Origin: Anaerolineae bacterium
Lineage (GTDB): Bacteria; Chloroflexota; Anaerolineae; 4572-78; J111
Direction of reading: 5' to 3'
Assembly: GCA_020433805.1 (NCBI GenBank)
Contig: JAGRBZ010000003.1
Span: 1-64,000, forward strand
Length of the DNA: 64,000 nt
Shown here one piece after another: positions 1 through 64,000 of this stretch. Position 1 is the first letter of the stretch, and each line of letters starts with the position of its first letter. Below the pieces are notes generated by a model. That model did not search any database, was not told the origin of the DNA, and saw nothing but the letters and a program-made list of their open reading frames with translations. A program made the position numbers and the translations under genes.

Positions 1-325
1 CAAACGGCTCGACCGCTTCGCCGTGGTCGTCCTGGATGATATCGGCTATGTCCAGCAAAGTCGTGATGAAATGGAAGTCTTGTTTACCTTTTTGGCCGAA
101 CGCTATGAACGGCGCAGTGTCGTTATCACCTCCAATCTCGTTTTCTCCCAGTGGAACCAGATTTTCAAAGACCCGCTGACTACCGCTGCCGCTATTGACC
201 GTGTCGTTCATCACAGTCGTATTATCGAATTCGGCGCCGATATGGGCAGTGTTCGAGCTGAACAAGCCGCCCAACGTCAATTACAACTCAGTCAGCCATC
301 GGCTGACCCGTCTGAACCAATCTAA
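1..325 (+). CDS. istB: IS21-family helper ATPase IstB, C-terminal part (5' end outside window)
   Basis: The frame is open from base 2 and ends at TAA 323-325. It carries a Walker B-like VVVLDD followed by IGYVQQSRDEMEVLFTFLAE, and then a TSNLVFSQW and DPLTTAAAIDRVVHHS stretch. This is the well known C-terminal signature of the IstB ATP-binding protein, which helps the IstA transposase of IS21 elements choose and capture target DNA. The P-loop and the partner istA must lie upstream of the window. Terminal-repeat-like sequence follows directly, so this is the right-hand end of the element. The protein looks intact as far as it can be seen. Confidence 0.93.
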   Translation, partial: KRLDRFAVVVLDDIGYVQQSRDEMEVLFTFLAERYERRSVVITSNLVFSQWNQIFKDPLTTAAAIDRVVHHSRIIEFGADMGSVRAEQAAQRQLQLSQPSADPSEPI

Positions 326-336
326 TTATCCTTTAT

Positions 337-384
337 GGGCATTTCTAATTGTCGCTAATGGGTATTTCTAATTGTCGTTTGACA
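337..384. repeat. Right end of the IS21-family element (two tandem terminal repeats)
   Basis: An 18-base core GGGYATTTCTAATTGTCG occurs twice, at 337-354 and 360-377, just after the istB stop. Read inwards on the minus strand the element would begin TGTCAAACGACAATTAG, with the TG...CA ends typical of IS21-type elements. Multiple short repeats inside the ends are typical of transposase binding sites in this family. The other end is outside the window, so neither the boundary at 384 nor a target duplication can be confirmed. Confidence 0.7.
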
Positions 385-414
385 TCTATATGACCTTTTC
401 TCTTGTTTAATATG

Positions 415-1069
415 TCATGCAGCAGATAGGTGTTTTAGAATGAATTGGTATGTTTGCTCTGCTACCTGCTGCCATTCGCTATCTAGTGTTAGAACGTGTC
501 CGGAATTATGGAGCGTGACTATCTCCTTCTCTGTTGAGCCAACTTGATCATATACAAACCGGGCACTGTTCGGATGGATCGTATCACCGGCTGTACTGTG
601 GATGATGAGGATAGGGCAGGTCACTTAAGGTAAACACCGTTTGACTTGTCCGGTGAATTTCATAAGTTCGTGTGAGGCCGCAGCAGGATAAGCCGCATAT
701 GACCAGAGCCGTGCCCCGGCTTCCGTATCGGTGAAATTATCTTCTGGTTTAGGCAGTTGTCGTACCACGTATTTGATGATCGGTAAGAGGTGACGGCGTG
801 GGTCTGTTAACCTGATTGCCGGCGAATAGAGGATAGCCCCGGCTAAGTTTGGAACATTGGCTGCCAAATAAAGACTGAGCAATGCCCCCAAAGACAATCC
901 CCTACAAAAAACGTATCACAACGGCTTTGTAGATGAGCCGCCTCCTTTGCTATCGTGCCGGACCAATCGCTCCACTTACGCTGGTTCAAATCATCAAGGG
1001 TGGTGCCATGACCAGGGAGACAAGGTGCGGATACGGTTATTTCGTGTTGGTTCAGGCGGCGTGATGCCC
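415..1069 (-). pseudogene. Broken alpha/beta hydrolase (monoacylglycerol lipase/esterase type)
   Basis: Joined minus-strand frames give one alpha/beta hydrolase. From the N-terminal side it has a SAPCLPGHGTTLDDL segment, the nucleophile elbow GLSLG, an AILYSPAIRL strand, a catalytic-Asp region (HSTAGDTIHP) and a catalytic-His region (HNSGHVLT). Two lesions are visible. A frameshift near 898-916 separates the N-terminal third from the nucleophile elbow. An in-frame TAA at 625-627 separates RCLP from VTCPILIIHS. The N-terminus is also missing, because homology runs straight up to the stop codon of the next gene. The gene sits beside an IS end, which may explain its decay. A sequencing error could explain one lesion but hardly all three. 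Confidence 0.75.
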
Positions 1070-1789
1070 TTAGAAAATTCCGGGAATCAACCGATAGTGC
1101 ACGCGCCGGGCATAATCTCGATACCCCGGCAGTTCAGCCTGGAGAGTCCGGTCTTCCAGGGTGGTTCTGATCACGGTGATGATCAGCGCCACCAGCGCCG
1201 GTATGAGGGTCCATATCGAGCTTAATGCCAGCACAATGCCCACCAGTGGCGGAATATTGCCGGCATAGCCGGGATGCCGCACGACCCGGTATGGGCCGCT
1301 GTCACAGACCACATGCCCCCGCTCCGTCTGAATACGCACCACGCTGGAGAAGAAACGGTTCTCCACCAATGCCCACGTGGCGAAGGCGTATCCCAGTATG
1401 ATCAAGATGAAGCCGAGGATGTTGAGCCATATCGGGAACACGGGTGACCAGCCAAAGTGGTGATCTAGCCCCGCCACAATGACCAGGGGGAAGGATAAAC
1501 TGACCGCCATCAATGGCGCAAGCACTTTATCCCATGGCTTCACATCGGAAGCCTTGTCAAAATTGGCTCGTTCCGCCAGCAGCCCCGGATGCCGCCGTTC
1601 TGCCCATAGGCGTCCCCCTATGCCGACTACAACTATCACCACTGAAAAGACCCACGCCTGCCACCAACCGAAATCCCATCCGCAAATCAAGAGAACCAGT
1701 GGTATGAGGAGATAGACGGTGATCAAACGAATCCATTGTTGGGGGGTCATTGTTTGAATTGTCTTTTGACTATCGGTTTTTGCTAGCAT
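1070..1789 (-). CDS. Isoprenylcysteine carboxyl methyltransferase-like membrane protein
   Basis: This 239-residue integral membrane protein has about five hydrophobic segments. The C-terminal half has the ICMT/PEMT signature: GPYRVVRHPGYAGN, then a long hydrophobic stretch, then EDRTLQAELPGYRDYARRV and RLIPG. The family binds S-adenosylmethionine at the membrane face and methylates small or lipid-linked substrates. Bacterial members are rarely characterised, so the substrate is unknown. The start is supported by TTGGAGG seven bases upstream of ATG 1789. It is probably monocistronic, since the hydrolase downstream is broken. Confidence 0.85.
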   Translation of the reverse strand: MLAKTDSQKTIQTMTPQQWIRLITVYLLIPLVLLICGWDFGWWQAWVFSVVIVVVGIGGRLWAERRHPGLLAERANFDKASDVKPWDKVLAPLMAVSLSFPLVIVAGLDHHFGWSPVFPIWLNILGFILIILGYAFATWALVENRFFSSVVRIQTERGHVVCDSGPYRVVRHPGYAGNIPPLVGIVLALSSIWTLIPALVALIITVIRTTLEDRTLQAELPGYRDYARRVHYRLIPGIF

Positions 1790-2429
1790 ACTGTTCCTCC
1801 AATCTATGTAAGAATCAGTCTGTCAAAAAAGAGGGATATCGCAAAACACCGATATCCCTCCCATATTCTATTATAATACAAAAATCTACTACTGTGATTG
1901 GTCAGTGTGCCAGTTTTTAGCCTGATTGGGTGGAGAGTTTTATGAAGGATGAATTATGAGGGATGAATTATGAAGGTGAAAGGCGTGAAAATCGAGGTGT
2001 GGGAGTCGGTGTGATCGATGGAGAGTTAAGAAAACGCATCTCTGAGAAGTTTGCTTTACTTTGATTGGGGTAACGGGTCTTTTTAACCCTTTCAAGGTGC
2101 TGCCATAGGAGTAAAGAAAAACGTTCAATTATCTGACTTGTCCTTGCCTTGATGCACTCCTCTCCTTTACCTCTTGAAAACTCTCCTTGTTGCTAGGCTT
2201 TAAACTGGTCATCAGGTGGGTCAATTAAAAAGCCTTTTGTAGTATACTAAATAACAATCTTAAAAGTGGCTAAGTTGATACCAGAGGCAGGATGAATATA
2301 CAATTAACTTGTCCTTGCCCCAGAACATCATACCTATCGTAGAGCCTAGCCTATAGACCATCAGAATCTGCCCATTGACTGGCAATCCGACATTAGCTCC
2401 CGTGGTTGACCCACCAACTTCTAAAGTGC
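1790..2429. other. Gene-free stretch holding one dispersed-repeat copy
   Basis: No coding region is supported here. 1825-1972 is copy A of a ~150 bp dispersed repeat described separately. The remainder is low-information sequence with only short open frames and no recognisable protein similarity. The AT-rich start at 2220-2300 leads into the hydrolase remnant that follows. Confidence 0.5.
1825..1972 (+). repeat. Dispersed ~150 bp repeat, copy A
   Basis: The repeat begins with an A-run and a perfect palindrome arm, GAGGGATATCG ... CGATATCCCTC (1831-1841 and 1850-1860). It continues through a conserved CAGTTTTTAGCCTGAT and GGTGGAGAGTTTT, and ends with two GGATGAATTATGA units. Copy B at 4945-5096 matches almost throughout, including the palindrome position. 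The copies differ by scattered substitutions, and the loop sequence has diverged more than the stem. A structured repeat with conserved flanks suggests a non-autonomous mobile unit or a regulatory leader cassette. Confidence 0.8.
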
Positions 2430-2853
2430 CCCCAACAGTCCAATATCTCCCCAAGGACAGAGAGAACTTCCCGGTGTTCGTGTGGTTTCATGGTGAGGCC
2501 TTAATATCCGGAGACACGTCAGAGTTTTACCCCCCAAAGTGTTGCAAAACGTTTCGCCTCTGAAGGCATTGGAGTTGTGCTTTCGAATTATCGGTTGTCT
2601 CCACGCGTGAAGTATCCAACTTATATTGAAGATGCGGCCAGTGCCACTGCCTGTGTAGTGAATATGATGAAGACCCTCCTAAAATAGTCTGTGAAGAGAA
2701 TCAAAAGTTTATTGATGCACTTCGAGTAGCGGGTAATGAAAAGGTGACATTTAAAAAAATTTCCGACCATACCTATTTTACCATTTCATATTTGTGATCA
2801 CCTGACAATCCTGTTGTAGAGATCATATTAACATTTATTCAGAAAGCGATATA
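2430..2853 (+). pseudogene. Remnant of a second alpha/beta hydrolase (esterase/lipase)
   Basis: Pieces of one hydrolase lie in order. Frame one has QYLPKDRENFPVFVWFHGEA (an oxyanion HGG-type site, here HGE). After a frameshift in the run of six C at 2530-2535 comes SVAKRFASEGIGVVLSNYRL and SPRVKYPTYIEDAASAT, ending at TAG 2685-2687. The C-terminal helix region (ENQKFIDALRVAGNE, then SDHTYF) is present, with an in-frame TGA in place and a final stop at 2851-2853. The central part with the catalytic serine is missing, so there is an internal deletion. The gene is certainly non-functional. Its original substrate cannot be told. Confidence 0.7.
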
Positions 2854-2997
2854 GGAGGAATAAAAATACACAATCAAAGGTGCCAAACCAATACAAAAAA
2901 TAAATAAATTAAGGCGGGATCGCCGGCGACGGTGTGGCCAACTAACCATGCTCTGCTGGCTGGCTCCGGCCCCTTATCCTTTATCAGGAGGAATCTA

Positions 2998-3603
2998 ATG
3001 AATATTTCAGCGAAGTTTTGGGTAATCGCAGTCGCGTTAATGCTGGTCCTGTTAAGCGGCGCAACCTGGACCTTTGCCCAGAATAGCGCCACAAGTATTA
3101 CTGAACTGAGCTGCACTGCCGGCCAGATTGCCAAGTTCGATGGCGCAGCCTGGGCCTGCGCCGATGACCTGGCCGAGATGCAGGCGCAACTCGACGAGAT
3201 AGCCCTTAAGGTTGACCCGAAGGCCGAGTTTTTACAAGTAGTCTACGCCCTGGATGAGGCCTACAAAGCCAATGATGCTGACCGTATTATGGAATTCTAC
3301 GCCGACGACGTGGTGACCATGCTGCCTGGCCGGCCACCGCTGGTTGGCAAAGAGGCGGTACGGGCCGACTGGGAGGACTTTTTCAATACCTTCACGGTTG
3401 ACCGGGAGTCTGAACTGGTCTACGCCAATGTCGATGGCGACTCGGCGGAGCGCCGGATGGAGTGGACCAACACGCTTACCCCCAAGGATGGCGGCGAGCC
3501 GATTGTTGAAACCGGCAACTGTATCCTGGGCTTTAAGAAGATAGATGGCGAATGGAAGTTGACCTGGGAAATGGCCGCCACCTATGATGCATCGCAGATG
3601 TAA
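2998..3603 (+). CDS. Secreted NTF2-like (SnoaL/DUF4440-type) protein
   Basis: This 201-residue protein has a signal peptide (MNISAKFWVIAVALMLVLLS, cleavage near ATWTFAQ). A short collagen-tail-like segment with ELSCTAGQIAKFDGAAWACA follows, then a brief helix, then an NTF2-fold domain from about residue 80. The domain signature is VVYALDEAYKANDADRIMEF, YADDVVTMLPGRPPLVGKEA and a closing GFKKIDGEWKLTWEM. Related domains bind small ligands or act as isomerases or cyclases, and the role here is unknown. AGGAGGA at 2986-2991 fixes the start at ATG 2998. An in-frame GTG further upstream has no ribosome site. It is monocistronic. Confidence 0.8.
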   Translation: MNISAKFWVIAVALMLVLLSGATWTFAQNSATSITELSCTAGQIAKFDGAAWACADDLAEMQAQLDEIALKVDPKAEFLQVVYALDEAYKANDADRIMEFYADDVVTMLPGRPPLVGKEAVRADWEDFFNTFTVDRESELVYANVDGDSAERRMEWTNTLTPKDGGEPIVETGNCILGFKKIDGEWKLTWEMAATYDASQM

Positions 3604-3622
3604 ATAGGATTGAAGCAAAAAC

Positions 3623-3707
3623 CAGGTGACAGTTACTTGAGCACGCTAAATCGCCCTATTTGGACGACTGAGATGTTGACTTCTCGACAATAAGTGACTG
3701 TCACCTT
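3623..3707. repeat. 85 bp element with 15 bp inverted ends
   Basis: AGGTGACAGTTACTT (3624-3638) is mirrored by AAGTGACTGTCACCT (3692-3706) with one mismatch. The arms enclose about 53 bases and there is no T-run, so it is not an ordinary terminator. The position between a plus-strand stop and a minus-strand stop suggests a small palindromic or MITE-like insertion or a shared transcript end. No flanking duplication is obvious. Confidence 0.55.
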
Positions 3708-3781
3708 TGGAACTTTGCTGACGAAAAATTAGCCACACGCCAGTACTTATCGACTTGAGTCGAAATGTCAACAAAATCGCA

Positions 3782-4825
3782 TTATCCATTCTCTTTTTTA
3801 ACGAAGCGCGGAAATAAGTTTAGAGCATTGTTGCTTTTTATGCCTCTCAGTTTTTCTTCATCAAAACCATCCCATGAATTTAAGCCGAATATACTCAGGC
3901 TGATGACCATTTCCGGGGCAAAGGGATAGTCGCTGCCAAAAAGGAGACGGGCGGGATCGGCCAACTCTTGCAGCGCACCTAAGGCATAAGCAGAGGCTGA
4001 CAAGGTTGTATCGTAATATAAGCTTTTCAGGTCGTTAATCGTATCGGTATAGAGTAGATAATCCAATAAAGATATCCGCCAGGCAATGTAGGGCGCAGTT
4101 CCTCCGGCATGGGAAACGATAAAGCGTATATCGGGATACTGTTTTATGGTCTTGTTGACGATCATATTACCGATGGCGCGCGTGGTATCGAAGACAAACT
4201 CCATGATGCTGGGTGGGATATCCATTGGGGGGAATTTATCGTCGGCCGGAGTTGTGGGATGAATATAGACAACGGCCTTCCTGCGGTTTAGCTCAGCATA
4301 TAATTCATCAAACTCGGGAGCACCGACATAAAGGCCAGCCACGTTTGAGTATAAAACAACGCCATCCAGTTTTAGAATGTCAAGCGCGTATTCTACCTCT
4401 TTTAGGGCCGCATCAACATCAGGCAAGGGCAGCACGGCAAAGCCGCCAAATCGCGGTTTGTGATCGCTGATCAGGGTTGCGGAAAACTCGTTGCATTGTC
4501 TGCCCAGATCTATGGCAAAGTCGCTGTCGCCGAAATAAATGCCTGGGGCGGAAATCGAGGTGATGGCGGTGGCAATTCTGTTGCGCTCCATGAGGTCTAA
4601 AGAGCGCTGTGCATTCCAATAGGGCAGCGGTAGCCCGCCAAAGCTGGTAATGCCGATTTTGGTCAAGGCCTTGGTATAGACCGGCGGCAGAATATGATGG
4701 TGAATATCAATTCTGTCGGGTTGTTGTGGTTCTTCCCTACAGCTTTGGGTGAATACGGCAGGAGAAGACAGCAGCATGCCATACATGGTTGCTTGTTTTA
4801 GGAACGTTCTTCGATTAAGGCGCAT
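3782..4825 (-). CDS. Exported amidohydrolase of the ACMSD/resorcylate decarboxylase type
   Basis: This 347-residue protein starts with a Tat-like leader (NRRTFLKQ at residues 4-11) and a hydrophobic stretch ending SPAVFTQSC, which could also be a lipobox. The mature part is a metal-dependent TIM-barrel of the amidohydrolase-2 family. It has IDIHHHILPP (metal ligands near 42-44), a YIHPTTP strand histidine, VSHAGG and GSDYPFAPE carrying the catalytic aspartate. Relatives hydrolyse lactones or decarboxylate aromatic acids using Zn or Mn. The true substrate is unknown. GGAGAA lies just upstream of ATG 4825. The gene is single, facing the previous gene tail to tail. Confidence 0.85.
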   Translation of the reverse strand: MRLNRRTFLKQATMYGMLLSSPAVFTQSCREEPQQPDRIDIHHHILPPVYTKALTKIGITSFGGLPLPYWNAQRSLDLMERNRIATAITSISAPGIYFGDSDFAIDLGRQCNEFSATLISDHKPRFGGFAVLPLPDVDAALKEVEYALDILKLDGVVLYSNVAGLYVGAPEFDELYAELNRRKAVVYIHPTTPADDKFPPMDIPPSIMEFVFDTTRAIGNMIVNKTIKQYPDIRFIVSHAGGTAPYIAWRISLLDYLLYTDTINDLKSLYYDTTLSASAYALGALQELADPARLLFGSDYPFAPEMVISLSIFGLNSWDGFDEEKLRGIKSNNALNLFPRFVKKENG

Positions 4826-4944
4826 TTTTTGTTCTCCGGCAGGGTGGTAGGGTCGCGAATTGTAACTTTGTTGTGATGGTGTTGAAGGCTGGTTTAGGTA
4901 TTTTCTTGTGGCCGTTAATAAAATAGTTGCTTGGAAAAATAGCC

Positions 4945-5096
4945 ATAAAAAAGGAGGGATATCGATGTTTTGTGATATCCCTCCTGTGTTTTATCATACC
5001 ATGAAAATATACCGCTGTGATTAGTCGCCACGCCAGTTTTTAGCCTAATCAGGTGGAGAGTTTTAAAGAGGGATGAATTATGAGGGATGAATTATG
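4945..5096 (+). repeat. Dispersed ~150 bp repeat, copy B, forming the leader of the next gene
   Basis: This is the second copy of the unit at 1825-1972. The stem arms are GGAGGGATATC (4953-4963) and GATATCCCTCC (4974-4984), followed by the same CAGTTTTTAGCC block and the doubled GGGATGAATTATGA tail. Here the tail runs directly into the coding region of the APH-type kinase, whose ATG at 5094 lies within the last repeat unit. The repeat therefore supplies the 5' leader and perhaps the ribosome site of a live gene. Confidence 0.8.
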
Positions 5097-6047
5097 AAAT
5101 ACCCTACAATCGAAACGGTAACGGCAATTCTCCACAAACACAGCGACGCGCTTGGACTGGAGTCGATTAGTTACGTTGAAACAGCTTCGATTGGGCAGGG
5201 CGAGGCGAACAGCAATGTCTTGGTCAAGGTGAATCAGTCGCGTGACTTTAATTTGCGAATTGGGTTGCGGGATAAGGAGTCGGAGCGGACGCTGCAAGGG
5301 GAGTTTGATGTGCTGCAGCGGGTGCCGGAGGGGATTGGGCCACGGGCGTTTGTGGTTGATTTTTCGCGAACGGATATTTCTGCGCCGTATATGGTGCTTG
5401 AATATGTGGCCGGGATGGTGAAGCAAACGTGGGATAGGGCGGATTTGGAGGCGCACGCTCGGACGCTGGCCCGGCTGCACCGGCAAAAATTTGATCGGCA
5501 CGGGACACTCGGCCAGCTTTCGGATGCGTCCTACGATTTTTTGCATCGCTTTGATGTGGCTGTTGATTATTGGCGGACTAACCACCCTTATCTGCTCGAT
5601 ATTCCTTTTGTAAAGCGCTTGCTGCCGGCAGTTCGCCATTTTGTGGCGGACAATAATGATCTGTTCATGGGACTGGAGCGCTTTAGCCTGGTTCACGGCG
5701 ATGCGCATCCCCAGAATATTCTGTTTGACGGTAATCGGCTGTGGTATATCGATTGGGAGTGGGCGGTGGTTGGTGACCCGGCGTGCGATATTGCGATGCT
5801 GGGTTGGGATATCGCTACCCACTGGCAAATGGAATTGACGGGGGAGCGGCTGGATGGATTTCTCGAGGCCTATCTGGCGCTGGAACCGGATGATACCCTG
5901 CGCCAACGTCGCGATGTGTGGATGGTTTATACGATGTGCTTCGATCAAATCTATCACCGCACCCAGATCGCCACCGATACAACGGGGAGGCAGTTGTATA
6001 CGGTGCAGCAAATCGAGCGCTATTTGACCGAGCGATTTTTGTTATGA
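5094..6047 (+). CDS. Aminoglycoside/choline-type phosphotransferase family protein
   Basis: This 317-residue protein has a protein-kinase-like fold of the APH family. It shows an N-lobe with a SIGQGEANSNVLVKV strand pair, a hinge MVLEYVAG near 100-107, the catalytic loop LVHGDAHPQNILF with Asp203, and YIDWEWAVVGDPACDIA with the metal-binding Asp220. Family members phosphorylate aminoglycosides, choline, homoserine, sugars or other hydroxyl substrates. Nothing in the neighbourhood points to resistance, so a metabolic role is as likely. ATG 5094 is chosen from the frame. GAGGG of the repeat lies about 10 bases upstream and probably serves as the ribosome site. Confidence 0.85.
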   Translation: MKYPTIETVTAILHKHSDALGLESISYVETASIGQGEANSNVLVKVNQSRDFNLRIGLRDKESERTLQGEFDVLQRVPEGIGPRAFVVDFSRTDISAPYMVLEYVAGMVKQTWDRADLEAHARTLARLHRQKFDRHGTLGQLSDASYDFLHRFDVAVDYWRTNHPYLLDIPFVKRLLPAVRHFVADNNDLFMGLERFSLVHGDAHPQNILFDGNRLWYIDWEWAVVGDPACDIAMLGWDIATHWQMELTGERLDGFLEAYLALEPDDTLRQRRDVWMVYTMCFDQIYHRTQIATDTTGRQLYTVQQIERYLTERFLL

Positions 6048-6106
6048 GTTACGCAGTTAAGCAGTTCCAAGAAAGTAACCGTCTAGATATTGGGCAGCCG
6101 ATAAAA

Positions 6107-6170
6107 CGTAATGCGTAAAACGTAAGGGTTTTTGGCAAGAACCAAGCTTTACGTTTCAAGTTTTACATTT
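6107..6170 (+). terminator. Inverted repeat after the phosphotransferase gene
   Basis: AAAACGTAAG (6117-6126) pairs with CTTTACGTTT (6147-6156), allowing one mismatch. An inner TTGG...CCAA pair and T-rich sequence after the 3' arm make it a plausible transcript end. The ACGTAATGCGTAAAACGT wording recurs at 60743-60795, so it belongs to a repeat family rather than being a plain intrinsic terminator. Confidence 0.45.
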
Positions 6171-6302
6171 TAGCCGACTTGGATTTGGGTGATTTAAATC
6201 TCGGATTTGCCTTAATAGATAAAAATTAGTGAAATTCGTATGATTTGTAGTTAAGAATTTTTGAACTGTGTAAAAAAAAATTATTTTTATTCAAAATTTT
6301 GC

Positions 6303-6331
6303 TTGACAACGGAGCGAGATCGTAGTATAAT
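6303..6331 (+). promoter_or_regulatory. Consensus sigma-70 promoter of the structured RNA
   Basis: TTGACA (6303-6308), a 17-base spacer and TATAAT (6326-6331) form a perfect consensus promoter. Transcription would start near 6337-6339, exactly where the closing helix of the RNA begins. No open frame follows, which argues for a non-coding product. Confidence 0.88.
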
Positions 6332-6337
6332 AGTACT

Positions 6338-6588
6338 AAGAGAGTCCCAAGGAATTCGGACGCACCCTGAGATGGGGAGTGAAAAGTAAACAGCTTTTGG
6401 CAAGCGGAGCGATACTGGTAGAACAGGTTTAACCGTAAGTTGGTGAAAAGGGTAACTCTGGGAAACCAACAAGTAATTGGTAGGTAAAACTATCGGTTCG
6501 GAGTCAAAAAGATGTCTCTTTCGAAGAAATTCGAAAGCAAGTAGCTGCTAAAATCCGGGGAAGCGAAAGGTTAATCGGGGCTCTCTTA
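6338..6588 (+). ncRNA. Stand-alone structured RNA of about 250 nt, family not recognised
   Basis: The 5' end AAGAGAGTCCC (6338-6348) pairs with GGGCTCTCTT plus neighbouring G (6577-6587) in an 11 bp helix with one wobble. Inside lie several hairpins: GCTT/AAGC (6393-6405), GTTGGT/ACCAAC (6439-6470), a seven-pair helix 6477-6483/6490-6496, and CTTTCGAA-GAAA-TTCGAAAG (6518-6537) with a GAAA tetraloop. Purine-rich joining segments such as GGGAAACCAA and GGGGAAGCGAAAGG resemble tertiary-contact motifs. The conserved words of RNase P, tmRNA, SRP RNA and common riboswitches are absent. The multi-branched layout is unlike the long rod of 6S RNA. It has its own promoter and terminator, and no gene follows on the same strand. 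Confidence 0.75.
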
Positions 6589-6600
6589 TTTTTTAAAGCA

Positions 6601-6630
6601 AAAAGCCCAGGCATGCGCCTGGGCTTTTTT
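6601..6630. terminator. Bidirectional intrinsic terminator (structured RNA and hpt)
   Basis: AAAAGCCCAGGC (6601-6612), loop ATGC, then GCCTGGGCTTTTTT (6617-6630) form a perfect 12 bp stem with a T-run. The A-run on the left provides a T-run for the opposite strand, so the same hairpin ends the RNA on the plus strand and the hpt transcript on the minus strand. Confidence 0.92.
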
Positions 6631-6662
6631 ATTATCAGCGAATTGCAGCATTTTTCTTAAAG

Positions 6663-7229
6663 TTATTCCTGTTTCAATTGATCCGGATCGACTCTGACCA
6701 GGTAGGGTAAGTTGCGATACCGCTCATCGTAGTCCAGTCCATACCCCACCACAAAGTAGTCCGGCATATCAAAGCCAATATAATCCAGTTCGATGTCGAT
6801 GATCCGGCGGCGAGGACGGTTGAGTAGCGTGCAAACCCGGCAACTGGCCGGTTCTCGCAACTGCAAATTATGCATAATAAAGCGGGTGGTAAAGCCGGTG
6901 TCAATAATATCTTCAACAAAGAGAACGTGGCGGCCCGTAATCGTTTCGTCTAAATCTTTGGTCAATCGAACTACACCGTGCGTCTGTTCGCTGGGACCGT
7001 AACGGGACAGGGCCAGAAAATCGACGGTGACAGGGATCGTCATCGCCCGCAGCAAGTCGGCCATAAAGATGAAAACACCGGTTAGCACACCAATTAAGAT
7101 CAAATCCTGACCGGCATAATCGCGGCTGATCTCTGCGCCCAGTTGCGTCACACGTTGCTGAATCTCGTCCTCGGTTAAATAAATTGTACCAATTTCACCC
7201 GGCCAGTCGGCAGAGGATTGATCGGTCAT
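6663..7229 (-). CDS. hpt: Hypoxanthine phosphoribosyltransferase
   Basis: This 188-residue enzyme of purine salvage joins PRPP to hypoxanthine or guanine to form IMP or GMP in the cytoplasm. It shows the PRPP-binding loop VLFVEDIIDTGFTT near residue 100, LIGVLTGVFIFMADLLRA at the N-terminal side, and the C-terminal IGFDMPDYFVVGYGLDYDERYRNLPYL. GGGGAGA six bases upstream fixes ATG 7229. A TTG 15 bases further out lies inside the ribosome site itself and is less likely. It is the second gene of a minus-strand pair, 58 bases after the nuclease-like gene. Confidence 0.95.
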   Translation of the reverse strand: MTDQSSADWPGEIGTIYLTEDEIQQRVTQLGAEISRDYAGQDLILIGVLTGVFIFMADLLRAMTIPVTVDFLALSRYGPSEQTHGVVRLTKDLDETITGRHVLFVEDIIDTGFTTRFIMHNLQLREPASCRVCTLLNRPRRRIIDIELDYIGFDMPDYFVVGYGLDYDERYRNLPYLVRVDPDQLKQE

Positions 7230-7287
7230 TGTCCGTCTCCCCAAAAAATAGGGTAGTCAGGTATTGGAAGTCGGTGGTTCGATATTA

Positions 7288-7692
7288 TCATTCGCCTACG
7301 CCATTTCCGGACCCGCCCCGTAAATCTACCTGCCCCACCAGTCCGTTATCTGCATCCAGACCGTATTTGTGCATCATCATTTCAAAGTCAGATCGGTTCA
7401 AGAGTTTGATATTGATTTCGGGATACAGTTCTTGTAGCCGACGAATTTTGCGGTGCTTCTTGTTGATTAGCCGCTGCGACATTGTTGTTAGCTCGATGTA
7501 GAGATCTTGTTCAGGTAGATAAAAATCGGGGCTAAAGGCTTCCAGGAGATTTCCTTCGTCATCCCATCGTAGAGGAAACGTGCGGGGTTCGTACGTCCAG
7601 GGAATCTTGTAAAAGTCGAGGATTCGAGCAAATTGCTCTTCACTGGGGTGGACAAAGGCTACATTCTCCGGAGAAGGGTCGTTATCACTCAT
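7288..7692 (-). CDS. Small protein with a nuclease-like (PD-(D/E)XK-like) core
   Basis: This 134-residue cytoplasmic protein has no membrane segment. The stretch FSPDFYLPEQDLYIELTTM resembles the PD...ExK core of restriction-like nucleases, but the expected lysine is threonine (ELT), so activity is doubtful unless a nearby lysine of KKHRK substitutes. A helix with LINKKHRKIRRLQELYPE and a strand INIKLLN follow, as in the core fold. AGGAG six bases upstream fixes ATG 7692. It is co-transcribed with hpt, but a functional link is unknown. This assignment rests on pattern only. Confidence 0.6.
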   Translation of the reverse strand: MSDNDPSPENVAFVHPSEEQFARILDFYKIPWTYEPRTFPLRWDDEGNLLEAFSPDFYLPEQDLYIELTTMSQRLINKKHRKIRRLQELYPEINIKLLNRSDFEMMMHKYGLDADNGLVGQVDLRGGSGNGVGE

Positions 7693-7776
7693 AAGTCTCC
7701 TTTCGTCCATTTCATTCAGCCGTCTGCGGTCTCAAATTTAGGCTGATCAGGCTACGGTTCTGATTCTGATCTGGTC

Positions 7777-8343
7777 TTAACCAGCGCTGAGACCGCGATA
7801 GGCTTGGACTACGAGATCGACGGCCTGAGATAGACCTAGCAGGCCTGTGTTGATGATCAGGTGGTATATGCTTGGATCGTCCAGTACAATATCATAGCTT
7901 TGGATAATGTACCGTGCACGGGCTTCCATGCTTTTTTCGATGATCGCGGCTGCCGAGTCTGCTGTCAGGTGTCGGGTCGCTTGCAGTCGAGCTACCCGGT
8001 GGTCAAAGGGGGCGATAACACGCACGTGGAGTACATCGGGACGGTCACGCAAAACCATCTGCCCGCCTCGCCCAACAATGACCACTTGCCCTTCAGCGGC
8101 CAGGGTTCGAATGCTCTGCTCGATCTGGGTATGATAGGCCTGCCAGGCCTCGGCCGACGGGTGCAAGCCAAAAATCCCCAGTTCATCAAGCTCCGCCAGG
8201 GCCACGTCAGGTACACCGGCCCCCACTGCCGCCTGATTAATCAATTCGCGACCAACAGGACGCCAACCGAGTCGTTGAGCAACCTGAGCCGCCAGCGCAT
8301 CGCCTTGACTGCCCATTTGCCGGGAAATTGTGATGGCGCTCAT
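7777..8343 (-). CDS. Cytidylate kinase-like P-loop protein
   Basis: This 188-residue protein starts MSAITISRQMGSQGDALAAQ, a variant P-loop of the cytidylate kinase-like family (GSQGD at 12-16). It keeps VVIVGRGGQMVL and HVRVIAPFDHRVARLQ of the nucleotide-monophosphate kinase fold. Members of this branch are widespread in Firmicutes and Chloroflexota, and few have proven substrates. True Cmk proteins are longer (about 220 residues) and carry a CMP-binding insert that is not obvious here. AAAGGGGAAAG precedes ATG 8343. It lies 84 bases upstream of the nuclease-like gene on the same strand and may be first in that unit. Confidence 0.8.
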   Translation of the reverse strand: MSAITISRQMGSQGDALAAQVAQRLGWRPVGRELINQAAVGAGVPDVALAELDELGIFGLHPSAEAWQAYHTQIEQSIRTLAAEGQVVIVGRGGQMVLRDRPDVLHVRVIAPFDHRVARLQATRHLTADSAAAIIEKSMEARARYIIQSYDIVLDDPSIYHLIINTGLLGLSQAVDLVVQAYRGLSAG

Positions 8344-8685
8344 CTTTCCCCTTTCAGGCAGCTCAAGCCACCATCGACCTAACTTCTTATTTCTACCTCA
8401 ATTCTAATTATACATAATAAGCAACAATATCACCAAACCAGAATGGAGGAATATTTTGAAAATCGATTAGGACGGACTCCCTGTATTCCGAAAGAGCAGT
8501 CAAAGCAACAACCCTCGCCAAATCATCACGTTAAGAATTTTGTAATATTTGCGTAACCGGCTGGTAAGAATCCTCTTATACACTTAAATCATAAGTTTAT
8601 TCAGTAGAGCGCAGTACACGGATTGATACGGTCTACTGATGGTGTCTACCTACTCAAAATTTAATGTACAAGAGGAGTTATAAAG
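8344..8685. other. 342 bp divergent intergenic region
   Basis: It separates the minus-strand kinase-like gene from the plus-strand surface protein, so it must hold promoters for both. I see no clean consensus pair. AT-rich stretches at 8400-8450 and 8530-8620 are likely promoter zones. There is no open frame of note and no strong hairpin. Confidence 0.4.
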
Positions 8686-9780
8686 ATGTCTGCCCCCTTT
8701 TATCAGAAAATGCGTCGTACCCCTGGGAAAATGTTGTTAGGAGTTGTATTTCTAGTGGCCTTGTTGGCCGCGCCCGCTTCATTAGTCTTTGCGCAGGATA
8801 ATGTGTTTAGCCAGCCGGCCAAGAATTATGAGTTGGTGCAGGGTTGGTATCAAGGTCGTGAAACGTTTTATTATGATTTCGGACCCAGTACGCCGCTCAT
8901 CGAAGACGGCTCTGGCGTTGTCACTGCGCCGATTTATGTACTGGTGACCGGTTTTGATGCCGAAGGCAACCCCCAGGCCGTTTCCGGGCAGTCGAACATC
9001 GTCGATGTTATCCCCGGCGATGATGGTTATTCGGATCTGTGGGAAGTGACGTTTGTGACCGTTCCGGCCGATTATGAAGCCAACAGCATTACGTCGGCCC
9101 AAGAATTGATCGATGCCGGTTACGAACAAACGATAGCCGGTGTGTATGTCAACTGCCCGATTGTTCCGGCCGGCTCGACGCTGTCCGAGGGTGGCGATTT
9201 AGTACAGGGTTGGTATAAAGGTCAGGAAGTTTTCTACTTTGATTTTGGGCCTAACCCGACTACCCCCGCGCCGATTTATGTGCTGGTGACCGGCTTTGAT
9301 GCCGAAGGTAATCCCCAGGCCGTTTCCGGGCAATCGAACATCATTGATGTTATTCCTGAAGATGAAGGCTACAGCGCATTTTGGAGCGTGAACTTTGTAA
9401 CGGTTCCGGCCGATTATCAAGCCAACACCATCACCGATGCCGCCGATATTTTAGCCGGTGGTTATGAGATTACTCCGGCCGGTATCTTGGTCAACTGCCC
9501 GGTTATCCGCACTGCCGATGCGCCCGCCACAATGGCTGAAGATGACGCGATGATGGCCGAAGACGAGGCGATGATGGAAGACGAGGCGATGATGGCCGAA
9601 GACGAAGCGATGATGGCCGAAGACGAAGCGATGATGGCTGAAGAAACACCCGCCGCTTTGCCCGCGACCGGCGGTGTTAAGTCGGAGCCGGTGTTGTGGT
9701 CGATATTGGCTGCTGTTGGTGCTGCCTTTGCCGGGTTAGGGTTTTACCTACGCCGTAGAAACGCATCAACGTCCCACTAA
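8686..9780 (+). CDS. Cell-surface repeat protein with LPATG anchor
   Basis: This 364-residue exported protein has a signal peptide of about 36 residues ending in ASLVFAQ. Two ~115-residue repeats follow, each with LVQGWYxGxExFYxDFGP, PIYVLVTGFDAEGNPQAVSG, SNIxDVIP and VNCP. Next come about six MAEDEAM-type acidic units, then LPATGG near 325-330, a hydrophobic segment WSILAAVGAAFAGLGFYL and RRR. That tail is the classic layout of a sortase substrate. Within each repeat the VSGQSN and FVTVPADY motifs are nearly identical, so the duplication is fairly recent. AGAGGAG is well placed before ATG 8686. Function is unknown; a binding or adhesion role is inferred. Confidence 0.82.
   Translation: MSAPFYQKMRRTPGKMLLGVVFLVALLAAPASLVFAQDNVFSQPAKNYELVQGWYQGRETFYYDFGPSTPLIEDGSGVVTAPIYVLVTGFDAEGNPQAVSGQSNIVDVIPGDDGYSDLWEVTFVTVPADYEANSITSAQELIDAGYEQTIAGVYVNCPIVPAGSTLSEGGDLVQGWYKGQEVFYFDFGPNPTTPAPIYVLVTGFDAEGNPQAVSGQSNIIDVIPEDEGYSAFWSVNFVTVPADYQANTITDAADILAGGYEITPAGILVNCPVIRTADAPATMAEDDAMMAEDEAMMEDEAMMAEDEAMMAEDEAMMAEETPAALPATGGVKSEPVLWSILAAVGAAFAGLGFYLRRRNASTSH
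9532..9648 (+). repeat. In-frame minisatellite coding for MAEDEAM units
   Basis: The unit GATGATGGCCGAAGACGA(A/G)GC is repeated about five times with small changes, encoding an acidic Met/Ala/Glu/Asp stretch between the repeat domains and the LPATG anchor. The number of units is likely to vary between strains because the units are nearly identical. Confidence 0.8.
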
Positions 9781-9856
9781 TAAGTTCGTTGAGGGATTTG
9801 TTTTCCAATCCTACGTAATTTTGGCCGGCTCGTTAAGGTTAAAAGCGATGCGATAC

Positions 9857-9904
9857 AGCCCCACGGATTTTACACCTCTGCGTAAAATCCGTGGGGCTTT
9901 TTTT
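9857..9904 (+). terminator. Intrinsic terminator of the LPATG protein gene
   Basis: AGCCCCACGGATTTTAC (9857-9873) and its exact complement (9882-9898) form a 17 bp stem with an 8-base loop, followed by a T-run. Confidence 0.93.
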
Positions 9905-10097
9905 GTTAGAGGTAAAATCAGCGGGCTGATGACTCACCTCAAAAATATCTTTTTAGGCGATTTCAGGCTATAATTACTAATAACCGGTGCTACCTAAAGC
10001 AATATTTATTGCTTAACCCCATTTTCTCCCGGTCTCACAAAAGCTATCTGCCGCGAGTACCTCTTCGGCGGCGTTTTTTAGGTTTAAGGAGCCTGTT

Positions 10098-10583
10098 ATG
10101 CAATTTAAAGCTGGTGATTATATTGTTCACCCAACTCATGGGGTGGGTCATATTGTCGAAATTGAAAAACGACAATTTTCCGAGGATGGTGCTGACTTGT
10201 ATTATAAGGTCACGGTTCCTCATTCTACGTTGTGGATACCCGTAGAAGCGGAAATAACCCAAGAACTGCGCTTATCGACCCCTGAGGAAGAGTTAGATCA
10301 ATACCGTGAGGTATTAAAAAGCCGGGCCAACCCATTGAGCCAAAATCATAAAAGTCGCTACATTGAACTGACCAATCGCCTGGAACAAGGCTCGTTTCGG
10401 GTAATTTGCGAAGTGGTACGCGATTTAACGGCCTGGCGGCAAAACAAGCATTTAGGCTCACGCGAAACAGAAATTCTCAAAAAGGCGCGCGAACGACTGT
10501 GTGAGGAATGGGCTACGGCAGCCGGTATTTCAGTTCATCAAGCCACCAAAGAAATTGATAAATTGCTTGAGGTAAACGACTAA
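10098..10583 (+). CDS. carD: CarD/CdnL-type RNA polymerase-binding regulator
   Basis: This 161-residue protein has an N-terminal Tudor-like RNA polymerase interaction domain (FKAGDYIVHPTHGVGHIVEIEKR, then YYKVTVPHSTLWIPVE). A helical C-terminal domain (about residues 60-160) resembles the DNA-contacting part of CarD. CarD/CdnL proteins bind the beta lobe and stabilise open promoter complexes, often at rRNA promoters. TAAGGAG sits eight bases before ATG 10098. It is a single gene between two terminators, with the sigma/anti-sigma pair facing it. The length matches the family. Confidence 0.9.
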   Translation: MQFKAGDYIVHPTHGVGHIVEIEKRQFSEDGADLYYKVTVPHSTLWIPVEAEITQELRLSTPEEELDQYREVLKSRANPLSQNHKSRYIELTNRLEQGSFRVICEVVRDLTAWRQNKHLGSRETEILKKARERLCEEWATAAGISVHQATKEIDKLLEVND

Positions 10584-10613
10584 GTTTTCTCTGAGCTATA
10601 AAATAAATCAATT

Positions 10614-10643
10614 AAAAAAGCGCGGACCATTCCGCGCTTTTTT
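10614..10643. terminator. Intrinsic terminator between carD and the anti-sigma gene
   Basis: AAAAAAGCGCGGA (10614-10626), loop CCAT, and TCCGCGCTTTTTT (10631-10643). The symmetric A/T flanks make it usable from both strands, for carD on plus and the anti-sigma gene on minus. Confidence 0.93.
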
Positions 10644-10673
10644 TTATTCATCACAGCCATAAATGGCCTCTAT

Positions 10674-12008
10674 TTAATCATCATCGTCATCATCCCCACC
10701 GCCTTTGCCGGAGTTATCATCGTCATCATCACTGCCGGAGTTACTGCTGCCGGAGCCGGAATTATCGTCGTGATGATCATCATCAGAGCCGCTGCTGCCG
10801 GAGCCAGAATTATCATCGGAGCCACTGCCACTGCTGCCGCTATTATCGTTGTCGGGTTCAACAGTAATTTCAAACTCACGCACATCGTCATCTTCGGCGT
10901 TACCCGGCCCCGAGTTGTCGACATCCGGCACACTATCGTCATCACTACCGGAGTTACTGCTGCCCGGCCCCGAGTTATCCTCATCAGGCGTGTTATCATT
11001 ACTACTACCGGAGTTGTTACTGCCCGGTCCTGAATTATCATCCGCCTCATCACTATCACGCTCATCACGCTCATCGTCATCGGTGGCATCATTGTCCTGC
11101 ATCGGCGAGGGTAAGGGGGTGGGGATGATTTTGATGATGTCCGATGTCGATTGGCCAACGGGCGTCGCGGTTGCGGTTGGCGGTAGTGGTGTCGCTGTTG
11201 GCAACGGTGTGGAGGTTGCCGTTGGTGTCGGCGTTGGCGGTAGCGGTTCGAGCAGCGTAACCGTGCTAGCGTCCAGCTCTCCGGTAGCGTTTGTTTCCCC
11301 TTCGATGCGCACACGTGCGCCCACAACCAAATTTTCACGCTGGGCGGCTTTCGGGGCCAAGTTAAGCGTTACGCCGTTTATGGTGATCGAAGTCTCGGTA
11401 AGGGCCTCGATGCGTCCGGTTATTGTTACGGAGGCGGTTTCGTTCGATTCGGTCAGGCGATCCACTTCTTCCAAGCGGCGTTGGTTAAACGTTTCTTCCA
11501 AGCGCTGCCGCTGGCGGATATCAGGGGCGACATTGAGCTGAATAGTTTCTGACAGCCGCTTGATGGGATACAAAGCCTGGCCGGGCAAGCTCCCTTCGGC
11601 GGCCAGAACCAATCCACCGCCCAGTAGGCTGCCCAAACCACAAATGAACAACAACAGCGTCACCGCGATAGCTGTCGACAGCCCGGTGCTGAACAGCAAC
11701 CGGCTTAGCGTGAAGCGCGGCCACGCTGAATGATGTCTCACCGGCTGGGGACGATTGGTCGGGGCCGGAGCTGTTAGAGTCTCGGCATGCGCCAGCAGAC
11801 GATCGAGGCTAGGTTGTGGCGGTGGGACGGCGAGCGCCGGTTTTAAGCCGTCAACCTCGGCGGCTAGCTCCAGCATGGGGCGCAGCCAGACAGCGTCTTC
11901 ACCGGCTTCGGCCAATACCTCTGCCATAGAAAGCCCGGCGGCTAACAGGGCTAAAGCCTCATCGAATTGGTCTGCCTGATTAAACGTAGGCTCGTTGTTC
12001 ATCGTCAT
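10674..12008 (-). CDS. Membrane anti-sigma-like protein (DUF5667/DUF5666) with acidic Ser-Gly tail
   Basis: This 444-residue protein has a cytoplasmic helical N-terminus (1-100) and one membrane segment (about 106-136). A DUF5667-like helix pair follows, starting GSLPGQALYPIKRLSETIQL (139-190). A DUF5666-like small barrel (VTITGRIEALTETSITINGV, 195-252) comes next, then a Pro/Thr linker (255-303) and a 140-residue tail of Asp, Ser, Gly and Asn built from DDNSGSGS-type units. The start ATG 12008 directly follows the TAG of the sigma gene, so the two are translationally coupled. This is the standard sigma/anti-sigma order, with the N-terminus expected to hold the sigma factor at the membrane. 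The tail is shared with the lipoprotein at 14345. Confidence 0.82.
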   Translation of the reverse strand: MTMNNEPTFNQADQFDEALALLAAGLSMAEVLAEAGEDAVWLRPMLELAAEVDGLKPALAVPPPQPSLDRLLAHAETLTAPAPTNRPQPVRHHSAWPRFTLSRLLFSTGLSTAIAVTLLLFICGLGSLLGGGLVLAAEGSLPGQALYPIKRLSETIQLNVAPDIRQRQRLEETFNQRRLEEVDRLTESNETASVTITGRIEALTETSITINGVTLNLAPKAAQRENLVVGARVRIEGETNATGELDASTVTLLEPLPPTPTPTATSTPLPTATPLPPTATATPVGQSTSDIIKIIPTPLPSPMQDNDATDDDERDERDSDEADDNSGPGSNNSGSSNDNTPDEDNSGPGSSNSGSDDDSVPDVDNSGPGNAEDDDVREFEITVEPDNDNSGSSGSGSDDNSGSGSSGSDDDHHDDNSGSGSSNSGSDDDDDNSGKGGGDDDDDD

Positions 12009-12566
12009 CTAAATCACGTCTTCTTCCATAGAGCGAGACTGCATCAATTGGGCCAGTGTTCGCATCGCCCTAAATTGTAGCCCCTTGATTGCCCCCGGCT
12101 TTTTGTCGAGCGCCTGGGCAACGCTTTGAATATCCAAACCCTCCATAAATCGCAATACGATAACCTCACGCTGCTCGTCGGTAAGCTGTTGAATAGCCTC
12201 TACCAATTCGCGGTTGCGCTCGCTTTGAATAGCCTGCTGGAGAGGATTCATCTGCTCGGCTGAAGTGAGTTGCTCGTCGAGTTCCACCTCGGACACGCGT
12301 TCGCGATGGCGGTAGTGATCGGCTACCACATTACGAGCAATGCCCATAATCCAACCCTGCGGCGAATCGCGCCAGGCCGAGCCTCGACGCAGGGCTTCCA
12401 AAGCCCGCACGAAAATTTCACCGCACAGATCTTCTACCGTCCGTGGGTCGCCGACTTTGAACTGCACATAGCGGGCCACCATAGCGTAGAAGCGCCGGTG
12501 GAATTCGCGCAGACCGTCGGGGTTGAGTTGTTTGGCTTTTTCCAGCAATACCTGTTCGTTGGTCAT
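12009..12566 (-). CDS. ECF-type RNA polymerase sigma factor
   Basis: This 185-residue protein has sigma-70 region 2 (REFHRRFYAMVARYVQFKV, then TVEDLCGEIFVRALEAL and GWIMGIARNVVADHYRHRER). Region 4 has LTDEQREVIVLRFMEGLDIQ and a helix-turn-helix at VAQALDKKPGAIKGLQFRAM. Region 3 is absent, as in extracytoplasmic-function factors. It is expected to be freed from the adjacent membrane anti-sigma protein by an envelope signal. ATG 12566 is preceded by a leader with a long inverted repeat at 12579-12676. No classic ribosome site is visible (ACCCTAACG precedes the ATG), so the leader may control translation. Confidence 0.92.
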   Translation of the reverse strand: MTNEQVLLEKAKQLNPDGLREFHRRFYAMVARYVQFKVGDPRTVEDLCGEIFVRALEALRRGSAWRDSPQGWIMGIARNVVADHYRHRERVSEVELDEQLTSAEQMNPLQQAIQSERNRELVEAIQQLTDEQREVIVLRFMEGLDIQSVAQALDKKPGAIKGLQFRAMRTLAQLMQSRSMEEDVI

Positions 12567-12578
12567 CGTTAGGGTACT

Positions 12579-12676
12579 TGTCGCAAAACGGTCGAAAAAG
12601 TTACGCGATCCGGAAAAATTCGTTGAAATTAACTGATTTTTGAAGATCGCGTAACTTTTTGAAAAATTCTGCGACA
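12579..12676. promoter_or_regulatory. Long inverted repeat in the leader of the sigma gene
   Basis: A perfect 16 bp inverted repeat, AAAAAGTTACGCGATC (12595-12610) and its complement (12645-12660), is framed by outer arms TGTCGCA (12579-12585) and TGCGACA (12670-12676). On the minus strand it lies 13 bases upstream of the sigma start. There is no T-run tight to the stem. It could be a regulator binding site, a divergent promoter core or an RNA switch. Confidence 0.75.
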
Positions 12677-12747
12677 GTAATGGTCGAGAATTGCGGCCGC
12701 AACATTCTCAATTCAAAGTGTAATGATGTTTTTGAAAGGAGCAATCT

Positions 12748-14301
12748 ATGAGAAGTGTTTTTATACCATCACCGGGTGAAGGTTTGCGTGCGATGAGCCG
12801 GATCGCCACTGTACAGCAGGCCGTGAGACAGCGGCTGCGGTTCAATCTATCGACATTGCTACTCGGTGCCGCATTATGGAGTATATTTATGGCCGGACTG
12901 GCGTTTATTCAGTTTAGCACGCCCAATTTGGCCGGCAACGACGGTTACTACCACATCAAGTTGGCTCAGGTGATGCGCGAGACCGGTTTGCGCCCCGCTT
13001 TTCCCTGGCTGCCGCTGACGGTGCTCAATGCGGAGCGTTACGTCGATCATCATTGGCTGTACCATGTACTGCTTATGCCCTTTACGTTTGGCGATCTGCG
13101 GTTGGGGGCTAAGTGGGCCAGTGTTGTGCTGCCGTCGCTGACATTTTTGGCGGGCTGGTGGCTGCTGCGTGGGCAGCGCGTGCCATTGGCCGCACTGTGG
13201 GCGCTGGGTTTTTTAGCCGTTTCCGAGGCGTTTTTGTATCGCATGAGTATGCCACGGGCGCAGGCGGCCTCGCTATTGTTCTTGCTGCTGGCGCTCCACT
13301 GTACGCTGTCCGGTCGCGAGCGTTGGCTGCTGCCGCTGGGATGGCTGTATGTTTGGCTTTATAACGCTTTTCCGCTGCTACTGGTTGTGGTTGGGGCGCA
13401 CGTGGCAGCACGCTGGCTGCTGGCCGGTCGTCTGAACATCAAGCCGCTGCTGTATGCCGGATTGGGGATAGTGTTGGGCTTGATTGTCAACCCTTATTTC
13501 CCCGATAATTTGGTGTTTATCTATCATCATCTTTCACCTAAACTCACCGAAGCAACGGCCACCAGCGTTGGCCGCGAGTGGTATCCCTACCAAACCTGGA
13601 CGCTGGTGGAAAATTCCGGACCGGCGTTGATCGTTTTTGTGTTGGGCATGTTGGCCTTGGGGCTTTCCCCACGCCGAATGGAAGCAGATACCGGCACGCT
13701 CTTTATTCTGGCTATTGTGTTTGGGGCCATGCTCTTTAAATCGCGGCGGTTTATCGAATACTATCCTGCCTTTGCGCTGCTTTTCTGCGCGCTGGCCTGG
13801 CGACCTCTTATCGAAGAATGGCGCGCCCGGCCCGGTATCGCGGCCAAGAGCATTCCGGCCGTCCTGGCCTTGGTGCTGCTGCCGTCGCTTTTCTTGACAC
13901 TGCAAAAAGCACAGGAAAGCCTGCAAAACACCACATCTTATGCCCAGTATGCCGAGGCCTCGGCGTGGCTCGAAAAAAATACGCCTGAAGGCAGTCGTCT
14001 CTTCCAAACCGATTGGGATGATTTCACGCGACTCTTTTTCTACAACACCCACAACACTTATACCCTGGGTCTAGACCCCACCTATATGCAGCGCTACGAT
14101 CCGCAATTATATGACACGTGGGTCGATATTACCCAGGGCCGGGTCGAGCAGCCGTCGCAAACCATCACGGAGCTTTTTGGTGCAAAATATGCCCTGACCG
14201 ATCTTGGTCATACCCAATTCATCAAACAGGCTGAGGCCGATCCTCGTATGCAGGAGGTTTATCGCGATGACGATGCAGCCGTTTTTGAGATTGTTTATTA
14301 A
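12748..14301 (+). CDS. Polytopic membrane protein of the GT-C/STT3-like type
   Basis: This 517-residue protein has about ten membrane segments and a soluble C-terminal domain (about 400-517). The first external loop carries GNDGYYHIKLAQVM, the acidic D-x-Y-H-type motif seen in lipid-linked sugar transferases and oligosaccharyltransferase STT3 relatives. A second loop has YVDHHWLYH. The C-terminal domain (ASAWLEKNTPEGSRLFQTDW, then ITELFGAKYALTD) is the periplasmic-type domain that ends many such proteins. Transfer of a polyprenyl-linked sugar to a surface protein or glycan is inferred. AAAGGAGC fixes ATG 12748. The lipoprotein gene follows 43 bases later. Confidence 0.75.
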   Translation: MRSVFIPSPGEGLRAMSRIATVQQAVRQRLRFNLSTLLLGAALWSIFMAGLAFIQFSTPNLAGNDGYYHIKLAQVMRETGLRPAFPWLPLTVLNAERYVDHHWLYHVLLMPFTFGDLRLGAKWASVVLPSLTFLAGWWLLRGQRVPLAALWALGFLAVSEAFLYRMSMPRAQAASLLFLLLALHCTLSGRERWLLPLGWLYVWLYNAFPLLLVVVGAHVAARWLLAGRLNIKPLLYAGLGIVLGLIVNPYFPDNLVFIYHHLSPKLTEATATSVGREWYPYQTWTLVENSGPALIVFVLGMLALGLSPRRMEADTGTLFILAIVFGAMLFKSRRFIEYYPAFALLFCALAWRPLIEEWRARPGIAAKSIPAVLALVLLPSLFLTLQKAQESLQNTTSYAQYAEASAWLEKNTPEGSRLFQTDWDDFTRLFFYNTHNTYTLGLDPTYMQRYDPQLYDTWVDITQGRVEQPSQTITELFGAKYALTDLGHTQFIKQAEADPRMQEVYRDDDAAVFEIVY

Positions 14302-14344
14302 TCACTATCCAAAACCATCACCAATGAAACTGAAGGAGAAAATC

Positions 14345-15391
14345 ATGCAACCCATTAAATTTTATTCTATGGCACTAATCGTTGCTCTCATGGTCGCGCT
14401 AACCGGTTGTGGTACACCACCTCTGGCGGCTCCGAATGCTGAAGCGACGGCCACGGTGCCAGCAGCTAACGCCAACACTAATGAAAATGGCAATGACGTG
14501 AATACCAATACCTCGAACGACAATGAAGCGGAAGCCGGCAATGAAAACAGCAACGGTCTCGATGACAATACCAATGAAAATTCGGACGACACGGATAATA
14601 GTAATAGTCTCGAAGATAACATTCTCAATACAAATGCCAACGCCAATGCCAATGAAAATGAAAATGAGAATGAAAACAACGCCATCAATGGTAATTCAAA
14701 TGATAACCAGGGTGATGATCTTAGCAATGCCAATATCAATACGAACACTAATGAAAATAACAATGAGAATAGCAACGCCAATGAGAATGAGAATTCCAGT
14801 TTAGATAACGATGCTGCAAATAGTAATGCCAACGCCAATGAAAATGAAAACGAAAATGAGAATGCGAACAGCAATAGCAACGCCAACGACAATAGTAATG
14901 AGAACGAAAATAGCAATGAGAATGGTAACGCCAACAACAATCAGAATTTTAATGACAATGGTAATGATGACAGCAGTAACAGTAACGCCAACGAAAATGA
15001 AAATGAGAATGCTAATGAGAACAGCAACACTAACGACAACCTAAACGATAACGTCGCTGACGATAACAGTAATACGAATTCAGGCGACGATAGTGGCAAT
15101 GATAACGGCGGGTCTGATGATAATAACGACTCCGGCGACAATTCCGGCAGCAGTTCTGATGACCACCGAGATGACAATTCCGGCAGTGGTTCTGATGATC
15201 AGCGGGACGATAACTCCGGCAGTGGTTCCGGAGATGATCATCACGATGACAATTCCGGCGGTGGCGGAGACAACCATGATGATCGTGATGATAACTCCGG
15301 CAAAGGCGGTGGGGGTGATGATGACGATGATGGTGACCGCAGTGGTGGAAAATCAGGTAAAGGTGGCGGTAAGAACGACGATGATGATTAG
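14345..15391 (+). CDS. Asn-rich low-complexity lipoprotein with acidic Ser-Gly tail
   Basis: This 348-residue protein has a lipoprotein signal (MQPIKFYSMALIVALMVALT, lipobox LTGC). After it come about 215 residues built almost wholly of Asn, Glu, Asp, Ser and Ala (NANENEN-type repeats). The tail of DDNSGSGS, HHDDNSGGGG and GKGGG units is closely like that of the anti-sigma protein at 10674. No folded domain is visible. AAGGAG 14333-14338 sets ATG 14345; an in-frame ATG 21 bases upstream lacks a ribosome site. It follows the GT-C-like gene by 43 bases and is probably co-transcribed. An attractive idea is that the tail or Asn tract is a glycosylation substrate of that neighbour, but this is only inference. 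Confidence 0.82.
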   Translation: MQPIKFYSMALIVALMVALTGCGTPPLAAPNAEATATVPAANANTNENGNDVNTNTSNDNEAEAGNENSNGLDDNTNENSDDTDNSNSLEDNILNTNANANANENENENENNAINGNSNDNQGDDLSNANINTNTNENNNENSNANENENSSLDNDAANSNANANENENENENANSNSNANDNSNENENSNENGNANNNQNFNDNGNDDSSNSNANENENENANENSNTNDNLNDNVADDNSNTNSGDDSGNDNGGSDDNNDSGDNSGSSSDDHRDDNSGSGSDDQRDDNSGSGSGDDHHDDNSGGGGDNHDDRDDNSGKGGGGDDDDDGDRSGGKSGKGGGKNDDDD

Positions 15392-15420
15392 AGTCTACTT
15401 TAGAAGTTGAGCTTTACAGA

Positions 15421-15507
15421 ATGGTCCACAGATTTACACTGATACTCACAGATTTTTATCATAATTTTTAGAATATCAGTGAACATCCGGGTTTATCTGT
15501 GGACCAT
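15421..15507. repeat. Palindromic element with nested arms
   Basis: Outer arms ATGGTCCACAGAT (15421-15433) and ATCTGTGGACCAT (15495-15507) are perfect, and inner arms CACTGATA (15437-15444) and TATCAGTG (15474-15481) are also perfect. The centre is AT-rich. It lies between converging genes. The wording (CCACAGATTTACACTGATA) resembles palindromic intergenic repeats seen in many environmental genomes. Confidence 0.7.
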
Positions 15508-15536
15508 AAAGTTTTTTAGCAGTCTATCGTGCTTCT

Positions 15537-16676
15537 CTAAAAACCCGGCAGGCTGAGTTGAAAATCAGGCCGCCGGCCGGCCAGAAGCATAAAGGGCGCA
15601 GCTCGGTCAATTTGGATACCCAATTTGCCGAGCTGTTGCCTGTTGCGCAGTTGGCCGGTTTGCCGGGCCTGGATAATAGCCTCGGCGGTTTTGGGGCCGA
15701 TACCGGGGATGCGCAGCAGTTCCGAGCGCGTCGCCCGGTTGATTTCTAGCGGCTGGTGGCGCAGATGGGTCTCGGCCCAGACCAGTTTTGGATCGCGACT
15801 GAGCGTCAGGTTGCCTTGCGTATCAAACGGCAGTTCATCAACGGTGAAATTATAGAAGCGCAGCAGCCAGTCGGCCTGGTAAAGTCTGTGTTCGCGTAGC
15901 GGATCTGTTTTGCTTTTATCCTCAAATGTGGTGTTGCGGATAGGGGAGAAGGCAGAATAATAGGCTCGTGATAAACCGACTTCACGGTAGAGTTTGTCGG
16001 CCGTTACCAGCAGTTCCTGATCGGATTCGTTGGCCGGGCCGACTACAAATTGGGTGGTTACGCTGGGCGGTCTTATCCACGGCGCAAGTGTGGAGCGGCG
16101 CTGGTGAACCCAAACCATCGGTGCCAGCAGTTCTTGGGCAAAATCTTTTTTGGGTGCCAGTAAAGGCAGGCGTTTTTCATTAGCGCCTTCCAGATTGATC
16201 GACAGCCGATCGGCCAGGCGTATGGCCTGCTCTATTTGAGAATTCTCGGCACCGGGCATAATTTTGAGATGAATGTAACCGCTATACTGGTGCTTCCGGC
16301 GAATGATATCGACCGTGTCCAGCATTTTGTCCATCGCTTTGACTCCACCGCCGATGATGCCGCTGCTGAGGAATAAGCCGTCTACCAGCTTTTTCTGCTG
16401 CATCTGATCAAACGCCGAGGCCAGTTCCTCGGGCTTTAAGGTCACACGCTGGTAGTTGCGACCGGCTTGAAAAGGACAGTAGTGACAGTTTCGCTCGCAG
16501 GCGCTGGTTTGCATCGTCCGCATCACCGGGATTCTTCCGCGTTGGGGATGGGTAACCGTCACCCGGCTGTGTTCGATAAACTGCGCTTTACGCTCTTCGC
16601 GCGATAGCCGGGGTGGCCCCTCACAATCGAGAACGGCTGCCTTTTCTAGATTTGCCACTTTTTGATGAATATCCAT
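15537..16676 (-). CDS. Radical SAM protein with C-terminal helix-hairpin-helix
   Basis: This 379-residue protein has the radical SAM iron-sulfur motif CERNCHYC (Cys60, Cys64, Cys67), followed by a barrel with FLSSGIIGGG and KIMPGAEN. The C-terminal part (from about 305) has EINRATRSELLRIPGIGPKT, a helix-hairpin-helix for DNA binding, with a second shorter HhH-like segment behind it. It matches the group annotated as putative DNA modification/repair radical SAM protein, which often sits next to a uracil-DNA-glycosylase-like gene; no such partner is present here. The reaction is unknown. The ATG at 16676 has no strong Shine-Dalgarno. Confidence 0.88.
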   Translation of the reverse strand: MDIHQKVANLEKAAVLDCEGPPRLSREERKAQFIEHSRVTVTHPQRGRIPVMRTMQTSACERNCHYCPFQAGRNYQRVTLKPEELASAFDQMQQKKLVDGLFLSSGIIGGGVKAMDKMLDTVDIIRRKHQYSGYIHLKIMPGAENSQIEQAIRLADRLSINLEGANEKRLPLLAPKKDFAQELLAPMVWVHQRRSTLAPWIRPPSVTTQFVVGPANESDQELLVTADKLYREVGLSRAYYSAFSPIRNTTFEDKSKTDPLREHRLYQADWLLRFYNFTVDELPFDTQGNLTLSRDPKLVWAETHLRHQPLEINRATRSELLRIPGIGPKTAEAIIQARQTGQLRNRQQLGKLGIQIDRAAPFMLLAGRRPDFQLSLPGF

Positions 16677-17017
16677 GCGGATATTGTACGAACAGTTGTT
16701 CGATTTTGCAAGCTGTAAGGCTCAAATTTGATTGGCGTTATTCCACGGAGACCATTTGGCACGGGGTCCATGCGATGGGGAAACTGTTTTAACCACGAAT
16801 TACACAAATTAACACGAATAAAACAATAAAATTGGTGAAAATTCTTGCAATTCGTGGTTGATTTTATTCCTTCATACTTAATCCCATCTTGCGGACCCCG
16901 TGCCGACCATTTCTAACTAGATTTTAAGAATACTCCGATGTGTGCCTAATTTGGAATGGCTACAATTTAAAGGCCAGGACAATAGTATTTCTAATTGATA
17001 TTCCAGCCGGAGCAACC
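16677..17017. repeat. Intergenic region holding a large nested palindrome (16759-16903)
   Basis: Outer arms GCACGGGGTCC (16759-16769) and GGACCCCGTGC (16893-16903) are perfect, with GATGGG/CCCATC just inside. Inner arms AACCACGAATT (16791-16801) and AATTCGTGGTT (16849-16859) are perfect as well. The word GACCATTT flanks both outer ends in the same orientation, as a short duplication might. This 145 bp unit is probably a MITE-like or REP-like insertion. The rest of the interval should hold the divergent promoters and has nothing else clear. Confidence 0.65.
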
Positions 17018-18781
17018 ATGACACAAGCTGCCCCATCGAATGCACGCCAAAGCAAGCCTCAAGTTGAGATCAACCCAACGGTAGGTAGTGGCTTGCTTTA
17101 CCCTATCCTAACAGCAAGTGCTATTTATTTTATTACCGTTATCGTTGGGGTCTGGGCTGCTCCCGACCGAAGTGCCGCGTTTAACCGTTTGATGCTTTTT
17201 ATGCTTGGTTTTGTAGTTGCAGGGGGAATCGTATGGGGTGCAAGAACCCGTGTAGAAACAGCTTTAGGAAGTATAGGGCTATTTTTTGGATTTCTAGCTG
17301 TGCTATTAACGTTCCACTTTTTGGTGACAACCAATTGGGCTGAGAGCGGCGCAGTGCGTCTCCCTCTGTTTGGACAGATTGGACTTTGGATTCACAACAA
17401 CACCCGTACCTGGTCGGAAATGCAAAACCTACAGAAGAATATAACCGGTGGTATCCTGGTTATTTTGTTTCCCTTAACCTTAACAGGGTCGGTTTGGGCT
17501 TGGAGTCGACGCTATTTGGTTATTTTTTCAATAAGTATAGTCATGCTATGTCTTATGCTTTTTGGTCTCATCATGTCGGTTTCAAGAGGGGCCTGGTTAG
17601 GCTTTGCCTTTGCTATCGTTTTTGCTCCTTATTTTTACTGGCGATTTGAACCCGGTAACCGTTCGATATTTAAATGGATAGGAGATTTTTTGGCGGTGGC
17701 TACGGTTGGTCTTCTCATATATGGTTTCTACTTGGTGATAACCGTGCCGCAGTATAGCGATTATATGAATGCAGCGTTTAATACCTCGAAGATTAGTCGA
17801 ATTGATTTGTGGAGGGACTCTTTATCGCTTATTCAAGATTACTGGTATACAGGCAGCGGACTTGGTAGCACGGACATGGTCTATTCAAGTTATGTGTTTT
17901 CTTTACACGTACCGTTTTTAACCCATGCCCATAACTTGTTTATGCAGATTGCAATTGAACAGGGGGTACCGGGGTTAATCGCGTTTGTGAGTGTCACCAT
18001 CTTTACTATTTTGAGCCTCATCGATACCGCCCGCCACGGTGATCAAACAGTTCGATTTTATAGTGCTTGTGTATTGGCTTCAATCGTTGCTATGCTGATC
18101 CACGGAATTGTAGAATCAAACCTTTATGCATACCAACTTGTACCGGTTATGTTTTTGCCTTTTGGTTTTGCCTTAGCGCTTCTTCTATCAAGGTATGGCA
18201 CCAGCCGGATAGAGCCAGCATCCGTGCGAGATAAGGTAGTAATTCAGCGCGTCGCCGTATTTGGAACACTTTTTCCCAGTGTTGTTATAGGCTTATTGTT
18301 TATATGGCCCGGATCGATGGCGACTTTGCAGGCAAACTTAGGAGCTGTGGCCCAAACGCGAGCCGAATTAGCGGTGTATGTCTGGCCGGAATGGCCGCTG
18401 CAAGACGAATTGCGCCGTATGCATGTGGTTGATTTAAGCAACGCTATAAGACATTACAAAACTGCTTTGGCACTAAACCCTGATAACGTTACGGCCCTAC
18501 GGAGGCTCGGTCAAATTGAGATTTCTATGGGGGATTATGATACGGCACAGCAGCACTTGGAAGCTGCCTATCGCATTGCCCCCCATCAACGCGCAACCCG
18601 GCAGATGTTGGGAGAACTGTATGCTATTTCCGGGAACACGACTGAAGCAGTTAAACTATGGCAGCCGCTCGATGTAGGCCAACAGCAGCTTGATATTCGT
18701 TACTGGTGGTACGCGCATATTGAGGCTGATGAACAAGCAACATTAATCAAGCAGGCCGTGACCCAGTTTGAAAACCAGTAA
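17018..18781 (+). CDS. O-antigen ligase/polymerase-like (Wzy_C) membrane protein with TPR tail
   Basis: This 587-residue protein has about twelve membrane segments. The Wzy_C signature lies around 190-320 (MSVSRGAWLGFAFAIVFAPY, then RIDLWRDSLSLIQDYWYTGSG and HAHNLFMQIAIEQGVPGLIA). Two to three TPR units lie at the C-terminus from about 480 (AIRHYKTALALNPDNVTALR, QHLEAAYRIAPHQR). Such proteins polymerise or ligate polysaccharides carried on lipid, and TPR-tailed forms also occur as pilin-type glycan ligases. CCGGAGC lies six bases before ATG 17018, so I prefer it over an ATG 78 bases upstream. It stands alone, with a long gap before the next converging gene. Confidence 0.8.
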   Translation: MTQAAPSNARQSKPQVEINPTVGSGLLYPILTASAIYFITVIVGVWAAPDRSAAFNRLMLFMLGFVVAGGIVWGARTRVETALGSIGLFFGFLAVLLTFHFLVTTNWAESGAVRLPLFGQIGLWIHNNTRTWSEMQNLQKNITGGILVILFPLTLTGSVWAWSRRYLVIFSISIVMLCLMLFGLIMSVSRGAWLGFAFAIVFAPYFYWRFEPGNRSIFKWIGDFLAVATVGLLIYGFYLVITVPQYSDYMNAAFNTSKISRIDLWRDSLSLIQDYWYTGSGLGSTDMVYSSYVFSLHVPFLTHAHNLFMQIAIEQGVPGLIAFVSVTIFTILSLIDTARHGDQTVRFYSACVLASIVAMLIHGIVESNLYAYQLVPVMFLPFGFALALLLSRYGTSRIEPASVRDKVVIQRVAVFGTLFPSVVIGLLFIWPGSMATLQANLGAVAQTRAELAVYVWPEWPLQDELRRMHVVDLSNAIRHYKTALALNPDNVTALRRLGQIEISMGDYDTAQQHLEAAYRIAPHQRATRQMLGELYAISGNTTEAVKLWQPLDVGQQQLDIRYWWYAHIEADEQATLIKQAVTQFENQ

Positions 18782-18869
18782 TAGATAGCCTCTTCTCGAT
18801 AGTTGTCTCAGGTTTACATCTGTAAAAGTATACGCTTTTATCCCCGGTAAAAACAGTGAGCGATGCCTC

Positions 18870-20279
18870 TTAATTTTCTTCCTCAAGCAGCGATTCGGCC
18901 GTCTCAGCATCGACAATGCACAATTGCCAGCCCGGCTCGATTAAATTGGGATCGTCGATTTCGGAAAATGCATCATCAATGGCGTGTTTTTGATTCGTTG
19001 CCGCAACAATGGCGGGGTATAAAAAGAGATCGCTGTAATATTTGTCCGACAATTTCGACAGCCAGTCGTCGGCCACAACAATGTAATTCTCTTGGCAAAC
19101 AAAACCGGTCTCGTCGATGACTTCAACTTCAACAGCTTCTTCCTCCTCCGGTTCGGTGATAATCAGCGTTATCGGATTTGTGGCGGCGATGACCTCACCT
19201 TCGCTATCAAGCACGTTGATGATCAGTTCCACTTCGCCCGGTTCATCGATATCTTTTGAAAAAGACCAGGCACCATTGTCTCGAACCGTCGTTGTGCCAA
19301 GCGATTCGCCATCGATAAGAAATTCCAGTTCGGCTTCCGGCTCGCCGGTGCCGCGCAGCGTTTGTGGCCCGGCCTGCAGCGAGTCACCCGCTTGAGGAGA
19401 AATAAGATCAGGTGACGGTCTTTCTGCTGCGGTGATGGTGAGTGGGGCCGGTTCGGATGAAGCGAGGATATTGTCGTCGCCGTCCAGAGCATTGATGACT
19501 ACCTGGTAGTCGCCTGCTTCTTCAATTGTTCCGGCCCAGGCCCAAAAGCCGTTTTCATCGACTGTGGCGCTGCCGATAACTTCATCATCAAGCATAATTT
19601 CAATAATGCTGCCTGGCTCGCCCGTGCCGGATAAGATGAGTTCCCCGCTGGTTAACTCGGCTATAGGGGCATCAAAGGTTGGGGGGATCACCTCATCGCC
19701 CAGCCCCACGATGGGAATGGTGACCGGATCGGATGAACCGACAACGTTACCGTCCGCATCAAGCACATTCACGACCACTTCATAGTTGCCCGGTTCATCA
19801 ATTGTGCCTGTTGCCGACCACAGGCCGCCGCTATCTACAGTTGTTTGAACAAATGGTTCACCGTTAAGCAAGATCGTAATATCCGTTTCCGGCTCACCGG
19901 TGCCCAAGAGGGTAACGCTGCCGGTAAAGAGTTCGGCACTGGGCAGATCGACCGTCGGCATCGTTGCTGGTACGGCGGGTGAGGGTGGTGGGTCTACAGC
20001 GGTTGCTGAAGAGCTTTGCTCCGAATCGATCTCGGCAGAAGATTGAGCGGTACTGTCTAACGCCGGTTCGTCGGTGACAACGGTTTCGGTCTGCGTTGTG
20101 GCAGCGGGCGTTACAGCATCAATTTGGGCGCTGACATCTTGGGTAGGAGGCGTGTTTGCCGTACTGTCCGTCGCTGTCTCATCGCCGAAAAATTGCGCGC
20201 GAACGGAAGGGAGTAAAACTAAAAGCAATATCATGGTGACAATCAATTTCGGAATGTCGTTAAAGTGGAATCTACTCAT
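18870..20279 (-). CDS. Exported Ig-repeat protein with LysM-like C-terminus, copy 1 of duplicated module
   Basis: This 469-residue protein has an N-terminal hydrophobic signal (IPKLIVTMILLLVLLPSVRA). A Thr/Ser/Ala-rich linker (to about 110) is followed by three ~85-residue beta domains with a G(S/E)xxLxGTGEPxxxIxxxLxGE start and WxxxGTIDEPGNYEVVVNVLD end. A C-terminal domain of about 75 residues starts CQENYIVVADDWLSKLSDKY and ends IEPGWQLCIV, a LysM-like cell-wall binding pattern with two Cys. It is the smaller paralogue of the gene at 21081 (three instead of five beta domains). It starts 12 bases after the stop of the coiled-coil/HhH gene. A role in tethering surface structures to peptidoglycan is inferred. 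Confidence 0.85.
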   Translation of the reverse strand: MSRFHFNDIPKLIVTMILLLVLLPSVRAQFFGDETATDSTANTPPTQDVSAQIDAVTPAATTQTETVVTDEPALDSTAQSSAEIDSEQSSSATAVDPPPSPAVPATMPTVDLPSAELFTGSVTLLGTGEPETDITILLNGEPFVQTTVDSGGLWSATGTIDEPGNYEVVVNVLDADGNVVGSSDPVTIPIVGLGDEVIPPTFDAPIAELTSGELILSGTGEPGSIIEIMLDDEVIGSATVDENGFWAWAGTIEEAGDYQVVINALDGDDNILASSEPAPLTITAAERPSPDLISPQAGDSLQAGPQTLRGTGEPEAELEFLIDGESLGTTTVRDNGAWSFSKDIDEPGEVELIINVLDSEGEVIAATNPITLIITEPEEEEAVEVEVIDETGFVCQENYIVVADDWLSKLSDKYYSDLFLYPAIVAATNQKHAIDDAFSEIDDPNLIEPGWQLCIVDAETAESLLEEEN

Positions 20280-20291
20280 CAGGCGTCACCG

Positions 20292-20969
20292 CTACCTTGA
20301 GCTTTCAGATATTTCGGTAAATTCTTTTGCTTCGGCAATCCAGTCCTCGGGGTCTATATGCTGCCAGGGATGAGGAGCGATAATTTCTTCGATATTTTCG
20401 GGTGTTAAAGCTGCCAGTTGGTCGAACGTAAAAATATTGGCTTTATTAAGCTTTCGAGCAAAAACTGGGCCGATACCGTTGATTCGCTCTAGATTATCTT
20501 TGATAATTACCCGTTCGAATGTGTGCGCAGTTTGGCCGGACCGCTGCGACAATTCGGCTTTTAACTGCTCAATTTCGCTCTCGGCTTCTGAGAGTTTTTG
20601 GTGGTAGGTATCGAACTCTTTAAGTTTTGATTGATAACGGATGATTTGGTCTTGGGCTTCAACCAGTTCTTGTTGGCATTGCTCAATATCGGCACTATCG
20701 GTTTGGTCGGTTGTGGTGTGGTTATTGGCTGCGCTGAGGCGGGCTATCTCTGCTTCATAGTGGCCGGCCTGTTCTTTCGCCGCATCTAATTCTTGACGCA
20801 TGCGTTCAATCTCGGTCGAGGTTAGGCGTCCTACTGCTGCTGAAGATTGGGTGTCGTGGAGTTGATGCCGCAAATCGGCATTGACCCGTCGCCAGTACAA
20901 CCAATCGATCACCCACTCTATTAGCCAGCCGATCAGTAGGCCCGCTACAAATATTAAGAAAGTACTCAT
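20292..20969 (-). CDS. Membrane-anchored coiled-coil protein with helix-hairpin-helix, copy 1
   Basis: This 225-residue protein has an N-terminal membrane segment with the unusual motif GLLIGWLIEWVIDWLYWRR (residues about 9-28). A long coiled coil follows (about 45-155, rich in Glu, Gln and Lys heptads), then a helix-hairpin-helix domain (DNLERINGIGPVFARKLNKA and FTFDQLAALTPENIEEII) and an acidic end. The HhH fold commonly binds DNA or partner HhH domains. The paralogue at 23426 has the same motif order with a much shorter coil. ATG 20969 has GGGAGCGAG upstream, and 42 bases further out another ATG lacks a ribosome site. It is first in a two-gene operon with the LysM/Ig gene. Confidence 0.85.
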   Translation of the reverse strand: MSTFLIFVAGLLIGWLIEWVIDWLYWRRVNADLRHQLHDTQSSAAVGRLTSTEIERMRQELDAAKEQAGHYEAEIARLSAANNHTTTDQTDSADIEQCQQELVEAQDQIIRYQSKLKEFDTYHQKLSEAESEIEQLKAELSQRSGQTAHTFERVIIKDNLERINGIGPVFARKLNKANIFTFDQLAALTPENIEEIIAPHPWQHIDPEDWIAEAKEFTEISESSR

Positions 20970-21010
20970 GACACTCGCTCCCTTTGCCGTAATACCTTCA
21001 TTGTATAACA

Positions 21011-21038
21011 AAAAGCCGCTAGAAGTCTAGCGGCTTTT
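21011..21038 (-). terminator. Intrinsic terminator between the two module copies
   Basis: AAAAGCCGCTAG (21011-21022), loop AAGT, CTAGCGGCTTTT (21027-21038). On the minus strand the stem is followed by TTTTTGTT. It ends the transcript of copy 2 and shows that the two modules are separate operons. Confidence 0.92.
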
Positions 21039-21080
21039 GTTAATTCTTATGACAATAGGTGCAATTGACCGACTGTGCCG

Positions 21081-23423
21081 TCAGTTACCGGCTCCCACCA
21101 GCGATTGAGCGGTCTCGGTATCGACAATGCAGAGTTTCCAGCCTGGTTCAATGGTATTGGCATTTTCAATGTTGGCAAAGCTGGTATCAACTTGATTCTT
21201 TTCGTTGGTGGCGGTCACGATAGCCGGATACAGGAAGAGATCGCCAAAGTATTTGTCGGCCAGCTTCGAGAGCCAGTCGTCGGCCACGACAATATATTCT
21301 TCTTCACAGACAAGGCCTGTTGCGTCAGTAGACTGGGCTGTGCTTTCGGTTTCATCGGATACATCAGAATCATCGGCCTCGATACTTTCGTCGGTGGCGC
21401 TTGTCTCGTCGGTGTCAGTAACCTCGGCTGCTGTATCTGCTTCGTCGGTTTCGGCTACCGCGTCTGTCTCATCCGTCGAGTCGGCTGTATCGACGTCACC
21501 GGTATCAGCGATTTCATCGGCTGTGTCGGCGGCATCGGTTTCAGTAGATTCAGCGGCTGTATCGGTTTCATCGGCTTCAGCCGTTTCGTCCGTTTCATCG
21601 GCTTCGTCGGCTTCGGCAACCTCATCCGATGTATCTGTCTCGTCTGCGGCATCGGTTTCGGTTGGTTCGTCGGTTTCAGCGGTTGATGAACTGTCTTCTT
21701 CTTCCGGCTCGGCTAGCGTGAGCGTAATCGTCTCAGAGGTTGCGGTAACGGTGCCGTCTTCATCCACGGCATTGACGACCACATCCATCTCGCCCGAGTG
21801 GTCGATGTCGGCGGTCAGCGACCATCGGCCACTCGAGCCGACCGTAGTTGTGCCGATGACCTCCCCATCAACCACCACTTCGATCTCCGTACCCGGTTCG
21901 CCCGTACCCCGGAAGGTCTGGCGGCCTGTTGTTAGCGTGGCTGTGGCGCGTGGCGAAGTTAAGGCCGGTGGGGCGACTTCGGTTTCCGGCGCGACAATGG
22001 TGTACAGCGTCGGGTCGGTCGAGGTGATGATTTGTCCGTCCTCATCGAGCGCATTGACAACGATCTCGTAATCGCCCGGCTCATCCAAGGTCATATCAAA
22101 CGCCCACGTGCCGTCGGCATCTACAGTTGCGGTGCCGATAACATCACCATCGACGACAATTTCAACTTCGCTGCCGGGTTCGCCGGTGCCGGTGAGGGTT
22201 AGCTCCCCGGCGCTTACATCGCTGGTGGGCAGATCAAGCGTTGGGAGAGCTACATCCGTTTCTGTTTCCTCCGGTTCGGTAACAGAGATGGTTGTGGGTT
22301 CGGAGGTGCCTACAATCTCGCCATCCGCATCCAAACTGTTGACGACAATATCATAGTCGCCCGGCTCGTCAATCGCGGCATCGAGCGACCAGGTGCCATC
22401 GTCATCTACCGTTGCCGTGCCGATGCTTTCACCATCGACGACAACCTCAACCTCGCTGCCGGGTTCGCCGGTTCCGGTCAGGGTAGATTCACCGGCCCTT
22501 AGATCGAACGTGGGCAAATTGAAGACCGGCAGGGTAAAATCGAGTTCGGGTAAGCCAAAGGACAAGCGGGAAGCCTCCGAAGAGGCGTAGGTGTTGCCGT
22601 CGGCATCTAGACCATTAACAGTGATGTCGTAATCGCCCGATTCATCTAAAGTGGTATCGAGCGACCAGGTGCCATCCTCATCGACCGTCGTTGTGCCCAA
22701 CGACTCACCATCGGCCATCACCTCAACCTCGCTGCCGGGTTCGCCAGTGCCGGTCAGGGTGAATTCACCAGCCCTTAAATCGCCGGTCGGCAGATCGAAG
22801 GTCGGCAGGGCAAAATCGAATTCCGGTAAGCCAAAGGACAAGCGGGAAGCCTCCGAAGAGGCGTAGGTGTTGCCGTCGTCATCCAGCCCATTAACAGTGA
22901 TGTCGTAATCGCCCGGCTCGTCGAAAGATGTGTCGAGCGACCAGGTACCGTCCTCTCCGACAGTCGTTGTGCCAAGCGACTCGCCGTTAGCCAACACGTC
23001 AACCTCGCTGCCGGGTTCGCCGGTGCCGGTCAGGGTGAATGCGCCTGTGGTCAGATCGCCTGTCGGCAAATCGAAGGTTGGAACCGGTAACTCCGGAAGC
23101 ATGGCTTCTTCTGTCGCCGGTTCGGCCGGTTCGACAACACCTGCACTCGACTCGGCACCCTCTTCCGGTTCAACGGTTGCTATAGTTTCCGTGGTAGCTT
23201 CTACCGCTGCGGCGTCATCCTCGCTTTCTGCTCCTGACACTGCTTGGTTATCCGCTACTTCTTCAGTCTCTCCGGTTACATCTTCTTCGATGATCTCCTG
23301 TAACTCGGACCGATCAATCATGCTATAGACTAAGAAGAACAAGATGACAAATAGTACAAAAACAACAATAAGTTTGAAGATGTCGTATTGTTTGACTTCT
23401 TCCTGTGTTCGATGGCGGATCAT
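21081..23423 (-). CDS. Exported Ig-repeat protein with LysM-like C-terminus, copy 2 (long form)
   Basis: This 780-residue protein has a membrane anchor or signal near 17-37 (IFKLIVVFVLFVILFFLVYS) and then an acidic linker. Five tandem beta domains of about 92 residues carry the core LTGTGEPGSEVEVxxDGE and WSLDxxxDEPGDYDIxVN. A ~150-residue low-complexity tract of Thr, Asp, Glu and Ala follows. The C-terminal LysM-like domain starts CEEEYIVVADDWLSKLADKY and closes IEPGWKLCIVDTE. The start ATG 23423 is two bases from the stop of the HhH gene, so the two are coupled. The DNA of neighbouring domains is nearly identical over 54 bases with a 276 bp period, which signals recent expansion. Confidence 0.88.
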   Translation of the reverse strand: MIRHRTQEEVKQYDIFKLIVVFVLFVILFFLVYSMIDRSELQEIIEEDVTGETEEVADNQAVSGAESEDDAAAVEATTETIATVEPEEGAESSAGVVEPAEPATEEAMLPELPVPTFDLPTGDLTTGAFTLTGTGEPGSEVDVLANGESLGTTTVGEDGTWSLDTSFDEPGDYDITVNGLDDDGNTYASSEASRLSFGLPEFDFALPTFDLPTGDLRAGEFTLTGTGEPGSEVEVMADGESLGTTTVDEDGTWSLDTTLDESGDYDITVNGLDADGNTYASSEASRLSFGLPELDFTLPVFNLPTFDLRAGESTLTGTGEPGSEVEVVVDGESIGTATVDDDGTWSLDAAIDEPGDYDIVVNSLDADGEIVGTSEPTTISVTEPEETETDVALPTLDLPTSDVSAGELTLTGTGEPGSEVEIVVDGDVIGTATVDADGTWAFDMTLDEPGDYEIVVNALDEDGQIITSTDPTLYTIVAPETEVAPPALTSPRATATLTTGRQTFRGTGEPGTEIEVVVDGEVIGTTTVGSSGRWSLTADIDHSGEMDVVVNAVDEDGTVTATSETITLTLAEPEEEDSSSTAETDEPTETDAADETDTSDEVAEADEADETDETAEADETDTAAESTETDAADTADEIADTGDVDTADSTDETDAVAETDEADTAAEVTDTDETSATDESIEADDSDVSDETESTAQSTDATGLVCEEEYIVVADDWLSKLADKYFGDLFLYPAIVTATNEKNQVDTSFANIENANTIEPGWKLCIVDTETAQSLVGAGN
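22549..22878 (-). repeat. 276 bp tandem repeat inside the Ig-repeat gene
   Basis: A 54-base stretch starting GGTAAGCCAAAGGACAAGCG is identical at 22549-22602 and 22825-22878. The offset is 276 bp, exactly 92 codons and one beta domain. Flanking parts of the unit are also very similar. Repeat number is therefore prone to change by slippage or recombination, and assembly collapse is possible here. Confidence 0.85.
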
Positions 23424-23425
23424 CG

Positions 23426-23854
23426 TTATCGCGCCTCAATCATCTTGCCGCCCTCTTTGGCAATTTGGCGGGCTTCATCAATCCATTCTTCCGGCTCGAT
23501 TTTCTGCCAATCTTGGGGGTTTATAATCTCTCGGAGACGCTGTGGATCTTCGGCAGCGAGTTCAGCAAATGTAAATATACCGGCATTGTTGAGCTTTTTG
23601 GCAAAAACAGGCCCAATACCGTTGATTTTTTCTAAGTGATCTTTTTCGTGAATAGCGGTTTGTGGCATCGGAGGCGGCTCAGCTTGCTTATTTGCCAACT
23701 CCAACTCCATTTCTAATTCTCTAATCCGTGCTTCGGCTTCGGCTAATTTCTGTGACGCAATGCTTTCATCACGACGCCAATAGATAAGGTCAATTGTCCA
23801 CTCAATAATCCAACCAATGATTAAACCAATAACTAAACCGGTTACAAAGATCAT
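23426..23854 (-). CDS. Membrane-anchored helix-hairpin-helix protein, copy 2 (short form)
   Basis: This 142-residue paralogue of the gene at 20292 has the membrane segment with GLIIGWIIEWTIDLIYWRR (about 9-27) and a short coiled coil of about 30 residues. The HhH domain is DHLEKINGIGPVFAKKLNNA and FTFAELAAEDPQRLREII. The end, PQDWQKIEPEEWIDEARQIA, parallels PWQHIDPEDWIAEAKEFT of copy 1. GGAGAGGGG precedes ATG 23854. Its stop lies two bases before the start of the long Ig/LysM gene, the same arrangement as copy 1. Location at the membrane with a cytoplasmic HhH is inferred from the positive WRR after the membrane helix. Confidence 0.87.
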   Translation of the reverse strand: MIFVTGLVIGLIIGWIIEWTIDLIYWRRDESIASQKLAEAEARIRELEMELELANKQAEPPPMPQTAIHEKDHLEKINGIGPVFAKKLNNAGIFTFAELAAEDPQRLREIINPQDWQKIEPEEWIDEARQIAKEGGKMIEAR

Positions 23855-23938
23855 GGTATTCCCCTCTCCAATATGAGTTGATTAAGTTTGTTAAATATAA
23901 CGGGGGTCATTTTACCATTTGGTAGGGAGAAAAATCAA

Positions 23939-23971
23939 AAAAACCATGGGAAACTTTCCCCCATGGTTTTT
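23939..23971 (-). terminator. Intrinsic terminator after the small acidic protein gene
   Basis: AAAAACCATGGG (23939-23950) and CCCATGGTTTTT (23960-23971) form a 12 bp stem with a 9-base loop. On the minus strand it is followed by a T-run, ending the transcript from 24024-24407 ahead of the HhH gene. Confidence 0.88.
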
Positions 23972-24023
23972 GCCATAGATAGGTGGTTTTAGTAAATAGA
24001 TGTGGATTGAGGGGTCTGTAGGG

Positions 24024-24407
24024 CTATTCTTCGCTTAGTTCTTTGAGAATAGGCAGTAAATCTGATAGTTGTTTGCCGTCGGTCATCGCTTTTACCAACG
24101 GGTTGATAACCATTCTAAAAAGTTGCCCCTCCTGTTCCTCGGTGAGATAGGGCAGGTCGATCCGCTTGTTGATAGCATCCATCAAGCGTTCGGCAAACTC
24201 TCTAGCCTGATCTTTGTCTATGCCCTTAGAAGGGTCGCGCATAAATTCTTGAAACGGTGGCGGTAACGTTTCCTCTAAAGCAACGTCAATGGAAGCGAGC
24301 GCGTGTTCAAAAATAACTTGCTCCAGGTTCTCCGGGACAAGCGGAATATCGACCACAGCATTCACCAATACAGCAAACTTTTTTCGTTCGTCTTGAGTCA
24401 ATAACAT
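24024..24407 (-). CDS. Small acidic protein of unknown function
   Basis: This 127-residue soluble, acidic, mostly helical protein does not belong to any family I recognise. Visible features are a LLTQDERKKFAVLVNAVVDI start, a central EETLPPPFQEFM segment and an end with VKAMTDGKQLSDLLPILKEL. CCGGAG lies ten bases upstream of ATG 24407. It sits between the giant TPR gene upstream, which ends 115 bases before it, and the HhH/LysM module downstream, all on the minus strand, with its own terminator. It might be an accessory partner of the TPR ATPase, but only proximity supports that. Confidence 0.7.
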   Translation of the reverse strand: MLLTQDERKKFAVLVNAVVDIPLVPENLEQVIFEHALASIDVALEETLPPPFQEFMRDPSKGIDKDQAREFAERLMDAINKRIDLPYLTEEQEGQLFRMVINPLVKAMTDGKQLSDLLPILKELSEE

Positions 24408-24522
24408 AGAATATACTCCGGTTAAAGTAAAGATGGGTTGGTAATAGTACTTAAGTCATGATCAAGTATATCATGGCATTTTTCTCTTGTTAATCTTAGG
24501 AATTAATTTTGTGCGATGAGGG

Positions 24523-27500
24523 CTAAAATGCTAGCGGTCGCTGCCGATGACGGCGAGCAGCTTGCTGGTAAAGCGCATAAGCATAGTCATGCTGCCCGCG
24601 TTTTTCATAGATGCTGCCCAGGCTGTTATAGGGCCAGATGTAATCAGGATCAAGTTGAATGGCGTGTTCATAGGCCAAAATGGCTTCTTTTTCGCGCTGT
24701 AAGGCCAAATACACATCCCCTAAACTGTTATACGAGACCGCCCGGTCGTGGTTATCAACATGCCGGTCTAAAACTTGCTGATAGACGGTAATGGCTTGAT
24801 CATACTCACGCATCTTTTCGTAGACCAGCCCTAAATTATTATAAGGCCAGGCATAATCGGGGTCGAGGGCGATGGCCTGCCGGTAGGCCTCAACCGCCTG
24901 TTTGTAGTCGCCCACGGCGCTGTAGACATCGCCCAGACTGTTCCAAGGGAGCGGAAATTGAGGATTAAGCCGCGTGGCTTCCTTATAAGCATCAATCGCT
25001 TCCGGGTAGCGCCCCAAGTCACTGTAAATATTGCCTAAGCTATCCCACGATATCGCTCGATCGCTGTCAGAGGCGTGGCGCATGATGGCCTGTTGATACA
25101 TCCGCGCGGCTTGCTCGTAAGCCTGTTGCCGTTCGTAGAGCAGCCCCAGGTTATGGTAGGGCCACGGATCGGCCGGATTTAACTCGATAGCCCGACTGTA
25201 GGCCTCGACTGCGTCGCGGTCTTGGCCCTGCATCGCGTAGATGTTGCCCAAACTGTACCACGGGGCCGCATAGCGCGGGTCAAACGTAGCTGACTGCCGG
25301 TAGGCTTCGATGGCCGGTTGTGGCTCACTTCTTAGACGATAAACATTCCCCAGCCGATCGCTTAGAATAGCCTTTTGTTCGTTTTGGAAGTGGCGCTCAA
25401 TGGCTTGCTGATAGGCACTAATGGCCGATTCGTAATCGGCACGCTCCTCGTGGAGTATACCTAAGTTGTGGTACGGCCACACGTAATCAGGATCGATTTC
25501 GATGGCCCGCTCGTACGCCGGAATAGCGTCGTCAGCCCGATTTAAGGCGCGATAGGCATCACCTAAATTGCTCCAGGCCGGTAAGTAATCGGCATTGCGC
25601 TGAAGCGACTGGCGGTAGGCTTCAGCCGCATCTTTGTTACGGTTCAAACCGGCATACACCAGCCCCAGGCTGTGCCAAGGTACAGCATATGTTCCATTTA
25701 GATCAATAGCTTGCTGATAGGCTGCTATAGCCTCGTCCGTCTGACCTAACGTGCTGTAGACATTGCCCAGGTTGTTCCAGGCAACCGCCTTATCGCCATC
25801 ATCTTCAAAGCGCTCGATAGCCTGTTGGTACATTTCAATCGCTTGATTATAGGCTCCGCGATTTTTGTAGATCAACCCCAGATTATGGTAGGGCCAACCT
25901 TCGTCCGGATTGAACTGAATAGACTGCTGATACGCTGCGATGGCCTGGTCATTCTGCTGCCGGTCACGATACATATTGCCCAAACCCACCCAGTCGATAG
26001 CCCGCGTCGCATTGTAAGCTGCATCGGCCGGATAGCGCTCCAGAGCCTGATAATAGGAGGTGATGGCCGGATCGTAAGCGCCTTGACGGCGATAAAGTTC
26101 GCCTAAATTATGGTACGGTTGAGCAAATGACGGATCCAGCGCAATCGCGCGTTGATAAGCCTCGACTACCCCGGTGGTCTGCTGCTGAATTTCATAGATT
26201 TCGCCCAGGCTGTTCCAGGGTTGGGCCAACTGTGGGTCAAGCTGCGTTGCCTGCCGGTAAGCTTCGATGGCCTGCTCGTACGCTTCCTGCGTACGATAGA
26301 CATCGCCTAAACTGTTCCACGAGGCAGCTTGAGCCTGCTTATCCGGTTGATGCTCGACAGCGTCCTTCAGACTTGCTTGAGCCGCTTCGTACTCGCCCAA
26401 ACTTTGATGGACAAGCCCTAACTCGTGATAGGCTTCCGGCCGGGCGGGATCCAACGTGATGGCCTGTTGGTAAGCGCTCTTCGCATCCTCGAGTTGATTT
26501 TGCGAACGGAAGACACCCCCCAAGCTGTATTGCGCTCGCGCCAGGGTCGGGTCTAATTGGCTGGCCTGTTGATAGGCAGCGATAGCCTCTTCGGGGCGAT
26601 GGGTGGCCCGGTACACATCGCCCAGCATATCCCAGTCGATGGCGCGTTCATCGTTAAACTCTGCACCCGCCGGGTAGCGCTCCAGAGCCTGTTTTAGAGT
26701 GGTTTCAGCGAGTGAGTACTGCTGCTGACGATGATAGATGCCGCCCAGATTATGATGCGGCCAGGGATCGGTCGGATCGTGTTTGATCGCCTGCCGGTAA
26801 GCTTCGATGGCTTGTGCGTCGCGTCCCAGCGCCCGGTGTGCATTGCCGATGCCGCGCCAGGCCAACTCTAACTGTTGAGTTTCGGATGGCGGGTAATGCT
26901 GCACGGCTTGTTCATAGTATTGCAGCGATGGCTGCGGTTGTTCCAGCGTTTCGTGAATGTGTCCGAGATGGAAATAGGCCTCGGCATTGGTGGGAGTGAG
27001 GGCGACGGCGTGGTGATAAGCCTCAATGGCCTCGGGATACTGCTCTAGATGGCGATACACATCGCCCAGGTTGTGCCAGCTTTCGGCCAGCGTCGGATCC
27101 AGTTCGACAGCCCGCCGGTAGGCCGCAATCGCTTCGGTGGGATTTGCCTGCGCAACATAGATGTCGCCTAAATTGCTCCACGCCGCAACGGTGTCCGGCA
27201 TAAGCTCAATAGCCGTTCGATATGAGTCACCGGCATCCTCATTCCAACCAAGCGCCTTTTGGCTGTGGCCTAATTGAGTCCATACTTCGGCCTCAATCTG
27301 GGGAGGGGCATCGTTAGCTTGAAGCCGGTCGAGTGCTTGCTCGAAGTAGGTTGCGGCTGTGTCGTGTTTGCTTTGGGTAGCATAAATCAGGCCTAGACCG
27401 TACAGCGGTTGGGACAGGGTGGCGTCTAGTTCAAAGGCTTGCTCATAACAGTCGATAGCGAGCGTCGCCTGATTTTGACTGCGGTAAATATCACCCAGAC

Positions 27501-30500
27501 TGACCCAAGGCCCTACTAAAGTCGAATCGAGTTCACCGGCCTGATGATAGGCTTGCACCGCCTCATCCGGGTGATTGAGCGCCAGGTGTACGTTGCCGAT
27601 GCCGTTCCAGGTGCGGGCCAGGGCTGCTTTATTTTTGGTAAGTTTGAGAGCCTCTTGGTAAAGCGCCAAAGCCGATTGATACTCGCCACGCTGTTCGTGG
27701 ATGCTGCCTAAACTGTGATAGGCGTCGTACTGGCCTGGCGCAAGCTGAATGGCTTGCCGATAGGCATACATCGCCTGATCGATTTGGCCTAAAATGAGAT
27801 GCGTATCACCCAGTTTCGTCCAGGCGCGCCCTTTGAGTGCAGGTCGGCGATAGCGCTCGATAGCCTTCCGGTATTGGGTGACAGCCGATTCGTGGGCATC
27901 GCGGCGGTTCGACATAACAGCCAGGCCGTAATGAGCACGCGGATCGCTATCATCGACGTCGATAGCGCGTTGGTAAGCCAGATCGGCCTCTTCGTGGCGG
28001 CGCAGCCGGTAGGCTACATCACCCAGATAAACCCACAGATCGACATTAGAAGCCCCCAGCGTCACCGCATTACGATAGGCATCGGCAGCCTCTTCATCGC
28101 GACGGAGCAGCCGATACGCATCGCCCAGTCGCTGCCACGATACGGCGCGATCTTCATCGCGGGTGTGGCGCTCGATAGCTTGCTGGTAATAGTCAGCGGC
28201 CTGGGCGTGCTCGTTCCACAAGCTATGAACCGTACCCAGATTGTGATGAGGCCAGGCCGGGGCGGGGTTAAGCGCCAGTGACCGGCGATAGGCATCGGCC
28301 GCTTCATCCAAGCGATCCAAGAGCAGGTGAATATCACCAATGTTGTTCCAGGCCGAGGCTTGATGAACATCCGCATCAAAACGAGCAATAGCTTTGTCGT
28401 AATAATCGAGGGCCGTTTCGTACGCCTGCCGTCGACCGTAAATATAGCCCAAACTGTTGTAAGCCCAGGGATCGTCCGGGGCCAGCGCGATGACCCGCTG
28501 GTAGGCGGCAATGGCCTCTTCATCACGTCCGGCGGCACTGTGGATATCGCCAAGGCCGTCCCACGCGGTTACACAATCAGGGTCCAGTTCCACAGCTTGC
28601 TGGAAAGCCGTTAATGCCGGTTCTGTGCTGCCCTGCTCCAATTGGATTTCGCCAATGTTATTCCACGAGTCGGCCCGTTCAGGATCGAGTCGTGTGGCCC
28701 GGCGATAGGCTTCAAGCGCGTCAGGCTGGCGAGCCTGGGCACGGTAGACATCGCCCAGATCGTGCCACGAAGCGGCGCTGGCCGGGTCGCTGGTGTGCCG
28801 GCCGATAGCCTTGCGATATTCGGTGACAGCCTCGTTATAACGCCCTTGCCGGGCGTAAATAAGCCCCAGTTGGTGGTAAGACCAGGCAAAGTCAGGGTCG
28901 AGAGCGATAGCTTTTTGATAGGCTTCGATAGCCTCCGGATAGTTGTTCTGGGCATTGTAGGCGTTGCCCAGGCCGTACCAGGACGGGGCATAGGTGGAGT
29001 CGAGAACCCCGGCCCATTTATAAGCCGAGACCGCCTCGTCGTAATCTTCGAGCGCCATTTGGGCATCACCAAAGCCGTCCCAGGAGATGGCTCGCTCGTG
29101 ATCGTTTTGATGATGCTCGATGGCCAGTCGATAGTAGCTGAGGGCTTGATGATAGTCGCCGTGTTGGGCGTAAATTTGGCCCAAACTGTGGTAAGGCCAG
29201 GCGTAGGTCGGGTCCAGATCGACTGCTGTTTGGTAGGCGGCGATGGCTTCGTCGTCTCGCTCTAGGGCATCATAAGCTTCACCCAGGCTGTTGTAATGAC
29301 GCGAGTTCGGCTCAAGTTGGACTGCACGCTCATAGGCCGGTACCGACTCTTCGACTCGCTCGAGGTGATCGAGCGCCGCACCCAGGTTGAACCAGGCAAA
29401 GCCGTTGTCGGGATCGAAATCGACGGCGCGTTGAGCGGCCTGCAAACCGGCTTCGGAGGCTACGGTGTGGGCAAAAGAGTCTGGCCAGAGTAAACGGCTG
29501 CTTAACTCATAAAAAGCGCTGCCTAACTGCTTTTTGAGGTCGGTAGCGTCGTCGGGCCGGTGAGCATCGGCCTGGAGATAGGCTGCCAACCCGGCTTTGT
29601 ACTGCCGATTTTCGACCAGCCAGTTGCCGTGAAGGAGATGCAAAATGCTGAGGTGCAGCGGGGTTAGCCCCGGCGCATCGAGCAGCGACTCTAACATCGT
29701 GCCGATAGCCTGGCCCGGCTCGTCCACGGCCCAATCAATATCTTGCATTCCAACCCGCATACGGTGCAGCAAGTTGACGTAGTCGCGACTGAAAACCGAA
29801 ATATCTTCGCCTAAAAACTCTTCGGCCTGGCGCAGAAGTCCGTTAGAGAAGGAGCGGTCGAAACCCAAGCCTTCGACAAAACGGGGCAGTAGAAAGAGTA
29901 TCGCCTCGTCGGGTTTTTCCCACAGTAGGGCATTGACCAGACTGCGCGTGGCCCGCTGCCATTTTGGATCGCGAATACGTCGGGCGGGATCGTCAAGTGT
30001 TTTATCGAGGTGCTGCCACTCGGCGCGGTAGTGGCGTACGGCTCGCTGGCTCAACTTGGGGCGGACATCGGTGTGGTACCAACTGGTGCGCAGTTGACGG
30101 CGCACAAATTCGTATACGGCATCGTGCAGCCCGTCAGGAGTGACAAAAGCATAGCGGCTGCGCAGACTAGCTATCATTTCTTTAGCCGGACGGTCGGGCG
30201 GCAAATTCCACACGGCTGATAGAGCGGCATCATCAGCCCCTTTGAGTAAAAGCGCCATCGCCTGTACCCGTTCCAAATCGTCGGTGTTGGTCAGGCAGTA
30301 GCGTAAGAAGCGTTCGGTGATATTGTCGAGGCGATCCTTGGGCAGCAACCCCCGTTCATCCAGGGCAAAGTCACTTAAGAAGGCGTCGCGGTCCATCGCG
30401 AACAGAGCATCGGACACCATCTCTACCACAAGTGGAACACCGTTGCTGGTGGCTTTGATGGCTTCGATCAATTCATCGTCGATAAGCAGATCGAGACGGC

Positions 30501-31554
30501 GGCGTTCGGCTTCGATTTCCAGATAATCGCGCAAATCGGCATCACCAAAGATGCTCATATCCCAGACAACCGGCGGGTTGTGGCCAAGGATATCGCGATA
30601 GCCTTTGTAGATGCGCTGTTCGCCGTTCAGTTCGACTAATCGCTCGTCGGCCAGGTTGTAACGGCCGGTCAAGACCCAGATGATGGGCGCGCGGTCGCAG
30701 GGCAAAACCAGACAGTCGCGGATGAAGGGTTCGAGCGGAACGACAATTTCCAGGTTGTCGAGACTGACAATGACGGGACGCTCGGCAGTGATGTGGTAGA
30801 GCGCATCGACCAGATGAACAGCCTGAGCCGCCGGCGGATTGCGGAAATGGGCAATCTCGGCCGGGGTAATTTTGCCTTGGTTCTGCATTTTTTCCAGCAG
30901 TAGATCGTAAGCTTTAGCCAGCGTTGGCCCATCATGGCCCAAAGTTTCGGCTCCGCTGGCGTGGGTGTGGGCCAGCGAGGTTTCGGTAAAGGCGTGGTAG
31001 CCTACCTCCGGCTGGCTGCGGGCAATGAGACCGGCGGCGATGTTCAACATTTCGTCCCACTGCTCGCGGTTTTCAAACTGATAGCGCGAGACACGATCAA
31101 CAATAGTCGATAGGTCTGCTTTGGCCTGACGGTAATTGCTCACATGCGAGTCATACCCGGCGCGAACAAGGTTATCATGCAAGCGGTCGAGTAGGTGAGC
31201 CGGTTCAAGTACAGGGGGGCCAACAGACACATCATCGTAGAGTGTCAATATCGGCGGCTCAACCGGCATTTCGCGGGCCAAAGTTAGACAGTGGCGGGTC
31301 AACCAGCTCTTTCCGATGCCACCAATACCGTGCAGTAGAAATATAGAGGCATAGGTTTCATCACCGGGAGCCTGATGGGGATCGAAGTTTGAGCCGAGCG
31401 GGGTTACGGCTTCGACCCAACGCTGGTGATGGTTAAGCAGACCCTGCAGCACAACCAAAAATTGACGCTGCTCTTGCACTCGGCCAATAAAGCCGGTACG
31501 CTGTTCATTGGGGTTGGTTGCATCTCTTTCAAACGAAGAATAGGCCATGGTCAT
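24523..31554 (-). CDS. Giant STAND-like ATPase with about 48 TPRs
   Basis: This 2343-residue protein has an N-terminal NTPase (about 20-450) with a FIGR motif, Walker A HGIGGIGKSW (Gly76-Ser83) and a Walker B-like VIVSLDNLE (Asp266). The layout fits AAA_16/NACHT-like STAND proteins. A winged-helix-like linker region (about 400-680) is followed by about 48 TPRs to the end (each with the W..LG..Y and EAI.AY..A..LDP pattern). About fifteen positions carry a longer linker repeat of the AIERHxxDxDRAISW type, giving a higher-order period of three to four TPRs. STAND proteins act as ligand-triggered switches in signalling or defence; here no effector domain is visible at either end. The start codon lacks a strong ribosome site, and ATG 31548 is equally possible. 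Confidence 0.88.
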   Translation of the reverse strand: MTMAYSSFERDATNPNEQRTGFIGRVQEQRQFLVVLQGLLNHHQRWVEAVTPLGSNFDPHQAPGDETYASIFLLHGIGGIGKSWLTRHCLTLAREMPVEPPILTLYDDVSVGPPVLEPAHLLDRLHDNLVRAGYDSHVSNYRQAKADLSTIVDRVSRYQFENREQWDEMLNIAAGLIARSQPEVGYHAFTETSLAHTHASGAETLGHDGPTLAKAYDLLLEKMQNQGKITPAEIAHFRNPPAAQAVHLVDALYHITAERPVIVSLDNLEIVVPLEPFIRDCLVLPCDRAPIIWVLTGRYNLADERLVELNGEQRIYKGYRDILGHNPPVVWDMSIFGDADLRDYLEIEAERRRLDLLIDDELIEAIKATSNGVPLVVEMVSDALFAMDRDAFLSDFALDERGLLPKDRLDNITERFLRYCLTNTDDLERVQAMALLLKGADDAALSAVWNLPPDRPAKEMIASLRSRYAFVTPDGLHDAVYEFVRRQLRTSWYHTDVRPKLSQRAVRHYRAEWQHLDKTLDDPARRIRDPKWQRATRSLVNALLWEKPDEAILFLLPRFVEGLGFDRSFSNGLLRQAEEFLGEDISVFSRDYVNLLHRMRVGMQDIDWAVDEPGQAIGTMLESLLDAPGLTPLHLSILHLLHGNWLVENRQYKAGLAAYLQADAHRPDDATDLKKQLGSAFYELSSRLLWPDSFAHTVASEAGLQAAQRAVDFDPDNGFAWFNLGAALDHLERVEESVPAYERAVQLEPNSRHYNSLGEAYDALERDDEAIAAYQTAVDLDPTYAWPYHSLGQIYAQHGDYHQALSYYRLAIEHHQNDHERAISWDGFGDAQMALEDYDEAVSAYKWAGVLDSTYAPSWYGLGNAYNAQNNYPEAIEAYQKAIALDPDFAWSYHQLGLIYARQGRYNEAVTEYRKAIGRHTSDPASAASWHDLGDVYRAQARQPDALEAYRRATRLDPERADSWNNIGEIQLEQGSTEPALTAFQQAVELDPDCVTAWDGLGDIHSAAGRDEEAIAAYQRVIALAPDDPWAYNSLGYIYGRRQAYETALDYYDKAIARFDADVHQASAWNNIGDIHLLLDRLDEAADAYRRSLALNPAPAWPHHNLGTVHSLWNEHAQAADYYQQAIERHTRDEDRAVSWQRLGDAYRLLRRDEEAADAYRNAVTLGASNVDLWVYLGDVAYRLRRHEEADLAYQRAIDVDDSDPRAHYGLAVMSNRRDAHESAVTQYRKAIERYRRPALKGRAWTKLGDTHLILGQIDQAMYAYRQAIQLAPGQYDAYHSLGSIHEQRGEYQSALALYQEALKLTKNKAALARTWNGIGNVHLALNHPDEAVQAYHQAGELDSTLVGPWVSLGDIYRSQNQATLAIDCYEQAFELDATLSQPLYGLGLIYATQSKHDTAATYFEQALDRLQANDAPPQIEAEVWTQLGHSQKALGWNEDAGDSYRTAIELMPDTVAAWSNLGDIYVAQANPTEAIAAYRRAVELDPTLAESWHNLGDVYRHLEQYPEAIEAYHHAVALTPTNAEAYFHLGHIHETLEQPQPSLQYYEQAVQHYPPSETQQLELAWRGIGNAHRALGRDAQAIEAYRQAIKHDPTDPWPHHNLGGIYHRQQQYSLAETTLKQALERYPAGAEFNDERAIDWDMLGDVYRATHRPEEAIAAYQQASQLDPTLARAQYSLGGVFRSQNQLEDAKSAYQQAITLDPARPEAYHELGLVHQSLGEYEAAQASLKDAVEHQPDKQAQAASWNSLGDVYRTQEAYEQAIEAYRQATQLDPQLAQPWNSLGEIYEIQQQTTGVVEAYQRAIALDPSFAQPYHNLGELYRRQGAYDPAITSYYQALERYPADAAYNATRAIDWVGLGNMYRDRQQNDQAIAAYQQSIQFNPDEGWPYHNLGLIYKNRGAYNQAIEMYQQAIERFEDDGDKAVAWNNLGNVYSTLGQTDEAIAAYQQAIDLNGTYAVPWHSLGLVYAGLNRNKDAAEAYRQSLQRNADYLPAWSNLGDAYRALNRADDAIPAYERAIEIDPDYVWPYHNLGILHEERADYESAISAYQQAIERHFQNEQKAILSDRLGNVYRLRSEPQPAIEAYRQSATFDPRYAAPWYSLGNIYAMQGQDRDAVEAYSRAIELNPADPWPYHNLGLLYERQQAYEQAARMYQQAIMRHASDSDRAISWDSLGNIYSDLGRYPEAIDAYKEATRLNPQFPLPWNSLGDVYSAVGDYKQAVEAYRQAIALDPDYAWPYNNLGLVYEKMREYDQAITVYQQVLDRHVDNHDRAVSYNSLGDVYLALQREKEAILAYEHAIQLDPDYIWPYNSLGSIYEKRGQHDYAYALYQQAARRHRQRPLAF

Positions 31555-32019
31555 TTTTACGCTTCGTGTGGCAATATTCGATGGTTAGAGAATAGAGCAA
31601 AAGAACCCCAGCTTATGACAGTAAACTGGCTACTACCTGGCGGAAATTTGCCCATTGTTATCTCACATGTGTGGTAAGATACTAGTACTATAGCACAGAT
31701 TCAGGCGATTCGTAAAGTTTTTTATGTAAATCCTTCCAGCGGATGAACTTTTTTTCCCATTGGCATTTAAATTCATTGTGATACAATAGATGGGATAGTA
31801 TAGTTTGTCGCTTTCTCTGGTCACCTGTTTTCCCCGGACAAACTTTGAACTGTCTATTTTTGTACTTTACCAGCCCATTTCCCTCTTGATCAAGTTTAAT
31901 AAAATTGACCAAATGTAATTTGCTGAGAGCATGAACCGCGTTCATCATCTTATAAAATAAGCAATAAATTTTGTGTTATAATAACCATTGGGGAAGAAAT
32001 TTCAGTAAAAAGGGAGGCC
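31555..32019. other. AT-rich intergenic region with one doubtful small ORF
   Basis: It contains a minus-strand frame of 86 codons (31688-31948) listed separately and the divergent promoters of the TPR gene and the response regulator. There is no clear consensus promoter pair. Base composition is markedly more AT-rich than the flanking genes, especially at 31700-31990. Confidence 0.4.
31688..31948 (-). CDS. Possible small basic protein, unrecognised
   Basis: An open frame of 86 codons gives a basic protein with a cysteine and clusters such as VKYKNRQFKVCPGKTGDQRK and KFIRWKDLHKKLYE. No ribosome site is seen upstream of the doubled ATG. Composition looks protein-like rather than a shadow, since no gene lies opposite. 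It may be a relic of a mobile gene, given the AT-rich context. Existence is uncertain. Confidence 0.35.
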   Translation of the reverse strand: MMNAVHALSKLHLVNFIKLDQEGNGLVKYKNRQFKVCPGKTGDQRKRQTILSHLLYHNEFKCQWEKKFIRWKDLHKKLYESPESVL

Positions 32020-32025
32020 TTGCGC

Positions 32026-32829
32026 ATGCCTAAAATACTTATCATCGAGGATAGACGAGAGAATATCGTTTTTATTGTTAATAATATTTTGAAGCCGAAA
32101 GGGTATGAAGTGATTACGGCCATGGATGGGAGAACTGGCCTGGAGAAGGCCGAGCGTGAAAGCCCGGACCTGATTATCACCGACTTGAAGCTGCCCAGAA
32201 TGAATGGCCTTGATGTTTTAGAGCAGTTACGAGAAAAACAGATTTATATTCCTGCCATTGTGATGACGTTTCATGGTACCGAGGAGACGGCAGTGAGAGC
32301 CTTACGCTTGGGGGCACGTGATTATTTGATTAAGCCTTTCACATTTGAAGAAATGCAGGCCGCTTTAGATAGAGCATTCGAGTCACAGCAGGTTTCTTCG
32401 GAGTCGGATCTCGATAAATTGAAAACGCAGACCAAGATAAGATCGTTGGAAGAGCAGCTCGGTAAAATGAAGTCACTCTTAATCCAGCGTGAGAGCCTGC
32501 TGAGGAAATATCAGAAACGCGTGTCTACCAATCACACCGGACTACTTGGCCAGGATGAGCGTCTGGAAAGCTGCGAAAAGGATAATATCCGCTTAAATAA
32601 GATGCTAGCTCAAGCGAAGATGGCTTACGAAAAGACAGAGAGTAGAGCTAACTCATTGGAAGAAGCCGTTATGGCTCAGCAGGCGCAAACGAGCAAGTAT
32701 CAAAAAGAGGCAAAGCGATTAGCCAATGAATTGCGCAATTTATCAGAAGCCATGCGTTTGATGTCTCAAGACATGGAGCAGCAGATGAACCGTATTTCTA
32801 CATTTGTTTCCCCCAACAGAAGCGGATAA
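32026..32829 (+). CDS. Response regulator with C-terminal coiled coil
   Basis: This 267-residue protein has a receiver domain (1-120) with acidic pair Glu8-Asp9, phospho-acceptor Asp53 in LIITDLKLPRMNG, the threonine in VMTFHGTEE and Lys in LIKPF. The C-terminal half (130-255) is a long coiled coil instead of a DNA-binding domain, ending VSPNRSG. This suggests output through protein-protein contact or oligomerisation. GGGAGG lies eight bases before ATG 32026, and a TTG six bases upstream is less likely. No kinase is adjacent on the same strand. The REC-histidine kinase at 33871 is a plausible partner by proximity. Confidence 0.88.
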   Translation: MPKILIIEDRRENIVFIVNNILKPKGYEVITAMDGRTGLEKAERESPDLIITDLKLPRMNGLDVLEQLREKQIYIPAIVMTFHGTEETAVRALRLGARDYLIKPFTFEEMQAALDRAFESQQVSSESDLDKLKTQTKIRSLEEQLGKMKSLLIQRESLLRKYQKRVSTNHTGLLGQDERLESCEKDNIRLNKMLAQAKMAYEKTESRANSLEEAVMAQQAQTSKYQKEAKRLANELRNLSEAMRLMSQDMEQQMNRISTFVSPNRSG

Positions 32830-32850
32830 GGGCATATTTTACCTACTTAG

Positions 32851-32896
32851 AAAATTGGAGATTAGAAATGGATTTGCTTTTAGTCTCCAGTTTTTT
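32851..32896 (+). terminator. Intrinsic terminator of the response regulator gene
   Basis: AAAATTGGAGATTAGAAA pairs with TTTTAGTCTCCAGTTTT (about 32879-32895) with a few wobbles, ending in a T-run of six. It lies 20 bases after the stop codon and may also serve the minus-strand lipoprotein gene ending at 32911. Confidence 0.75.
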
Positions 32897-32910
32897 CTTT
32901 ATCGTCGCCA

Positions 32911-33741
32911 TTAATTTTCAGAGGTCGGCTCGGTTGTTGGTTCAGGGGTTGCTGTTTCAGTTGGCTCCTGTGTCGGCTCTTCAGTTGACTCCTCGGTGGC
33001 TTCTAATTCGTCGGTAGAGGCGGCTCCTGTTGAGTTCGGCGTTGCTGTTTCTGCTGCGTTTTCCCCCTCAGATACCCTTTCCAGGGTTGGGGTTGGCGTT
33101 TGCTGGCTCCATAAACCCAATCGGCTCTCTTGGGCACGCGCCTCAGCCTCTTCAATTTCTGTCTCAAAATCGGTATCCGGCTCGCTAATTTGAGCGTTGG
33201 CTAATCCTCTTTCTACCAAGACAATATTGAGCATTTGATTCTCGATATAGACGTATCGCAGCAGATTACCATCTTCATCGTAATCAGTTTCATCTTTCAC
33301 AAGGCGAACGACTTTGAGATTAGCCATTCTCTGACTCGTCTCGTAGGCCACTGCTCCCCACGGAGAGACCACATCAGGGGCTTCTATACCGAGTAATTTT
33401 ACCGTATAGGCCAAGTTAGCCGGATCACCGTCTAAAACGACAGCCAAGGTGTTGCCATCAATAATTTCTACTACCAGCCCCAAGGCTTCGTCGGGAATTG
33501 GCGTTGTCGTCGCCGTTGGGGGCGGAGTTAGGACGTCGATGGGCATAACCCGCGTACTTGATGGAGATGGAGCCACTGTCGGTTCTTGGGTAGGAAGCGG
33601 TAAAGACTGGCGACGTGGTTCTGATGAACTGCCAGAACTACACCCGACGCTCATTACACTGACTATCATTAAGAATAGTCCAACCCCTAATAGCTGCCAA
33701 TTGTGAACTGCTCGGCCAAACAAAGAGATCAATTTTCGCAT
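32911..33741 (-). CDS. Lipoprotein with staphylococcal nuclease fold, catalytic residues lost
   Basis: This 276-residue protein has a lipoprotein signal with lipobox VGC (residue about 34), a Pro/Thr linker, an SNase-like barrel (about 85-210) and an acidic Thr/Glu/Pro tail. Aligned by eye to staphylococcal nuclease, the DGD motif is DGN, the RL.G.D..E motif is KLLGIEAPD, and the YGR arginine is Asn in DGNLLRY. All the main metal-binding and catalytic positions are therefore changed, while fold-defining positions (LLGI, AYETSQRM, LVERGLAN, SRLGLW) remain. A non-catalytic binding role is inferred. The gene is monocistronic between two hairpins. Confidence 0.8.
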   Translation of the reverse strand: MRKLISLFGRAVHNWQLLGVGLFLMIVSVMSVGCSSGSSSEPRRQSLPLPTQEPTVAPSPSSTRVMPIDVLTPPPTATTTPIPDEALGLVVEIIDGNTLAVVLDGDPANLAYTVKLLGIEAPDVVSPWGAVAYETSQRMANLKVVRLVKDETDYDEDGNLLRYVYIENQMLNIVLVERGLANAQISEPDTDFETEIEEAEARAQESRLGLWSQQTPTPTLERVSEGENAAETATPNSTGAASTDELEATEESTEEPTQEPTETATPEPTTEPTSEN

Positions 33742-33833
33742 GGAGATTTCCTCAACATAAATAAAGCGACTGCATTATAACGCTAATTATGATTGTCAGA
33801 AAATCACATGCTTTTCATTTAATGGCTGGAATC

Positions 33834-33864
33834 AAAAAATCCCGATGCACTATCGGGATTTTTT
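33834..33864. terminator. Intrinsic terminator of the hybrid kinase gene
   Basis: AAAAAATCCCGAT (33834-33846), loop GCACT, ATCGGGATTTTTT (33852-33864). On the minus strand it is six bases past the stop of the kinase gene at 33871. The symmetric A/T flanks would let it work in both directions. Confidence 0.9.
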
Positions 33865-33870
33865 ATCATG

Positions 33871-35118
33871 TTAGGCGAGGGAGTCTTGGGTTGGCAAAAG
33901 GATGAAAAATTTACTGCCAGGGAGTTTTTCTTTATTGTACCCTTCGCTCTCCACCCAGATGCGACCTTCGTGGGCTTCAATAACACCTTTAGCGATGGTT
34001 AATCCCAGCCCTACACCCCCACCCATAAACTTCGTTTTGCTGGTACTGTGTAAGGCTACATCCTCAGCAGTTCCAAATTTTTCAAAAATCATTTTCTGTT
34101 TTGCTAATTCAATACCAACGCCGGTATCCGCAATAACAATTTCAACAAACGTCTTTTCTTTTTCGGTAAGCAAGTCGGCTGTAATTGATATTCGACCACC
34201 ATCAGGCGTATATTTTACCGCATTGGTAACAATTCTCGATAATGCCGAATGCAGTTGCTTTGAGTCGCCTTGGACCATGGGTAAATCTTGTTTGATAGTA
34301 ACGTCAAAGGTAAGTTGTCTATCGGTTATTTTATTTCGTTGTTCGTTTTCAATACTTTTAATAACACTTCGGATAGACACTGGCCCAAACTTTACATTTT
34401 GATCAGCTAATTCAACCCTAATGACGCTAACCATGTCATTCATAATCTCTTGCAGCCGCTTAACGCCTTTATTTACGCCGTCTAGCAGTTCTTTAGCATT
34501 AGGGTCGGTACTGATCGCGGGTAGCATTTGCAGCATTTGGGTATAGCTATGAATGACGGTTAAAGGCGTTCGAAGTTCGTGCGATGCTACAGAGATGAAA
34601 TTGCTTTTTGCTTCTTCGAAATGTCTGAGCCGGTCATAAGTTGATTTTAACTCGCTGAATTTCCGCTCAAGCTCCTCGATCAGGTTAACGCTTTGTTCCT
34701 TGAGATAATATTCACGCTTCGTTTCCGGCTCTGACTCTCTATGACCGGCAGCTATATGACGGCCAACTTGGGTAATCAGTTCGTCAAAATCAATGGGTTT
34801 GTTCAGATAGCCATCGCAGCCAATGGCTTTAGCCCGTTCTCGATCATCATGAACCGTTCGAGCGGTGAGGGCGAGTATAGGAACAGAACTTAACTGCGAA
34901 TAGCTGCGCATACGGGTGACGGCGGTAAAGCCATCTAAATCGGGGAGATTTATGTCCATCAAAATTAAGTCAGGACGAATTTCGAGCGCTTTTTCAATGC
35001 CTTGTAATGCATTTTCAGCATCAACTACTTGATATCCCTGACTTTCAAGAATGCGCCTAACAAGATGTCGGTTTTCTGGAGTATCTTCTACGTTTAGAAT
35101 TGTGCTTGGCGTACTCAT
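33871..35118 (-). CDS. Hybrid receiver-histidine kinase without membrane segments
   Basis: This 415-residue soluble protein has an N-terminal receiver domain (Asp55 in LILMDINLPDLDG, Lys in LNKPID), then a coiled linker (about 130-170). The HisKA domain has His180 in SHELRTPLT. The HATPase domain has the N box VTNAVKYTPDG, G1 IADTGVGIE and G2 GGGVGLGLTIAKG. REC-first soluble kinases of this kind take phosphate or signals from a partner and pass them on. They are common near PAS/GAF networks in cyanobacteria and Chloroflexota. AAGGCAGG precedes ATG 35118. The neighbouring plus-strand response regulator is a candidate partner. Confidence 0.93.
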   Translation of the reverse strand: MSTPSTILNVEDTPENRHLVRRILESQGYQVVDAENALQGIEKALEIRPDLILMDINLPDLDGFTAVTRMRSYSQLSSVPILALTARTVHDDRERAKAIGCDGYLNKPIDFDELITQVGRHIAAGHRESEPETKREYYLKEQSVNLIEELERKFSELKSTYDRLRHFEEAKSNFISVASHELRTPLTVIHSYTQMLQMLPAISTDPNAKELLDGVNKGVKRLQEIMNDMVSVIRVELADQNVKFGPVSIRSVIKSIENEQRNKITDRQLTFDVTIKQDLPMVQGDSKQLHSALSRIVTNAVKYTPDGGRISITADLLTEKEKTFVEIVIADTGVGIELAKQKMIFEKFGTAEDVALHSTSKTKFMGGGVGLGLTIAKGVIEAHEGRIWVESEGYNKEKLPGSKFFILLPTQDSLA

Positions 35119-35312
35119 GCCTGCCTTCTTAACTTAAAATTATTGGATTTTTAATATTAAAATACCATTGCGGGTAGTTACTTTTACACGTTTTCTATTT
35201 TAACATTCGTTAACTGGGAACCGAATAGGATAACCATCCCACTACGTTGATAAAATTATTGTATCCCATTTTTGCTTTTTTGATAACTACAAATGAAATT
35301 TCTGGCTTTCTC

Positions 35313-36044
35313 TTAGCCGGGGGCAAATCGAAAGAAAAACCAAGAGCGGTTTTCCGCATCGATATGGACCGAAAAGGTATCAGAGACCTGTGTTCCATCC
35401 GCTGACTCCAAATGAAATGTCCATGGGCCGGTAACATAGTTGCTTATTGGCTCAAATTTGGTGTTACCGCTTTTAACAACTTCACCGGGAGGCGTGTGCC
35501 CTATAGATTTATCGGCAGAAATCTCTGATTTCGTTAGTACTCCATTGGGATCCACGCCAACCAGTCGCAATCCGGGAATAAACCCGCCATTTGGGGTTTG
35601 AATAGCCACCATAATCGATAAGATGTTAGCCTCTGTGGGCTGATTGTACATCTCGGCAACTTGATAATCCCAACTGGGAGCTGGGGTTGGTGTTGGTTCA
35701 GGCGTGTTGGTGGGAGGAGGAGGAGGAGGAGGCACCGTTGGTGTTGAGGTTGGCCCGGGAGTGGGCGTTCGCGTTGTGGTGGGTGTTGTTGTAACCGTGG
35801 GCGTTGGTGTATCTGTTGGAATAGGCGTCACCGTCGGGGTAGATGTTTTTGTCGGTGTCGCGGTCACTAATGCCGTTGCGGTAAATGTAGGGCGAATGGT
35901 AGCTACGACCTGAGCGTTGGCTGTTGGTTCGTTGGCATAAGCCACTAATCGATCAATCGGTGAAGCCAGCGTACAACCGGAAAGAAATATGAGGCCCGCT
36001 AAAGCCAATAATAGCCACAATCTGTTTATATCATATTTCCACAC
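35313..36044 (-). CDS. Pro/Thr-linker lipoprotein with C-terminal beta domain
   Basis: This 243-residue protein has a signal peptide (LWLLLALAGLIFLSGC, lipobox LSGC). An unusually regular 70-residue Thr-Pro linker (TPTPTVT-type units, then seven prolines in a row) is followed by a C-terminal beta domain of about 115 residues (WDYQVAEMYNQPTEANIL to WFFFRFAPG). The domain has no family I recognise. Such linkers separate a membrane anchor from an outward domain and are typical of Chloroflexota. The start is GTG 36044 with GGAGGA twelve bases upstream. It is monocistronic. Confidence 0.8.
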   Translation of the reverse strand: MWKYDINRLWLLLALAGLIFLSGCTLASPIDRLVAYANEPTANAQVVATIRPTFTATALVTATPTKTSTPTVTPIPTDTPTPTVTTTPTTTRTPTPGPTSTPTVPPPPPPPTNTPEPTPTPAPSWDYQVAEMYNQPTEANILSIMVAIQTPNGGFIPGLRLVGVDPNGVLTKSEISADKSIGHTPPGEVVKSGNTKFEPISNYVTGPWTFHLESADGTQVSDTFSVHIDAENRSWFFFRFAPG

Positions 36045-36218
36045 GTAAAAAATCCTCCAAACAAAGTTGACGCTGCCGTAAAGATGAGAGAAATAAAGAA
36101 CCGCTTCATTATATTTTTATGATAATGAAAGCGGCTACTATCCTGCAAGGATTATAACTTTGATTAGTAATTAGGCAAGCTAATTTTGTTGTCTAGTCGA
36201 TTATTTAGCTATCTGTTA

Positions 36219-39482
<3,264 letters not shown>

Positions 39483-39506
39483 CTACACTCCACAAACTTC
39501 ATAAAC

Positions 39507-41012
39507 TCACAAACTCCACTGTCTCGACCGCTCAACGGCCCGCTCCCACTGTGCATAGCCGGCTTCGCGCTCATCAAGAGAGAGTGTGGGATCAAAAGTA
39601 TCAAACGTACCCGGCATAGGCGGTAACGCATCGAGCGATGACCAAACACCTGCCCCCAAACCGGCCAGCAAAGCCGCTGCCTGGGCCGCCTGTTCGGTAA
39701 ATGCCGGACGCACGACCGGAATACCCAGCAGATTGGCTTGAATCTGACAGGCTTCATCGCTGGCAGCAATGCCGCCCCCAACGTTCAATTGCTCGACGCA
39801 TAGACCTGTTTCGGCTTCGATAGTTTGCAAAATGGATCGCATTTGATAGCCCAGCGACTCTAGAAACGCGCGGACGATGTGCGCCCGCGAACTGCCCAAT
39901 GTCAAACCCAAAATAGTTCCTCGGGCGAGGGGATCATTGTACGGCACGTTGAGGCCGGTAAAGGCCGGTACAAAAACCACACCACCTGAGTCGGGTACGG
40001 ATGTAGCCAAAGGGCCAACTTCTTCATATGCATCAAAAAGCCGAGCCTCCTCTTTCATCCAGCGCAAGGCCGCGCCGGTGACGGTGGTGTCGGCCTCCAG
40101 GCAGTAGGTGGGACGATCGCCCAAATGCCAGGCGAAGTAAACATTCAGCTTGTCCTGGTCGGGAGCGGTGTCGCCCAAAAAGACATCGACAAAAGAAGCG
40201 GTGCCGTGGCTGCACTCGGCAGCACCGGGAGTATGGCAGCGATGACCGAAGAGCGCGGCCTGCTCATTGCCGATCATAGCCAGAACCGGCACATCGGCGC
40301 TGGTATCAAGGCCGGTGCAGTGCAGCGTCCCAAAATTGTGCAGGGTGGGTTGTGCTTCCGGTAAGGCCTCACCCGCAATGTTTAGCCGATCAAGCCATTC
40401 ATCCCAGTATCGCTCGGCTCGAAAATCATAGAGACCCAACTGCTGAATCAGGTTGTAATCCATCGCGTGGCTTGTGGGCTTTCCTGCCGAGGCCAGCAGC
40501 CAAGCCGCCGAGAAACCTATCCGCAGATCGCCGGTGCGAGCGGCATCGATGACTGCCGGATCGTGACGCATACGCCAGGCCAAATGCATAGACGAACTGT
40601 AGGGGCCGGGAAAGTAGCCCAGCCGCCGCCGCCGTTGATCGGCCAGCGACCACGCTTCGAGTTCGGTCACGATCGGCATGGTGCGCAGGTCTTGCCAGGT
40701 GATGGCGTTCGCCAGCGGCCGGTTCGTGCGAGCGTCCCACACAAAATCGGTGTTGCGCTGGCCGGCGATGCCGCAGGCGATAAGATCATCAGGACCGCAG
40801 CCGGCCTGGACAATCGCCTCCATGACGGCCTCCGTTACCCCCTCAACAACGGCAGTGGGGTCTTGTTCGGCCCAGCCTGTTTGGGGGTAGAGCCGTGTCA
40901 GCGCGCGGTAGCCGTAGCCACATACATCGCCGTTGCGGTTCATTACTAAAGCTCGGCTGCCGCTGCTGCCTTGGTCGATGCCGAGAAGATAGGATTTTGA
41001 TGATGTTTTCAT
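39507..41012 (-). CDS. FGGY-family sugar kinase (glycerol kinase-like)
   Basis: This 501-residue kinase has the N-terminal nucleotide-binding motif LLGIDQGSSGSRALV and DLIACGIAGQRNT with VWDARTNRPLANAITWQDLR. The second domain has LEADTTVTGAALRWMKEE, FVPAFTGLNVPYNDPLARG and GGGIAASDEACQIQANLLG. It resembles glycerol kinase, but FGGY members also act on xylulose, gluconate and other polyols, and the context of a galactosidase operon makes a sugar or polyol breakdown product likely. It sits between the permease genes and lacZ. A 356-base gap upstream holds a non-coding remnant rather than a clear promoter. Confidence 0.88.
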   Translation of the reverse strand: MKTSSKSYLLGIDQGSSGSRALVMNRNGDVCGYGYRALTRLYPQTGWAEQDPTAVVEGVTEAVMEAIVQAGCGPDDLIACGIAGQRNTDFVWDARTNRPLANAITWQDLRTMPIVTELEAWSLADQRRRRLGYFPGPYSSSMHLAWRMRHDPAVIDAARTGDLRIGFSAAWLLASAGKPTSHAMDYNLIQQLGLYDFRAERYWDEWLDRLNIAGEALPEAQPTLHNFGTLHCTGLDTSADVPVLAMIGNEQAALFGHRCHTPGAAECSHGTASFVDVFLGDTAPDQDKLNVYFAWHLGDRPTYCLEADTTVTGAALRWMKEEARLFDAYEEVGPLATSVPDSGGVVFVPAFTGLNVPYNDPLARGTILGLTLGSSRAHIVRAFLESLGYQMRSILQTIEAETGLCVEQLNVGGGIAASDEACQIQANLLGIPVVRPAFTEQAAQAAALLAGLGAGVWSSLDALPPMPGTFDTFDPTLSLDEREAGYAQWERAVERSRQWSL

Positions 41013-41368
41013 AGTTGCTCTTTAACGTGGAAGGTAGAAACTTGTCGTGGTACGTGGTACGTAGTGCGCAATGGCTGGTTATTTTATACGAGCATGCATT
41101 CCATCTATGCCTGATTGATTCATTTTCGACGTTCTCCTTCCACGATTAGGGTAATAATTCCCTCAATGGTGGTATTACCGGCTAGCTCATTAAGCCATTG
41201 ATTTCTAGACGGTTGACCGACCATGATACATTCTTTGGGCGCTAGAGCAAGCCGGTTGAGAAGAGCCTCGATGGTATGGATGGATTGCCGACAGTCGACT
41301 CGATACAGGTGCCCGTTTTAGACATCTTACAGGCTGAATGGGGGTGTGTTATGTTATTACCATTGTTC
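41013..41368. other. 356 bp gap inside the carbohydrate operon, with a protein fragment
   Basis: The gap breaks an otherwise tight minus-strand operon. It holds a minus-strand fragment (41120-41317) and a run of TACGTGGTACGTAGTGCG near 41049-41067. No promoter pair is clear. Loss of a gene that once stood between permease and kinase would explain the spacing. Confidence 0.45.
41120..41317 (-). pseudogene. Unidentified protein fragment without a start codon
   Basis: The frame from TAA 41318-41320 to TGA 41120-41122 reads like real protein: IHTIEALLNRLALAPKECIM, then VGQPSRNQWLNELAGN and EGIITLIVEGERRK. No ATG, GTG or TTG start lies before the middle of the frame. The phrase LLNRLALAPKECIMVG recalls the end of HAD-type phosphatases, but the match is too short to rely on. 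It may be the tail of a gene lost from this operon. Confidence 0.3.
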
Positions 41369-42583
41369 TTATCCTTTGACGCCGCTGCTGGTGACGCTTT
41401 CCACAAAGAAACGCTGGCCGAGAATGAAGATGATCAGCGGTGGCAGAATGGCAATCGCCGCACCAGCCAAAATCAGGTTAGGGCTGTCGGAGGCGCGGCC
41501 ACGCAGCACGTTGAGCGACAGGGTCAAGACGTGATTTTGCACATTGCCGGTGTTGATGACGACCAGCGGCCAGAAGAAGCTGTTCCAGGCGTACAAAAAT
41601 GAGAAGGTTCCCAAGGTCGCCAGGGCGGGGGCGCTGGCCGGTAGAAAGATACGCCACAAAATTTGAAAGCGGGATGCGCCGTCGATGAGAGCGGCTTCTT
41701 CGATCTCTCTGGGAATGGTGATGAAAAATTGGCGCATTAAAAATGTACCATAGGCGGTAAAAATCCAAGGCACGATCAGCGCCGCCATGTTATCGACCCA
41801 ACCGATCCAGACCATCAACTGGTAGAGGGGCATAATTAAGACCGAAAAGGGAATCATCAATGTGCCCAAATAGACCAGAAAGATATTGTCGCGGCCCGGA
41901 AAGCGGAGTCGGGCAAACGCATACCCACCCACGACCGAGGTTGCCAGTTGGCCGATAACGACCAGCACGGTCACCATTGTGGTGTTGATCAGGCTCCGAT
42001 CCAGACCTTGTAGCTCAATGACTTCGCGGTAATTTTCGGGATGGGCCGTTAGATTCTCGACCGGCTGACTGAGCCGCACGTTTTGCAATACCGAGACCTC
42101 CGGATTCTCGACGCTCACAAAACGGCCCAGCGCTGTCTGACTAACTTGGATCATAGGGATGACCTGGCCATCGACCTCGATATCGAACAGGTCCATTTCT
42201 TCACCGTCGATGGGGATCGTTTCCTGATTTGTGAAGCCGCCGGTTGGCCGCACCTCGCGTATCTCGCGCTCGTAAGTGACATCGGGGTTGTTGGGATCGG
42301 CATAGACGCCAATTTTGATATTGTCTTGAGCCAGAGCAAACTGCTGCTGCTTACCCTCGTACTCGACGTAATACAGGGGCAGCGGTTCATCAAAACCTTC
42401 CACAAATGTGGTAATCGGCTCGCGGGGCAGTAGTCGCGGCGGGTAGCGGAAGGTGTCCTGCGGCTCTTTTAAGGATGTAGTGAACATAAAGATAAACGGA
42501 AACAGCATAAAAAGGGCGAAGACGGTCAGAATAATATACACCGTGGTGTTGGTTAGTATTTTCGTTAGACGGTAGGATTGCAT
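41369..42583 (-). CDS. Sugar ABC transporter permease, MalG type, with large external insert
   Basis: This 404-residue inner component of a carbohydrate importer is normally about 280 residues. It has TM1 (about 15-36), then FMFTTSLKEPQDTFRYPPRL as usual. An extra ~120-residue hydrophilic stretch (about 55-180) contains DNIKIGVYADPNNPD and DGEEMDLFDIEVDGQVIP, looks like a small beta domain and should face outward. The usual body then resumes, with five more TMs and the ATPase-contact EAA loop EEAALIDGASRFQILWRIFL. It follows the MalF-type gene by 14 bases. The operon has no ATPase gene, so a shared one encoded elsewhere must power it. Confidence 0.92.
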   Translation of the reverse strand: MQSYRLTKILTNTTVYIILTVFALFMLFPFIFMFTTSLKEPQDTFRYPPRLLPREPITTFVEGFDEPLPLYYVEYEGKQQQFALAQDNIKIGVYADPNNPDVTYEREIREVRPTGGFTNQETIPIDGEEMDLFDIEVDGQVIPMIQVSQTALGRFVSVENPEVSVLQNVRLSQPVENLTAHPENYREVIELQGLDRSLINTTMVTVLVVIGQLATSVVGGYAFARLRFPGRDNIFLVYLGTLMIPFSVLIMPLYQLMVWIGWVDNMAALIVPWIFTAYGTFLMRQFFITIPREIEEAALIDGASRFQILWRIFLPASAPALATLGTFSFLYAWNSFFWPLVVINTGNVQNHVLTLSLNVLRGRASDSPNLILAGAAIAILPPLIIFILGQRFFVESVTSSGVKG

Positions 42584-42597
42584 TTTTCTCTCCTTGA

Positions 42598-44277
42598 TTA
42601 CCCTTCGTAGGCCGACGCCCGCTCGCGCTGAAAGCGTAAGAATGTGAGCGCAAAAATGAAGATAAACAACACCCAGGCGATGGCCGAGGCGTAGCCCTGC
42701 TCAAAGCGCTGGAAGCCTTTTTGATAGAGATAGAGCACCATCGACAGGGTAGAGTTGTTGGGACCAGCCGGCGGGTTCATCAAAATAAAGATATGGTCGA
42801 AGACCTGCATGGCCTGGATAGTGGTCATCGTTACCACAAAAAAGGTAGTCGGGGCCAGCATCGGCAGGGTAATACGCCAGAACTGGGCCCACGAGCCGGC
42901 TCCATCGACCGTAGCGGCTTCGTATAGATCTTTGGGGATGTTCTGTAGGCCGGCCAAAAATAGGACAGTATTGAAGCCCATCGTTTGCCAGGCGACGATA
43001 ATGATGACCGACAGCAGCGCCGTCCGACTATCGGAAAGCCAGCGGATCTGCGGGTCGGCAATGGCTGTTCCCAGAATTTGATTGGTAAACTCGATGCCGG
43101 TTGCGATAAAATAGTTGATGTAGCCGATGGTCGCATTGAAAAGCAACTGCCAAATCAGGGCGATGCCGACCACGGCGGCGATGCTGGGAATAAAGTAGAC
43201 CGCCCGGAAAAATTTCATCCCCGGAATTTTGCTGTTAAGCAGGTTCGATAGAAACAGCGCCGGGATGACGCTGAGCGGTACAGCCACCAGCACAAAAACA
43301 ATGGTGTTGCGCAGCGCCAGCCAGAAGAGTCTGTCCTCGGCGCCGATGACGATATTCTGACCAAAGAAATTGAAGCGGGTCATCTCGCTGTAGGTGCTGA
43401 CGTCCATAACTTCGGAAAAGGGCTGATTAGGTGCATCCAACTGAGCGATGCTCATGTTGAGGATATCCGCATAGTTGTCAAAGCCGACCCAGTTGGGCGT
43501 ACTGAAGGCGTCGGAGTCGGTGAAGCTGATGTAGAGCGAAAAGAGGAGCGGCCCAGCAAAAAATACCAAAAACCCTAACAAATTTGGCGAGAGAAACAGA
43601 TAGCCGTTGAGCATCTCGGTGTGAGAATTGTTAGCGTTCATTGCGTCGGCAGCGGGTTGTCGCCACATAACCCAGATCATGGTCGCAAATAAAACAGAGC
43701 CAACAGCCAAGGCGATGGGTAACGGCCCGTCAATGCGCCCCGCAATGGCGATGAGACCTTGCACCAAGCCGATAGCGAAAAGAAACATAACAAAGGCCAC
43801 CAGCATGATGATCCGTCCGATGCGCTGGAAAAGCTGCTGCTGAGCCGGGTTGTCTTCAAAACGATCGCCAAACGCACCCACGAGGTAGCCGATGAAAACT
43901 GCAAAGAGAAAGGGAATACCTCGGCCAAAGGTGCCGGCCAGATCATTAAGGCCTGAAAAGATGCCCAGTACGTGCCAGGCCCCAAAGAAGCAAACCAGAA
44001 AACCCAAATAATTCACGACGAGTGATAAAACACGCCCCCGATGATCACGCCGGATGATGAGCGGGGCGGCTAGACCGCTGGCTGCGGCCATTAACAGAAG
44101 CAGTACCGTCAAGAGTGTTTGTAGCCAACTTTGGCCGGCTATCGTCTCGGTCTGCCAGAGCCAGAAAGTGCCGCCCAAACTGGCTACACATAGCAAAGCA
44201 TGCCAAACGACGGCGATGGTGAGCCATGCATCTGTGTTTTGGGCCTGGTGCCCGGGTGTTGCGGTTACGGTTGCCAT
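42598..44277 (-). CDS. Sugar ABC transporter permease, MalF type, with extra N-terminal membrane domain
   Basis: This 559-residue permease is normally about 300. Residues about 20-215 hold six additional membrane segments unrelated to the transporter core. After a NNSHTEMLNGYLFLSPNLLG junction the standard permease follows, with six TMs and the EAA loop YEAATVDGAGSWAQFWRITL. The loop after its first TM is also long (STPNWVGFDNYADILNMSIA to VIGAEDRLFWLALRNTIVF). Start ATG 44277 has CGGAG eight bases upstream, and an ATG 27 bases earlier lacks one. It pairs with the MalG-type gene downstream and the binding protein upstream. Confidence 0.92.
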   Translation of the reverse strand: MATVTATPGHQAQNTDAWLTIAVVWHALLCVASLGGTFWLWQTETIAGQSWLQTLLTVLLLLMAAASGLAAPLIIRRDHRGRVLSLVVNYLGFLVCFFGAWHVLGIFSGLNDLAGTFGRGIPFLFAVFIGYLVGAFGDRFEDNPAQQQLFQRIGRIIMLVAFVMFLFAIGLVQGLIAIAGRIDGPLPIALAVGSVLFATMIWVMWRQPAADAMNANNSHTEMLNGYLFLSPNLLGFLVFFAGPLLFSLYISFTDSDAFSTPNWVGFDNYADILNMSIAQLDAPNQPFSEVMDVSTYSEMTRFNFFGQNIVIGAEDRLFWLALRNTIVFVLVAVPLSVIPALFLSNLLNSKIPGMKFFRAVYFIPSIAAVVGIALIWQLLFNATIGYINYFIATGIEFTNQILGTAIADPQIRWLSDSRTALLSVIIIVAWQTMGFNTVLFLAGLQNIPKDLYEAATVDGAGSWAQFWRITLPMLAPTTFFVVTMTTIQAMQVFDHIFILMNPPAGPNNSTLSMVLYLYQKGFQRFEQGYASAIAWVLFIFIFALTFLRFQRERASAYEG

Positions 44278-44340
44278 TGAACTACTCCGTTCAAGCTTTT
44301 TCATTGAGGCGCAGGATCCTGCGTGGAAACCTCATTTGAG

Positions 44341-44372
44341 AGAAACCGGGTGCTTTAACCCACCCGGTTTCT
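44341..44372 (-). promoter_or_regulatory. Hairpin between binding-protein and permease genes
   Basis: AGAAACCGGGTG (44341-44352) and its exact complement (44361-44372) form a 12 bp stem with an 8-base loop, just after the binding-protein stop. It lacks a T-run, so it is likely a partial transcript barrier or an RNA-stabilising end that raises binding-protein levels over permeases. A second palindrome, CGCAGGATCCTGCG (44310-44323), follows before the permease start. Confidence 0.75.
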
Positions 44373-44386
44373 TCTACGTTTTTGGT

Positions 44387-45841
44387 TTAGTTGAACGCTT
44401 TGTTGGCCTCGTCACAGATAGAAGCAGCAAAGTCATCAATCGATTTGTTGCCGGTCAAAACGGCCTGAACTTCCGGCCCCATGGTAGCGTCGTACTCCGG
44501 CCAACTGCCGGCCCACAGCGGACCTTCGGTGGCCGGGTTGTTGGCTAAGCCGTTCAAAAAGGCCTGGTTGTTTTCGGGCGGGGTAAAGTTTAGGAAGGCG
44601 TCTAAGGCTTCCTCGCTAACCCGGCTGGGTACGTTGGCTCCCAACTCGGCGATCTTGCCCTGCGTCTCGGCCGTAGTTAGCTGCTGGATCAGATTCCAAG
44701 CTTCTTCGGGGTGTTCGGTTTTAGCGTTAACCACATAAGCACCCCAGAAGAGCCAGTTGCTGGGACCGGCTGGTCCATCGGGTAGTTCGACCACATCCCA
44801 GTTGAAATCGGCGCTGGCGCGGGTTCCGGGGGTAGCCCAGCGACCGTTTTGGAACATAGCCACTTTACCGGCCAAAAAGGGCGGCTCGCTATCTTCGCCG
44901 TAAGGGACAGCCACGTCAAAATCGGTGTACAGCTTCTGCTCGAACTCCAAGCCGGCCAACGATTCCTCGGTGTTCAAGGCGCAGGCAGTGCGATCCTCGC
45001 TGAAGAAGCTACCGCCGGCGGCGTTGATCCAGTAGCCGTACGGACCCCACCATGCGTTTTGACCGTAGCCAAAGATGTCGCTGCCTAGGCCGCGCGTTGC
45101 TGAGGCCACTTCCAGGAAGGTATCCCAGTTCCAGTTGCCATTGGCGGCTAGTTCGCGCGGGTCGGGCGCGCCGACTTCGTTGATCAGGTCAAGGTTAAGG
45201 TAAAGGGCGAAGGTTGATACGTCACGGGGCAGCCCCCACAGCGCCTCACCGCTGCTGCCGCTTTCGGGATTGAAGGTCAAATGTTCCATCGGGCCAGGAT
45301 AAAAATCGTCGTCGCTGTAGCCTTCGGTAGCGTCGGCCATTGAACGAAGATCCATGATCAAACCACGTGTTGCAAAATCAGCGACATCGGTGCCGGGAAT
45401 CCAGAATACATCCGGTGCGGTTCCGGCGGCAATCTCCGTCTTCAAAACATCCTGATAGCTGGAGGTTTCGCTGCCACCCGGCTCGTAGAGCAAAGTCACA
45501 CCTTCCATCGCTGAACTGATGTCGTCGCTCACATTTTGGTAAACATCGATCTCGGCCTGGTTATCGGGGCGCGTTCGCCAGCGTAAGGTAATGCCATCGC
45601 CGCTGGCGGCTGCTGCCTCAGCCGGCTCTTCTGATGCTTCTTCCTCGGTAGCGGCTTCCTCTTCCATCGGCTCTTCTTCTACCCCCTCTTCCTCAACGGC
45701 AGCTTCTTCTTCAGCCGGCGCTTCTTCTTCGGCCGGCGCTTCCTCTTCAGCCGGAGCATCAGTCGGGGTCGCTGCGCCACCACAGCCCACTAAAAAGAAA
45801 ACTAGACTCAAAATTGCCAATAAACGATAGATTGACTTCAT
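44387..45841 (-). CDS. Sugar-binding lipoprotein of the ABC importer (extracellular family 1)
   Basis: This 484-residue protein has a lipoprotein signal (MKSIYRLLAILSLVFFLVGC). A 65-residue linker is made almost only of Ala, Glu and Pro (APAEEE units). The binding-protein fold has ITLRWRTRPDNQAEIDVYQN, TAPDVFWIPGTDVADFATRG, ALYLNLDLINEVGAPDP and PEEAWNLIQQLTTAETQGKI. It captures a carbohydrate, probably a galactoside given the operon. AGGAG six bases upstream sets ATG 45841, and the ATG 15 bases further out overlaps that site. It is the first gene after the LacI gene and is normally the most strongly expressed. Confidence 0.93.
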   Translation of the reverse strand: MKSIYRLLAILSLVFFLVGCGGAATPTDAPAEEEAPAEEEAPAEEEAAVEEEGVEEEPMEEEAATEEEASEEPAEAAAASGDGITLRWRTRPDNQAEIDVYQNVSDDISSAMEGVTLLYEPGGSETSSYQDVLKTEIAAGTAPDVFWIPGTDVADFATRGLIMDLRSMADATEGYSDDDFYPGPMEHLTFNPESGSSGEALWGLPRDVSTFALYLNLDLINEVGAPDPRELAANGNWNWDTFLEVASATRGLGSDIFGYGQNAWWGPYGYWINAAGGSFFSEDRTACALNTEESLAGLEFEQKLYTDFDVAVPYGEDSEPPFLAGKVAMFQNGRWATPGTRASADFNWDVVELPDGPAGPSNWLFWGAYVVNAKTEHPEEAWNLIQQLTTAETQGKIAELGANVPSRVSEEALDAFLNFTPPENNQAFLNGLANNPATEGPLWAGSWPEYDATMGPEVQAVLTGNKSIDDFAASICDEANKAFN

Positions 45842-45955
45842 TATCATTCTCCTCATTTTTCATCAATGAAATTTACGCTTTATTGGGGTCATCCCCATAA
45901 TCAACACCCTTGTTTTTTACACCAACCCTCATCCTCCTTTGATAAGATCAATATC

Positions 45956-46981
45956 TTATGATGACTTTCTAAGAACCAGTTCAGCAGGTAGAACCCTTTC
46001 TTGAGAGTCTACCGATTGACCGTCGATCAGTTTGAAGAGCATCTGAGCCGCGATTTGACCCATCAATTTGGCCGGTTGCCGAACGGTTGTTAGCGCCGGG
46101 TTAAAATCACCGGCGGTTGTAATATCATCAAAACCAACAACGGCCACATCCTCAGGGACGCGCCGCCCGGCCTCGTCCAAGGCGCGAACGGCCCCCATAG
46201 CCATGCGATCGTTGAAGGCGAAAATGGCTGTGGGTGGATCGGCCAGCGCCATTAGATGTTGGGTCGCGGTTTGACCACTGGGGCGCGTATAATCGCCATC
46301 GTAAACCAGGTTGGCGTCGAAGGGGATATTCGCATCCGCTAGAGCGCGTTGATAACCGTTCAAGCGCTCCTGCATCGAACCAATAGCCCCGAGTGGGGGG
46401 CCGTTGATGACCCCAATCCGGCGATGGCCCTTTTGTAATAGATGAAGGGTTGCCTCTCGGGCTCCCTCATAGTCATTGCAATGGACGCTGCAGGCATTTG
46501 CGGTGGTGTCGTAACCGATGCTGACGTAAGGATAACCCTGCCGAGCCAGTCGGGCATTCCCCTCCTGCAAACTGGCCGTTTCGACGACGATAGCGCCGTC
46601 AGCTACTTGGTTACGAATAAAGCGCTCATAGGCGTCGAGACCGTTATCCGATTGGCCGGCGGTCGATAGGAGGAGGTTATAGCCTTGGGCGTTGGCCTCG
46701 GCATCGATACCGCTGATTTGGGCAATGAGGTTGGGGTCTCTAAAAAGATAGTCGGCCTCATAGGGAACGATTAGACCGATGATAAATGAGCGACGTTGGG
46801 GTAAACTGCGAGCCGCCAGACTGGGGCGAAAACCAAGCGTCTCGATCGCCTCTTGAACCTTGGTGCGGGTCTTATCGGTAACGCTGGGGTGATCGTTAAT
46901 AACTCTCGAAACCGTTTGGTATGAGACCCCGGCCTCGGCGGCAACATCTTTTATCGTGGCTCGCTTCTTTGCTCTTGCCAT
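45956..46981 (-). CDS. LacI-family transcriptional regulator of the carbohydrate operon
   Basis: This 341-residue protein has the N-terminal LacI helix-turn-helix and hinge ([20 protein letters not shown], then [20 protein letters not shown]). The periplasmic-binding-protein-like core has [48 protein letters not shown] and [19 protein letters not shown]. It should bind a sugar inducer and release DNA. Two operator-like sites stand directly in front of its own gene, implying self-regulation and control of the operon that follows. It lies 114 bases upstream of the binding-protein gene. Confidence 0.95.
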
Positions 46982-47036
46982 AAAATTATGAAAATTCCTG
47001 TTTAAAGATTGAAGTTAGTGCGGAGTGAGATTTAAA

Positions 47037-47065
47037 TGTGAACGTTTCGTTTGTGAACGTTCACA
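47037..47065 (-). promoter_or_regulatory. Tandem LacI-type operators before the regulator gene
   Basis: TGTGAACGTTCACA (47052-47065) is a perfect 14 bp palindrome with the central CG expected of LacI-family sites. TGTGAACGTTTCGT (47037-47050) repeats the left half 15 bases away. They lie just downstream of the -10 element, so a bound repressor would block the start of transcription. Confidence 0.88.
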
Positions 47066-47093
47066 TTGTATCATTAATCTATTTTGCTGTCAA
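47065..47093 (-). promoter_or_regulatory. Sigma-70 promoter of the carbohydrate operon
   Basis: Read on the minus strand: TTGACA (47088-47093), a 17-base spacer, and TACAAT (47065-47070). The operator palindrome begins at the -10 box. No stronger promoter is seen in the 114 bases between the regulator and the binding protein, so this may drive the whole locus. Confidence 0.88.
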
Positions 47094-47361
47094 CTGTTTT
47101 TTTGAATTTGGTACGAAAATGGCAAGCAATCATCCTATAGAGGAATTAAATAGAAGACAGACAGAATCAGTTGAATTGCAAAAAGCGAGACGACAGAGAG
47201 GAAGAAAGTAGACACCAAGCAAACTCAACTGCGGGAGCGAAACTCCTGTTTCGCTCCCGCAGCGCTGTAACTAATAGCTTGGTACATTTCCCTTAGAGGA
47301 TTTGTTAAGAATTGAGGTTAGGTAAAGAAGGCTGAAAAAAGAAGCCTGCGTGTTTAGCCTT
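47094..47361. other. Intergenic region with a strong hairpin at 47229-47262
   Basis: CTGCGGGAGCGAAAC (47229-47243), loop TCCT, and its exact complement (47248-47262) form a 15 bp stem without a T-run. It lies between the carbohydrate promoter and the stop of the FGE-fold lipoprotein gene on the same strand, 100 bases past that stop. It may stabilise or end that transcript, or be a small palindromic repeat. Nothing else is recognised. Confidence 0.6.
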
Positions 47362-48810
47362 CTATTCCGCCTCCTGCGTTGGTTCTATAGTTGGTTCGAG
47401 AGTTGGCTCAGCGGTCGACTCAAGAGTTGGCTGGATGGTGGGGTCAACAACTGGTTCGGTTTCAACCGTCGCTTCAGAGGTAGGCTCGATGGTCATCTCA
47501 GCTGTTGGTTCGATAGTTGCTTCTGCGTTTGGCTCGATGGTCGGTTCGGCAGTCTCTTCAGGAACGGTGTCCGTACCGGATAAAGGCACAAATGTGTTGG
47601 CGTCGGCAGCACAGCGGAAGCCGGTACCGTCACTGCGCATACGAGGCTCGTTATTTACCCGAAATGTAGTGCGCAGATGTTGAGCAGAATTATCCCACGA
47701 GCCACCCCGCACAATTTTGAAATAATCGTTAAATGTATCGGCCAGTTCATAGCTGTTGCCCGGATACCCTAAATAGGTGCCATCAACCCATTCCCACACG
47801 TTGCCGGCCATATTTAAGGCTCCGTAAGGACTGGCTCCGGCCGGGAAGCTGTCTGCAGGCGCAGTGTAAGCGTATCCATCGTCGACATCAGAGGCTTTGT
47901 CTTCGGATGGGCAGCTATCGCTGCAATAGTTAGTGACGCCGGATAAATCAAATTCAGGAAGCTGAAAAGCATTACCCCATGGAAAGATACGGTCGCTGGC
48001 GGTGCCTTTGGCTGCTTTTTCCCACTCCGCTTCGGTGGGCAGCCGCCCGCCCGCCCATTCACAATAGGTCTGGGCATCAAACCAGCTGACTTGCACAACC
48101 GGATGATCGGCTATAGCGTCAATTCCGGTATCCAAACCACGGGGGTGATAAAATGTAGCGCCTTCTATTTGCTCGCCGGTGCTGGTGCCGTAGCCTTCCA
48201 ATTCGGCCGTAGTTTTATAACCGGTTAGGTTGGCAAACTCGCTGAACTGAGCATTGGTAATTTCGGTGCGATCTATCCAAAACGCTTCCACCTCAACCGG
48301 ATGCTGCGGCTGCTCGTCGCCTCCGGCAAATTTAGGCTCTCCCCCTGCGCCGACGTTTGCCAAATCGGCGTCACTGGCTCCCATCAAAAACTCACCGGCC
48401 GGAACAAATACCATCTCGGCCCCATCAACGGAGCGTACGGTCGATTGTATAGAGTCTAGCGGGATAACCTCGACAGGCATAGATGCGGCTTCTGTCGTGG
48501 CTTCGGTTGTGGCTTCCGTGGTTGCCTCATCAGTAGAAGGTTCGTCGGTTGGTTCAGTCGTAGTCGTTTCGCGAGGTCGAATGACGGCTCCGGCCATCGC
48601 TTGGGCAGTATAGGTTGGATAAGGCGTATACGTGGGGTAAGGAGAGGGCTTCGGCACATCGGCTACGGTCTGAGTGCTTATAACGGCGACGGTCGCGTCA
48701 ACTGCTGCCGCGACCGTTTCTTCTATGCCGGGCGGCGGTGCCGTGGTGCCACACGCAGCTAAGGTCATTGCAAAGAGTAATCCAAGGAGTGCGATACAAC
48801 TTTTGTTCAT
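47362..48810 (-). CDS. Lipoprotein with formylglycine-generating-enzyme (SUMF1) fold
   Basis: This 482-residue protein has a lipoprotein signal (MNKSCIALLGLLFAMTLAAC), a Thr/Glu-rich linker and an FGE-sulfatase domain (about 140-405). Its signatures are MVFVPAGEFLMGASDADLAN, WIDRTEITNAQFSEFANLTG, PVVQVSWFDAQTYCEWAGGR, LPTEAEWEKAA, NMAGNVWEWVDG and IVRGGSWDNSAQHLRTTFRV. Another repeat-rich tail (EPTxEP units) follows. In true FGE the RGGS segment is followed by active-site cysteines, and these are absent, so it is one of the many non-sulfatase members, often linked to signalling or adhesion. It stands alone between the carbohydrate locus and rex. Confidence 0.9.
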   Translation of the reverse strand: MNKSCIALLGLLFAMTLAACGTTAPPPGIEETVAAAVDATVAVISTQTVADVPKPSPYPTYTPYPTYTAQAMAGAVIRPRETTTTEPTDEPSTDEATTEATTEATTEAASMPVEVIPLDSIQSTVRSVDGAEMVFVPAGEFLMGASDADLANVGAGGEPKFAGGDEQPQHPVEVEAFWIDRTEITNAQFSEFANLTGYKTTAELEGYGTSTGEQIEGATFYHPRGLDTGIDAIADHPVVQVSWFDAQTYCEWAGGRLPTEAEWEKAAKGTASDRIFPWGNAFQLPEFDLSGVTNYCSDSCPSEDKASDVDDGYAYTAPADSFPAGASPYGALNMAGNVWEWVDGTYLGYPGNSYELADTFNDYFKIVRGGSWDNSAQHLRTTFRVNNEPRMRSDGTGFRCAADANTFVPLSGTDTVPEETAEPTIEPNAEATIEPTAEMTIEPTSEATVETEPVVDPTIQPTLESTAEPTLEPTIEPTQEAE

Positions 48811-49021
48811 TCTCCATCCTTCATAGTCAATCTATCGTACTTTAAACAGACGATGCATTCTATGCAAGCCTGGTTAGATTGTCAATTTACCATAACGTTG
48901 ACCCTTTTTAACGGTTGCTCATTGACTAGATTTATGGTAAGATAGCGAGTAACGATATTGTGAAATTCTTCTCTGAAGGGTTTTTCGATAAATCCACCAT
49001 AGGTAAGGAGTCACCACAGTT

Positions 49022-49642
49022 ATGGCCGGGGCTGAGGTTCCTGATATTGTAATTGGGCGATTGCCGATTTATCTTCGAGCGCTCACACTATTGGCAGAGG
49101 CAGGCCAAGAATTCACTTCGTCACAAGAATTGGGGCAAATTTTAAGTATCGGATCGGCTCAGATTCGAAAAGATTTATCTCATTTTGGCGAATTTGGCAA
49201 GCAAGGGACAGGGTATGAAGTAAGCTATCTTCGTGACCAAATTTCTAGAATTTTGCACGTCGATCGCGATTGGTCGTTGGCACTTGTTGGTTTTGGAGAC
49301 CTCGGACAGGCTATTGCTCATTATGGTGGCTTTTCCAGCAAAGGGTTTCATATTACAGCTGTATTTGATGCCGACCCGGAGGTGGTTGGTCAATCTTTTG
49401 GCGACGGGGCTGTTCGCCACGTCGACACCTTAAAAGAGGTAGTTTCTGATATGCGTATTCGTATGGCTATTGTAGCCGTACCCGCCGCTGCTGCCCAAGA
49501 CGTTACCGATATGTTGATTGAAGCCGATGTAAAAGCTATCCTCAACTATGCCCCCATCACCCTCAGCGTTCCCAGTCACGTCCACGTTCAATATATTGAT
49601 CCTGTCGCGCACCTTCAAAAGATGACCTATTATCTGGCCTAA
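49022..49642 (+). CDS. rex: Redox-sensing transcriptional repressor Rex
   Basis: This 206-residue protein has an N-terminal winged helix ([20 protein letters not shown], then [33 protein letters not shown]). A Rossmann NAD(H) domain ([29 protein letters not shown]) and the C-terminal swap helix [16 protein letters not shown] follow. Rex senses the NADH/NAD+ ratio and represses fermentation and respiration genes when NADH is low. AAGGAG lies about 12 bases before ATG 49022. A TTGCTC-17-TAAGAT promoter at 48915-48943 is plausible. The half-site TTGTGAAATTC (48958-48968) might be a weak self-operator. Confidence 0.95.
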
Positions 49643-49662
49643 CGTAACGGGCTAAAAACAAA

Positions 49663-49688
49663 AATACCCCACCTTTTGGCGAGGTATT
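49663..49688 (-). terminator. Intrinsic terminator of mreB, also near the rex end
   Basis: On the minus strand AATACCTCGCC-AAAA-GGTGGGGTATT pairs fully with wobbles and is followed by TTTTTGTTTTT. On the plus strand the same sequence has two mismatches and no T-run, so it serves mreB rather than rex. Confidence 0.8.
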
Positions 49689-49714
49689 CCATTTAGAGTA
49701 ACAGAAAAGTGAAG

Positions 49715-50725
49715 TTAATAGTAGGAAGGAAGCGCGGCTCTTTCTAATGCGTCGCGCATTTCCAAACCCCAGCCTGCGCCCAAAGCCACACAGGCTACGG
49801 GGTTGTCAGCAATATAGCAGGGTACACCGATCTGTTCTGTGAGCATCTGATCGAGGTTGCGGAGCTGTGCCGTGCCGCCGGTAATAATCACGCCGCGGTC
49901 AATAATGTCCGAAGCCAATTCCGGCGGAGTTTTTTCTAAGACGCTCTTGACCACGCTGCTAATTGCGATTAAAGGTTCGCTCAACGCTTCAGTCACTTCG
50001 TCGGAGTTAACCCGTATGGTGCGGGGAAGACCGGCTACTTGATCGCGCCCTTTGACTTCCATTTCGACAGTGTCCTCAAGATGGGTTGCGCTGCCAATCT
50101 TGATTTTTATTTCTTCAGCAGTTTGTTCCCCGATAATCAGGTTATACTTCCGCCGGATAAAGTTCATAATCGCTTCATCCAGCTTCATCCCTGCAATGCG
50201 GATTGAGTCGCTGGTAACGATTCCATTCATGGCGATGACGGCGGCCTCGCTGGTGCCGCCCCCTACATCGAGCACCATGTTGCCGGTCGGCGTATCAATA
50301 GGCATACCTGCTCCGATAGCTGCCGCCAGCGGTTCCGGGATGGTGTACGACTGTCGACGAGCTGCTTTCCGGGCAGCATCTTCCACAGCGCGGCGCTCGA
50401 CGCTGGTAATACCGACCGGCGTGCTAATCATGACCTCCGGCGGGAAAAGCCGAAAGCGCCCGACTAATCGTTCGATATAAAAGTCGAGCATTTTTTCTGT
50501 AACGTAGTAATCGGCAATAACCCCGTTGCGCAGCGGTCGCACAATCTCGATGGCTTCAGGCACGCGGCCCAGCATCGACAGGGCTTCTTGCCCAATCGCT
50601 ACAATCCGGTCATCCTTTTGCGAGATAGCCACAACAGATGGCTCTTGCAGGACGATGCCGCGCCCCTTTACATAAATGAGGATGCTAAACGTCCCCAGGT
50701 CGATGCCGACTTTTTTAGCAAACAT
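49715..50725 (-). CDS. mreB: Rod shape-determining protein MreB/Mbl
   Basis: This 336-residue actin-like ATPase has phosphate 1 [20 protein letters not shown], connect 1 [20 protein letters not shown], phosphate 2 [20 protein letters not shown] and the adenosine motif [20 protein letters not shown]. It forms filaments at the inner membrane and guides cell-wall synthesis. The FSILIY in place of the usual AN-containing stretch is a small variation of the first loop. GGAGAACC sits seven bases before ATG 50725. It lies between rex (tail to tail) and the ATP synthase operon on its own strand, but a terminator separates it from atpC. Confidence 0.94.
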
Positions 50726-50806
50726 GCAAGGTTCTCCAACACTGACAATAATGAACTGTCATTCTAAATCAATTTGCACTATGATCCAAATAATCCGCAT
50801 TAAAAA

Positions 50807-50834
50807 AGCCAGGAGCGTTATGCTGCTCCTGGCT
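50807..50834 (-). terminator. Intrinsic terminator of the ATP synthase operon
   Basis: AGCCAGGAGC (50807-50816), 8-base loop, GCTCCTGGCT (50825-50834). On the minus strand it is followed by TTTTTT, 26 bases past the atpC stop. Confidence 0.93.
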
Positions 50835-50860
50835 TCGATACATGTTTTGAAAAAAGAAGG

Positions 50861-51310
50861 TTAGCGGCCGTCGGGTGTTTGAACCCCGTAGCCCCCTCTT
50901 TGGCGATGACGACGAGCCAGCTTGATGCGGTTGGCCGAACGTCGCAGGGCTGCCTCAGCGCGATCAAAGTCCAGTTGATCTTTACTGGCTTGAGCTAACC
51001 GCTCCTCAGCTCGCTGACGCGCTTCTTCGGCGCGAGCGATGTCGATTTCATCGACGTGTTCGGCTGAGTCGGCCAGAACAATCACCTGTGAGCCTTGGAC
51101 TTCCATCACACCACCGCCGACCGCGTAGAACTGATCGGCCTGACCATCTTTTTTGATCTGCAACTCGCCAAAATGGAGGCGCGTCAACAGCGGTGCGTGA
51201 CGCGGCAAAATACCCATCACCCCTTCCACGCCGGGAGCAACGACCATATTCACTTCTTCGTCAAAGACCTTCCCTTCAATGGTAACGATCTCAAGACGGA
51301 ATGTAGCCAT
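50861..51310 (-). CDS. atpC: ATP synthase epsilon subunit
   Basis: This 149-residue subunit of the F1 central stalk couples rotation and restrains ATP hydrolysis. It shows the beta sandwich (FRLEIVTIEGKVFDEEVNMV, VEGVMGILPRHAPLLTRLHF, GGGVMEVQGSQVIVLADSAE) and the helical hairpin (IARAEEARQRAEERLAQASK). The extra basic end (RHRQRGGYGVQTPDGR) is longer than in E. coli. It is the last gene of the operon, three bases after atpD. Confidence 0.95.
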   Translation of the reverse strand: MATFRLEIVTIEGKVFDEEVNMVVAPGVEGVMGILPRHAPLLTRLHFGELQIKKDGQADQFYAVGGGVMEVQGSQVIVLADSAEHVDEIDIARAEEARQRAEERLAQASKDQLDFDRAEAALRRSANRIKLARRHRQRGGYGVQTPDGR

Positions 51311-51313
51311 AGT

Positions 51314-52723
<1,410 letters not shown>

Positions 52724-52775
52724 CTAGCGCAATCAGGGAACGTCTGTCTCCCTCATTGCCACGTATAATTATCAC

Positions 52776-53687
52776 TTAACTTGCTTGGGCCAGTGCTTCA
52801 GCACCACCGGCAATATCCAGCATCTCTTTGGTGATGGCCGCTTGACGCGCTTTGTTGTAGGTCAAGGTCAGGTCACCAATCAGTTCTTTCGCGTTTTCGG
52901 TTGCATTACGCATAGCCACCATCCGCGCCGATTCTTCGCTAGCCCGTGCCTCAAGCACTGCCTGATAGATTTGTACTTCCGTCAGGTTGGGCAGAATGGC
53001 ATCGAGCAGCGTGGTTGGATCGGGTTCGTAAATGTAGGGGGCTTTGGTCATCGGTTTGGTGTCGCTGATATAATCGCGCATCACGTCGCTCAGTTGATCG
53101 GCACCGGGCTTGATCGGCAACAGCAGCCGGATAGTTGGAACTTGGGTTAGGGTGTTGACAAAATCGGTGTAAGCCAGGTGAACTTCATCAAACTCGCCTT
53201 TTAGGAAGCCGTCAACCGCTAGCCGAGCGATGGGCGCAACATCAAAAGACGTGGGCCGCGGCGGCATGTCGGTAAACTCGGCAATGACCTTGCGGCCAAA
53301 GCGGAGCATAAAGTCTCGACCTTTTTTGCCGACGGCGACGATGCTGGCATCTTCGTGCCCTTCGCTTTGCATATAGCGCGTTGTCTTGCGAATAACGTTA
53401 CCGTTGTAACCCCCGGCCAACCCTTTATCAGCGGTGATGAGAATAATGCCGACATTTTTTACCGTTTCGCGGCTGGCCAAAAGCGGATGAAGCTGCTCGA
53501 CATTGGTTCCCTGCGCCGCAAAATGCATGAGAATTTCCCATGACTTGGCCGCATAGGGTCGAGACGCCAGCGCCTGCTCTTGAGCACGGCGCATCCGCGA
53601 TGCAGCGATCATCTGCATGGCCCGGGTAACCTGCGATATATTTTTTACACTTTTGATCCGTCGTTTAATCTCTCGAACGCTTGCCAC
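52776..53687 (-). CDS. atpG: ATP synthase gamma subunit
   Basis: This 303-residue rotor shaft protein has the N-terminal helix SVREIKRRIKSVKNISQVTRA with MQMIAASRMRRAQ, the Rossmann-like middle (GIILITADKGLAGGYNGNVI) and the C-terminal ATENAKELIGDLTLTYNKAR with RQAAITKEMLDIAGGAEAL. It is of usual length and lies between atpA and atpD in the canonical order. Confidence 0.97.
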   Translation of the reverse strand: MASVREIKRRIKSVKNISQVTRAMQMIAASRMRRAQEQALASRPYAAKSWEILMHFAAQGTNVEQLHPLLASRETVKNVGIILITADKGLAGGYNGNVIRKTTRYMQSEGHEDASIVAVGKKGRDFMLRFGRKVIAEFTDMPPRPTSFDVAPIARLAVDGFLKGEFDEVHLAYTDFVNTLTQVPTIRLLLPIKPGADQLSDVMRDYISDTKPMTKAPYIYEPDPTTLLDAILPNLTEVQIYQAVLEARASEESARMVAMRNATENAKELIGDLTLTYNKARQAAITKEMLDIAGGAEALAQAS

Positions 53688-53703
53688 ATAGCACCTCTAA
53701 TAC

Positions 53704-55227
53704 TTACTTTTCTGGAACGGGATAGCCGCTGTTCTGGTTGTACTCGGCCAGTGCAGAGCGCAGGGCCGCTTCAATATCATCCGACAAGACCTTTTGATCC
53801 TGAAGTGATTGAGCAACACCGGGATGGTTTGAATTGACAAAAGACATCAAGCCGGTTACATACTCCTGAACATTTTCCACAGGTACCTCACGAGCATAAC
53901 CACGGGTTAGGGCATAAATGCTGATAACCTGCTCGGCCAGTTCACGGGGCTGGTACTGCGGCTGCTTGAGCAGCTCCGTCAGACGCAGACCGCGGTCCAA
54001 CTGGTCGCGCGTAGATTTGTCGAGGTCGGAGCCGAACTGAGCAAACGCAGCCAGTTCACGATACTGCGCCAGGTCGAGACGCATCTGACCGGCAACTTTC
54101 TTCATCGCCTTGGTTTGGGCATCGCCCCCTACCCGCGAGACCGAGATACCGGCGTTGATGGCCGGTCGTTGGCCGGAGTAGAAAAGGTCACTTTCCAAGA
54201 AAATCTGCCCATCGGTAATCGAGATAACGTTGGTGGGTACGTAAGCACTCACGTCACCGGCCAGCGTTTCAATAATCGGCAGCGCGGTCAGCGATCCGCC
54301 ACCGTTAGCCTCCGACAACTGGGCCGCACGTTCTAACAAGCGCGAGTGAAGGTAGAACAGGTCACCGGGGTAAGCCTCGCGTCCGGGCGGGCGGCGCAGC
54401 AGCAGCGAAATCTCGCGATAAGCCCAGGCGTGCTTGCTTAAGTCATCATAAATGATGAGGGCATCCTGGCCTCTCTCCATAAAAAATTCGCCAATGGAGC
54501 AACCGGAGTAGGGCGCAATATACTGCATCGGAGCCGGGTCGGACGCGCCGGCCACAACGACCACGGTGTGGTCCATTGCGCCGTACTCTTCCAGGGTACC
54601 CACTACCTGCGCTACCTGCGCCTGGCGCTGGCCGATAGCCACGTAGATACAGATCAGGTCTTTACCTTTTTGGTTGATGATCGTATCGATGGCGATAGCC
54701 GTTTTACCGGTTTGACGGTCACCGATGATAAGCTCTCGCTGGCCCCGGCCAATTGGGATCATCGCATCAACAGCCGTGATACCGGTCTGTACCGGAGTAT
54801 CAACGTTGGCCCGCTCGATAACGCCGGGCGCGATTTTTTCAACCGGGTAGTAGGTCTCGTGTTGAATGGGACCTTTACCGTCGATCGGTTCACCAATGGC
54901 GTTGACAACCCGCCCGATCAGGGCTTCGCCAACCGGCACAGAGGAGATACGACCGGTGCTTTTGACCGTATTACCCTCTTCGATGTGTTCATAGTCGCCT
55001 AAAATAACAGCGCCAACCTCATCTTCTTCTAGGTTTAGCGCCATTCCTAAAACGCCGCCGGGAAATTCAAGCAGTTCGGTGGCCATGACATTGGCCAACC
55101 CACTAATCCGGGCGATACCGTCACCAATGCTGATAACGGTTCCAACGTCAGCCGTTTCAATTGGAGCATCAAAAGACTCAATCTGCTGACGTATCTGTGC
55201 GGTAATATCGTCTAACTTTAATACCAT
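53704..55227 (-). CDS. atpA: ATP synthase alpha subunit
   Basis: This 507-residue non-catalytic nucleotide-binding subunit of F1 has P-loop [15 protein letters not shown], then [20 protein letters not shown] and [20 protein letters not shown] with the usual C-terminal helices. All hallmark stretches are intact. It follows atpH after 54 bases. Confidence 0.97.
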
Positions 55228-55281
55228 TTTCCCTCCAAAACGATGTCAAGAAAATTCGCTAAGATGTACATGGAGGTAAAC

Positions 55282-55806
55282 TTACCTTACCCCAAGTAAA
55301 TTACCCATCGCTGAAAGGCGGCTGGCCACGCTGCCGTCGATGATTTTATCACCCACTTGCACGACTGCCCCGCCCAAAATCGACGAGTCTACGTTGAATA
55401 CAAATTCCAAAGTTTGGCCATACTTCTTGCGCAACTGTTGGCGGAACTTTTCTTTTTCGTCCTCAGCGAGCGCCGTGGCCGTGGTTACGCGAGCCACCTG
55501 CACTTCCGGGCCGCCGCTGGTCATCCGGCCAATTTCGTCGATGACATCGCCCAAAATGCCGATGTCACCATCGCGCAACATCGTGTACAAGAAATTGTGT
55601 ACATACGAGTCGCCTTCAGTCGGAATGATAGCGTCTAATGCTTTTTGCCGTTCGCCAAAAGAGAGTTCCGAGTTTTGCAGCTTTTGCAGCAAAGCCGGAT
55701 TTTCAGATAACTTGTCCTGCGTTGCTTTGAGGGCGGTTATCCATTTTTCTAGGGCTAAACTGAAGACGGCCGTCGCATATTTTCGCGGTAGCTCTTGTGT
55801 AGCCAC
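55282..55806 (-). CDS. atpH: ATP synthase delta subunit
   Basis: This 174-residue part of the peripheral stalk links F1 to subunit b. It shows the helical N-terminal bundle (LPRKYATAVFSLALEKWITA) and the C-terminal strand region VARVTTATALAEDEKEKFRQ, then GAVVQVGDKIIDGSVASRL. The start is GTG 55806, sharing one base with the atpF stop (TAGTG), so translation is coupled. Confidence 0.94.
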   Translation of the reverse strand: MATQELPRKYATAVFSLALEKWITALKATQDKLSENPALLQKLQNSELSFGERQKALDAIIPTEGDSYVHNFLYTMLRDGDIGILGDVIDEIGRMTSGGPEVQVARVTTATALAEDEKEKFRQQLRKKYGQTLEFVFNVDSSILGGAVVQVGDKIIDGSVASRLSAMGNLLGVR

Positions 55807-56297
55807 TATGCCTCTCCTAAGTCAGCTAAGAACTTGTCAACCAGTTTGCGCTGTGCAGCAGGGTCGATAGCTTCGCCCACTACTTTGCGCGTAATCTGCA
55901 TCGACAAAGCAGCAGCCTGTTTTTGCAGATCGGCCATAACTTGCTGGCGCTCTTGCTCGGCTTCGTCTTTTGCTCGCATGCGGATCTCTTCAGCTTCTTT
56001 GCGAGCCGACTCTAAAATTTCCTTACGCATGTTTTCCGTAGCTTCAGCAGCTTTGCGCGCTTCTTCTTGCGAAGATTGGCGTGCTTTGGACAACTCTTTT
56101 TCAAACTCGGCCCGCTGGCGAGCGGCTTCTTGCTGCGCATGCTCGGCGGCGGTTAAACCGCTTTCAATCTCTTTACGGCGCTTTTCCAGCATCTCTTTAA
56201 CCGGCTTAAATGCCAGACGCTGCAAAAGAAAGAGCACCACGAAGAAGTTGATACCGTAAATAATAATATTAAGTAGGTCTATACCTAAGGCTTCCAC
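55806..56297 (-). CDS. atpF: ATP synthase b subunit
   Basis: This 163-residue peripheral stalk protein has an N-terminal membrane helix (LLNIIIYGINFFVVLFLLQR) and a long charged right-handed coiled coil rich in Ala, Glu, Arg and Lys. It has a single b-type gene; no b' copy is seen. Its stop overlaps the atpH start by one base. Confidence 0.95.
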   Translation of the reverse strand: MEALGIDLLNIIIYGINFFVVLFLLQRLAFKPVKEMLEKRRKEIESGLTAAEHAQQEAARQRAEFEKELSKARQSSQEEARKAAEATENMRKEILESARKEAEEIRMRAKDEAEQERQQVMADLQKQAAALSMQITRKVVGEAIDPAAQRKLVDKFLADLGEA

Positions 56298-56340
56298 ACT
56301 CTAGCCTCCTTCTGCTCGTTTTTCATTTAAGTAGCGTCTG

Positions 56341-56592
<252 letters not shown>

Positions 56593-56645
56593 TTATGGTG
56601 ATTCAATTTCTACAACTGTTGATAGACAGTGTGTATTTTACCTAA

Positions 56646-57602
56646 TTAATGCGCTTCTTCTTCGTGTCCACCGTGCGGTTGAACCGCGATGGTGTAGAAT
56701 GCTACGGACAAGATGTAGAAGACGAATGCCTGAATGAAATTAACAAAAATCTCAAAGCCAATGAGTGGCGTAACAATGAAAAGCGGCACCAAGAACATAA
56801 TAACCACGAGCATAACCTCGCCGGCGAAGATGTTCCCGAAAAGTCGGAAGGTATACGCGATAATTTTTACAAATTCACTCAAAAGCTCAATTAATCCAAC
56901 CAGAAAATCGATTATGCCGAGTGCATAATCGGCACCTGATTTGGCTTTGGTGATACCCTCCGTAATGAAGAATTTACTCATAAAACCGCCAAAACCAAGC
57001 ACCGTAAAGCCAAATGTCCAGGCCGCAATCTGCGTAATAATGGCCAGCGCAAAGGTAAAGTTGAGGTCTGCTGCGGGAGCACGGAAGAAGGGAATAATAT
57101 GCTGACCCGCTTCACAAGTACTCCAACCGGCATGGGTTTCTTCTATTTCAGGCGGTGCTTCGGCTACAACTTCCTCAGTAGCCTCTTCGTGGTGTTCTTC
57201 GGCACATATCCCCAGGCTAATCAGCGGAACACCAATCAATAGCCCAAAGAAGTTTGTGACCAAAACAAAAACAAAGATGGTGGTGGGAATAGTAAAAAAC
57301 TTATCAACGTGTTTTGGCCCGGCAATACTTTCGGTGAGGTTATAGATGCCCTCAACAAAGAACTCGACAAAGTTTTGCATACCGCTGGGCTTCAATTTCA
57401 TATTGCTGGTCGCCATAAAAAAGAAGACAGCAATAATAATGGTACCGACCCATGCGGTTAACATCGAGTTTGTAAAATTAAACGGACCAATATGCGCCAA
57501 GGTTTCGGCGCTGAGAGAGGTAGGCGGTTTCTCCACCGGGAGAAACATACTGGCAACAGCTAAAACAATAGCAACAAGAATGAAGGGCAATGCTTTCTTC
57601 AT
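56646..57602 (-). CDS. atpB: ATP synthase a subunit with acidic/His loop insert
   Basis: This 318-residue stator membrane subunit provides the proton half-channels. The essential arginine is Arg253 in YTFRLFGNIFAGE, and the last helices have the family pattern ending VAFYTIAV. A loop at about 131-170 holds an unusual acidic stretch with a His pair (EEHHEEATEEVVAEAPPEIE) and two cysteines (133 and 163). The tail is also His/Glu-rich (QPHGGHEEEAH). It is the second gene of the operon, 24 bases after atpI. Confidence 0.95.
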   Translation of the reverse strand: MKKALPFILVAIVLAVASMFLPVEKPPTSLSAETLAHIGPFNFTNSMLTAWVGTIIIAVFFFMATSNMKLKPSGMQNFVEFFVEGIYNLTESIAGPKHVDKFFTIPTTIFVFVLVTNFFGLLIGVPLISLGICAEEHHEEATEEVVAEAPPEIEETHAGWSTCEAGQHIIPFFRAPAADLNFTFALAIITQIAAWTFGFTVLGFGGFMSKFFITEGITKAKSGADYALGIIDFLVGLIELLSEFVKIIAYTFRLFGNIFAGEVMLVVIMFLVPLFIVTPLIGFEIFVNFIQAFVFYILSVAFYTIAVQPHGGHEEEAH

Positions 57603-57626
57603 AAGCGTTATTGAAACTCCCTTTTA

Positions 57627-57875
57627 TTAATTAGAAGCCTCCTCTTGCAGCCGTGATGCAATGCGGTAAACGGCATACATAGCGAAGGCAAAACTTAGAA
57701 TGAGCATCAGCAACATTATCCAAGGCTTAGTTAGCAGCAAGCGGTCTAACCAAATGCCGCACGCAGCACCGGAAAGAATAGGGCAGGCCAAAACCGTAAA
57801 AAATTTTATCCCCAACCCATACCCTTCAGCGAAAGCTTTTGTGAGATGTTGCGGGTTTCTTTTCACAGAACTCAC
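57627..57875 (-). CDS. atpI: AtpI/AtpZ-type small membrane protein of the ATP synthase operon
   Basis: This 82-residue protein has two membrane helices (FFTVLACPILSGAACGIWLD, then PWIMLLMLILSFAFAMYAVY). The GxWLDR turn is typical of the AtpI/AtpZ family, which helps assemble the c ring or carries Mg or Ca. It is the first gene of the operon, upstream of atpB, the usual place. Whether it is AtpI or AtpZ cannot be settled from length alone. Confidence 0.85.
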   Translation of the reverse strand: MSSVKRNPQHLTKAFAEGYGLGIKFFTVLACPILSGAACGIWLDRLLLTKPWIMLLMLILSFAFAMYAVYRIASRLQEEASN

Positions 57876-58285
57876 TCTTTTTAAGCTTACGACTGGTTAG
57901 AGATTTTAAGCCTAGCCGTTGCTCTTCATAGAGCCTTAGATAAATTAACAACTTAGTGGGCTTGGCAAAGCCAATAAAGGAGGCGCAAAGTATAGGTCTA
58001 ATGGCATAAGTTAACTTTACATCCTTTTGTTGAGCGGCGACTGATTATAACACGCTCTGGCGATTCTTGCCAAATGGTTTAGGTGTCATTTTTCGTAGCA
58101 GATTTAGCAGTACCTGGACAAATGGATAGTTTGCTACGAATTTCACAAAGCAGTTAGATGGTACAAGATTTTCTTTATTTTGTCCAATTTATTTATTCAA
58201 AATTTACGGATCAAAAAAGGGATTTGCGGTATACTTTGATTAAGGAAGTGTTGCTGTTTAACAACTGAAATTGTGAGCGAGAACC
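57876..58285. other. 410 bp divergent region with operon promoter and an inverted repeat
   Basis: It holds the atp promoter (58044-58073) with a ~170-base leader, and TTCGTAGCA (58092-58100) mirrored by TGCTACGAA (58132-58140), a 9 bp perfect inverted repeat with a 31-base loop just upstream of the promoter. A TATACT box at 58230-58235 may belong to the plus-strand gene. No Rex-type full palindrome is seen. Confidence 0.55.
58044..58073 (-). promoter_or_regulatory. Probable promoter of the ATP synthase operon
   Basis: On the minus strand: TTGGCA (58068-58073), an 18-base spacer and a perfect TATAAT (58044-58049). It is the best promoter match upstream of atpI and is correctly oriented. Confidence 0.75.
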
Positions 58286-59251
58286 ATGAAGGCCATCCTA
58301 CTTGTTTGTCATCAAGATTCGATTGATATCCCACTACGTCGTAGTTTAGCCCATCTTTCAAATTCCTGCCAGATAGAAATTTTAACCACAGGCCATCAAG
58401 CGTTGGACGAACTAAAAGTTCGAGCGTTTGACTTGGTTATCATCGACTCACTCATTTCAGATCTAGACAGCTTGGAATTGGTCGAGAGCGTGTCCTACCT
58501 TGATCCGGACGTACCCGTTATACTGATGCTCTCAACTGCGCACCATCTCTTGGCAACCCCCGCCCGCGCTCTCGGTACCAATCCAATTTTACGCCCCTTT
58601 AGGCCGCTTGAATTTTTACGCCTTGTCGATACCCTACTTCACCAACATTTGGAACGTTATCGCGATTTAGCCCGTTTGCTGCGGCGAATTTTGGAGAGTT
58701 TGGCGCACCAGATGCAAGCTCAGCATATTTTCCTTGTTGATGCTGTAAGCCAAACAGTGGCCATTACCCTCACCCCAGAACATGAAACAATCCGTTGTCT
58801 TGCTCAACAAGCGATTGACGCAATCAATGATGACGCTGCCGGGTTATCATCTGACCGTTGGGCCATCGATCCTGATCACGAATTATCAAAGCGTGATCAG
58901 ACTTTCTTTATAAACATCATCACCGAAAATATCTATTTGGTTTTAGTATTCTCGGAGGGTGCGTCTCTATTGGACTCTGAGAGAATTTGGACATCTATGG
59001 AGCAGGCTGCTGTCGATATTCGAAAAGCTCTTATGGAGAGCGTGCCGTCGAGTAGTATTTTTCTGGCGGATGAAGAACTCGCGGGTGATGAGGTTGTGGC
59101 AGCGGTCCGCCTGTATATTGCTCCCAGCCAGACCGACCCGATTTTGTCGGAGCAGAATAGTCTGGGCGCGTGGGAGGAACCGAATGCGGTGAATTGGCAG
59201 CTTATTTCAGAAACCCCAAATGTGTTCGATCGCCTGAAACACTATTGTTAA
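58286..59251 (+). CDS. Degenerate receiver-domain protein with roadblock-like middle
   Basis: This 321-residue protein has an N-terminal receiver-like fold (1-120) that keeps Asp53-54-type acceptor DLVIIDSLISDLD. The usual acidic pair is reduced (LLVCHQDS) and the conserved lysine is Arg (NPILRPFRP). It is likely an atypical receiver that is not phosphorylated normally. The middle (about 130-260) has LARLLRRILESLAHQMQAQH, then IFLVDAVSQTVAITL, a pattern like Roadblock/LC7 domains that regulate small GTPases. The C-terminus is unassigned. It is a single gene between the atp region and a strong hairpin. Confidence 0.72.
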   Translation: MKAILLVCHQDSIDIPLRRSLAHLSNSCQIEILTTGHQALDELKVRAFDLVIIDSLISDLDSLELVESVSYLDPDVPVILMLSTAHHLLATPARALGTNPILRPFRPLEFLRLVDTLLHQHLERYRDLARLLRRILESLAHQMQAQHIFLVDAVSQTVAITLTPEHETIRCLAQQAIDAINDDAAGLSSDRWAIDPDHELSKRDQTFFINIITENIYLVLVFSEGASLLDSERIWTSMEQAAVDIRKALMESVPSSSIFLADEELAGDEVVAAVRLYIAPSQTDPILSEQNSLGAWEEPNAVNWQLISETPNVFDRLKHYC

Positions 59252-59310
59252 ATTTCGTAACGACCTACGCCAATAACACGAAACAAGAACAATTTAATTG
59301 TGGTTTTAGA

Positions 59311-59358
59311 AATGAATCGGGGAATCACGAAGCTAGCTTTGTGACTCCCCGATTCATT
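59311..59358. terminator. Very strong hairpin between converging genes
   Basis: AATGAATCGGGGA (59311-59323) pairs exactly with TCCCCGATTCATT (59346-59358). The loop folds further (TCACGAAGC/GCTTTGTGA with one mismatch), giving a near-continuous 22 bp stem. The 3' side is TGTTGATTT, a weak T-tract. It should stop transcription from both sides. Confidence 0.85.
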
Positions 59359-59406
59359 TGTTGATTTACAAACAAATGCTTCTCTAAACTGCGTACGTCT
59401 GTTCAT

Positions 59407-60594
59407 TTAGTCGGCTGGGGTAGCCACAGTGGCTGGGCTTTCGCCGGTTATTTGCTGGCCCGATTTGATATCGCTGGTTGATAGCCCCTCATACATAAAG
59501 CAGAATATGCCGGGAATAACTTCCGGAGCAAACTGGGTAATGTGGATGAGAATACCGGCGGCAGCAACCGTTTCATCAAAGTTCGAAGCGACTGCCAGGT
59601 TGACGAAAGTCAGATCTAGCGTTAATTTGATGGCGGCTTGAACCAAACCCACACCGCCTGGAGCCGCCGGAACGGTTAGACCAAGGGCCATCACCGGCAG
59701 CATTAAAACGGGAGCCTGCCACGGAACCGGCGCTCCAAAATCGAGCGATAACAGCGCCAGCCACATCGAAATCGGTACAAAAATCCAGGTTAGCATATTG
59801 TAAATGGTGACCATGGCCAGTTGGCCGGGGTTCTTGAGAACTTCCAAGCCGCTGCTGAAACCATCGAGTAGTTCCAGTATTTTTTCAGCCAGATTATGCG
59901 GCAAAAATTTATTGATCAACGCATCGGCCCAGTGTCGCTTGGTCATAAAGATGACTAGGCCGACGATGATCCCCACGTAGAAAATCCCGCCTAAAATCCC
60001 TACGGTTTGTAGCTGTTCATTGCGCACGCCTAAAATAATCACGCCCAACAGCACCATGAGAACGGTCATCCCATCGAAAAGACGCTCAACGACGAGCGTG
60101 GCGAAGACACCGGTTTTCGAGAGACCGGTGGAACGACCTAGTACGAAGGCGCGTAAAAATTCGCCGGCCCGGGCCGGGAGAACGGTGTTACCGGTGATGC
60201 CAATTAGCAAGGCGCGACAGGCTGGCCAAAAAGAGACCTCACCCATAGGTTTGAGAAGCCATTGCCAGCGTAACGTTCGGAAAAAGATGTGGATAAACAT
60301 CACGGCCATCGATAGGAAGAGTAGCGTGTAATTGGCGTTGACGATGGCCTGACCAACTTCAGCGAGATTGATCTCGGCGAAAACAAAATCGAGAAAGAAA
60401 AGGCTGACACCCAGATTAGCGGCTAAATTCTGCCAGCGGGCCGGAAGGACATTAATTAAACTCAGCAGACCTAACCCACCTAAGATAATGGCATAGATAG
60501 GATAGATGGTGTAACCCAGTTGAAAATATTTATAGGTAAAAAAAACGGCCAGCGCTAAAATGAGCAGACCGCGCCCTAAGTTTGCTTTTTTCAT
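59407..60594 (-). CDS. UPF0104/lysylphosphatidylglycerol synthase-type membrane protein
   Basis: This 395-residue integral membrane protein has about ten segments. Family signatures are FFRTLRWQWLLKPMGEVSFW, LLIGITGNTVLPARAGEFLR, the Glu-Arg pair in LVVERLFDGMTVLMV and VPAAPGGVGLVQAAIKLTL. It is the membrane domain of MprF-like flippases without the aminoacyl-transferase domain. These proteins often lie beside sugar-lipid genes and may move or protect lipid-linked precursors. ATG 60594 is preferred to a TTG 18 bases upstream. It is monocistronic. Confidence 0.85.
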   Translation of the reverse strand: MKKANLGRGLLILALAVFFTYKYFQLGYTIYPIYAIILGGLGLLSLINVLPARWQNLAANLGVSLFFLDFVFAEINLAEVGQAIVNANYTLLFLSMAVMFIHIFFRTLRWQWLLKPMGEVSFWPACRALLIGITGNTVLPARAGEFLRAFVLGRSTGLSKTGVFATLVVERLFDGMTVLMVLLGVIILGVRNEQLQTVGILGGIFYVGIIVGLVIFMTKRHWADALINKFLPHNLAEKILELLDGFSSGLEVLKNPGQLAMVTIYNMLTWIFVPISMWLALLSLDFGAPVPWQAPVLMLPVMALGLTVPAAPGGVGLVQAAIKLTLDLTFVNLAVASNFDETVAAAGILIHITQFAPEVIPGIFCFMYEGLSTSDIKSGQQITGESPATVATPAD

Positions 60595-60612
60595 ACCCTC
60601 TTTACCTGACAA

Positions 60613-60941
60613 TTAAATAGTTTGACACGCGCTCAATGTAGCATAGAACAGTGGGAACACAATGTGAAGAGCATAGGGAGACAGTTAGAATTTAAAGTCA
60701 TTACGCAAAGGTCTATGGCTCAATAGGGTGTTGTGGGATGACACGAAAACGTAAAACGTGATGCGTAAAAAGGAATTACGCTTTACGTTTTTCGTTTATA
60801 AGCCTGTCGCCCCCCTGTGTTCCGAAGGAGCCAAGTCTATTTTAGTATAACGAAAAAGCTGATCTTCGTAAACTTGATCATCGATTTTCGTTCCAAAGTC
60901 ATTTTGTCGTAAGGTAGATGACAAAATCTATAAGCTCTTTT
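60613..60941. repeat. 329 bp intergenic region with an ACGTAAAACG hairpin repeat
   Basis: ACGAAAACGTAAA (60743-60755) is mirrored by TTTACGTTTTTCGT (60782-60795) with one extra T. The inner sequence ACGTGATGCGTAAAA recurs in similar form at 6107-6126. It is probably a family of small palindromic repeats. The remainder has no gene; promoters for the minus-strand membrane protein gene must lie at 60613-60720. Confidence 0.6.
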
Positions 60942-62186
60942 TTAGCGATGAGTCTCATTATACGCTTGCTGCACAACGTTGACCACGTGATGAATTTGCT
61001 CTGAAGTTAAAGACGAAGCCGAAGGCAGATAGAAGCCGCGCTCACACAGCATTTCAGAAACCGGATAGCGTTGGCCTTTGAACATATCGTGATAGATAGG
61101 TTGGAGATGCATAGGAATAAAAAACGTTCGGGTTTCGATGCCGCGTTTGGCTAAGAAGCCGCGTAGTTCATCGCGCGTCATGCCAAACGCATCTTCCACG
61201 AGAATGGAATACATCCAGTAAACATTTTTTACATTACCGGCTTCCGGCGGTGTAACGATACCCGGAATCTCTTGCAGCAGTTGGCTGTAAAGCGCCGCGT
61301 TTTTGCGTCGACTTTCGACAAAGCCGGGCAGTTGCTCGGTTTGGGCCAGCCCTACCGCCGCCTGAAGATTGGTCATACGATAATTAAAGCCCATAAATTT
61401 ATGCCAGAAATGGCGCTCGGTTGAAAAGGCATGGTCGCGCAGATTGCGGGTTAACTCGGCCATTTCGGTGTTGTTGGTGGTGATCATCCCGCCTTCGCCG
61501 GTGGTGATAATTTTGTTGGCGTAAAAACTAAAGGCTCCGGCGTGGCCCAAACTGCCGGTGCGCCGCCCTTTGTATTCGGCTCCGTGGGCTTCGGCGGCAT
61601 CTTCTAAGACAAAGATACCGTTTTTCTCAGCGATTTCCATCAGCGGATCCATATCGACCGGATGACCATAGGTGTGGACCGGAATGATGACTTTTGTCCG
61701 TGGCGTGACTTTGTCGGCAAGCTGATCGACATCGATATTCCAGGTGCACGGCTCGGAGTCGACCAAGATTGGCGTGGCTCCGGTGTAGGTTACTGCATTA
61801 ATGGTAGCAATCATCGTAAAGGCCGGTAAAATTACCTCATCACCGGGGCCGATGCCCAGGGCGGCCAAAGCCAGGTGCAACGCCACCGTACCATTGCAGC
61901 AGGCTACGCCATATTTACAGCCGCACTCTGCGGCAAATTTTTCTTCAAAAACGGGAATATACTTTCCGGCGGACGAGATCCAGTTCGAGTCGAGGCAATC
62001 GTTGACATATTTTTTCTCGTTGCCGCCCAGTGTCGGTTCGCACACCGGCACGATTTTGCTGGTGATATCGGTTTCTAAAACGGGGATACGGGTTAGCGAG
62101 ATGGATAGCTCCGGATCTTTACCCGGTATAATTTTTTGAATATCATCGTCCAAATCGTTGGGGGTAATAGGTGACGGTTTGATCAT
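60942..62186 (-). CDS. DegT/DnrJ/EryC1 aminotransferase (perosamine-synthetase type)
   Basis: This 414-residue PLP enzyme makes amino sugars from nucleotide keto-sugars. It shows LDSNWISSAGKYIPVFEEKF, CCNGTVALHLALAALGIGPG, DEVILPAFTMIATINAVTY, LEDAAEAHGAEYKGRRTGSL and the PLP lysine in SFYANKIITTGEGGM. The C-terminal half has RMTNLQAAVGLAQTEQLP and RTFFIPMHLQPIY. Between GDP-perosamine synthase and related enzymes the choice cannot be made. GAGGAG lies twelve bases before ATG 62186. It likely belongs to a surface-glycan pathway together with the Wzz-like gene at the right edge. Confidence 0.92.
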   Translation of the reverse strand: MIKPSPITPNDLDDDIQKIIPGKDPELSISLTRIPVLETDITSKIVPVCEPTLGGNEKKYVNDCLDSNWISSAGKYIPVFEEKFAAECGCKYGVACCNGTVALHLALAALGIGPGDEVILPAFTMIATINAVTYTGATPILVDSEPCTWNIDVDQLADKVTPRTKVIIPVHTYGHPVDMDPLMEIAEKNGIFVLEDAAEAHGAEYKGRRTGSLGHAGAFSFYANKIITTGEGGMITTNNTEMAELTRNLRDHAFSTERHFWHKFMGFNYRMTNLQAAVGLAQTEQLPGFVESRRKNAALYSQLLQEIPGIVTPPEAGNVKNVYWMYSILVEDAFGMTRDELRGFLAKRGIETRTFFIPMHLQPIYHDMFKGQRYPVSEMLCERGFYLPSASSLTSEQIHHVVNVVQQAYNETHR

Positions 62187-62399
62187 TGTAGGGAACAACT
62201 CCTCTTGTTATAGAGCACTGACGGTTGGCCGGGCCGGCTAATTGGGCAAACCGCACAGGTGTAGGCTTGTAGAACATGCTGTTTAAGCCTATTACGCATT
62301 GAATTGAGGCTACGATTATAGCAACTTCAACCAGTTGCGCAATCTATTCTATAGCAAAGGAGTCTCAATCTGTCGACTAAACTGGTCTTTCTTCTTCTA

Positions 62400-63128
62400 C
62401 TACTGTTCAATATGATGCAGCACCGGCTCCGGCGAGGTATTTGCCCGATGCTCTAACAACACCGGCACCTTGCGCATCAAACTGCGCAATTTCCAGGTAG
62501 TGCCGCCCGGTCGAACAGCGTTCGACACAATGGCATCGCGTAAATCAGCCGGGCTTTTACCGGGAAACCAGGTGAAGGCTTGCCCGGCTGTGTAGGGGAT
62601 GTGCGAGTCGCTGCCGCCCAGCGCCGGCAATCGCTGCCCAAAACGATTAACCAGGCCGGTAACAATATTGAAGGGGATACTTAGAGGACAGCCGTGTCGT
62701 ACTTCAACGGCATCGAACGGTAAGCGTAAAATCGCCGTCTGGACACTTTCCATTTCCCAGCCTACAAAAAAGGGGTGAACGGCTACTGCCAGTCCCCCCT
62801 GGTTGTGAACGGCCTCGATGGCTTCGAGTGCCGTTGGAAATTTTGGGAGCGTCGATTGTAGGAACAAGCCCACGACATCCCCCTCCTCTGTGGTCACTTC
62901 TTGGCCAATAATTACCTCAAGGTGAGGATAACGGCGGTGAGCATATTCTTGGGCCTCAAAAGCCCCCTCGGCCGTGTCGTGGTCGGTGATGGAGATAACA
63001 TCCAGTGAACTGTATTCGGCGATAATGTCGATAGTTTTTTGTGGGCTAAAGTAACCGTCACTGTGATCGGTGTGTAGATGCAGGTCGGCCTTGCCCCATT
63101 GCCTGCTTTTTTCTCGATAAAAGGTCAT
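62400..63128 (-). CDS. PHP-domain phosphoesterase
   Basis: This 242-residue protein has four PHP metal motifs: KADLHLHTDHSDG (first His pair), ISITDHDTAEGA, VAVHPFF and GGSDSHIPYTAG. Such proteins are trinuclear-metal phosphoesterases acting on nucleotides, histidinol phosphate or 3'-5' RNA ends; the substrate is unknown here. CGGAG lies seven bases before ATG 63128. It stands 200 bases upstream of the aminotransferase gene on the same strand and may share its transcript. Confidence 0.9.
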   Translation of the reverse strand: MTFYREKSRQWGKADLHLHTDHSDGYFSPQKTIDIIAEYSSLDVISITDHDTAEGAFEAQEYAHRRYPHLEVIIGQEVTTEEGDVVGLFLQSTLPKFPTALEAIEAVHNQGGLAVAVHPFFVGWEMESVQTAILRLPFDAVEVRHGCPLSIPFNIVTGLVNRFGQRLPALGGSDSHIPYTAGQAFTWFPGKSPADLRDAIVSNAVRPGGTTWKLRSLMRKVPVLLEHRANTSPEPVLHHIEQ

Positions 63129-63710
63129 GCAAAGCTCCGAAGTGCGATGATAAGGTCGAATGATTGCCGCTCATACGTTCCAAGCGCACCGCAACACCGG
63201 AAGCCTAACACGGGGCGGTTAAGTGAAGTTTAATAACTGTTTAACAGCCGGTTAAAGTATCGTAAAGTTTGCATGATGAGGCGACACATTTTTCTACCAT
63301 CAGCCCGCTAAACCCCTCCTTAATTCCTATTGAGCCGGGTTGAGAATTTTGTTACAATCGTCAGGAAATAATTGTGTGGACCGCAGTTTTTACTTCTTTT
63401 GTTGTGTTCGAGATCGATTTTCGGATCTTAAGCGACACAACGGCGGCAGTTTTTGAAGTTGGAGCAGCTCGATGATGTCGCCTCGCTCATGCATCCAACC
63501 AAATTTCCCATTGCGACCTCATGGGGAGTTTGCTATAGTTATATCGAGCTATTTGTAAACAGACCTTTAAAATGTGGAAAATCAGGCTTATGGTGTTGAT
63601 GGCATACAATCGTGAGTCTGAGCAAGAGCGTCCATAGGGTTAGTATTCCAAAAAATTTGTTGGAATTGATAGAACTATTTATGGACGTTTTTTGTAGCAG
63701 ATATAAGACC
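63129..63710. promoter_or_regulatory. 582 bp leader of the exopolysaccharide gene with a large hairpin at 63629-63687
   Basis: CGTCCATA (63629-63636) pairs with TATGGACG (63680-63687), and inside it ATTCCAA (63645-63651) pairs with TTGGAAT (63660-63666). The outer 3' arm covers ATG 63681, the only other in-frame start of the following gene, so the stem could hide it or act as an attenuator. No ribosome site is visible. The remainder lacks open frames, and promoters are not clear. Confidence 0.65.
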
Positions 63711-64000
63711 ATGGCAGAACTTCAACAGTACATTTCAATTGGAAAGAAATGGTGGTGGCTTTTTCTCCTTGGAGCCTTGTTGGGGGGAGGAACAGGTTAT
63801 GTTGTGAGCCAGTTTGAGCCGATGCTCTACCAAGCCGATGTTACTCTGATTGTCGGTAACTTTGTCCAGAGCGCTAACCCCAACGCTTCTGAACTGGCAA
63901 CCAGCCAGAAACTGGCGCAAAGCTACGCCGAAATCATCAAACGCGAGCCAATTCTGAGGGCCACGGTTGAAACGCTAGGTCTCACTATTCATTGGGCTAC
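63711..64000 (+). CDS. Wzz/chain-length-determinant-type protein, N-terminal part (runs off the window)
   Basis: From ATG 63711 the frame is open to the window end (96 codons). It shows an N-terminal membrane helix after a short basic start (ISIGKKWWWLFLLGALLGGG, then TGYVVSQFEPMLYQADVTLI). A Wzz-like periplasmic start follows (VGNFVQSANPNASELATSQK, then LAQSYAEIIKREPILRATV). Wzz-family proteins set the length of exported polysaccharides and may be fused to a tyrosine kinase. ATG 63681 lies in frame 30 bases earlier. It heads a likely exopolysaccharide operon to the right. Confidence 0.88.
   Translation, partial: MAELQQYISIGKKWWWLFLLGALLGGGTGYVVSQFEPMLYQADVTLIVGNFVQSANPNASELATSQKLAQSYAEIIKREPILRATVETLGLTIHWA

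Follow-up and report, generated by a model that had tools for sequence, protein, structure and literature searches.

A putative family of stand-alone structured RNAs in Chloroflexota, recognised from a locus beside hpt in an Anaerolineae genome

Between two genes of an Anaerolineae bacterium, at positions 6303-6630 of the 64,000-nt stretch of DNA analysed here (the window; contig JAGRBZ010000003.1 of assembly GCA_020433805.1), lies an RNA gene. It probably belongs to a hitherto undescribed Chloroflexota family of structured RNAs that stand alone and act in trans, most likely as the RNA component of a ribonucleoprotein. That the locus is a real RNA gene is clear: many genera share its promoter, helices and 3' end, with extensive compensatory change, which places it far beyond chance. 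On comparison of sequences there is good support both for the RNA and for its novelty. Structural evidence is strong, the gene anatomy is clean, one carrier is a complete chromosome (CP070811.1), and no curated family matches. Large conserved noncoding RNAs have often proved to be central machines or global regulators, and this one offers a target for experiments in a phylum on whose structured RNAs the literature found seems to say little.

The locus reads on the forward strand. It opens with a sigma-70 promoter at 6303-6331, TTGACA-17-TATAAT, whose -35 box (6303-6308) and -10 box (6326-6331), set 17 nt apart, match the consensus at 12 of 12 positions, as perfect as the preliminary description had claimed. 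The RNA body, P1 to P1', occupies 6338-6587, as delimited by covariance models R1 and R2, homologues and covariation. The intrinsic terminator that had been claimed is also there, a hairpin at 6600-6629 evident in the sequence and in the predicted fold; since the neighbouring hpt gene is convergent, it could serve both strands. With the terminator included, fold energy has a z of -6.2 and none of 200 dinucleotide shuffles folded as well; for 6338-6587 without the terminator, z is -4.6. The RNA locus contains no plausible reading frame, in keeping with the absence of an open frame reported at the outset: the longest overlapping ORFs are 42 aa (forward strand) and 61 aa (reverse strand), and both cross the promoter.

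All the helices lie on the same strand. P1 pairs AAGAGAGUCCC (6338-6348) with GGGGCUCUCUU (6577-6587) over 11 bp, one of them U-G, and is the 11-bp closing helix proposed earlier; as helix 1 of alignment A5 it is paired in 94% of cells, with both-side changes in 13 of 16 pairs. It continues towards P2 in the blocks of highest conservation on each side: AAGGAAUUC (6349-6357) on the 5' side, common to the variant-interior RNAs discussed below, and AAGGUUAAUC (6567-6576) on the 3' side, located by alignment A5 and by pattern scan. Conservation within the RNA is highest in this closing helix (GCCCCAAGNAAUY.../...GGUUACUUGGGGC), a feature beyond those in the preliminary description. P4 (6374-6380 with 6543-6549; helix 4) is weak in the window RNA and strong in homologues (e.g. 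CUGGCU/AGCCAG), and shows covariation in 7 of 7 pairs. P5, UUUGGC (6396-6401) with GUCAAA (6503-6508), closes an inner junction from which P6, P7 and P8 branch; it is helix 6 of alignment A4, 93% paired and covarying in 6 of 6 pairs.

The four internal hairpins that had been claimed, one with a GAAA tetraloop, are all present. P6 (6404-6436; GCGG...CCGU) is 100% paired in A4 and almost invariant in sequence, its base AAGCGG / ACCGUAAG especially so. P7 (6439-6470; GUUGGU...ACCAAC), 97% paired with both-side changes in 5 of 6 pairs, carries a conserved GAAAAGG / GGGAAA internal loop. P8 (6477-6496) and P9 (6519-6536; UUUCGAA-GAAA-UUCGAAA, with the GAAA tetraloop) are helices 11 and 12 of A4, each with both-side changes in 7 of 8 pairs. 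The bases of P6 and P7 supply the best-conserved pairs of the family alignment. Besides the words of P6 and of the P7 internal loop, conserved words are AAGUAAG before the 3' strand of P4 and AAGGUUACUUGGGGC at the 3' end; GNRA loops recur among homologues, and facing purine loops of GGAA type can be read from the alignment of many members in P2, between P3 and P4, and in P7.

BLAST with the window RNA found, in 60 relatives, no match but the window itself. Among 396 genomes of the class it gave a weak match, L006, that extends over 130 nt at 65% identity and is equipped with a TTGACA-17-TATAGT promoter of its own, a terminator and a closing helix of 13 bp; relatives of L006 supplied three more homologues, and a short BLAST match, L008, proved to cover the 3' terminus of a homologue adjacent to hpt. 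Model R1, a covariance model restricted to the inner junction and built from 5 sequences, added five further genomes. P1, P2 and P4, which are absent from R1, pair in the full-length new members, an out-of-sample check on the structure. With R2, the full-length covariance model, matches were found in 27 of the 396 class genomes at E ≤ 0.01, 19 of these below 1e-11, model E-values being rough. Core-family homologues are thus present in at least 20 Anaerolineae genomes (the 19 below 1e-11 and G396). CP070811.1 apart, the carriers are mostly metagenome assemblies. No match came from many Anaerolineae genomes of good quality; since the large runs scored 5-8 candidates per genome, absences are weak evidence and counts are lower bounds. 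The window RNA itself has the core form defined by R2: P1 and P4-P9 with covariation, and its own promoter and terminator.

A strict inner-junction pattern matched 14 times in 84,980 species genomes, nine times in Chloroflexota and five in other phyla; the latter (L032, L035, L038, L040, L042) are without the closing helix, and their number fits chance expectation. The core motif was found in no viral contig, and what matched in phages and plasmids was no more than the terminator hairpin. One match to the RNA model, L067 (G300:C452), is false: it lies on a long low-complexity array of GGTAAACCAGTAAACC units and is not counted as a member.

Compensatory changes in homologues, which had been put forward as a check on the RNA itself, are abundant. 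In ten full-length units, pairing-keeping changes on both sides occur in 49 of 68 helix pairs, counted from a plain MAFFT alignment, the structure being derived from the same ten sequences. The same units have 87.3% of cells in standard pairs vs 71.9% when shuffled, and a covariation score of 0.548 vs 0.280 shuffled and 0.165 and 0.177 when partners were slid by one. Thirty model-aligned matches raise the count to 60 of 67 pairs, in an alignment made to R2 and hence biased towards the structure.

The gene anatomy is conserved together with the fold. A sigma-70 promoter that agrees with the consensus at 9 or more of 12 positions and lies no more than 50 nt upstream of P1 precedes 24 of 35 homologous loci vs 0.85% of random stretches, and in those loci the -10 box ends 1-11 nt before P1. 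Most homologues have a T run within a few bases after P1, many to most of those examined have a hairpin terminator there, and full-length homologues keep the order promoter, P1, core, P1', terminator. With the promoter so placed, and with a T run or terminator just beyond, the transcript very probably starts and ends at P1.

These elements suggest how the RNA may work. Transcription from its own sigma-70 promoter would begin at P1 and end at its own terminator, and the product would fold into P1/P2, the intermediate stem P4 and an inner junction that bears P6, P7 and P8 and has P9 at its side. A stable, abundant RNA is what the promoter, the strongly conserved terminal helix with its purine-rich internal loops and the branched GNRA-loop core together indicate. 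We infer that it acts in trans with a bound partner: as the RNA of a ribonucleoprotein, its terminal helix and core would be held by a conserved partner, in a housekeeping or growth-phase role after the manner of raiA/ModT or 6S, although related to neither. Its presence across many Chloroflexota makes it probably a basic cell component. Lineages would remodel the interior while keeping the terminal helix.

This last proposal derives from RNAs at the margin of the search. R2 also touched three genomes (G080, G089, G359) in which P1/P2 are nearly letter-for-letter those of the family and the interior is branched differently; their shared ends read GGRAGCCCCAAGRAAYUGGAAGGC ... GGUUACUUGGGGCYYC. 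The same ends occur in more than 10 further genomes of the class, on the convergent side of hpt genes, with interiors of varying length. A scan for the 3' word over 400 genomes of the phylum gave seven matches outside class Anaerolineae. Three of them, in three families (G507, G479, G562), possess the corresponding 5' strand, CCCAAGUAAUC or CCCAAGUAGUC, are preceded closely by a TTGACA promoter and followed by a T-run, and form folds more stable than those of shuffled sequences (z -3.8, -4.1 and -6.0, respectively); the other four have no partner strand and were taken as chance. Judged from ends, promoter and position, common descent of the RNAs in this putative wider group appears likely. We tentatively entertain, as a bolder reading whose odds fall short of even, a phylum-level Chloroflexota housekeeping RNA dating back to the divergence of Anaerolineae from the other classes, its terminal helix fixed and its interior rebuilt between lineages, with an importance like that of 6S or SRP RNA and a new biochemical role. 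Fixed ends around a changing interior would, if true, be unusual among bacterial RNAs. Given the strong differences among some members, it is doubtful that the interior has one conserved function.

That same variability is what a base-pairing regulatory sRNA would display, its terminal helix stabilising the transcript and its fast-changing interior carrying sites antisense to mRNAs. RNAs with the closing helix range from 116 to 313 nt overall and their branching changes while P1 stays; moreover, sRNAs often end at intrinsic terminators. Within the core family, however, almost all interior helices covary and the junction and loop words stay near-invariant, which has the look of a folded machine, not of a region that seeks out targets, and we regard an antisense regulator as unlikely, at perhaps the level of a serious minority possibility.

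The genomic neighbourhood bears on a further explanation, an element tied locally to hpt, which would adjust its expression by convergent transcription, antisense read-through or as a 3' element. In the window, hpt (hypoxanthine phosphoribosyltransferase; TIGR01203, 194.8 bits, cut-off 150) is the convergent neighbour, on the reverse strand at 6663-7244. The suggestion that homologues should be sought next to hpt in related Chloroflexota was borne out: 12 of the 26 homologous units, from several families, are followed by a convergent hpt at a distance of 16-109 nt, and in G479, of another class, a few nt separate the RNA from the end of the hpt that converges on it. Yet 14 of the 26 units have no hpt within the flank examined, and most of these keep the RNA with its promoter; in the window, the terminator separates RNA from hpt; and the synteny is equally explained by vertical inheritance of an old position. 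Other neighbours are a cobalamin adenosyltransferase (two genomes of one family) and, elsewhere, transporters or unrelated genes. From family to family the neighbours differ, yet the RNA retains its own promoter and terminator, which argues for action in trans. An old position beside hpt with later moves explains the synteny better than a cis role, and while some local effect on hpt is possible, an element whose function is to serve hpt seems improbable. At the G479 locus (L112), the hpt sequence is the C-terminal part of an open frame of more than 470 codons, possibly a fusion.

Two genomes carry tandem units, 81% identical in G112 and 74% in G052, that are 4-5 nt apart behind one promoter, with no promoter between units. 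Such copies could reflect dimer formation in an RNA-only assembly of the OLE, ROOL or GOLLD kind, and the facing GGAA-type internal loops and GNRA loops would suit it; with those RNAs the present one shares an elaborate conserved secondary structure and the lack of a known function at discovery. But OLE, ROOL and GOLLD are much larger, and the new RNA has no Rfam match or phage association; its members are mostly single copy; and raiA, an RNA of about this size, is monomeric (PMC12286853). An RNA-only assembly is accordingly still less probable than an hpt-tied element. Between the tandem RNAs of G112 and hpt (L030) there is a cluster of short, hairpin-capable repeats like GGCGCGAAAGGCACGAAAGGG.

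Lack of relation to curated families is supported by direct search. The Rfam check proposed for the locus came back empty: at the gathering cut-off, Rfam 15 gave no match anywhere in the window, and no known family over the RNA in 30 homologous loci. A permissive search of the window produced matches that were all far below cut-off, the best being to the terminator; BSnc120, MicC and the others are terminator-driven. It returned no 6S or RNase P covariance-model match at the RNA locus. The preliminary description had seen in this locus an unassigned stand-alone structured RNA, and the gene's own promoter and terminator, the Rfam result and the covarying homologues uphold that view. No published description of the RNA was found in the literature searched, which left out most subscription papers.

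The claim that the RNA is not RNase P, tmRNA, SRP or 6S was likewise sustained by the finding of true copies elsewhere. 6S RNA (RF00013) is on another contig of the window's genome (G000:C569:3106-3289; 80.1 bits, cut-off 46.4) and exceeds its cut-off away from the RNA locus in 10 of 12 carriers, that genome included; SRP RNA (RF00169) was found elsewhere in 7 of 7 genomes, with 67.1 bits (cut-off 40) in the window's genome, and RNase P RNA (RF00010) elsewhere in 6 of 6. One homologue (L075) even has a canonical RNase P gene as its neighbour, at a distance of some 140 bases. These copies refute identity with 6S, SRP or RNase P RNA. ARAGORN detected no tmRNA (RF00023) in the window; tmRNA is present elsewhere in 5 of 6 genomes, all five being other carriers, and the window's incomplete genome has tRNA-like pieces only. 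Thus, although size, promoter and single copy would fit a very divergent 6S, RNase P, tmRNA, SRP or raiA RNA, the true copies of the first four and a score of 0 of 12 for raiA make this explanation extremely improbable.

In style, raiA/ModT comes closest among known RNAs, though none of the tests made here relates the new RNA to it. The new RNA resembles 6S in its single copy in most genomes, strong promoter and long closing helix, and differs in that 6S is one bubbled hairpin whereas the new RNA has a branched core. raiA has been described mostly from Bacillota and Actinomycetota. Twelve carrier genomes held no raiA (RF03072) over the 101.3-bit cut-off, the best score being 19.5 bits at an unrelated place. 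Like the new RNA, raiA/ModT stands alone between genes, measures about 200-250 nt, is served by a housekeeping promoter and a terminator, and has a multi-branched fold whose peripheral stems vary; its published consensus has two pseudoknots and stems P1-P8 (PMC11706538); the difference is that neither the window nor the homologues gave a raiA match. Chloroflexi-1 RNA (RF01698) is a candidate structured RNA of the same phylum (PMC2864571), but is listed only from Chloroflexus aggregans, and its Rfam family gave no match here.

RNase P RNA itself may be unusual in the window's lineage, because in the window's genome (G000:C915:55087-55481) it scores 91.8 bits, a little below the cut-off of 100, in G010 (G010:C9:71762-72199) 92.8 bits, just below it, and in the single-contig genome G018 (G018:C1:2742526-2742633) there is a partial match of 55 bits only.

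Elsewhere in the window, a tandem array at 22380-23078, with a 276-bp unit in 2.5 copies at 84% matches, possibly encodes repeat domains of a large protein. Low-complexity repeat regions rich in Ser, Asp and Asn lie at 10674-12008 (reverse strand) and 15136-15270, and the gene at 12009-12566 (reverse strand), from a reading of its sequence only, is a putative ECF-type sigma factor.
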